43,883 nucleotides of DNA from Nitrospirota bacterium. Its GTDB lineage: Bacteria > Nitrospirota > Thermodesulfovibrionia > Thermodesulfovibrionales > UBA6898. Below, piece by piece: positions 1 through 43,883 of the stretch; position 1 is the first letter of the stretch, and the number at the start of each line of letters is the position of its first letter. Under the pieces are notes generated by a model. That model had not been told where the DNA came from, made no database searches, and was given only the letters and a program-made list of their open reading frames with translations. The stretch spans positions 1 through 43,883 of the forward strand of contig JACRHE010000171.1 in NCBI GenBank assembly GCA_016217695.1, read 5' to 3'. The position numbers were made by a program, and so were the translations under genes.

Positions 1-25
1 TCAAGTCCTATAGGAGGCACCTGAT

Positions 26-295
26 ATGAGCACTAAATTTTCTGAGGATATCGTTCCTCTGAGCGATCTCAAGGTTAACCCAGGCAAGGTTGTCCGGCAG
101 GCAGCTGAGACCCACAGACCTGTTTTGCTCACTAGCCACGGGCGGGGCGTCGCAGTTGTTCAGTCGCTCAGCGACTATGAAAAGGCTGAAGAGGAGCGTT
201 CTTTCATGCGTGCGGTAACGGCGGGACTCATGGATGTCGAAAAAGGACGGGTCATCAGCATTGATGACGTTAAAAAGAGACTGGACCTGAAGTAA
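26..295 (+). CDS. Antitoxin, Phd/YefM family
   Basis: 89 aa; VVQSLSDYEKAEEE-type Phd/YefM pattern; AGGAGG upstream; immediately followed by a ParE-like ORF. Confidence 0.85.
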   Translation: MSTKFSEDIVPLSDLKVNPGKVVRQAAETHRPVLLTSHGRGVAVVQSLSDYEKAEEERSFMRAVTAGLMDVEKGRVISIDDVKKRLDLK

Positions 296-296
296 T

Positions 297-596
297 ATGA
301 CAAAGAAGTTCGCTCTCTCTTTTGCCGAATCTGCGATCGCTGACCTTGAAGCGGTCGGTATCTGGTTTAAAGAGCAGGGTGCTCAGGAGGCAGGCCAAAA
401 ACTTATCAGCGATGTAATCTCGCAGACAGAGCGACTTTCCCTCTTTCCTGACTCTGGACGGGTTGTACCGGAATTCGGGGTTGAATCTTTGCGCGAGATT
501 ATTTACCCCCCTTTTCGTATCGTCTACCGCAGAGAAGAAGGACGGATCATTATTGTACGAATCTGGAGAAGCGAAAGGCTCCTGAAGCTGCCATGA
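297..596 (+). CDS. Toxin, ParE/RelE superfamily
   Basis: 99 aa; FAESAIADLEAVGIWF... SLREIIYPPFRIVYRREEGRIIIVRIWRSER typical of ParE; starts 1 nt after antitoxin stop. Confidence 0.85.
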   Translation: MTKKFALSFAESAIADLEAVGIWFKEQGAQEAGQKLISDVISQTERLSLFPDSGRVVPEFGVESLREIIYPPFRIVYRREEGRIIIVRIWRSERLLKLP

Positions 597-627
597 AAGG
601 GATGCCCAAGTTTCAGAATCTCCGGAA

Positions 628-2364
628 CTAGTTCTTCACTTTGCCGGGGTCTTCCGGTATCTTCCAGATGAGCTCGAAATTACAGATAATGACCTGGGGT
701 TCTCCGGAGCCGTTTTTCATGACTTCCCCGGACTCATCTATGGCTAAAAGGAGGTCATTTGCCTTTAATGACGATCCATCAAAACCATTCTGCTTTAAAG
801 ACTCCTTAACATCAGCCAGAAATCTTCCAATATCCGCTTCATTTATTATCCCCCTGTAGGCGGCCTTTGACAGGTCTATGGGGGTATAGAGCGCCTCTTC
901 ATGCTCGGCAACCCACTGATCCGGTCCATTGTAGTAGCCCCGGATCGTAATATAGTTATGCCTTTCCTGTAGAACGGGATTACCTTCCGGATCCAGAAGG
1001 TCCCTGTGAGCTTCGTATTTTCTCACGTCAGTCGAGGCCTCAATCTTTGTGCTTCCTGTCATATAGATAGCCCTTACATAAACAGCCGGAATGCCGATCT
1101 TGTTGAGGGTATGGGCAATCGCAAATTCTTCAAACGGACTGTTGATGCCGTATTGACGGACCTTGGGGTCACCTGAGCCTTCCTCATCTCCTACAGGCAT
1201 TTCGCCAATCCGTGACGTTTCCCATACGAGATGAATGTTGTCTTTTGTAATCGTATAAAATACCTCTTTGGAACCGGACAATTTAAGAGAAGGGGTCTTG
1301 CGCCACCTCTCAGGGAGAAAATAGTCGAACAGGTGCGGATTCCTTCCAACAACCCAGAGGCGGCCGCCCGTACTCTCGGCATGTCCGTAAAGGTAGGGTA
1401 CCCCGAAGATTTCCATATACGACAGATGTGCAGGCAGCGGGGAGGGGTCAAAGCGATGCCGCTGATCATCCAGATAAGAGTGCCTTCTGGAATATTTCAC
1501 TGCCTCTTCATGCTCTGTGGTACGCAAGAGCAGCTCATAGTCTATCAATGAAAATCGGCCGTCATGAACCAGACTATAGAGAATTTCCACCTGCTTTTTG
1601 TATGCATTTATTTCCTGCGATCTGCCTGTTTCTTCGATGAGTTTGACGTCCGGCTCGCTGATAATGACATGTTCCGGCTTCATATCGGCAACCAGGTATC
1701 CCTTTTTGTTAAGGTCCCCGTGTGCCCTGGCACTTAAAATTTTGAGATGAGGGATCATCTCGTCATTATTGATATCTATATACTCAAATACCTCCCTGAT
1801 GCTCTTGCCTTTTATCCATTCGTATATGAGCTTGTACTGTTTCAGAATGTCAAGATCGATGCCGGGATGTTTTGCCCGGATACGGTTGATTCTGGTCCTT
1901 GATCTTCCGCTCTGCCAGGCCTGCATCTTTTCAGGCGGAACATAGATTGCCATCGGCAACTGGGTATCCATCTTCATTTCCCTCGGCCCGTAAAGGTTTT
2001 CCCGCAGCTCCATAACCAGGGAAAACTCCTCCCACGGGCTGTTGAACTCGGCATCGCAGAATTCCTGGAGGGTATGAGTATCAATAGGTACGTCTTCGCC
2101 GACACGGCAGTTTTTTACTACCAGATCGAGGTGTTTGCCGGCCACTTCTTTTGTGGGCACCTTATATACGGAGCTTGTGCCGATGAGTCGTGTTTTATGG
2201 GCATTGAACCAGTCTTTTTCATACCAGTTCTCCACTTCAAAATGCTCGTGGTACGGTTCAGCAAAACGCGTGAGATAAAGATCTCCGCCATCACTGGTCC
2301 TGGAATGAAAATACACCACCCCTAATACATTGACAAGGGTCTTTTTGGATGCAATCCTTTCCAA
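628..2364 (-). CDS. Conserved hypothetical protein with protein-kinase-like fold, internally duplicated
   Basis: 578 aa; catalytic-loop-like HGDLNKKGYLVADMKPEHVII in the N-terminal half; parallel motifs NSPWEEFSLVMEL / NSPFEEFAIAHTL in the two halves. Confidence 0.6.
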   Translation of the reverse strand: MERIASKKTLVNVLGVVYFHSRTSDGGDLYLTRFAEPYHEHFEVENWYEKDWFNAHKTRLIGTSSVYKVPTKEVAGKHLDLVVKNCRVGEDVPIDTHTLQEFCDAEFNSPWEEFSLVMELRENLYGPREMKMDTQLPMAIYVPPEKMQAWQSGRSRTRINRIRAKHPGIDLDILKQYKLIYEWIKGKSIREVFEYIDINNDEMIPHLKILSARAHGDLNKKGYLVADMKPEHVIISEPDVKLIEETGRSQEINAYKKQVEILYSLVHDGRFSLIDYELLLRTTEHEEAVKYSRRHSYLDDQRHRFDPSPLPAHLSYMEIFGVPYLYGHAESTGGRLWVVGRNPHLFDYFLPERWRKTPSLKLSGSKEVFYTITKDNIHLVWETSRIGEMPVGDEEGSGDPKVRQYGINSPFEEFAIAHTLNKIGIPAVYVRAIYMTGSTKIEASTDVRKYEAHRDLLDPEGNPVLQERHNYITIRGYYNGPDQWVAEHEEALYTPIDLSKAAYRGIINEADIGRFLADVKESLKQNGFDGSSLKANDLLLAIDESGEVMKNGSGEPQVIICNFELIWKIPEDPGKVKN

Positions 2365-2402
2365 ACTATTATGAATTATCGGATACTGCGGTTGACTCCG
2401 GC

Positions 2403-4190
2403 TTAACCAAGGCGCTCACTGAAGTCTTTCAGCTGCTTCCTGAGCCTTTGCGGCAGGCGCTTTCCGAACATGGCAAAATGCGCCTCGATATCCGGTATCT
2501 CGGCCTTCCACTCCGCAGTATCGACACTCATCAGTTCCCTCATATCTTCGGATCCCATGGAGAGGCATGAGAGGTCGAGTGCTCCTTCCAGCGGCAGAAG
2601 TCCGATAGGTGATTTCCGGGCACCCGTCTTGTTGTCAACGCGTTCGCACATCCACTTCAGCACCCTGCTGTTGTCACTGAAGCCCGGCCAGAGAAACTTT
2701 CCGTCCTGATTCTTTCTGAACCAGTTCACATAGAAGATCCTCGGTGCCTTGCTGCCGAGCCTTTCACCCATATCGAGCCAGTGCTGAAAGTAGTCTCCCA
2801 TGTTATACCCGCAAAAAGGCTTCATCGCGAAAGGATCCCTTCTGAGGTTGCCTATGGCGCCGATATTGGCTGAAGTGGTCTCAGATGCGGCCGTAGCACC
2901 GAGAAAAACACCATGCTCCCAGGAAAAGGCCTCATAAACCAGGGGTACAACGCTGCCGCGCCGTCCACCGAATATGAAGATGTCGATCGGTACGCCGTCA
3001 GGGTTTTCCCAGTCCTTGCAGATAACCGGGCATTGGGATGCTGCTGCTGTGAAACGCGCGTTCGGATGTGCTGCATCCGCTTTGCTTTCAGGGGTCCAGT
3101 CGCGTCCCTTCCAGTCGATCAGGTGTGAAGGCAGGTCCCCTGTCATCCCCTCCCACCAGACATCTCCGTCATCGGTAAGGGCGCAGTTGGTAAAGATCGC
3201 ATTTTCTCTTATAGTGTCCATCGCCATGGGGTTCGTGTCATACGACGTGCCCGGGGCTACGCCGAAGAAACCACTTTCAGGATTGATTGCGTGCAGGCGC
3301 CCGTCGGAGGCGATCTTCATCCAGGCTATGTCGTCGCCGATACATTCACATTTCCAGCCCTTCAAAGACGGCTGCATCATGGCCAGGTTGGTCTTGCCGC
3401 ATGCAGAAGGAAAAGCGGCAGCGATATGATACTGCTTCCCGTCCGGATCAGTAAGCCGGAGTATCAGCATATGTTCTGCCAGCCAGCCCTCTCTCCGCGC
3501 CATGGCAGAGGCAATGCGGAGGGCCAGACATTTCTTGCCGAGCAGGGCGTTGCCGCCGTATCCCGAGCCATAGGACCAGATGAGGTTTTCCTCCGGGAAA
3601 TGGCTGATGTACTTGCTTTCCATTGGAGCGCACGGCCATTGCACATCCTTCTGACCCTTTTCCAGCGGCGCGCCGATCGAGTGAAGGCAGGGTATAAAAT
3701 CGCCATCCGTGCCGAGGATCTCCAGAACGCTCGAACTGACGCGGGTCATGATATGCATATTGACGACAACATACGGACTGTCAGTGATCTCAACACCTAT
3801 CTTCGAAATAGGAGAGCCTATTGGCCCCATGGAAAAAGGGATCACATACATTGTGCGGCCCTTCATGCAGCCTCTGTACAGACTCTTCATCGTCTCTTTA
3901 AGTGCCGCGGGATCTAACCAGTTGTTTGTGGGGCCGGCTTCTGCCTGTGACGAAGTAGAAATAAATGTACGGTCCTCAACACGTGCCACATCGCTCGGGT
4001 CTGAAAGAAAGAGATAACTGCGTGGACGCTTTTTAAGCGGAATAGCACTGCCGCTTAATACCAGTTTTTCCACCATGCCGTCATATTCTTCCCTGGAGCC
4101 GTCGCAGACATAGATAGAATCAGGCTGACACATTCCAGCCACTTCTGTTATCCAGTCGCTGAGTTTCTTGTTCTTTACCGTGCTGTTCAT
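2403..4190 (-). CDS. pckG: Phosphoenolpyruvate carboxykinase (GTP)
   Basis: 595 aa; [37 protein letters not shown]-type PEPCK motifs. Confidence 0.97.
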
Positions 4191-4348
4191 ATGTATTTCT
4201 CCCTCAATACTTTCTCACAACAATGGGTTTGAGATCGCGCAACCAATAGTATTTTATATCAGTCCTTACTTCTTTGACCAAATTCTTTTGCAGCATGGCT
4301 TTATTTCGCTGAATACAGGCCCTGTTTCCATGGTCTTCCCTAATCTCC

Positions 4349-5023
4349 CTAATACATACCGAATAACTTCAGGAAAAAAGCTATAAAAGGCATAATAATA
4401 TAATTAGCTATGCCGCTGTATATCAGCAGAAGTACGATGATGAAGCCGAAGGGCTCTATCCTGCTGAAAGAGATTGCCTGCCTCGAAGGCAGAAGTCCGG
4501 TAAGCACCCTACCTCCGTCAAGGGGCGGGATCGGTATCATATTGAAAGAAGCAAGCACTACATTGATAACCACGCTGGATGAGAAGATCAGCAGCAGCGG
4601 CCTCAAAACAGTCTCTGAAACTGATTCCGGGAATACTATTGCCAGGGGAGTGAGAACAAATTTCAGAATTACCGCACTCACGACAGCGAGTATTATGTTC
4701 GTTGCAGGTCCAGCGGCAGCTGATATCGCCATTCCCTTTCTCGGATTCCTGAAATTCATCGCGTTTATGGGTACGGGCTTGGCGTATCCGAAGACAAACT
4801 TGCCGTCCGTAAGTACAATCAGCATCACGGGCAGCAGGATCGTCCCGAAGATATCGATATGTGCTATCGGGTTGAGGGTAAGGCGGCCGAGCATCTTTGC
4901 CGTTGGATCTCCAAGCTTATATGCGACAAAGCCGTGCGAGACCTCATGAAAGGTTATAGCAATAAGAATGGGCAGAGCCGATATTATAAGCCGGCGCGCA
5001 ATGTCTGCAGTTGAGGCATCCAA
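4349..5023 (-). CDS. Site-2 protease family protein (peptidase M50)
   Basis: 224 aa; FHEVSHG (HExxH), PIPPLDGGRVL motif, several TM segments. Confidence 0.92.
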   Translation of the reverse strand: MDASTADIARRLIISALPILIAITFHEVSHGFVAYKLGDPTAKMLGRLTLNPIAHIDIFGTILLPVMLIVLTDGKFVFGYAKPVPINAMNFRNPRKGMAISAAAGPATNIILAVVSAVILKFVLTPLAIVFPESVSETVLRPLLLIFSSSVVINVVLASFNMIPIPPLDGGRVLTGLLPSRQAISFSRIEPFGFIIVLLLIYSGIANYIIMPFIAFFLKLFGMY

Positions 5024-5221
5024 AGCTGTTTGTCCTTTTTTTACCCTTAGGTAAAGTTATATTTTTGTCTTTGATTAGTCTGTACAGAAACACTGCTTAG
5101 ACAGCATACAATACTCGGTTTTCTAGTATTATCAATTGGAAAAAATAAGTCAAATTCATAGTACGGCATAGGGGGCCTGTAAGCCTCAAGATTTTAACTT
5201 CAGGTTTTCCGCATATTAGTA

Positions 5222-5227
5222 TATAAT
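5222..5227 (+). promoter_or_regulatory. Candidate -10 element upstream of kdsB
   Basis: TATAAT 17 nt upstream of the kdsB ATG region; -35 poorly defined. Confidence 0.35.
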
Positions 5228-5243
5228 GAGAGCTTAATAACCT

Positions 5244-7627
<2,384 letters not shown>

Positions 7628-7629
7628 TA

Positions 7630-8463
7630 ATGGAAGTAAAAATCGATACCGTGCGCATAGGTGGCAGCCATCCCCTGGTGATCATCGCCGGTCCCTGCGT
7701 CTTAGAGGATATGGACCTGGCATACCATACAGCAGAAAAATTAAAGGATATCTGCAGCCTGGCAGGCCTTCCGTTTATCTTCAAGAGTTCCTTTGACAAG
7801 GCAAACAGAACCTCTTTCAATGCTTTTCGGGGTCCTGGAATGGATAAAGGACTGACGATGCTGGCAGATATCAAAAGTAAACTCGGCATCCCTGTGCTTT
7901 CTGATATCCACTCAGTTGATGAGATACTACCTGCATCCGAAGTGCTTGATGTCCTCCAGATCCCTGCCTTTCTCTGCAGACAGACTGATCTGATCATTGC
8001 CGCCTCAGAAACCGGAAAGCCGGTTAATATTAAGAAAGGCCAGTTTCTTGCGCCCTGGGATGTAAAAAATATAATAGAGAAATTCATATCTACGGGCAAT
8101 CAGAGCTTATGCATAACGGAGCGGGGCACATCATTCGGATATAATAATCTCGTTGTTGATTTCAGAGGAATACCGATCATGCGGTCCTTTGGCTTTCCTG
8201 TCTTATTTGATATAACGCACAGTCTTCAGCTGCCTGGTGGTCAGGGCAGTGCCTCAGGAGGACAGCGCGAATTTGCCGGTCCGCTTGCACGCGCGGCAGC
8301 AGCTGTCGGAGTTAACGGCTTATTTATGGAAGTCCATCCGGAACCTGAAAAGGCATTATGTGACGGCCCCAACATGATCCGACTTGAAGATGTTCACAAA
8401 ATGTTGAATACCGTAAAGACCATAGACGAACTCCTGTACAAAACCTCCGGGGGTCTGCATTGA
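7630..8463 (+). CDS. kdsA: 3-deoxy-8-phosphooctulonate synthase
   Basis: 277 aa; IIAGPCVLED, FKSSFDKANRTS, LPGGQGSASGGQREF. Confidence 0.97.
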   Translation: MEVKIDTVRIGGSHPLVIIAGPCVLEDMDLAYHTAEKLKDICSLAGLPFIFKSSFDKANRTSFNAFRGPGMDKGLTMLADIKSKLGIPVLSDIHSVDEILPASEVLDVLQIPAFLCRQTDLIIAASETGKPVNIKKGQFLAPWDVKNIIEKFISTGNQSLCITERGTSFGYNNLVVDFRGIPIMRSFGFPVLFDITHSLQLPGGQGSASGGQREFAGPLARAAAAVGVNGLFMEVHPEPEKALCDGPNMIRLEDVHKMLNTVKTIDELLYKTSGGLH

Positions 8464-8487
8464 AAGAATTAGCATCAGGCAGTAAAC

Positions 8488-9453
8488 ATGGATAACCTGA
8501 TCGATATCGCAAAGAGGGTTTTGCAGACCGAGGCAGACGCAATCGCAGGCCTTATTGAAAAACTCAACAGTAGTTTCGAAAAGGCCATCGACATCATCTC
8601 GCAAAGTAAGGGAAGAGTGGTTGTCACCGGCATGGGAAAGTCAGGACTGGTGGGGAAAAAAATAGCCGCAACCCTCGCCTCCACCGGCACGCCGGCCTTC
8701 TTTATGCATCCTGCAGAGGCAAGCCATGGAGACCTCGGCATGGTTACTCCTGATGACGTAATCATCGCAATCTCAAACAGCGGCGAGACAGAGGAACTGA
8801 TCGGCCTGATCCCTTTTCTTAAAAGATTTAATGTCAGTCTTATATCTTTGACCGGGAATTCCCTTTCGACCCTTTCGAGGGCTTCCGACGTCACACTCGA
8901 TATATCTGTCAAAGAGGAAGCCTGTCCGCTGGGTATAGTTCCAACTGCTTCAACGACTGCTACTATCGCAATGGGCGATGCCTTAGCAGTCTGTCTTTTA
9001 ACAAAGAGGGGGTTCAGAGAAGAAGATTTCGCTTTTTTTCACCCCAGCGGGAGCCTCGGGAAGAAGCTGTTCATAAAGGTAAAAGATATTATGCATGCAG
9101 GCGATTCCCTCCCCGAAATATCTCCTGACACCCTCATGACAGACGCAGTGATGGAGATATCCTCCAAAAGACTCGGCATCACTCTAGTGACTTCCGATAA
9201 AAAGATCCTCGGCATTATAACGGACGGGGATATACGACGCGGGATAGAAAAATGGGGAAAGGCCATCTTTGATATGACTGCAAAAGAGGTCATGTCAAGA
9301 AATCCCAAGACCATATCAGGAGAAGAGCTCGCGGCCAAGGCACTCTCTCTCCTGGAAAGGCACTCCATTACTGTGCTTGTCGTCCCTGATGAAAAAGGAC
9401 GGGCCGCCGGGATTATTCACCTCCACGATATATTGAAACAGGGGATAGCATGA
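8488..9453 (+). CDS. kdsD: Arabinose-5-phosphate isomerase (KpsF/GutQ family; SIS + CBS pair)
   Basis: 321 aa; SIS domain VTGMGKSGLVGKKIAATLASTGTPAFFMHPAEASHGDLGM and two C-terminal CBS domains. Confidence 0.93.
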   Translation: MDNLIDIAKRVLQTEADAIAGLIEKLNSSFEKAIDIISQSKGRVVVTGMGKSGLVGKKIAATLASTGTPAFFMHPAEASHGDLGMVTPDDVIIAISNSGETEELIGLIPFLKRFNVSLISLTGNSLSTLSRASDVTLDISVKEEACPLGIVPTASTTATIAMGDALAVCLLTKRGFREEDFAFFHPSGSLGKKLFIKVKDIMHAGDSLPEISPDTLMTDAVMEISSKRLGITLVTSDKKILGIITDGDIRRGIEKWGKAIFDMTAKEVMSRNPKTISGEELAAKALSLLERHSITVLVVPDEKGRAAGIIHLHDILKQGIA

Positions 9454-10007
9454 AAGGGAAAAGAACGCCTCAAAAGGGAGTCGTGTCGATACGGGAAAAA
9501 GCCAGAGGAGTTAAACTCCTTATCCTCGATGTTGATGGTGTTCTGACGGACGGCAGTATAATCCTCGATAATGAGGGGAACGAGTACAAATCGTTTCATG
9601 TGCGGGATGGCCACGGCATTAAGATGCTCATAAAAGCCGGTGTCCAGGTAGCCATTATTACCGGCCGCCATTCAAAGGTCGTTGACCGCAGGGCCCATGA
9701 ACTGGGTATCACAGAGGTTTTTCAAAAATGCTTCCTCAAGACCGCGGCCTACAACATCCTCCGTGAGAAATATTCATTATCAGACAAAGAGATAGCATAT
9801 ATCGGCGACGACATAGTTGACGTACCTATAATGGCAAAGGTCGGCTTGCCTGTTGCTGTTGCCGATGCAGTGGCTGAATTACGGCAATACGCCTTATTTG
9901 TCACAAAAAACAGGGGGGGAAGAGGAGCGGTCAGGGAAGTTACTGATTTCATCCTCAAGGCAAAGGGGATCTGGGAGGGTCTGTTTGATGAGTACTTTAA
10001 GGTTTAA
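9450..10007 (+). CDS. kdsC: 3-deoxy-manno-octulosonate-8-phosphatase, HAD family
   Basis: 185 aa; LLILDVDGVLTDGSI, GDDIVDVPIM. Confidence 0.93.
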   Translation: MKGKRTPQKGVVSIREKARGVKLLILDVDGVLTDGSIILDNEGNEYKSFHVRDGHGIKMLIKAGVQVAIITGRHSKVVDRRAHELGITEVFQKCFLKTAAYNILREKYSLSDKEIAYIGDDIVDVPIMAKVGLPVAVADAVAELRQYALFVTKNRGGRGAVREVTDFILKAKGIWEGLFDEYFKV

Positions 10008-10521
10008 CCTGCCTACTATTCTGACGCTCAGTAGAATCGTCCTGATACCGTTCTTTATCCTCTCGGTTTACCGGCATCCTCTCCTGGGAGCCTTTGTCTT
10101 TGGCATCGCTTCCCTTACGGACTTCCTTGACGGCTACCTCGCCAGACGGTCCGGACAGATAACCAAATTCGGGATTATCATGGATCCAATTGCCGACAAA
10201 TTTCTTGTCATATCGGCCCTGATCGTTCTGGTTGATATGGAAAGGCTCTCTGCATGGATAGCCATTATACTGATCGTCAGGGATTTCCTCATTACAGGGC
10301 TTCGGGTTGTCGCGCTTTCCCGCGATATTGTAATGCCTGCTGAAATCGGGGGGAAACTTAAGACAGCCGCGCAGATTACGTCTATTTTATGCCTTATTCT
10401 AATGGGTAACGTAGTTGGAATTGATCTTTATGATATAGGGCTTTTTTTCATCTGGATAGCGCTGGTGCTATCTGTGCTTTCAGGAATTAAATATACTGTT
10501 TCTTTCTGGAGAAACCTTTGA
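9988..10521 (+). CDS. pgsA: CDP-diacylglycerol--glycerol-3-phosphate 3-phosphatidyltransferase
   Basis: Start reassigned from 9853 to ATG at 9988 (MSTLRFNLPTILTLSRIVLIPFF); DFLDGYLARRSGQITKFGIIMDPIADK CDP-alcohol phosphatidyltransferase motif. Confidence 0.93.
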   Translation: MSTLRFNLPTILTLSRIVLIPFFILSVYRHPLLGAFVFGIASLTDFLDGYLARRSGQITKFGIIMDPIADKFLVISALIVLVDMERLSAWIAIILIVRDFLITGLRVVALSRDIVMPAEIGGKLKTAAQITSILCLILMGNVVGIDLYDIGLFFIWIALVLSVLSGIKYTVSFWRNL

Positions 10522-11102
10522 AGATCCTTCTCTTATCGCTCTTTGCCTTTATCACCGGTTCGATACCTACGGGGCTTCTCATAGCTAAGAGCAGAGGTAT
10601 TGATCTCAGAAGAACCGGCAGCGGAAACATAGGCGCAACAAATGTTCTGCGCTCTGCAGGCAAATTGCCTGCGTTATTGACCCTCCTCGGAGATGCCTTA
10701 AAAGGTGTCATGGCTGTTTTGGTTGCGCGTTATTTTGAAACAGGGCCATTTTACGAGGGTATTATCGGTTTTTGTTCCATTCTGGGGCACAATTTTTCCC
10801 TCTTTCTTAGATTCAGGGGGGGGAAGGGGGTTGCCACCAGTCTGGGGGTATTAAGTATTTACTCTCCACAAACAGGGCTTTTTACTTGTATAATATGGCT
10901 TATGGCGGCGGGTATTACAAAATATTCTTCCCTTGGGGCGCTCGTATCATTTGGCATGCTGCCGATAAGTATAATTCTGCTTGATCATAAGGACAAGTTT
11001 CCAGTTGCCTTGTTAATAACAATTCTCATCTTCATAAGGCACTCAAGTAATATATCCCGCCTCCTTAGACGCACAGAACCGAAGGTGGGGAATAAAGTAT
11101 GA
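10518..11102 (+). CDS. plsY: Glycerol-3-phosphate acyltransferase PlsY
   Basis: 194 aa; GSIPTGLLIAKSRGIDLRRTGSGNIGATNVLR, RGGKGVATSLG. Confidence 0.96.
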   Translation: MKILLLSLFAFITGSIPTGLLIAKSRGIDLRRTGSGNIGATNVLRSAGKLPALLTLLGDALKGVMAVLVARYFETGPFYEGIIGFCSILGHNFSLFLRFRGGKGVATSLGVLSIYSPQTGLFTCIIWLMAAGITKYSSLGALVSFGMLPISIILLDHKDKFPVALLITILIFIRHSSNISRLLRRTEPKVGNKV

Positions 11103-12793
11103 AGAAATTAGCCTTCTGCCTTCTTCTGCTTGCCTTGCTTATACCCCGCATTTCGGTCAGCGAGGATTCATACGACATACAGTTAAACAAGGGCATCCGG
11201 AATTCTCTCGAATATTCTTATGCCCTTATACAGCAGTCCACCGACAGACGTGCGGATGCAGTGGCCCTTCTGAAAAAGGCCCAAATATATTCTCCTGACC
11301 TGCCGGCAGTCTATTTTGCTCTGTCTCGTGCGGGCTTTTCATTCTCAGGTGCCGGTATATTGGACAGCGTCAACTATATTGTGCAGGGGATCAATGCTTA
11401 TTCAAGAAATTTCTGGTGGTCCTTTACCTTGTCAGGATCTCTCTTTTTCAGTCTTATCCTGTCATTCATCCTGTCTATGATTATCATCGTCAGTATAAGG
11501 CTTATCGCTGACATGGCCCTCTTTGCTCATGATCTCAGGGAAAATGCCTTCTATATCTTCTTTCTGCTGGCATTGGTTATGTTTTCTATCATTAGTCCTC
11601 TGTTTTTCATTGCCGGGCTCCTGATCCTTCTCGGCCTTTACATGAAGAAAAGCGACCGGATCACGGTTTACCTTTTCCTGCTGTTTCTCATCTTTTCTCC
11701 GATGGTTTTTAAAGCTGTCTCGATTTTTATCAATACCTCGTCTTCCGGGACAATAAAGGCTATCATCCAGGCAAATGAAGGCTCAAGCAACGATTATGCA
11801 TTATCGGTCCTCAAAAATAGGGATGACTTTATTTCCAGTTTTTCTTATGCCCTGGCATTAAAGCGCTCCGGTCATTATAACGAGGCGATCACTGTTTACA
11901 AAAAACTTGCTGAAAAAAGGCCGGCTGCAAAGGTATATGTAAATCTGGGTAACTGCTATGTAGGCTTATACAATTTCCTGGAGGAAAAACGCTTCAATCT
12001 TGAGGAAGCGGCGAAATACTATGTGCTGGCTCTTAATACTAAACCTGTTGTCTCCGCATATTACAATCTCTCCCAGGTTTCCCGGGAAATGCTCGATTTC
12101 CCAAAGGGAGAGGAGTATTTCAAGTATGCCCTTGATCAGGACAGGGTAGCCGTATCAAGCTACAGCTTGCTTTCCGGAAGAAACCCCAACAGGCTTGTAG
12201 CTGATGAAACGCTTGTGACTGCGGATCTATGGGAATACGCCGTGGGAGCGGATACTACGGCGACAACATTCGGCTTCTCGCTTATTCCTGCTACCTTCAT
12301 TCCGGTTCTCGCCTTAGCCCTGCTCATATCTTTCTATCTATTGACCACTCGCTTGAAACAAAAGGCTTACCGTTGCAGGAAATGTAACGATATCCTCTGC
12401 CCAAAGTGTGAAAAACGCATCATGTGGGGCCAGATGTGCCCCCAGTGTTATCGCTCTCTTATAAAGCTCGATGAGCTTGATGTTAAAGAAAGAGTGGCGA
12501 GACTCCTCTCTATTTACGAGAAACAGCGCAAGCGTAGAAATGCCATGAAGATCCTCTCTTTTATCCTCCCGGGTTCTTCACAGATCTTCGCCGGCAAGAT
12601 ATTGCTTGGGTTTTTCTTTTTGTGGCCTTTTCTTTTTTTTATTCTTGTACCTGTGACAAACTTATTCTTTTCGATGCGGAGCTCTCTGGTATCACACAGC
12701 TTTTTTAACTGGGCGGCATTATTCATGGCGATAATGCTGTATTTTGCTACAAACCTCATAACGAGACAGAGGATTTCAAAAGGATGGCTTTAG
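11099..12793 (+). CDS. Multi-TM protein with TPR repeats, zinc-ribbon and C-terminal TM2-like segment
   Basis: 564 aa; signal/TM N-term, TPR-like stretch, CRKCNDILCPKCEKRIMWGQMCPQCYRS, then ILPGSSQIFAGKILLGFFFLWPF. Confidence 0.7.
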   Translation: MKKLAFCLLLLALLIPRISVSEDSYDIQLNKGIRNSLEYSYALIQQSTDRRADAVALLKKAQIYSPDLPAVYFALSRAGFSFSGAGILDSVNYIVQGINAYSRNFWWSFTLSGSLFFSLILSFILSMIIIVSIRLIADMALFAHDLRENAFYIFFLLALVMFSIISPLFFIAGLLILLGLYMKKSDRITVYLFLLFLIFSPMVFKAVSIFINTSSSGTIKAIIQANEGSSNDYALSVLKNRDDFISSFSYALALKRSGHYNEAITVYKKLAEKRPAAKVYVNLGNCYVGLYNFLEEKRFNLEEAAKYYVLALNTKPVVSAYYNLSQVSREMLDFPKGEEYFKYALDQDRVAVSSYSLLSGRNPNRLVADETLVTADLWEYAVGADTTATTFGFSLIPATFIPVLALALLISFYLLTTRLKQKAYRCRKCNDILCPKCEKRIMWGQMCPQCYRSLIKLDELDVKERVARLLSIYEKQRKRRNAMKILSFILPGSSQIFAGKILLGFFFLWPFLFFILVPVTNLFFSMRSSLVSHSFFNWAALFMAIMLYFATNLITRQRISKGWL

Positions 12794-13833
12794 AAGGTTC
12801 TTTATCAGATTTTGGTCTTGCCGACATTCTCCAGCTTATCTATTTTCAGAGAAAGACAGGGGTGTTGACCCTTGAAGGCAAGACAGACAAGGTGCGGCTT
12901 CTCTTTATCGAAGGCAATATTTCAGGCGCTGAATCAAAAAGAAGGATTGACGACAACAGGCTTGGAAAGGTGCTGCTGAAAAAAGGACTTATAAAAGAGG
13001 TTGACCTGCAGTCTGCTCTTGAGGAACAGCGTAAAACCGGGATGAAACTCGGCAACATCCTCATCAGGAAGGAGCAGGTCGGAAAAGACATTGTCGTGGA
13101 GATACTGAGCAGCCAGATAACTGAAACCGTAATCCAGATATTTGGATGGAAACAAGGCACTTATGAGTTTGCAGCACAGGGAGTGCCCCAGGATAAAGAT
13201 CTGCCTTTTTCTATAGACACGCAGCATCTGCTTATGGAGGGTCTGAGAATCGTTGATGAAATGTCCGTCATCAAGGATAAAATTACCCTGGACACGGTAC
13301 TACATAAAAAAGCCGGATCTCCCTCCGGATTGACTGAGGAAGAAGAGGAGATTCTCTCGTATGTTGATGGTGAAAACGATGTAAGCACCATTATAGATTT
13401 AAGCGGAAAGGATAATTTCCAGGTATCAAAGACCCTCTTATCTCTTATGGAAAAAGGCATCATCGAGGCATTTGAGGCGCAGGCTGTCATTACAGAGGAT
13501 CTTACTGTTGAAACCAGGAAGCATCTTGCCATTATCAGCTATCTGCCTGCCGTTGCTATCGCGCTTTCCCTAATCCTCAGCCTTACTGTTGTGCTGATGC
13601 ATCAAGGCGAAGTTCTGAAGAAATTCAGGGCGGCCGGAGATATCGAGGAGCTGAGATTGACCTTAGAAACATTCAGGATGGAACATTCAGCATATCCCCA
13701 GTCACCGGACCTGATCACCAGGAAAAAGGACCCCTGGGGCAGGCCTTATATCTACCACCTGTCAGAAAACCTTTTTTCTATCACCAGCGCAGGCGCTGAC
13801 GGTAAAGAAGGCACTGGAGATGACATTTATTGA
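12784..13833 (+). CDS. DUF4388 (PATAN-type) protein with TM segment and GspG-like C-terminal domain
   Basis: 349 aa; N-term ALEGSLSDFGLADILQLIYFQRKTGVLTLEG; C-term LRLTLETFRMEHSAYPQ...KDPWGRPYIYHLSENLFSITSAGADGKEGTGDDIY. Confidence 0.8.
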   Translation: MALEGSLSDFGLADILQLIYFQRKTGVLTLEGKTDKVRLLFIEGNISGAESKRRIDDNRLGKVLLKKGLIKEVDLQSALEEQRKTGMKLGNILIRKEQVGKDIVVEILSSQITETVIQIFGWKQGTYEFAAQGVPQDKDLPFSIDTQHLLMEGLRIVDEMSVIKDKITLDTVLHKKAGSPSGLTEEEEEILSYVDGENDVSTIIDLSGKDNFQVSKTLLSLMEKGIIEAFEAQAVITEDLTVETRKHLAIISYLPAVAIALSLILSLTVVLMHQGEVLKKFRAAGDIEELRLTLETFRMEHSAYPQSPDLITRKKDPWGRPYIYHLSENLFSITSAGADGKEGTGDDIY

Positions 13834-13930
13834 AGAGTGGCCGGACTCTGGATTATCTGGCTTATAAAGATCTACGGGAACCGACTGGACCGGATTATCG
13901 GGATCCAGCGCTTTCGTCTGTTACGCGCCC

Positions 13931-14707
13931 ATGAAGCGGCATAATGAAAATAAAGCAGTTGTTCTGCTGAGCGGAGGCATAGACTCATCGACAGTTCTGG
14001 CCATGGCTAAAGCAGGCGAATATGATCTGCATGCATTAAGTTTCAATTATCATCAGAGACATTCGAGGGAACTCGAATCTGCAAAGATGATCGGTTCAGC
14101 CCTCGAAGTAAAAAAACACCTTTTCATAAGCTTCGACATGCGGGAGATTGGCGGGTCCGCTCTGACTACTGAACTCGCGGTACCTAAGAAATTCGGATCT
14201 GACGAACAGGATGCGTTTCAGCCGGCTAAACATTTCATACCTGTCACATATGTTCCTGCCCGTAATACCATTTTTCTCTCCTTTGCTCTGGCCTGGGCAG
14301 AAGTGCTCGGAGCCGGGCATATTTTTATAGGAGCCAATGCCGTTGATTACAGCGGGTACCCGGATTGCAGGCCTCAGTATCTGCGGGCATACGAAGAAAT
14401 GGCTAATCTTGCAACCAGGATATCTGTCGAGGGAAACCTGAAATTTAGAATTCACGCTCCTCTCTTATCCATGACAAAGGCTGAAATCATACGGAAAGGA
14501 CTAGAGTTAGGCCTCGACTACTCCCTCACCTGGAGCTGTTATGACCCTCAGCGGGCCCCCCTAAAAAAAGGCTCCGGCCACGGGGCGGATTTACTTCCTT
14601 GCGGTTTCTGCGACAGCTGCCTGATCAGAAGAAAGGGTTTTCGCGAAGCCGGGGTTGAAGACCCCCTGACGGCTTGTAATACCAACGATGTTTCATCTCT
14701 GCTATGA
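13931..14707 (+). CDS. queC: 7-cyano-7-deazaguanine synthase
   Basis: 258 aa; VVLLSGGIDSSTVLAMA; C-terminal CGFCDSC. Confidence 0.96.
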   Translation: MKRHNENKAVVLLSGGIDSSTVLAMAKAGEYDLHALSFNYHQRHSRELESAKMIGSALEVKKHLFISFDMREIGGSALTTELAVPKKFGSDEQDAFQPAKHFIPVTYVPARNTIFLSFALAWAEVLGAGHIFIGANAVDYSGYPDCRPQYLRAYEEMANLATRISVEGNLKFRIHAPLLSMTKAEIIRKGLELGLDYSLTWSCYDPQRAPLKKGSGHGADLLPCGFCDSCLIRRKGFREAGVEDPLTACNTNDVSSLL

Positions 14708-14732
14708 TAGACTACACTTAGAAGGAGGGCTT

Positions 14733-15011
14733 ATGGAAGAAAAACTTTCTCGCGAAGAGTTCGTCAAAAAAGCGATTGTGAGTCTGAGGAAAGAGGGTTA
14801 TAAGGGAATCCATTCGGTATACTCAGGATTTAACGAGGCTTATAAAAAGTACTTTCAGGGAGAAAATCCGATTGAAACTACAAACAGACTCGCGCAGGAG
14901 GGAAAAATCGTCATAAGGCCCGTGAAAGGCGGAGTTATGCTCTATCTGCCTGAAGACGCACCCGGCGCAAGCAGTGCAGATCAGACATTAAAAAAGATGG
15001 GCCTGGGTTGA
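14733..15011 (+). CDS. Small conserved hypothetical protein
   Basis: Start moved from 14688 to ATG 14733 preceded by AAGGAGG; MEEKLSREEFVKKAIVSLRKEGYKGIHSVYSGFNEAYKKYF. Confidence 0.75.
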   Translation: MEEKLSREEFVKKAIVSLRKEGYKGIHSVYSGFNEAYKKYFQGENPIETTNRLAQEGKIVIRPVKGGVMLYLPEDAPGASSADQTLKKMGLG

Positions 15012-16417
15012 ACTCGGGACAGCCGGATAAGCAGATGCTGCTTTCGGTCCTGCCATCGGTAGATGAAGTTCTCAAGTCACCTGACGGGACAAGATGGCTA
15101 TCCACCTTTCGCAGAAAGAGGGTTCTTCAGGCCATACGCTCCACACTTGAGGCAAAAAGAGCTCTTCTTCTTAATGGGCGGTCAGCTGAATTTAATCCGG
15201 ATTTGCTCGCGAATGATATCGAGAAGACAATTCACGAACTTTCAGCTTTCAGCCTTACACCTGTAATCAATGCAACAGGAATAGTCATTCATACAAACCT
15301 TGGGAGAGCCATACTGTCCGAGAAGGTCCTGGAAAATGTCCTCGCTGTTAGCAGCGGATATTCCAATCTGGAATACGACCTTGAGTCAGGGAAAAGGGGT
15401 AAGAGGCATACCCATACGACACGGCTTCTGAAGGAGATTACAGGGGCAGAGGATGCGCTTATCGTTAATAACAATGCGGCTGCTGTTCTGCTATGCCTGA
15501 ATACGCTTGCAACCGGAAGAGAGGTCGTAGTCTCCAGGGGGGAACTCGTCGAGATCGGCGGATCATTCAGAGTTCCTGATGTCATGGCGGCAGGTAATGC
15601 CTTATTGCGGGAAGTAGGCACAACCAATAAAACCCACCTTCGTGACTATATACATGCGATTAACGAACATACCGGCCTTCTGTTGAAAGTCCATCAGTCA
15701 AATTACAAAATCATAGGATTTACTGACGAAGTAAAGATTGAAGAACTGGTCTCCCTGGGCAGGAGACATCAGATACCTGTCATGTACGACCTCGGCAGTG
15801 GATGTCTATTGGACCTGAAACCATACGGTATTTATTCAGAGCCTTCTGTAAAGGAGATAGTGAAGGCTGGTGTAGATGTAGTATCGTTTAGCGGGGACAA
15901 GCTACTCGGAGGCCCACAGGGAGGCATAATCGCCGGGAGGAAAGAATATCTTGATAAGATAAGGAGGAATCCTCTTGCGCGCGCTGTAAGGGCTGACAAG
16001 CTTGCTATAGCGGCATTTGAAGCAACGTTCATGGCGTACATTGATGAGGAAAACGCAATAGAGGAGATACCGACATTACACATGCTGGTTGAGTCACCTG
16101 CTACCATAAGATCGCGGGCCAATAAGATAGCGTCGGCCTTGAGACGGGTCGTTAAAGACGTACAGATTGAGGTTATACCGGACTCTTCCAAGGCAGGGGG
16201 CGGCTCCCTTCCGGAGGTAGAGTTCCCAACCTTTGCTGTCTCTATCAGACCTGTCCGTATCTCTGTTAATGAACTGGAGACCAGACTGAGAAAAGGGATA
16301 ACTCCGGTTATTGCGAGGATTAAAGACGACTCCCTGCTACTGGACGCCCGGACTATACAAAAAAAGGAGTTGGGCTGCCTGGTGACAGCAGTTGTAACCT
16401 CGCTCTCAGCAGCGTAG
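15008..16417 (+). CDS. selA: L-seryl-tRNA(Sec) selenium transferase
   Basis: 469 aa; INATGIVIHTNLGRAILSE, VSFSGDKLLGGPQGGIIAG. Confidence 0.97.
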   Translation: MNSGQPDKQMLLSVLPSVDEVLKSPDGTRWLSTFRRKRVLQAIRSTLEAKRALLLNGRSAEFNPDLLANDIEKTIHELSAFSLTPVINATGIVIHTNLGRAILSEKVLENVLAVSSGYSNLEYDLESGKRGKRHTHTTRLLKEITGAEDALIVNNNAAAVLLCLNTLATGREVVVSRGELVEIGGSFRVPDVMAAGNALLREVGTTNKTHLRDYIHAINEHTGLLLKVHQSNYKIIGFTDEVKIEELVSLGRRHQIPVMYDLGSGCLLDLKPYGIYSEPSVKEIVKAGVDVVSFSGDKLLGGPQGGIIAGRKEYLDKIRRNPLARAVRADKLAIAAFEATFMAYIDEENAIEEIPTLHMLVESPATIRSRANKIASALRRVVKDVQIEVIPDSSKAGGGSLPEVEFPTFAVSIRPVRISVNELETRLRKGITPVIARIKDDSLLLDARTIQKKELGCLVTAVVTSLSAA

Positions 16418-16480
16418 TCGCCAGGAGAAGACTTCAGAGGATGCTGTAATAGGTATTCCCATGAAGAAACGCAGCATGTG

Positions 16481-16795
16481 TCATTTGCCGTTTAATTTCT
16501 TTAAAAGAAGGGCTGAAAGTGTAAAATGAGGAAATTCATCTTCTTTGACCTTCTTATAAAAATCGCATAGTTCACAGCTTTTATATTTTTGAGCAAATGT
16601 TCCCTGAACCTCCCCTTTGCATAATGTGCCTGCTAGAATCCAGCAACTCCTGCCCGCATTAATACCTCCATGCACCCCATCGAGTTGGTGCGCTTTCGTA
16701 GCAGGGCATATTCCCAAGTCATGAACGTGAGCGCCTTCTGGTTCCCTGCCGCATTTTTTAAATTCCCAGCAGTTTAGTTTCTGTTTTTTTGTCAC
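16481..16795 (-). CDS. Small Cys-rich protein, two-CW-domain type
   Basis: 104 aa; LNCWEFKKCGREPEG...GRSCWILAGTLC...KSCELCDFYK. Confidence 0.75.
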   Translation of the reverse strand: MTKKQKLNCWEFKKCGREPEGAHVHDLGICPATKAHQLDGVHGGINAGRSCWILAGTLCKGEVQGTFAQKYKSCELCDFYKKVKEDEFPHFTLSALLLKKLNGK

Positions 16796-16935
16796 CTTCC
16801 CTACCTCCAGCCGGACTACTTGTTTATATTTAGCGCCTTAAATTAATTATACACAATGCAGGATAAGAAATGCCCAACCATTTTTCTTCAGGAAAATATT
16901 ATAATTGTGAAACTTCGGGATTACAAGGCAAAATA

Positions 16936-18819
16936 ATGCGTCATATAATTCTTGGCACAGCAGGGCACATTGATCACGGAAAAAGTTCGTTGGTAAAGGC
17001 TCTTACCGGAATCGATCCCGATCGTCTAAAGGAAGAAAAAGAGCGTGGCATCACGATTGATATAGGGTTTGCAGACCTTATTTACCCGGATGATGCTCTT
17101 ACTGTGGGAATTGTTGATGTTCCGGGACATGAGAAACTGATCAGAAATATGTTGGCCGGGGCTGGAGGAATTGATCTGGTTATGCTCGTTATAGCTTCCG
17201 ACGAGGGGATCATGCCGCAAAGCCGGGAACACCTCGCGATATGCAACCTATTGAAGATCAAATCCGGACTGATAGCAATAACAAAAAAAGATCTTGTAGA
17301 AAAAGACTGGCTCGGCCTTGTTCAGGATGAGATACAGGAATTTGTTAAGGGAACTTTTCTCGAAAACGCTCCCATTGTCGCGGTATCGTCAAAAACAGGC
17401 GAAAATCTGGAACTATTAAAAAAAATGTTACGGGACATGTCCCTTGCTGTGACTCCGAAAACGTCGCTTGGTCTATTCAGATTACCGATTGACAGGGTAT
17501 TCACCTTAAAGGGCTTTGGAACTGTCATCACCGGAACAGCAATTTCAGGCAAGGTATCTGTCGATGATGCGATAGATATCTTGCCGGGGACTCTCAAGAC
17601 AAAAGTGCGTGGATTACACAGTCATGGTAAATTTATTAATACGGCCTATGCCGGACAGCGGGTTGCGATAAATCTGCAGTCTGTTCAAAAGGAAGACCTG
17701 CGGAGGGGAGATGTCGCAGTTACACCTTCAAGTTTTTACCCTACAAAAATACTTGACGCCTTTCTGGAGCTTCTCAGGGATGTTCCGGTTCTGAAAAACA
17801 GAAGTCTTATTCACTTTTACGCAGGCACATCAGAGACAATTGCCAGGGTTATCCTTTATGGAAGAGATGAATTAAAAGCCGGAGAAAGTGGTTATTGTCA
17901 GTTCAGGCTTCAGGCGCCGATCGTTGCCGTGTCCGGAGACAGGTATATCATCAGGAGATTTTCTCCCCTCGAGACTCTTGGCGGAGGCGAAATACTTGAT
18001 ACTTCTCCTGTCAAGAGGAGGTATAGGGACACCGCTGACACTTTGAAGTCAATCCATGAAGGCACCATAGATAAGAAGATTTCTCTCAAAATTAAACAGA
18101 TGGGGCGCAATGGAATGGTAGTTGGCCTTTTGCATGGCTGGATTAACGCAGAACTTCCGGCGGTATCTGATGCATTGGGCAGACTGAAAAAGACTGAAGA
18201 AATTCTGCAGTACGAAGATATCCTTCTTCACAACGCATCCTTTACCAATATCAGAAATGAAATGCTCGAAATTCTAAGGTCTTTTCACAAAAATAATCCA
18301 CTCAAATCCGGAATGTCCAAAGAAGAAGTAAGAAATCAGCTTAAGCTATCACCTCGCTTATTCAACTTTATACTGACAAGTCTCAAGGATGTAAGCGTTG
18401 AAAAGGATATCATGCGCATGAGAGATTTTAAGATAGCACTCTCTGTAAATGAAGAAGAGTATAGAAATAAAATCATGGATTCACTGATAAAGAGCAGGTT
18501 TCAGCCACCAACTAAAGAAGAGCTTGCCCTCTCACTGAAAATAGATCAAAAGCGCATTTCGGATCTCCTGAATATACTCATAAAGGAAAGTCAAATAGTA
18601 AAAGTCAATGATTCGATTTATCTTTCGGCGGACTCTTTTCAGGATATATTAACTTTGTTAAAGAATTTTTTTTCAGGAAAACAGGAACTATCTGTTGCGG
18701 AGTTCAGAGATCTTCTGAATACCTCAAGAAAATTTGCGCTGCCAATTCTTGAATATCTTGATTCTCGCAAGATTACCTTACGAACCGGTGACGTAAGAAA
18801 ATTTATGTTAAAATCATAG
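16936..18819 (+). CDS. selB: Selenocysteine-specific translation elongation factor
   Basis: Likely start at ATG 16936 ([46 protein letters not shown]); C-terminal winged-helix repeats. Confidence 0.95.
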
Positions 18820-18876
18820 GTATTTTTTTATATCAACACTCTTTTCTAATACTTATTTATATATATACATAAAAGA

Positions 18877-18888
18877 TAGTAGTAATAG
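18877..18888 (+). promoter_or_regulatory. DnaA-trio-like motif (TAG TAG TAA TAG) beside an AT-rich tract; possible oriC unwinding element
   Basis: TAGTAGTAATAG directly 3' of the AT-rich run at about 18826-18874, upstream of dnaA. Confidence 0.3.
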
Positions 18889-19037
18889 GAGGTGTTAGGA
18901 AGTAGATAAATAGACGAAGGCCGTGTTACAGATGAAGAATTTAAGTATAAAACACTGTCGGGATCGAAAGTGCTTTATAAACCGTCCTGGGATATTTAAA
19001 GTGCTTATATAATACTAACAGCAAACTTACAGAGATA

Positions 19038-19066
19038 TTGTATGGAAAAACGATTTAAGCTATAAT
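19038..19066 (+). promoter_or_regulatory. Candidate dnaA promoter
   Basis: TTGTAT - 17 nt - TATAAT (19061-19066). Confidence 0.5.
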
Positions 19067-19087
19067 AACGTACCTCCCTACTCGAAG

Positions 19088-19118
19088 TTATTAACAATTG
19101 TTGATAAATTGTTAATAA
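19088..19118. promoter_or_regulatory. Perfect inverted repeat with DnaA-box-like sequences in the dnaA leader
   Basis: TTATTAACAATT-GTTGATA-AATTGTTAATAA; TGTTGATAA (=TTATCAACA on minus) in the centre. Confidence 0.65.
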
Positions 19119-19133
19119 GGGCATTTAAAAAAT

Positions 19134-20468
19134 ATGACAATAGAAGAAATATGGAACAAAAGTCTCTTGCGAATCGAGGGAAAAGTTGGAAATAGTGTCT
19201 TCGATTTGTGGTTTAAGCCAATCAAACTTTCACAGTTGAAAGATCAGACAGCAACCCTTGAGATCCCAAACCGTTTTTTTAAAGAGTGGATTGAAGATTC
19301 ATATCCAAATCTCATAAGAGAATCGATGGAGACGGTCGTTGGTCATGAGGTAACTCTGCGCTATAAGATAGAAGATAAACAGCCCGGTGTCCAGAAGAAG
19401 ATCATAGATAAGCTTGAAAATAGAAGAATAAAACTGGCAAACAAGGGGATCTATCTTAATCCTAAGTTTTCTTTCGAAAACTTTATTACAGGCAACAGTA
19501 ATCAGTTCGCCCATGCAGCTGCAATTGCTGTTGCTGAATCGCCTGGCAAGACATATAATCCTCTGTTTATTTATGGCGGAGTCGGTCTTGGGAAAACGCA
19601 TCTCATGCATGCTATTGGCAATCGGGTACTGGATTCAAGACAGGATTTTTCGGTGCTCTATGTATCCTCGGAACAGTTTACGAATGAAGTAGTGTCCTCG
19701 CTGCGGCATGACAAGATGACAGAGTTAAAGGAAAAATATAGAAACCTGGATCTCCTCCTTCTTGATGATGTGCAGTTTATCGCGAAAAAAACTGCTACGC
19801 AGGAAGAATTTTTTTATACGTTTAATGCACTCTATGAGAAGCAGAAGCAGATAGTCATATCCTGCGACAGACCACCTAAAGAAATTAGTGAGGTTACGGA
19901 CAGGCTCAGGTCAAGGTTTAATATGGGGCTGATAGCAGATATCCAGCCTCCGGACATAGAGACGAAGCTGGCCATTATTTATAAAAAAGCTGATACCATG
20001 GGCATAAAAAGAATACCTGATGAAGTAGTAAATTTCCTTGCGACAAAGATCAAGTCCAATATCCGGGAGCTCGAAGGATGCCTTATCAGGATAGCTGCCC
20101 AGTCGTCGCTTACCGGAGAGGAAATATCCCTTGATACGACAAAGAAGATCCTGAAAGATATTATTCATGATGATGAGAAACCAATTACTATTGAGTCTGT
20201 GCAGAAGACCGTGTGTGATTTTTATAATATGACACTCTCAGATATCAAGGCAAGGCGAAGGACCAAGGAAATTGCCATGCCGAGACAGATAGCGATGTAT
20301 CTCTGCAAGCAGGTTACGAATGCCTCGCTGCATGAAATAGGAAAGAATTTTGGAGGCAAGGATCATGCTACTGTGATCTATGCCTGCAGACAGGTGGAAG
20401 AAAAACGCGTAAAGGACGAGACCTTCAGCAGGATGATAGACAATCTCCTGCAGAAGATAAAAAACTAA
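19134..20468 (+). CDS. dnaA: Chromosomal replication initiator protein DnaA
   Basis: 444 aa; NPLFIYGGVGLGKTHLMHAIGN; DnaA domain IV GGKDHATVIYACRQVE. Confidence 0.99.
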   Translation: MTIEEIWNKSLLRIEGKVGNSVFDLWFKPIKLSQLKDQTATLEIPNRFFKEWIEDSYPNLIRESMETVVGHEVTLRYKIEDKQPGVQKKIIDKLENRRIKLANKGIYLNPKFSFENFITGNSNQFAHAAAIAVAESPGKTYNPLFIYGGVGLGKTHLMHAIGNRVLDSRQDFSVLYVSSEQFTNEVVSSLRHDKMTELKEKYRNLDLLLLDDVQFIAKKTATQEEFFYTFNALYEKQKQIVISCDRPPKEISEVTDRLRSRFNMGLIADIQPPDIETKLAIIYKKADTMGIKRIPDEVVNFLATKIKSNIRELEGCLIRIAAQSSLTGEEISLDTTKKILKDIIHDDEKPITIESVQKTVCDFYNMTLSDIKARRRTKEIAMPRQIAMYLCKQVTNASLHEIGKNFGGKDHATVIYACRQVEEKRVKDETFSRMIDNLLQKIKN

Positions 20469-20477
20469 GGAGGGGAT

Positions 20478-21578
20478 ATGAAAATAATTGTTGCTAAGGA
20501 TGAAATTCTGGCTAAACTCTCCAATATCCAGAATATTGTTGAAAAGAGAAATACCATGCCTATTTTGAGCCATTTTCTTTTAGATGCGGGTAAGCAGAAA
20601 TCCTCTATCACTGCAACAGATCTTGATACGGCGTTAAAAGAGCCCCTTCAGATCAAGGTGGAAAAAGAGGGCAGGATCTGTATCCCTGCCAGAAAGATGT
20701 TTGAGATCGTACGAGAGGTTGAGGGCGAACTTATACTGGAATCTCTCGATGAGCAGTGGCTGAAATTAAAAGCGGGCGCCAGCAATTTCAGGCTTGCCTG
20801 TCTTTCTGCCAAGGAATTTCCCGCATGGCCGGGCATGGAGGATACGGAGGAAATATCCCTTCCGGCATCTGTACTTTCTGAGGTGATTGAAAAAACCGTT
20901 TATGCGGCCGGCGAGAGTGACACGCGCTATACACTGAACGGCATTCTTTTTCATGTCTTGCCGGACGGTAAAATCACCGTTGTCGGCACCGACGGCCACC
21001 GGCTCGCTTGCGTTAACAGGACGATCGAAGGTTCGATACTTGCAGAAAGGAAGATTATAGTTCCAAGAAAGGCGGCGACCGAGCTCAGAAAGCTCCTTGA
21101 CAAGACTGTGGAAAAAGTGAAGGTATCGTTGTGCAAGAACCATATGCTTTTTACCATAGGAGAAATGCAGTTTCTCACAAGACTGATCGAGGGAACATAT
21201 CCAAATTACGAGCAGGTAATCCCGGCTTCCAATGAAAAAAGAATAGTCGTGCAGAGGGATATCTTTGCAAAAACAGCTCGCCGGGTTGCGATTATGTCAC
21301 GGGAGAAGTCAAATGCTGTAAAGGTTGACCTATCTGAGAATTTAATCACCATAACATCCTCGAATCCAGATCTTGGCGAGGCACAGGACGAGATTTCAGT
21401 CGAGTATAAGGGCGAGAGTCTTTCATTGGGATTCAATGCCAGATACCTTATAGATATCCTTGAGTCGATGGTTTCCGAGAACATTATTATGGAATTGCAG
21501 GCTTCCCTGAGTCCGGTGTTGCTCAGAGAGGAGAAGGATGAGAGCTACAGGTGTGTACTTATGCCTATGCGGATATAG
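20478..21578 (+). CDS. dnaN: DNA polymerase III subunit beta
   Basis: 366 aa; MKIIVAKDEILAKLSNIQNIVEKRNTMPILSHFLL; C-term MPMRI. Confidence 0.98.
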   Translation: MKIIVAKDEILAKLSNIQNIVEKRNTMPILSHFLLDAGKQKSSITATDLDTALKEPLQIKVEKEGRICIPARKMFEIVREVEGELILESLDEQWLKLKAGASNFRLACLSAKEFPAWPGMEDTEEISLPASVLSEVIEKTVYAAGESDTRYTLNGILFHVLPDGKITVVGTDGHRLACVNRTIEGSILAERKIIVPRKAATELRKLLDKTVEKVKVSLCKNHMLFTIGEMQFLTRLIEGTYPNYEQVIPASNEKRIVVQRDIFAKTARRVAIMSREKSNAVKVDLSENLITITSSNPDLGEAQDEISVEYKGESLSLGFNARYLIDILESMVSENIIMELQASLSPVLLREEKDESYRCVLMPMRI

Positions 21579-24014
<2,436 letters not shown>

Positions 24015-24073
24015 AGACTGCAGAGATTGGTGATCAAGTAAATCGGGTTTAAAGGAATGTCTTATAATTCTCA

Positions 24074-25198
24074 ATGAATCTGCATGATGAAGACATAGAG
24101 CCTTTTCGCGAGGCCCTGGGAATCGCGGAGAAAGCCGGTGACAGTGCCGAGGTCTCAAAAAACTGTAACCAGATAGGGATAGTGCATCAGAAGAGGGGTG
24201 ACTATGACAAGGCCCTTGATTATTCCTATAAGACATTGGGAATCACCGAAAAAACCGGAGATATCGACGGCGTTTCAAAAAGTTATAATCAGATAGGGAT
24301 CGTATATCAGAAGAGGGGGGATTATGACTGGGCTCTCGAATTTTATCACAAAGCTCTCGAAATTGCTGAGAAACAGGGGGATATTTCGGGGATAACGGTG
24401 GGCTATCAGAATATAGGGATTGTGTATCAGAAAAAGGGCGAATATGATAAGGCCCTTGAACTGTCACACAAAGCCCTCGAGATCAAGGAAAAGACGGAAG
24501 ATATTCACTCGATATTGAGGATATATGGGCAGATAGGGCTTTTGCATAAATTGCGGGGTGACTATGACAAGGCCCTTGATTATTCAGAAAGAGCCCTTGT
24601 TTTTGCAGAGAAGATCGGTGATATTGCCGGAATTTCAATGAGTTATAACCAGATAGGGATAGTACATCAGGAAAGAGGCGATTACGACAAGGCCCTCGAT
24701 TATTCAGAAAGAGGCCTTGCCCTTGCGGAGCGGATTGGTGATATTGCAGAGGTTTCGATGAGCTATAAGCAGATAGGGATAGTACACCAGAACCGCGGTG
24801 ATTACGACAAGGCCCTTGAATTTTACCAAAGGGCCCTGGAGATAGCAGAAAAGATCGGGGATATAGCAGGCGTGTCGAAGAGCTATCACCAGATAGGGAT
24901 AGTACATCAGAACCGCAGCGATTACGACAAGGCTCTTGAGTTTTACCAAAAGGCCCTGGAGATAGCCAAGAAAGTCGGCGACATAGTCGGAGTTGCCAGC
25001 AGTATTGGCATGATAGGTAAGGTTATGTATATGCGGAAAAACTATAAGGATGCGTTTGTTGATTACTTAATAGCGCTGGATATTTTTGAGAGGATAGGCT
25101 CTCCGAATATAAACATTGTTCATGAATTGATTACGGAATTAACCCGCGAAATGGGCGAGGAAGATTTCAACAAGCTAATAGAGGAGTTCAAAAATTAG
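24074..25198 (+). CDS. Tetratricopeptide repeat protein (40-aa units)
   Basis: 374 aa; about 8 units of the form GDIAGVSKSYHQIGIVHQNRGDYDKALEFYQRALEIAEKI. Confidence 0.92.
   Translation: MNLHDEDIEPFREALGIAEKAGDSAEVSKNCNQIGIVHQKRGDYDKALDYSYKTLGITEKTGDIDGVSKSYNQIGIVYQKRGDYDWALEFYHKALEIAEKQGDISGITVGYQNIGIVYQKKGEYDKALELSHKALEIKEKTEDIHSILRIYGQIGLLHKLRGDYDKALDYSERALVFAEKIGDIAGISMSYNQIGIVHQERGDYDKALDYSERGLALAERIGDIAEVSMSYKQIGIVHQNRGDYDKALEFYQRALEIAEKIGDIAGVSKSYHQIGIVHQNRSDYDKALEFYQKALEIAKKVGDIVGVASSIGMIGKVMYMRKNYKDAFVDYLIALDIFERIGSPNINIVHELITELTREMGEEDFNKLIEEFKN
24120..25010 (+). repeat. 120-bp tandem coding repeats (TPR units)
   Basis: CAGATAGGGAT...GACAAGGCCCTTGA blocks recur with a 120-nt period. 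Confidence 0.85.
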
Positions 25199-25357
25199 GT
25201 TTGCTGTCTGAAGCCTAGAATCTTTCTCCGCAATGCAATGAATTTGGCAGCCCGGAACAGTAAGTTGCCATTAACCGAATAATATCCTTTCACATATGTA
25301 AATTCTTGATCGAACTATTTCCAATGTGCTACTTTTAATGAAGGGAGAGGATTAGGC

Positions 25358-26377
25358 ATGGATGTTTTTACCTCAAGGTTGAGACCGTTAGTGCTCCATC
25401 TGATAGTTTTAATGTCAGTGCTGTTTTGTGTCCCCCAGGCATATTCTGAAACTAAAGACACAGAAAAGATAAATGCGCTTATCAGGGAGCTGCGGAACAA
25501 CGACCCTGATGTAAGGTGGAAGGCAGTCGATGCCCTGAAAGAGACCGGCAGTGCGGCGGTAGGTCCGCTGATTGAAGCAATGAAAGATACGGATCCTGAT
25601 GTACACCGAATGCTTGTGGACATTTTAAAAAGTATCGGGAATCCGGCGGTCGGACCATTAATCGCTTCGCTGAAACATTCCAGCTCGTCTGTTCGTGTGG
25701 GTGCCGTCGAGATACTTGGGAAGACAGAGGATGCGCGGGCCATAGAAGCGCTCATTGTATCTTTGCGCGATGAAAGTGCCGATGTCCGGGAAAAAGCGAT
25801 GAAGGCGATGATGAAAATAAGGGATCGTCGCGCAGTTGAACCGTTGATCGTATCGCTCAAGGATGGCAGCACCGATATAAGAAGGGTATCGGCAGAGGTG
25901 CTGCTTCAGATAAAAGATCCGCGGGCTGTTGAACCGCTTATAGATCTGCTTTCAGATAAGAGTGCCGATGTGCGTAGGGTTGCTGCTGAGGCTCTTTGGC
26001 AGATGAGAAATGAGCCGCAGGTAAAAAATGTCATGGAGGTAATGAAGAACCTGATTCAGATTTATAGGACATATAAGGGGATACCTCGAAGAGCTGCGAA
26101 AATGTCGCAGGAGAAATACAGGGATATGGAATATTTTAACGACAATATAAAACTTATATATAAAACTTATTCTTTATTTATTCTCGGTGCCCAGTTGGAT
26201 TCAGAACCCATTTTGGTGGCAGCCTTCGATAGGTATGGCGACAGACAGATGGCCTCGGATTTCCTCAATTGCGGCAATCAGCAATTGATGCAGGAGGCCT
26301 TTAACTGGGCGCGTGATAATTATTATGAACTTAGCACCGCCTCGGTCAGTAGCGGTCCGCGGTGGGGACGTAAATGA
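25358..26377 (+). CDS. Secreted HEAT-repeat protein
   Basis: 339 aa; signal peptide LIVLMSVLFCVPQAYSE; repeats of AVEPLIVSLKDGSTDIRRVSAEVLLQIKDPR. Confidence 0.88.
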   Translation: MDVFTSRLRPLVLHLIVLMSVLFCVPQAYSETKDTEKINALIRELRNNDPDVRWKAVDALKETGSAAVGPLIEAMKDTDPDVHRMLVDILKSIGNPAVGPLIASLKHSSSSVRVGAVEILGKTEDARAIEALIVSLRDESADVREKAMKAMMKIRDRRAVEPLIVSLKDGSTDIRRVSAEVLLQIKDPRAVEPLIDLLSDKSADVRRVAAEALWQMRNEPQVKNVMEVMKNLIQIYRTYKGIPRRAAKMSQEKYRDMEYFNDNIKLIYKTYSLFILGAQLDSEPILVAAFDRYGDRQMASDFLNCGNQQLMQEAFNWARDNYYELSTASVSSGPRWGRK

Positions 26378-26393
26378 GAATTATAGTATCACG

Positions 26394-26729
26394 TCAGAGC
26401 ATGATAATCATGAGTCCGGCCGTTAAAAGAGATAATGCCGTTAAAACAATAAATACCTGCGTAAATTTAAGTATATAGGGAGACCGAATATATTCCAGCG
26501 CAATACCCCAGGCACCCTGAAAACCGTGGTATATGACGGAGACCAGAAAAATAATATCAAAGGCTATCCAGTATGGATTGGCAAGCCTTGCCATAACGGC
26601 TTCAAAGGCGATCTGGTCATGGCCGTTACTTGGGCCATAATAATGCATATAATAAAAATGTATCGTTAGTCCCGCTAGTAGAGTACCCCCGCTAATCCTC
26701 TGTAAAAGCCATTCCAGAGCCCCTTTCAA
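26394..26729 (-). CDS. sdhD: Succinate dehydrogenase/fumarate reductase membrane anchor subunit
   Basis: 111 aa; three TM segments; position in sdh cluster; YHGFQGAWGI. Confidence 0.75.
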   Translation of the reverse strand: MKGALEWLLQRISGGTLLAGLTIHFYYMHYYGPSNGHDQIAFEAVMARLANPYWIAFDIIFLVSVIYHGFQGAWGIALEYIRSPYILKFTQVFIVLTALSLLTAGLMIIML

Positions 26730-27070
26730 TGCGCATTCCGAATGAAATGCAGAACTCCGTATATAACGGTTGACAGGCCCAGCGAAAGGGCTATAAGGAA
26801 AAGGGGCTTATGCAGAGGGGTTGGTGCTCCGAGATCCATCAGCGTCAGCCGGAGACCATTAAGTGCATGGAATACCACGAGCATAAGCAGAACGAGTTCT
26901 CCCAGTCTCATGAAGGGGGTATACATAAGTTCAATGATCGCTTCATACTGCCGAGGGTCTTTGAGGTGGCTCAAAAAATAGAGGTGAAGGAAAATATAGC
27001 AGGTTAGAGATATACCTGTAATGCGATGTATCCCCCATGCGAGTGAACCGGTTTTAACTTTATATCGCAT
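26726..27070 (-). CDS. sdhC: Succinate dehydrogenase cytochrome b subunit
   Basis: 114 aa; GSLAWGIHRITGISLTCYIFLHLY, FHALNGLRLTL. Confidence 0.88.
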   Translation of the reverse strand: MRYKVKTGSLAWGIHRITGISLTCYIFLHLYFLSHLKDPRQYEAIIELMYTPFMRLGELVLLMLVVFHALNGLRLTLMDLGAPTPLHKPLFLIALSLGLSTVIYGVLHFIRNAH

Positions 27071-28448
27071 TGCCTTTTAGCCAGGGGTCTATCAATCCGT
27101 CGATTTCATCAGGGGAAAGATTCGTCATCTCTGCAGCAACATCCTTTATTGCTCTTTTTTCAGCATATGCCCTTTTAGCTATCTCGGCCGCCTTGTCATA
27201 CCCTAAGACCGGTGTTAAGGCTGTAACGAGGGCAGGATTTTGCTGTATTATATCGGCTATTTTATCCCGGTTAAGAATGAAACCTGAAAGAGCCTTATCA
27301 GCCAGTAGGCGGGCCGAATTTCCGAGTATAGAGAGAGACTGCAGAAGATTATGCGCTATTAATGGAAGCATGGCATTCAGCTCAAAATTGCCTGAAGCAT
27401 TTCCGATTGAGACTGCCACATCATTTCCGATAACCTGGGAACACGCCATCATTGCGGACTCGCAAATAACAGGGTTGATCTTGCCGGGCATAATGCTTGA
27501 TCCAGGCTGAAGCGGAGGCAAGACTATCTCTGCGAGTCCTGCAGAGGGACCGCTGTTCATGAGCCTGAGGTCATTTGCAATCTTAAATAAGGAGGTGGCT
27601 GCTGTTTTAAGATGACCGCTAAGTTCCGTGGCAGAGTCCATGCCGGCCTGTGCAGCAAAATGATTGTCTGTCTCCACAAATGCAAGACCTGTTCGTCCGG
27701 ACAGTTTTCTTGCCACCATCTTTCCAAATTCAGGATGGGTATTCATACCTGTTCCTACGGCCGTACCTCCTATGGCAAGTCTTAGCAGCCTTGGTAAACA
27801 GGACATGATGCGTTCCGAGGCTTCAGCTATCTGATATGACCACCCGCTTATTTCATGGCTCATCCGGATCGGCACCGCGTCCATAAGATGAGTTCTGCCT
27901 GTTTTTACGACGTCAGAGAACTCGGCTGAACGTTTATCAAGTGTTTCTTTCAGGTGTCTCAACGCTGGAAATACCAGTTCATGCAACTGAAGACAGACAC
28001 TGACATGTATGGCAGTCGGTATAACGTCATTCGATGATTGCCCCATGTTAACGTGGTCGTTTGGATGGATACTCTTAATCTGAGACTTGCCTTTTAGGAT
28101 GCTGATGGCACGGTTTGCTATAACCTCATTTGTGTTCATATGAGTCGACGTGCCGGAGCCGGTCTGGAAAATATCAACCGGGAAGTGATCATCCCATCTG
28201 CCCTGACTTACTTCATCGGCAGCCTTCTGTATTGCATCTGCTACGTCCGGGAAAAGCAGGCCAAGCTCCTTATTTGTCTCCGCAGCCGCAGTCTTAATCA
28301 TGCCGAGTGCGCGGATAAAAACACGCGGAAAGCGAATTCCGCTCACCGGAAAATTATCGACTGCCCTTTGAGTTTGCGGCCCATAGAGGGCGTCTTCAGG
28401 GACTTTGACTTCCCCCAGAGAATCTTTCTCTATGCGATAAGTCTTCAT
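27060..28448 (-). CDS. fumC: Class II fumarate hydratase
   Basis: 462 aa; GPQTQRAVDNFPVSG, GSSIMPGKINPVICE. Confidence 0.95.
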   Translation of the reverse strand: MKTYRIEKDSLGEVKVPEDALYGPQTQRAVDNFPVSGIRFPRVFIRALGMIKTAAAETNKELGLLFPDVADAIQKAADEVSQGRWDDHFPVDIFQTGSGTSTHMNTNEVIANRAISILKGKSQIKSIHPNDHVNMGQSSNDVIPTAIHVSVCLQLHELVFPALRHLKETLDKRSAEFSDVVKTGRTHLMDAVPIRMSHEISGWSYQIAEASERIMSCLPRLLRLAIGGTAVGTGMNTHPEFGKMVARKLSGRTGLAFVETDNHFAAQAGMDSATELSGHLKTAATSLFKIANDLRLMNSGPSAGLAEIVLPPLQPGSSIMPGKINPVICESAMMACSQVIGNDVAVSIGNASGNFELNAMLPLIAHNLLQSLSILGNSARLLADKALSGFILNRDKIADIIQQNPALVTALTPVLGYDKAAEIAKRAYAEKRAIKDVAAEMTNLSPDEIDGLIDPWLKGNAI

Positions 28449-28483
28449 AAGTTATCTCATCATTCCCCTTGGACGGGGAGACT

Positions 28484-29224
28484 CTACTTAAGCCTCAGAC
28501 TTTTTTTCAGCGCCGCCCGCTTTAACTTTGATATGTAAGCCGTAATATCAATTTCCTTTGGACATACTTCCACGCAATTATAGATAGAGTGGCATCTCCA
28601 TAGACCATGGGTATGGGTTACAGCCCGAAGTCTCTCGTCAAACGCCCTGTCACGAGTATCAAAAATAAACCTTGCTGCCTTCAAAAGAGCTGAGGGTCCC
28701 AGATATTTCTTATCTGCCCAGTAGCTGGGACAGGCAGAGGTACATGAGCCGCACATGATGCATGTTATAGCCTGTAGAATCTTTTTCTGGTCCTTGGGGT
28801 CCTGCAGTCTTTCCCGTTCAGGAGGAGGATCATTGTTAATGAGATAGGGCAGGACTTTTTCATTCATTCCGAAAAAAGGTTCCATGTCAACGACAAGGTC
28901 TTTGACTACTTCAAGGGCGGGCAAAGGCTCGATAATTACAGCTACGCCGGCTGTATGGGCACTTTTATTGCGGGCGGAAAGATCCTTCATCAGCGTCTGA
29001 CAGGCAAGTCTGTTTTGCCCATTTATTTTCATTGCGCAGGAACCACAGATACCGTGAGCACAGGAGCGACGGAAGGTAAGACTGCCGTCAACATCATCCT
29101 TGATCTTTATAAGACCGTCAAGTATTCTGTCGGAGTCCTCCATTTCCAGGACAAACTCTTCCCAGTGAGGCTGCCTGTCTATCTCGGGATCAAAGCGCTT
29201 TATTTTGAAGGTATATTTTTTCAT
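28484..29224 (-). CDS. sdhB: Succinate dehydrogenase/fumarate reductase iron-sulfur subunit
   Basis: Likely start MKKYTFKIKRFDPEID; CAHGICGSCAMKINGQNRLAC, CIMCGSCTSACP, CHSIYNCVEVCPKEID. Confidence 0.93.
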   Translation of the reverse strand: MKKYTFKIKRFDPEIDRQPHWEEFVLEMEDSDRILDGLIKIKDDVDGSLTFRRSCAHGICGSCAMKINGQNRLACQTLMKDLSARNKSAHTAGVAVIIEPLPALEVVKDLVVDMEPFFGMNEKVLPYLINNDPPPERERLQDPKDQKKILQAITCIMCGSCTSACPSYWADKKYLGPSALLKAARFIFDTRDRAFDERLRAVTHTHGLWRCHSIYNCVEVCPKEIDITAYISKLKRAALKKSLRLK

Positions 29225-29273
29225 TTCATTCGAATTGCGATTCTTTAGGAGACCGGACACCACAAGGGACCTG

Positions 29274-30998
29274 TTAATATTTCCTTTCTGCAGGCCGAAA
29301 TCTCGTTATCCTTACCTCCTTATATCCAAACACAGGTCCTTTGTCGGTCTTGAATGCCAGCGTATGTTTGAGCCAGTTCATATCATCCCGGTCGGGAAAA
29401 TCCTCGCGGGTATGGGCGCCCCTGCTCTCTGTTCTTTGAAGAGCGGAATGGGCAATTAACTCTCCCAATGATATCAGATGGTTAAGCTCAAGCGCCTCCA
29501 GAAGTTCAGTATTAAATCGTTTCCCCTTGTCTTTCAGCCCTATCTCAAGCGTCCTTTCCCGTAATCCCTTTAGCGCCTCAGTGAGGGAAAGAAGCTCATT
29601 TTCGGTTCTAAATTCGGAGCATTTATCCATCATCGCCTGTTGAAGCGCCTTTCTGATGACTGCCGCTTTTTCACTGCCTTTTCTTCTGAGCATGGTATCG
29701 ATCGCTTCCCGCGCCCTGTCAACCGACTCTTTGGAGACTGAACCGCGCCCTGTTTTGTTGAGTATATCACATATCGCGATGCCTGCCCTTCTTCCAAAAA
29801 CAACTGTGTCCAGCAGAGAATTGCATCCCAGGCGGTTCGCTCCGTGTACCGAGACGCAGGCGCATTCACCTGCCGCAAAAAGACCTTCTATCGCGTCACC
29901 AATTTCATTCTTCAGTACCCTCCCGTCAATATCCGTCGGTATTCCGCCCATGGCATAGTGGGCAGTGGGTAAAACCGGAATGGGAGCCATAGAAGGATCA
30001 ATCCCCATGTAAATCCTGCAGAAGGTCGAGATCTCAGGCAGCCTCTCCTCAATGATTCTCTTGTCTACCTTTGTGAGGTCAAGATGGACATAGTCCCTGC
30101 CATCTATTCCTCTCCCCTCGCGTATCTCTGTAATGATCGCCCGTGAGACCATATCCCTTGGCGCCAGATCCTTGATAGTAGGCGCGTAATGTTCCATGAA
30201 CCGCTCACCTTTGCCGTTAAGCAGGATGCCGCCTTCGCCCCGAGCGCCTTCTGTAATGAGAATCCCCAGTCCATAAAGCCCTGTAGGATGGAATTGGAAG
30301 AATTCCATATCTTCCAGCGGAATGCCCTTGTCGGCAAGGATACCAAGACAATCGCCTGTACTTGCATGGGCGTTGGATGTTGTCTTGAATACCTTTCCAT
30401 ATCCGCCGGATGCAACGAGTACTGCCTCTGCAGTGAATAAATGTATCTCGCCTGTCAGTATTTCCAGCGCGATCACCCCTGTGCATCTGTTTTTTTCGAT
30501 GGCAATATCGATTACATGGAACTCCTTAAAGAACTGAACACCCTGTCTCCCGCATTGTTCGAATAGGGCGAACATGATAGCGTGTCCTGTACGGTCGGCA
30601 GAATAACAGGCCCTTCTCACCGGAGCAGATCCAAACTCCCGAGTATGACCTCCGAACTTCCTCTGTGCTATCTTGCCTTCGGGCGTCCGCGAAAAGGGGA
30701 CCCCAAGGTGTTCCAGTTCGATAATAGTCCGTATGGCATCTTCGCACATGACTTCAATCGCATCCTGATCACCGAGGAAATCTCCGCCCTTTGCAGTATC
30801 GTAAAAATGCCATTCCGGCCTGTCCGGTTCTTCATTGCCCAGGGCCGCCCCTATTCCCCCCTGAGCAGCGGTGGAATGGGAACGGGTAGGATAGAGTTTT
30901 GTGAGAACAGCAACTGAGCCTTGCCTGGAGACTTCGACTGCGGCGCGAAGTCCTGCCAGGCCTGAACCGATGATGACCGCATCGAACGAATGGATCAT
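29274..30998 (-). CDS. sdhA: Succinate dehydrogenase/fumarate reductase flavoprotein subunit
   Basis: 574 aa; [48 protein letters not shown]. Confidence 0.96.
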
Positions 30999-31145
30999 AA
31001 TTCATTATACAGAATGTCAGTGTTTCCGCAAGGCGTTTCCTTAAGTTGGAAGGCGAGGGATCCGCGGAAGGGCAAAAATTATATCTCTTTTCATCAGGAT
31101 ATTGAATTATAATAAAAACCGAAGGTTTCACCATGGCTAAATCAG

Positions 31146-33254
31146 ATGGCTCTTAATAAAAACCACTCAGCAAAAATTGTAATCCTCTCCCTGGTAAGTT
31201 TTGCCATTTCTCTCATCGTGTTTGCCTCAGGGTCGTTACGTGGGTTTGAACTCAAGGCATATGATCTGTTTTCCAGAAAGCTTAATCCTTCCTATACTTC
31301 GAACGATATCATAATAATTAAAATAGACCAGGAGAGCCTCGACAGACTTCATGAACAGGGGATTAACTGGCCTTGGCCCAGACAGGTCTATGCACCTATA
31401 ATTGAATATCTTTCTGAGGCGGACGCGGTTTTTATGGACATACTTTTTCTCGAACCTTCTTTTTACGGGGAAGAGGACGATCGGATCCTTGCTGATGCCA
31501 TAAAAAAGACATCCAATGTCTATCTGGCCCTTTCACTGACTAATAAAAAAGATGGTTTGTCCGACTCTGACAGGGATTTTTTTGAACGCAGTGCCGCGAA
31601 GAAAAAGGGATGGAAAAGCAGATTTTCATACAAGTCAGCCAATATGCCGCTTGACATTTTTCTTCAGGCTGTCAAAGGTACAGGGAATGTCACGATTTTT
31701 CCTGACAGTGACGGGGTTTATCGGGGTCTGCCTGTATTTTTTCAGGTGGCTGGGGAATACGCGATTCCCAGTCTCGTCATGAGCTATTTTTCGCAGGCCG
31801 GCGTAAAGACAGATCAAGAGGGTAAGCTCAATTTAATGGCCAGCGAGTTCCCCGGTGATCAAATGGTGATGCTCAGGTTTTCCGGACATCAGGAGCCATT
31901 TAAGAGCATTTCAGCTGCAGATATCCTCAAGGCGTATGTCGATGCCGGTTCATCCGGAGAGGCATCCGCAGCCAGGGAATATTTCAAAGGGAAAAAGGTA
32001 TTTATCGGCATGACAGCAGCAGGCCTTTATGACTTAAAGCCGACTCCTGTCTCTGATGTATCTACCGGCGTTCACATACATGCCACTGCATTGGAGAATC
32101 TTGAACACCGCAACTATATCCGCCCTCTCAGCAATGCCTTTGTCCTTATTTTTATGATCTGCATCTGCACATTCACCTGTTATTTTGTTATACGAGTTCA
32201 TTCATTTATGGCAAACCTTTCTGTTTTTATTACGACATTGGCGATAACAATCGGGGTGCCGGCACTCTTATTCGCATCTACCCATTATATGCATATCATC
32301 TATCCGACACTGTCATTGGTTACTAGCTTCATTATCTCTGTTGCTTACAGCTATGCCACTGAAGGGAAGGAACGAAGGTTCATCAAGATGGCTTTTTCGC
32401 AGTATATGGACGGGAAACTTGTCGATTACATATTGAAGAACCCGCTGCTCATAAAACCTGGCGGCCATCGCAGGCGAGTCACTGTTTTTTTTGCCGACAT
32501 CGCAGGGTTTACCTCCCTTGCCGAAAAAATACCTGCTGAGGAGACAGCCGGGATCTTATACGAGGTGCTGAGCTCCTTTACTGCGATAATTATCCGCAAT
32601 GGAGGCGTCATAGATAAATATATCGGCGACTGCATCATGGCTTTTTGGGGCGCTCCCCTGGATACGGAGAAAGATGAGATCAACGCGTGTTATTCTGCCT
32701 TGGAATGTTTAGCGGCTCTTGATGATATAAACAAACGGTTTCGGGCAGAGGGGCGGACTGAGATAGCCATACGCATCGGCATACATTCCGGGGAGGCGAT
32801 CGTTGGAAACCTGGGCAGTGACAGGCTGTTCGATTATACTGCTGTTGGAGACACGGTCAATCTCACATCCAGACTTGAGTCTGCTAACAAGATGTTCGGA
32901 ACAGGGATAATAATCAGTGAAGAGACACTGAGAGAGACGGAAGGGCTTTTTTTAACAAGGGAGCTTGGCATGGTTGAGGTAAAAGGGAAATCAGTGCCCG
33001 TAAGGATAGTGGAGCTTGTTTCAGAACAGGGCAGGGTCTCAGTTGATAAAAAAAGAATTATTGAGCTGTTTCATCGGGGATTCGACCTATTCAGCCGGAA
33101 GCATTGTGCGGAGGCCCTTGATATTTTTGAAGAGATTCTGCAGATGCAGCCTGATGACGGGCCCTCTGATTTTTATCGGCGCAGGTGTGAATTTTTGCTT
33201 TTGAACCCTCAATTGACAGATGGACTGAATATAATTAAAATGAGTGAAAAATGA
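31146..33254 (+). CDS. CHASE2 domain-containing class III adenylate cyclase
   Basis: 702 aa; N-terminal CHASE2 sensor, TM helices, VTVFFADIAGFTSLAEKIP, DKYIGDCIMAFWGAP, YTAVGDTVNLTSRLE. Confidence 0.93.
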   Translation: MALNKNHSAKIVILSLVSFAISLIVFASGSLRGFELKAYDLFSRKLNPSYTSNDIIIIKIDQESLDRLHEQGINWPWPRQVYAPIIEYLSEADAVFMDILFLEPSFYGEEDDRILADAIKKTSNVYLALSLTNKKDGLSDSDRDFFERSAAKKKGWKSRFSYKSANMPLDIFLQAVKGTGNVTIFPDSDGVYRGLPVFFQVAGEYAIPSLVMSYFSQAGVKTDQEGKLNLMASEFPGDQMVMLRFSGHQEPFKSISAADILKAYVDAGSSGEASAAREYFKGKKVFIGMTAAGLYDLKPTPVSDVSTGVHIHATALENLEHRNYIRPLSNAFVLIFMICICTFTCYFVIRVHSFMANLSVFITTLAITIGVPALLFASTHYMHIIYPTLSLVTSFIISVAYSYATEGKERRFIKMAFSQYMDGKLVDYILKNPLLIKPGGHRRRVTVFFADIAGFTSLAEKIPAEETAGILYEVLSSFTAIIIRNGGVIDKYIGDCIMAFWGAPLDTEKDEINACYSALECLAALDDINKRFRAEGRTEIAIRIGIHSGEAIVGNLGSDRLFDYTAVGDTVNLTSRLESANKMFGTGIIISEETLRETEGLFLTRELGMVEVKGKSVPVRIVELVSEQGRVSVDKKRIIELFHRGFDLFSRKHCAEALDIFEEILQMQPDDGPSDFYRRRCEFLLLNPQLTDGLNIIKMSEK

Positions 33255-33718
33255 ATACCAGCTTATTTATCTCCAGCCTTATATTTGCAATCTTGATTCC
33301 TCTGTCAGCATATGCCGACTCCGCGCGAGTAATTACGATAGACAATGCGGTGAGAGAAGACTGCCGATTTCTTTCGCCCATTAAAGTAAAGGTGCGCTTA
33401 AATGACATACTCGACGTGTTGTCAAAGGAAGGCGATTGGATAAGGGTCAGGTTTAAGGGATCAAAGGGCTGTATTCATAAAAGTGCTGTAGATGAAAAAT
33501 CAGTTGATATAAGCGGGGTATCCGGCACGAAAACGACTTCAGCGTCGCGGGATGAGGTGGCCCTGGCAGGCAAAGGATTTAACCCTGAGGTCGAAAAAAC
33601 ATATAGGAGTAAACATCCTGATCTGGATTTTCAGGCTGTCGACAGGATAGAAGAATATAAGATCCCGGATGAAGGCCTTTCCAAATTTATTAAGTCCGGT
33701 GGGCTTAAGCAGCCATGA
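33251..33718 (+). CDS. Secreted SH3-like domain protein
   Basis: 155 aa; signal peptide; VKVRLNDILDVLSKEGDWIRVRFKGSKGCIHKSAV. Confidence 0.75.
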   Translation: MNTSLFISSLIFAILIPLSAYADSARVITIDNAVREDCRFLSPIKVKVRLNDILDVLSKEGDWIRVRFKGSKGCIHKSAVDEKSVDISGVSGTKTTSASRDEVALAGKGFNPEVEKTYRSKHPDLDFQAVDRIEEYKIPDEGLSKFIKSGGLKQP

Positions 33719-34575
33719 AAAAGCTGCTATCTCTATTTTGTATTCTTATGCTCCTTGCCGGCTGCAGTTCGGTCGGCTTGCAGGATGTGTCCAAACATAT
33801 GGATATGCTTACTACTACAGCGAGCGCTGCGCAGAAGGCCTCAAGGCCGATTACCGATGAAGAGGAATATTATATAGGCCGCGCAGTTGCTGCCAGAATA
33901 CTTTCTTCCTTTTCCCTTTCAAAAAACAGAAAACTCTCTGAATATGTAAATCATGTTGGGTTGTCGATATCCCTGCATTCTGAAAAACCGCATACCCACG
34001 GCGGCTATCATTTTGCGATCCTTGAATCAACTGAGATGAATGCATTCGCCTGCCCCGGCGGAACTATTTTTGTTACGAAAGGCATGGTGAATGCCGCAAA
34101 GAGCGAGGATGAACTCGCTGCTGTGCTTGCCCATGAGATTGCCCATGTGAACCATCGTGATGGTATATCCGCCATAAAAAAATCCCGCTGGACTGAGGCA
34201 TTGACCATTATCGGAACGAAGGCTGCGCGCGAGTACGGCTCCCAGGGACTTTCGCAGCTTACGACTATCTTTGAAGGCTCAATCGACGACATCGTTAAGA
34301 CACTTGTCGTCAACGGTTATGGCCGATCTCAGGAGTACGATGCTGATAAGACCGCGCTTGATTATCTTTCAAAGGCAGGTTATGATCCTTCTGCCCTGAA
34401 GGCATTTCTTGACAGGATTATAGCAGGGGGAAAGGCTTCTGAGGGGGGAATAATGAAGACCCACCCTGCCACGACCGACCGCATCGGAAATGTTATGGAA
34501 AATATGCCGTCAACAGGCGCTGACTCTTCTTATGTAAGGAAAAGAACCGACAGGTTTATTTCTTTCCTGCGCTAA
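33715..34575 (+). CDS. M48 family metalloprotease, predicted lipoprotein
   Basis: 286 aa; lipobox LLAGCSS; HEIAHVNHRDG; EYDADKTAL; KTHPATTDRI. Confidence 0.93.
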   Translation: MKKLLSLFCILMLLAGCSSVGLQDVSKHMDMLTTTASAAQKASRPITDEEEYYIGRAVAARILSSFSLSKNRKLSEYVNHVGLSISLHSEKPHTHGGYHFAILESTEMNAFACPGGTIFVTKGMVNAAKSEDELAAVLAHEIAHVNHRDGISAIKKSRWTEALTIIGTKAAREYGSQGLSQLTTIFEGSIDDIVKTLVVNGYGRSQEYDADKTALDYLSKAGYDPSALKAFLDRIIAGGKASEGGIMKTHPATTDRIGNVMENMPSTGADSSYVRKRTDRFISFLR

Positions 34576-34705
34576 TTCTCGGTCCTTCGCCTTTGCTTTG
34601 CCTTATGACCTGATTGTCGAGGCCGCGGCATATCTTTTTTCGTGTGAGCAGAACCTAACTGTGAGATAATGAAAAAAGGAAGAGCCCTGCAGGAGGAATG
34701 TTGAA

Positions 34706-36112
34706 ATGGCACATGTTCCAAGCCCAAGCTACAGTATAACCATCAGGACCGAGATAGATAACCGGATAGGCATGTTTGCGTCTATAGCAACGGCCATCAG
34801 TCAGTCAGGCGGTGATCTCGGATCTGTTGATATTGTTCGCGCTGAAAAAGGGAAGATTGTGCGGGATATCACTGTAAATGCGAGGGACGAGTCACATGAG
34901 AGAGAAATTGTAAGGAAGATCCGGGAAATTGACGGTGCGAGGATACTGAAGGTTATGGATCGAACCTTTTCTTCTCACGAGGGAGGAAAGATAGAGATCC
35001 ATAACAGAGTTCCCGTCAAAGACCGCAATGATCTGTCTAAGGTGTATACCCCCGGAGTTGCCAGGATATGCATGGATATCCATGAGAATAAAGAGCATGC
35101 GTACCGCTATACGATCAAGGGCAATGCAGTGGCCGTAGTAACAGACGGCACCGCTGTTCTTGGTCTTGGTGACATAGGACCTGAGGCTGCTATGCCGGTG
35201 ATGGAGGGCAAGGCCATGATCTTTAAGGAGTTTGCCGGTATCGATGCCTTTCCCATTGCGTTGGGTACAAAGAATGTTGATGAGATTGTCGGCACAGTCA
35301 GGAATATAGCTCCTTCTTTTGGAGGAATTAATCTTGAGGATATCGCCGCTCCGCGGTGTTTCGAGATTGAACAGAGGTTACAGAGTATGCTGGATATTCC
35401 TGTAATCCATGATGACCAGCACGGCACCGCCGTTGTGGTATTGGCTGCACTCATAAACGTATCAAGACTTTTTAAAAAGGACATCAGGAAATTCAGGATC
35501 GTAATTTCAGGTGCCGGAGCTGCAGGTACTGCCAATGCTGTGATGCTTTCTGCGTTCGGTATAAAAGACATCATCGTATGCGACAGTAAGGGTCCCATCT
35601 ATGATGGACGAAAGAAGCATATGACCCCATACAAAAAGATTTTGGCAAAAAAAACGAATCCAAGGCGGATAAGAGGCAGTATTTCTGATGCGCTGAAAGG
35701 GGCGAATGTTTTTTTGGGACTTTCCGTCCCTAATGTCATAACTCCTCAGGATGTGCGTTCAATGGCAAAGGGGCCGGTTGTTTTTGCCCTTGCAAACCCC
35801 GAGCCCGAGATATCTCCTGAGGATGTGCTTCATCTCGTAAGGGTCCTTGCGACAGGGAGATCAGATTACCCGAACCAGATCAACAACATGCTCAGTTTCC
35901 CGGGGATATTCAGGGGACTGCTTGATGTCAGGGCAAAGGGTGTCAATGAAGAGGTAAAATTTGCCGCTGCCAGGGCCATTGCCCGGACAGTAAAGTCTGA
36001 AGAACTTCACGAGGACTATATTATACCGAGCATCTTTGACAAGAGCGTTGTATCGTCTGTAGCCGATGCGGTATCGGAAGTAGCCAGGAAGACAGGACTT
36101 GCACGACATTGA
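34706..36112 (+). CDS. NAD(P)-dependent malic enzyme with N-terminal ACT domain
   Basis: 468 aa; ITIRTEIDNRIGMFASIATAISQSGGDLGSVDIV; VYTPGVARICMDI; VIHDDQHGTAVVVLAALIN. Confidence 0.93.
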   Translation: MAHVPSPSYSITIRTEIDNRIGMFASIATAISQSGGDLGSVDIVRAEKGKIVRDITVNARDESHEREIVRKIREIDGARILKVMDRTFSSHEGGKIEIHNRVPVKDRNDLSKVYTPGVARICMDIHENKEHAYRYTIKGNAVAVVTDGTAVLGLGDIGPEAAMPVMEGKAMIFKEFAGIDAFPIALGTKNVDEIVGTVRNIAPSFGGINLEDIAAPRCFEIEQRLQSMLDIPVIHDDQHGTAVVVLAALINVSRLFKKDIRKFRIVISGAGAAGTANAVMLSAFGIKDIIVCDSKGPIYDGRKKHMTPYKKILAKKTNPRRIRGSISDALKGANVFLGLSVPNVITPQDVRSMAKGPVVFALANPEPEISPEDVLHLVRVLATGRSDYPNQINNMLSFPGIFRGLLDVRAKGVNEEVKFAAARAIARTVKSEELHEDYIIPSIFDKSVVSSVADAVSEVARKTGLARH

Positions 36113-36131
36113 CGGTATGAAGGCGCATATA

Positions 36132-37181
36132 TTACATCACAGTCCATTGCTGGGGCAGAAATATTCTCTCGTATGTCATGAGTGCGAACCTGTCCGTCAT
36201 TCCTGCAATGAAGTCACATACCATACGATTTTTGTTCAGCTTTTTTTCAACAGGAATGTCCACAAATACTTCCTCCACATGCTACAGATAGTATTCATAA
36301 AGGTCTGTCAGAATTTTCTTTGCCTTTCTGAATTCCCCGAGAATGACCTGGCTTTCATAGACTGAGGCATAGAGGAAATCCCTGAGAGCATAAGCTGCAT
36401 CTGATATATCATGGCTCATTTTCAGTTCCTCCAGGTCTTCTTTCTGCGAACTGTAGATGAGATCCTTGACCATTGTGTTTATCCTCTGTGCATGCGAATT
36501 ACCGAGGAATTTTATAACTTTTTTAGGTATTTGAGAGTCCCTTATTACTTCTGCCCTGAGAGCATCGTCAAGATCATGATTGACATAAGCTATCAGATCG
36601 GAGATGCGCACAACCTGGCCTTCCAGCGTTTCTGCGCGGTCGGATCTTTTCTCGGGAATTATCTGTCCTTTGCCTTTGGAGTGTTTGACAATGCCGTTTC
36701 TTACCTCGTAGGTAAGGTTCAGTCCAAGGCCGTTTCTTTCTATAAAATCAACAACCCTCAGACTCTGTTCATAATGGTCAAAGCCTCCGGGATGTATCTC
36801 TCTGAGGATCATTTCACCTGCATGTCCGAAGGGCGTATGGCCGAGGTCGTGGCCAAGGGCAATGGCCTCTGTCAGATCCTCATTCAGTCTCAGTGCCCTC
36901 GCTATAGTCCTTGCGATCTGAGAGACTTCAAGGACATGTGATAGGCGGGTTCTGTAATGATCTCCCCTTGGGGCAAGAAACACTTGCGTCTTATCTTTGA
37001 GCCTTCTGAACGCCTTTGAGTGTATTATCCTGTCTCTGTCACGCTGGAAGCATGTTCGAATCTCGCCCTCCTCTTCTTTAACTGCACGTCCTTTACTCTT
37101 TATGCTGAGGCACGCCTTTTTATTCAGAATGCTGCGTTCAAGTTCCTCTGTCTGTTCCCGAATGGTCATGAATTGTTGCAT
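36132..37181 (-). pseudogene. dgt: dGTPase-like HD protein (Dgt family) with in-frame amber stop at 36282-36284
   Basis: ORF 36282..37181 (299 aa: [33 protein letters not shown]) ends ...YEYYL-TAG; the same frame continues [49 protein letters not shown] to TAA at 36132. Confidence 0.75.
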
Positions 37182-37208
37182 ATAACTCCCCTAGCTTGCC
37201 AGCTGGTA

Positions 37209-37745
37209 TTAACTGTCCGGTCTTTGTTCAATGCCGATTGATTTGAGCCAGTTTTCAATCTCCTTTTTGGCAATCTTTGCATTAAAGGCATACCATGACT
37301 TTCTCTCTCTGGGGTATGTCTCAAGAGCGTCTTTGAATCTTCTAAATGCCCCTTTGCCGTCAAGAATCTGCATGAGTTGCCCACTGAGTTCTTTATTCTC
37401 AAGTTGCCCGCAGAATTCCTTCATGGTGTTATAGCCATCCCTGTGAAGCCTTTCCGGTATTCTCACATATCGTTCCTTCTCATTGATAAAAATATCGAGG
37501 GCCAGTTCTATCTCATCTTCCATCCAGTCCGGCACGGCATATTCTTCATCAAATTCAACCTCTTCATATTCTGCGAGGTCTTCGTCGAATTCTTCGTCGA
37601 GGATGGCATATGCCCTGCTGATTATTTCCTGGGATAAGATCACAATATTCCCGGTCTCCTTATCTAGAAAATACTCAAAGGCGTCCCTTTCAGTATCTTC
37701 CATAGCCTTCTGGATTTCATCAAAATCAACGACAAGCTTTTTCAT
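37209..37745 (-). CDS. UPF0158 family protein
   Basis: 178 aa; acidic protein; FDEIQKAMEDTERDAFEYFLDKETGNIVIL...RYVRIPERLHRDGYNTMKEFC. Confidence 0.85.
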   Translation of the reverse strand: MKKLVVDFDEIQKAMEDTERDAFEYFLDKETGNIVILSQEIISRAYAILDEEFDEDLAEYEEVEFDEEYAVPDWMEDEIELALDIFINEKERYVRIPERLHRDGYNTMKEFCGQLENKELSGQLMQILDGKGAFRRFKDALETYPRERKSWYAFNAKIAKKEIENWLKSIGIEQRPDS

Positions 37746-39696
37746 GAATTATTTTTAGAAGCTCATATAAAACAGGATATTCTGCCTTTGTGAGTTCGGC
37801 CTCCTCCTTTAAGTAGGATAAGGCTTGGGGTGTATATTTCAGAAAGTATTTTTTCCCTTTTACCCGGGAAAGAAAACCATATGCCCCGAGTGCCTGCATA
37901 TGTCTCTGAAGCCTGCAGAAAAGCATCGTTTGCCGGATTTCATCTTCATGAAAAGACATGTCGGAATATTCTTTCATCCTGGCAATGTAATGCTCTATCA
38001 GTCTCTCTCTCAAGGCATCCTCAAGCCTGTAATATGGATCCCAAAGCAGTGATGCCACATCATATGCAGGCGGGCCGATCCTAGCACCCTGGTAATCTAT
38101 TATCCTTGGATCTCCCTTAGTAATCATTATATTTTGAGACTGAAGGTCCCTATGCACGATACTTTTTTTGAAGGAGTCAACTTTTATGGCAAGGGCATAA
38201 AACTCCTGAAGCAGCTGAGCTTCGAATTCAGCAACAGCTATACCGCATAATCCTTTAACAAAATTTTCCATAAAGTAATCTGTTTCCCACCTGAGATGGT
38301 CGTAATCAAATACCCTGGATTGGAGAAGCAGGCAGTATGTTGCATTATTGGATACGGTAGAGTGTAAATAAGCAACGATATCTACTATGCGGTTATACAT
38401 TCTCTCTATAATGTCCTCGGAGCGCCTGCACTTCAGCCACGAATAAAGAGATAGATCTCCCAGATCCTCAAATAAGGCGAGTAAGCGATCTTCGTTTTCT
38501 CGAGATACCCAGTCTGGCGCAAGACAATCGCTGGTCTCAAAACCTATAAGCTCAGGCACTGGCAGATTATTTTTCCTGAAGAACTCAGTGTATGCCAGAT
38601 GCCGCTCATAATCGGATAGAGAGTGCGAAGACTCCATGAGGATCACACTTTTTTTGGCACTGCTGATCCTGTAGTAGTTTCTGTCTGAGCCGCCGCTTCC
38701 TATACCAGTGATTGTAATATCTTCACTTTTTTCGTCAAAATAGTCTGCTATAAGAGAAGAAGTCATGCCTGCCGGAGGTGAAGTCAGCTTTTCTTCAAGA
38801 TGCACTAAATATTCTGGGCCCAAAATAGCATTATATATCTTTGAGTTATTTGCGATAAGGGCACCAGGCAAGAGTATACAATTCCTTAGAGAGGATGTCC
38901 CTTCAAGAATGCTATCTTTTTCTATAACAACATACCCGGCCATATCTATTTTGCTGCAATCCACTGAAGGATTTACAAAGATGTTCTCTCCTTCTTTTCT
39001 TAACGCCTCAAAAATAAAGGATGAGTAGGCCTCCGGAGTACCGATGTCGGTCCATTCACAACCTGTGAAATCCAGTGTTCCTACAGTATGACCGGAAGAG
39101 ACTGCCCTTAGCCATGCATCGACAAGGCCTGATGCACCGTCAGGCAGAAAATCTATAACATCAGGGGAATATACAGAAATTCCTGTAAAAGCTACCGCTC
39201 GCAGACCCTTCTGATCTTTCCGGGTCTGGTCTCCGACATAGACCAGCCGATTATTACTATCTATCCATACGTTATTGAACCCTTGATAATCATGAACAGC
39301 CAGCGTAACAGTATTTCCTGACTCAAAATGTCCCCTTATCAGCTCTTCAAGACAGATATTAGAGATGATGTCAGCGTTATGCAAAAGAAATACGGTATCA
39401 CTTAGAAAAGACTTGGCGTTCTTAAGTGCCCCTCCTGTACCGAGAATCTGGTTTTCGATAAAAAGATCAATTTTGTCAGCATATTGAGATTCATTAGCCC
39501 ACTTTTGGATCATTTCCCATTTATAATGCATATTTATACCAATTTTCTTGACCGGCGTCATAATAACCTTTTCAATGATTTTTTCTATCACGGGAACTCC
39601 CAGAACAGGAAGGAGAGGTTTTGGGATATGGCTTGTTATGGGTCTTAGTCTTTCGCCATGGCCGGCTGCTAGGATGAAGGCATTAATTGGTTTCAC
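37726..39696 (-). CDS. Fusion: MurU-like nucleotidyltransferase + AmgK-like aminoglycoside phosphotransferase-family kinase
   Basis: 656 aa; N-term NAFILAAGHGERLRPITSHIPKPLLPVLGVPVIE; C-term IVHRDLQSQNIMITKGDPRIIDYQGARIGPPAYDVASLLWDPYY. Confidence 0.88.
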   Translation of the reverse strand: MKPINAFILAAGHGERLRPITSHIPKPLLPVLGVPVIEKIIEKVIMTPVKKIGINMHYKWEMIQKWANESQYADKIDLFIENQILGTGGALKNAKSFLSDTVFLLHNADIISNICLEELIRGHFESGNTVTLAVHDYQGFNNVWIDSNNRLVYVGDQTRKDQKGLRAVAFTGISVYSPDVIDFLPDGASGLVDAWLRAVSSGHTVGTLDFTGCEWTDIGTPEAYSSFIFEALRKEGENIFVNPSVDCSKIDMAGYVVIEKDSILEGTSSLRNCILLPGALIANNSKIYNAILGPEYLVHLEEKLTSPPAGMTSSLIADYFDEKSEDITITGIGSGGSDRNYYRISSAKKSVILMESSHSLSDYERHLAYTEFFRKNNLPVPELIGFETSDCLAPDWVSRENEDRLLALFEDLGDLSLYSWLKCRRSEDIIERMYNRIVDIVAYLHSTVSNNATYCLLLQSRVFDYDHLRWETDYFMENFVKGLCGIAVAEFEAQLLQEFYALAIKVDSFKKSIVHRDLQSQNIMITKGDPRIIDYQGARIGPPAYDVASLLWDPYYRLEDALRERLIEHYIARMKEYSDMSFHEDEIRQTMLFCRLQRHMQALGAYGFLSRVKGKKYFLKYTPQALSYLKEEAELTKAEYPVLYELLKIIHEKACR

Positions 39697-40874
39697 GAAT
39701 AGAGAAGGTATTTCTTTCGGATTTTGTTGTTAAACTCTCTTAGCTCGTTATTCCACCACAACTCCATATCTTTCAGGTCAGTACCTTTTTCAGACTCTTT
39801 TCTGATGCGGTCAGTACCAGCTAAGATATCTATGGGAAGCAAGACCTTTTCGTATTCGTACGGAGGCTTCTTCCAGGAAAAATCCTCAGGATACATATCA
39901 ATAACAGCCTTTATTATTCCAACTGCTGTCTTGAAAGGCCTGAAGCTGTTTCTGTCAGTAATATGAAGCTGGGCGCCTCCGCAAAGTTTTCCCGCATGTT
40001 TCTGAAAGGTCGGTATAAAAAATAAAGGACGAAAGACAGCGCCGCCAAATTTCATATCCTTTAGCCGTGCTACCAGGCGATAAGGATCTATAAAGGGAGC
40101 TCCGAATATCTCAAATGGCCGCGTTGTTCCCCGCCCTTCACTAATATTTGTGCCTTCCAGAAGGCACATTCCGGGGTAAACAGCAGCTGTATCGACTGTG
40201 GGCATATTTGGTGACGGCAGCACCCAGGGCAGTTTAGTATCTTCAAACCAGAGTCTCCTTTTCCACCCTTTTATAGGAATGACACGTAGATCGAGTCCTG
40301 GATAAAAGTTTTCTTTCAGATAAAAGGCGATCTCTCCAATAGTCATGCCGTGCCTGACAGGAAGCGGATGAAGTCCCACAAATGATTGATATTCCGGCTT
40401 CAGAACAGGACCTTCTACCTGAACTCCTCCTATAGGATTAGGTCTGTCAAGGACAACTACGGTCCTTTTTTCAGCCCGGCAAAATTCCATTACAAGGGCA
40501 AGCGTCCAGATAAAGGTGTAATAACGGGCACCTATATCCTGTATATCAATTACCATTACCTCGATATCCTTCATCATCGGCATCAAGGGTTTCCTTGTTT
40601 TACCATACAGGCTGTAGACAGGGATGCCGATCCTCTTATCCCGAAAGCCCCTCCATTCTATCATGTTATCCTGCGTTTCTCCCCGAATCCCATGCTGGGG
40701 ACCGAATAAGGCCTTCAGAGTGAAATGCCTCGAAGCACTGCAGATATCCGCCGCGTGGACAAGGCCTCTGTTGACAGATGCAGGATGGATTAAGAGGCCT
40801 ATATTGGTTTTTCTAAGATTTCCTGGCCAGGCTTTCCCTATCTGGTCAAGGCCTGTTTCTACTTTTCTGGTCAT
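39693..40874 (-). CDS. DUF1343 protein, NamZ-like exo-beta-N-acetylmuramidase
   Basis: 393 aa; GLLIHPASVNRG, ALFGPQHGIRGETQ, IPVYSLYG, DIQDIGARYYTFIWTLALVME, VLDRPNPIGG. Confidence 0.9.
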   Translation of the reverse strand: MTRKVETGLDQIGKAWPGNLRKTNIGLLIHPASVNRGLVHAADICSASRHFTLKALFGPQHGIRGETQDNMIEWRGFRDKRIGIPVYSLYGKTRKPLMPMMKDIEVMVIDIQDIGARYYTFIWTLALVMEFCRAEKRTVVVLDRPNPIGGVQVEGPVLKPEYQSFVGLHPLPVRHGMTIGEIAFYLKENFYPGLDLRVIPIKGWKRRLWFEDTKLPWVLPSPNMPTVDTAAVYPGMCLLEGTNISEGRGTTRPFEIFGAPFIDPYRLVARLKDMKFGGAVFRPLFFIPTFQKHAGKLCGGAQLHITDRNSFRPFKTAVGIIKAVIDMYPEDFSWKKPPYEYEKVLLPIDILAGTDRIRKESEKGTDLKDMELWWNNELREFNNKIRKKYLLYS

Positions 40875-40900
40875 AGTTCGGAAATGTGTCAGGCCCTGTT

Positions 40901-41428
40901 TTATTCTAACAAAAGATCTCTGATTTCCATTGTGAGTGCCTTGAGTTTAAGATCAACATTATGAGGGGTGATTTCGCACAGCCTTACATCACTGCGTTTC
41001 TTAATATCTGCGATAATCCCCGTCCCCTTATCTGTTATGGAGGCAACCACAGGTTTATCGGAATTAAGGAGCTCAATGATAAGCTTGCAGAATTTCTTGG
41101 ATTGAGTCTCCATTTTGCCTATTTCATCAATAAGAAATAACCCTGTTTTCCTGTCCTTTGCGAAAAGAGTGTCAAGGAGGGTATCAAATCCCTTAATATC
41201 TATGTGAAATTTACCCATAGTGTAATTACTTTTAAGATTCAGGTGAGCCAAAACCCGGCTGTCGCCATACAGGCTCGCCACATAAGTGCCGACCCTGATA
41301 CCGTCTTCAACAATCTCAGACGTATAAAATCCTGCGGGATTAAACTCCTTGAAGATCTCTGAGAGCTTCCTTATTAATGTTGTCTTGCCTGAGCCTGAAA
41401 GGCCTGTTATTAGAATATTTTTCATCAC
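40901..41428 (-). CDS. Nucleoside-triphosphatase, THEP1 family
   Basis: 175 aa; ILITGLSGSGKTTLIRKL, LFLIDEIGKMETQSKKF. Confidence 0.9.
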   Translation of the reverse strand: MMKNILITGLSGSGKTTLIRKLSEIFKEFNPAGFYTSEIVEDGIRVGTYVASLYGDSRVLAHLNLKSNYTMGKFHIDIKGFDTLLDTLFAKDRKTGLFLIDEIGKMETQSKKFCKLIIELLNSDKPVVASITDKGTGIIADIKKRSDVRLCEITPHNVDLKLKALTMEIRDLLLE

Positions 41429-42243
41429 AATAAGATGTCCAGGAGCCTGTCTAACTCCTCAAGAGAGTAATATTCAATTTCTATCTTGCCGCCTTTCTTA
41501 TTTTTATGGAGAATGCGAACCTTGGTTCCTAACTGTTTTATAAGCCTTTCTTCAAGAGAGGAGATCTGGGGATCTTTTGCCTGGGTCTCTTTCCTTGGTT
41601 TCGATACCTTTTTTGCGAGAAGCTCTGCTTCTCTTACGCTGAGCCCATGTCTAATGATTTTCCTTGCAGCCGCAATCTGATTAGACTTTTCTTCAAGAGA
41701 AAGGAGCGCGCGAGCATGCCCCATAGATAATGAGCCGTTATACATCATCGTCTTTATATCATCAGGCAGGCGCAGAAGTCGAAGATAATTTGTTACAGTG
41801 GCTCGTTCTTTGCCTACCCTGTCAGCCGCCTCGTCCTGTGTCAGATTATAATCTTTAATTAACTGATTGAATGCCTCCGCAGTTTCTATCGGGTTGAGAT
41901 CCTGTCTCTGGATATTCTCTATCAGTGCAATCTCAAGAGAGTCTTTTGAAGAGACATTTTTAATCAAGGCTGGGATTTTCTTCAGACCGGCAAGGGCTGC
42001 CGCCCTCCATCTGCGTTCACCTGCTATAAGATTAAAAGAACCATCTCCTGTCCTAGAGACTATGATCGGCTGCAGCACCCCTTTTTCCCTGATAGAAGCA
42101 GAGAGCTCTTTCAGCCCTGATTCATTAAAAACCTTGCGGGGTTGCTGTTTTCCAGGCAATATTCTGTCAATATCCAGATATAGGATCTCGTCCCCCTTTT
42201 CAGGGAGGAGTGCATTGAGCCCTTTACCTAACGCTGTTTTCAT
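41425..42243 (-). CDS. parB: ParB/RepB/Spo0J family partition protein
   Basis: Start moved from 42438 to 42243 ([17 protein letters not shown]); [23 protein letters not shown]. Confidence 0.95.
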
Positions 42244-42994
42244 GTAATATCTCCTTAGCCAGAGAGAGGTAGCTTTGTGCACCCTTAGATCTGATATCGT
42301 AAAGAAGCGCCGGCTTGCCATGGCTCGGGGCTTCGCAAAGGGCAACATTTCTGGGGATAATAGTCTGATATACCTTATCTCCAAAATGCTTCTTGATCTC
42401 TGCGACAACCTGATGAGAAAGGCTGTTTCTTGTATCAAACATTGTTAATAATATTCCTTCAATATCTATGTCAGGATTAAATGAACCCCGTACCAGACTT
42501 AGAGTCCGGGTTAGCAGACCTAGGCCTTCAAGTGCATAGTACTCACACTGGACAGGCACTATTACAGAATCAACTGCAACAAGGGCATTTAATGTTAAGA
42601 TGCCAAGGGAAGGAGGGCAGTCAATCAGGATATATCGGTAATCCGCCTTAATTGAGTCAAGTATTGAAGACAGTATCTTTTCGCGGCCTTCTCTGCCTGC
42701 AAGCTCGACTTCGGCCCCGAGGAGATCAATGCTTGAAGGAATAAGGAAAAGATTTTCTATGGAAGTTTGAATGCGGGCATCATCCATATGGCAGGCCCCT
42801 GAGAGCACGTCGTAAAGGGTTTTCTCAATGCTATCCCTGGAAAAGCCAAGCCCTGAGGTTGAATTGCCCTGCGGGTCTATATCTATCAGGAGGATTTTTT
42901 CGCCTGCAAGTGCAAGGGAAGCTGCAAGGTTAATTGCCGTTGTTGTTTTGCCTACGCCACCTTTTTGATTTGCTATCGCTATAATTTTGTTCAT
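42224..42994 (-). CDS. parA: ParA family ATPase (Soj-type)
   Basis: Start moved from 43078 to 42994 ([28 protein letters not shown]); deviant Walker A; upstream MFHVEH is translation of parS. Confidence 0.96.
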
Positions 42995-43061
42995 CGTTTT
43001 TTCTTGAGTATTATAGCATTTTGATGAGGAATTCATGAAGAGATATCTTGCTGCCGGTGAA

Positions 43062-43077
43062 TGTTCCACGTGGAACA
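43062..43077. promoter_or_regulatory. parS centromere-like site
   Basis: Perfect 16-bp palindrome TGTTCCACGTGGAACA, close to bacterial parS consensus TGTTTCACGTGAAACA. Confidence 0.92.
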
Positions 43078-43322
43078 AATTGAACCCCTTGAGGAAGTCC
43101 GACCACTTCGCGGCGGCTCAACCGCCTCATTATTCGTAAAACAACGATTATTTCACGGCCAGTGCCTCAAGAACTTTTCGTAAGCGCCAGACATCTGAAT
43201 CTTCTCCTGTTTGATCAGAGCAGATAGTTCAAAATCATATAAACATGCCCTGTACCGACGAAAAGCTTTTTTCGGCCTACCCGTGAAATTTACTAAAGTA
43301 TCACGTTCAATACAATTGGAAT

Positions 43323-43350
43323 GAGGGCTGAATACCTAATAAAAACAGCA
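43323..43350 (+). repeat. Left arm of 28-bp inverted repeat
   Basis: GAGGGCTGAATACCTAATAAAAACAGCA; pairs with 43455-43482 with one mismatch. Confidence 0.85.
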
Positions 43351-43454
43351 GCGACTCCTTGAAGGAGAGCCGTCAGAAACGTTATACGGGGCCGCTTTCT
43401 TATCGACAGCGATGATGATAAAAAGAGGTTTGCCGCCGCAAGATATTGTCGATT

Positions 43455-43482
43455 TGCTGTTTTTATTAGGTGTTCAGCCCTC
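43455..43482 (-). repeat. Right arm of 28-bp inverted repeat
   Basis: TGCTGTTTTTATTAGGTGTTCAGCCCTC; 27/28 match to reverse complement of 43323-43350. Confidence 0.85.
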
Positions 43483-43764
43483 GCTGCGCCATTTTATTAG
43501 ACCGGCATCAAATACTCGAATTTTGTCATCCCGCTTGTTCGGTCTCCTCGGCGACTCGACGGGCGAAAATCTTTCTCTGTTTTCAGGAGGTCGACGAGAC
43601 AGGATATGTGCAGTTTTTTTGCAGATCTGCGAACGGATTTGTGAAGCTGCATGGTATGTGGAGGGGGAAGAGCAATAAAAACAAGGGGATAGAGCTGGCA
43701 TGGCAGATGCATTAGTAATAAGCAGATACTAAATAAGCAAGGGAAACAGAAGGAGGATACGAAG

Positions 43765-43883
43765 ATGAAAGATACAAGATACTCAAAGAAACTGGCATAC
43801 ATGGGAGCAGGGTGTGGAGTGGTGCTGTTTGCGGTATTCGGGTTGCTTCCCGGATCGTTCCTGGGCGGAGTAATGGGATTAAA
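43765..43883 (+). CDS. Small membrane protein, partial (runs off window)
   Basis: AGGAGG upstream of ATG; MKDTRYSKKLAYMGAGCGVVLFAVFGLLPGSFLGGVMGL hydrophobic. Confidence 0.6.
   Translation, partial: MKDTRYSKKLAYMGAGCGVVLFAVFGLLPGSFLGGVMGL

Follow-up and report, generated by a model that had tools for sequence, protein, structure and literature searches.

Why would a pseudopilin-like domain be tied to a cytoplasmic signalling module, and does such a protein belong to a T2SS? The question is raised by one gene in a stretch of 43,883 nucleotides from a Nitrospirota genome (contig JACRHE010000171.1), which we call the window. An earlier note on this DNA had read the gene product as a cytoplasmic DUF4388 domain joined by one transmembrane (TM) helix to a domain resembling GspG. 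Together with a partner gene directly upstream, this fusion appears to form a signalling link, so far unstudied, that connects the cell interior with the envelope. The features of the locus are listed below, with coordinates in the window and, for the domains, residues of the fusion protein.

10518..11102, + strand: plsY, flanking the two-gene unit on the left
11099..12793, + strand: partner gene, encoding a TPR/multi-TM/zinc-ribbon protein, directly upstream of the fusion gene
12784..12793, + strand: overlap of the partner stop and the fusion start (GGATGG...TAG), 10 bp
12784..13833, + strand: fusion gene (labelled Q), 349 aa, ATG start; DUF4388 (with MshEN), winged-helix-like segment, TM helix, GspG-like domain
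12793..13263, + strand: DUF4388/PATAN domain (aa 4-160), PF14332 at 104.1 bits against a gathering score of 25, E 6e-30
12958..13116, + strand: putative MshEN-type c-di-GMP-binding motif (aa 59-82, spacer 83-87, aa 88-111), NF053729
13327..13476, + strand: winged-helix-like segment (aa 182-231), weak TrmB match in Pfam, Foldseek match to 2yu3 with probability 0.99
13474..13524, + strand: cytoplasmic linker (aa 231-247), modelled with low confidence (pLDDT <50) and unconserved
13534..13686, + strand: single continuous helix (aa 251-301) in which the TM part (about 254-272) runs into a helix like the pilin alpha1-C, from AlphaFold and hydropathy
13690..13830, + strand: GspG-like head (aa 303-349; YP ... 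DPWG ... Y.Y ... calcium loop), from the T2SSG profile and Foldseek
13792..13824, + strand: putative PERCAL-type calcium loop GADGKEGTGDD (aa 337-347), exact to G-x-D-G-x-x-[GN]-[TN]-x-D-D
13931..14707, + strand: queC, flanking the two-gene unit on the right

Architecture of the fusion protein

The open reading frame had been drawn correctly in the earlier note, to the nucleotide, and its N-terminal DUF4388 is matched by PF14332 in all of the 35 aligned orthologs as well. We take DUF4388 to be the same as the PATAN domain. The winged-helix-like segment is less regularly recognised, with a weak TrmB match in five of the 35 aligned orthologs. Scans with the Pfam and NCBIfam profiles found no receiver (REC) domain in the fusion protein, and no kinase or other known output domain.

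The protein has one hydrophobic segment (residues 254-272, mean KD 2.5), and a second TM segment within residues 1-220 was found in none of the 61 orthologs. Beyond the membrane, the T2SSG profile (PF08334) matches the full protein with 32.7 bits (E 8e-8, best stretch 314-346, gathering cut-off 21) and the C-terminal half alone with 37.5 bits (E 2.6e-9). The same profile matches 34 of the 35 aligned orthologs at E<=0.01. Searching the PDB sequences with the C-terminal half returned GspG chains only (2kep, 2e-7).

Structure prediction points the same way. The AlphaFold model of the full-length protein, built from a 35-sequence alignment, has a pLDDT of 78 and gave no Foldseek match at E<=1e-3, because a multidomain chain dilutes local matches. 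When the C-terminal 103 residues were refolded alone (pLDDT 88.8), clean GspG matches appeared: the top 11 of the 29 matches were T2SS major pseudopilins (probability 0.99-1.00, TM 0.52-0.64) and ranks 12-14 were a type IV pilin. As no Foldseek E-value is better than a modest 3.6e-3, the argument rests on the specificity of the list of matches. On these models the C-terminal half is predicted to be a pilin fold, which is more than a calcium loop. It resembles GspG, EpsG and XcpT in the register of the long alpha1 helix, the YP turn, the DPWG motif, the two-stranded sheet and the calcium loop.

Over pilin residues 1 to 57, the latter at the YP turn, the helix of the fusion aligns without gaps to the two canonical GspG proteins of the same genome. 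In this register Gly-1 corresponds to H247, Phe/Met 1 to L248 and Glu5 to S252, and a prepilin cleavage motif adjoining the TM segment is absent from every aligned ortholog. Because the prepilin Gly and Glu5 are replaced by His and Ser, the fusion should stay uncleaved, anchored and unpolymerised, oriented N-in/C-out like a prepilin before processing. It differs from GspG, EpsG and XcpT in lacking the prepilin leader, Gly-1 and Glu5, in having a cytoplasmic domain of about 245 residues in front, and in its shorter variable region; moreover, it does not lie in a gsp operon and occurs in genomes lacking GspG.

The calcium-site loop described in the earlier note is an exact match, in sequence, to the PERCAL motif, first reported in peroxidases and in the E. 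coli pseudopilin 3G20 (PMC3396595). The pattern is fully matched by 36 of the 61 orthologs. The other structural claims of the earlier note also held: the C-terminal half does match GspG profiles, and hydropathy, the predicted helix and the missing cleavage motif agree on a single TM segment away from any prepilin N-terminus. Taken as a whole, the fusion looks like a bitopic inner-membrane protein with a cytoplasmic DUF4388-MshEN half, one TM helix and a periplasmic domain of the GspG fold.

A c-di-GMP motif within DUF4388

The cytoplasmic signalling module of the earlier note can be described more specifically, since its DUF4388 domain embeds a putative MshEN c-di-GMP motif. Residues 59-111 match the full length of the NCBIfam model for this MshE-related motif (NF053729), scoring 50.7 bits where the cut-off is 38, and all 35 aligned orthologs match the model at E<=0.01. 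In the published MshEN consensus (PMC5013675) a 5-residue spacer separates two 24-residue motifs, and the fusion has exactly this 24+5+24 spacing (RLGKVLLKKGLIKEVDLQSALEEQ - RKTGM - KLGNILIRKEQVGKDIVVEILSSQ). Motif I fully fits the consensus (key residues R, L, G, L, L, Q). Motif II departs from its strict form at three positions: R to K (K88), G10 to E (E97) and L17 to V (V104). Among 62 orthologs the Gly3 of both motifs never varies, 60 have Gln24 in motif II, and R/K1, G3 and Q24 are mostly retained in both motifs. The relaxed published rule is satisfied by both motifs in 27 of the 62; the strict motif is not found in every ortholog.

A PDB search with the ortholog profile matched residues 51-119 to Thermus PilF (1e-18), PilB (7e-9) and MshE (9e-9), and the fusion C-terminus to GspG (2e-5). 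The AF2 model of the motif overlays on c-di-GMP-bound MshE with an rmsd of 1.2 A (33% identity) and on PilF-GSPII with an rmsd of 0.8 A (52% identity), both with a Foldseek probability of 0.99. Given the motif layout, the matches of the orthologs to the model, the PDB profile matches and the structural overlay, c-di-GMP binding is likely for the family; for this particular copy the prediction is less sure. The fusion shares with the MshEN/GSPII domains of MshE, PilB, PilF and GspE (PMC5013675) the 24+5+24 layout, the NCBIfam c-di-GMP_motif and the predicted structure, but its motif is embedded in DUF4388 instead of lying N-terminal to an ATPase, and its motif II is off the strict consensus.

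The N-terminal domain is also common to the PATAN regulators PatA, PixG, PixE and LsiR. Unlike them, the fusion has no receiver domain and is tethered in the membrane to a periplasmic pilin-fold domain, and its insertion matches the MshEN c-di-GMP motif. Makarova 2006, which PMC11580455 cites, presents PATAN in its title as a domain with an alpha-helical insertion. The binding partners of PATAN regulators in Synechocystis include PilB1 and PilC, the motor and platform of the type IV pilus (PMC12288463; PMC10519157).

A DUF4388 paralog is encoded on contig 27 of the same genome (L113:682-2388); it is 568 aa long and contains an MshEN-like insertion. By eye, a PilZ-like region seems to precede the insertion and DnaJ-like and TPR regions seem to follow it. 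This is a possible second c-di-GMP-linked architecture of DUF4388.

The partner gene and the locus

The partner protein has a signal-anchor, several TM segments (about six hydrophobic segments in total), a TPR region at about aa 240-350 and a C-terminal TM segment. Six invariant cysteines in CxxC pairs (C426, 429, 434, 437, 447 and 450) form a zinc-ribbon-like pattern. Hydropathy and positive charges suggest that the TPR part is periplasmic and the zinc ribbon cytoplasmic. Elsewhere in the window, directly after dnaA-dnaN-gyrB, a 374-aa protein with very regular TPR repeats is encoded (24074-25198, TPR_12 E 1e-61).

The exact 10-bp overlap between partner and fusion was found in 76 of 86 loci, a count in which some genomes appear twice. 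Across the 61 related genomes the two genes are both present or both absent, barring cases at contig edges or with broken frames. The fusion and its partner are one translationally coupled two-gene unit.

The order kdsC-pgsA-plsY-partner-fusion-queC is kept in the class, and kdsA-kdsD-kdsC-pgsA-plsY-partner-fusion recurs in several classes of Nitrospirota, where the genes downstream differ. The neighbours are thus genes of Kdo, phospholipid and queuosine metabolism, and there are no pil or gsp genes near the locus. In four genomes lacking the pair, from three families (L114, L116, L118 and L119), plsY immediately adjoins queC; families without the pair still have kds, pgsA and plsY. As the pair sits at the same place in other classes, the simplest reading is that it was lost as one unit.

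Distribution and variation of the fusion

The earlier note had proposed a survey of the fusion across genomes. We found it at full length in 48 of the 61 related genomes (44-100% identity), and the family in 120 of 396 sampled Nitrospirota genomes (E<=1e-40). Hence, the fusion is no product of chance or of assembly, and it is conserved over much of the phylum. A contig scan, limited in reach to close relatives, gave Nitrospirota records, and the only match in a plasmid collection was to a distant DUF4388.

The head is more variable than the rest. In proteins from other families (L095, L096, L104 and L105) the calcium loop and DPWG core are lost or unrecognisable, and DUF4388, the TM segment and the partner are kept. 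The protein of L099 (family f14, 8596-10008) retains DUF4388 and the TM segment and ends shortly past the latter, with no pilin head. The c-di-GMP motif is retained in most of the head-degenerate proteins; it is lost in L096 and below the cut-off in L099. Because the GspG-like core is degenerate or missing in these five, it is the ancestral or common form of the family and not a universal one.

Three single copies depart from the family in other ways. In one ortholog (L012:1513-1515, genome G001, MALE*SLTDF) an in-frame TGA replaces the codon of Gly5, invariant in the 35-sequence alignment. Selenocysteine was considered, given selA and selB in the neighbourhood, and judged less likely in view of this invariant Gly; the TGA is probably a GGA-to-TGA point change or a sequence error. 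One MAG has the gene split over two frames (L066:10001-10844, 124 and 146 aa), by frameshift or assembly error. In L094:3277-4278 a deletion, natural or due to assembly error, fuses the alpha1 helix straight to the calcium loop and removes YP...DPWG. Between selA and selB, the window also holds a small Cys-rich ORF of 104 aa (16481-16795, - strand, NCWEFKKCG...CELCDFYKK) with no Pfam match.

Relation to T2SS, type IV pili and c-di-GMP enzymes

The earlier note described a tethered pseudopilin domain bearing a cytosolic signalling module and proposed testing for interaction with T2SS or T4P components. The anatomy is fair, but a connection to T2SS found no support. A canonical GspG above the curated cut-off is present in 11 of 17 sampled carriers of the fusion and absent from the other six, and family f3 has GspG and lacks the fusion. 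The GspG equivalog model (TIGR01710) scores the fusion at 30.6 bits, far under its cut-off of 88.85. Since the fusion persists in genomes without canonical GspG, has no prepilin site, does not lie in a gsp operon and falls below that cut-off, we rejected it as a T2SS subunit.

PilM, a marker of T4aP, is above the cut-off in 16 of the 17 carriers and also in the pair-less families f3 and f13. GGDEF proteins occur in all 61 genomes, with 14 in the source genome. As both are nearly universal in the group, we discarded their correlation with the fusion as a functional argument: their occurrence is compatible with a role in pili and c-di-GMP signalling and is no evidence for either. The link of the fusion to T4P by co-occurrence is therefore weak.

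Possible roles of the pair

The MshEN motif and winged-helix-like segment, the overlapping partner gene and the phylum-scale occurrence independent of GspG all go beyond the earlier reading. The anatomy of the fusion and its partner, their pairing and the absence of processing are well supported computationally, and we hold them with high confidence. The parts (PATAN/DUF4388, MshEN, the GspG fold) are known, and their combination, with its strict pairing to a TPR/zinc-ribbon protein, was not found described. A search of open-access literature, which leaves most subscription journals outside its scope, found no paper on the fusion, or on DUF4388 together with GspG or MshEN; this is weak evidence of novelty.

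The model we prefer, with about even confidence, is that the fusion and its partner form a regulator of the envelope that responds to c-di-GMP and perhaps acts on the assembly of type IV filaments. Binding of c-di-GMP, a step we consider probable, would alter the state of the cytoplasmic DUF4388-MshEN half. The change would travel along the rigid helix and via the partner to the pilin-like head, or in reverse. The target would be an envelope-assembly machinery, most plausibly the motor or platform of a type IV filament, because PATAN binds PilB/PilC and MshEN regulates PilB/GspE-type ATPases in other bacteria. Spanning the inner membrane, the two proteins would engage the filament platform through the pilin-like half and the PATAN half. 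Naming the filament as target is a tentative guess from family precedent, plausible at best. Against the filament model stand the operon neighbours, none of them pil or gsp, the changes in motif II, the presence of PilM in families without the pair, and a head core that some families dispense with.

The main rival is suggested by the operon. The pair might couple c-di-GMP to the synthesis of LPS/Kdo or of phospholipids, apart from type IV filaments, the pilin fold being merely a rigid extracytoplasmic domain that touches the TPR partner. The gene order kept from kdsA to the fusion across several classes, with variable genes downstream, speaks for such a regulator, as do the lack of pil and gsp genes nearby and the degenerate GspG-like core of some lineages that keep the pair. 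Yet housekeeping operons often bear unrelated passengers, families without the pair retain kds, pgsA and plsY, and PATAN, MshEN and the retention of a pilin fold all indicate type IV filament machinery. We regard regulation of envelope synthesis as somewhat unlikely.

Signals might also run from outside in. Pseudomonas PilS detects PilA within the membrane, and the uncleaved head might similarly sample calcium or the membrane pool of pilins and report inward, c-di-GMP merely tuning the response. The orientation and the TM-helix register are those of an unprocessed pilin, the PERCAL motif is exact, and DUF4388 with the winged-helix-like segment could serve as output. However, the full-consensus calcium loop occurs in just the 36 orthologs mentioned above and is absent in several other families, and the profile scans found no known output domain. 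A sensor of this kind seems unlikely.

A bolder version of the filament model would make the fusion a membrane-locked pilin mimic, an ancient and phylum-wide pseudopilin subunit that cannot be cleaved and carries a c-di-GMP receptor as its cytoplasmic tail. Together with its partner it would dock on a type IV filament platform in the inner membrane and gate assembly in response to c-di-GMP. We are doubtful of this version; if true, it would mean direct control by a second messenger from the side of the subunit and not via the motor ATPase. Finally, a degenerate T2SS/T4P subunit, i.e., a pseudopilin still built into the pseudopilus after gaining a cytoplasmic domain, would explain the GspG fold and alpha1 register, but is very improbable given the missing Gly-1, Glu5 and cleavage motif, the low TIGR01710 score, the carriers without GspG and a folded N-domain of 240 aa that is hard to fit inside a filament.

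For DUF4388, the match of the helical insertion to the MshEN c-di-GMP motif in this family offers a functional lead, as judged from sequence. If our reading holds, the fusion would be a case of a pilin fold that stays anchored for good and serves as a signalling domain, and the pair would give c-di-GMP a route to the periplasmic side of the envelope in Nitrospirota, which are known largely through metagenomes.
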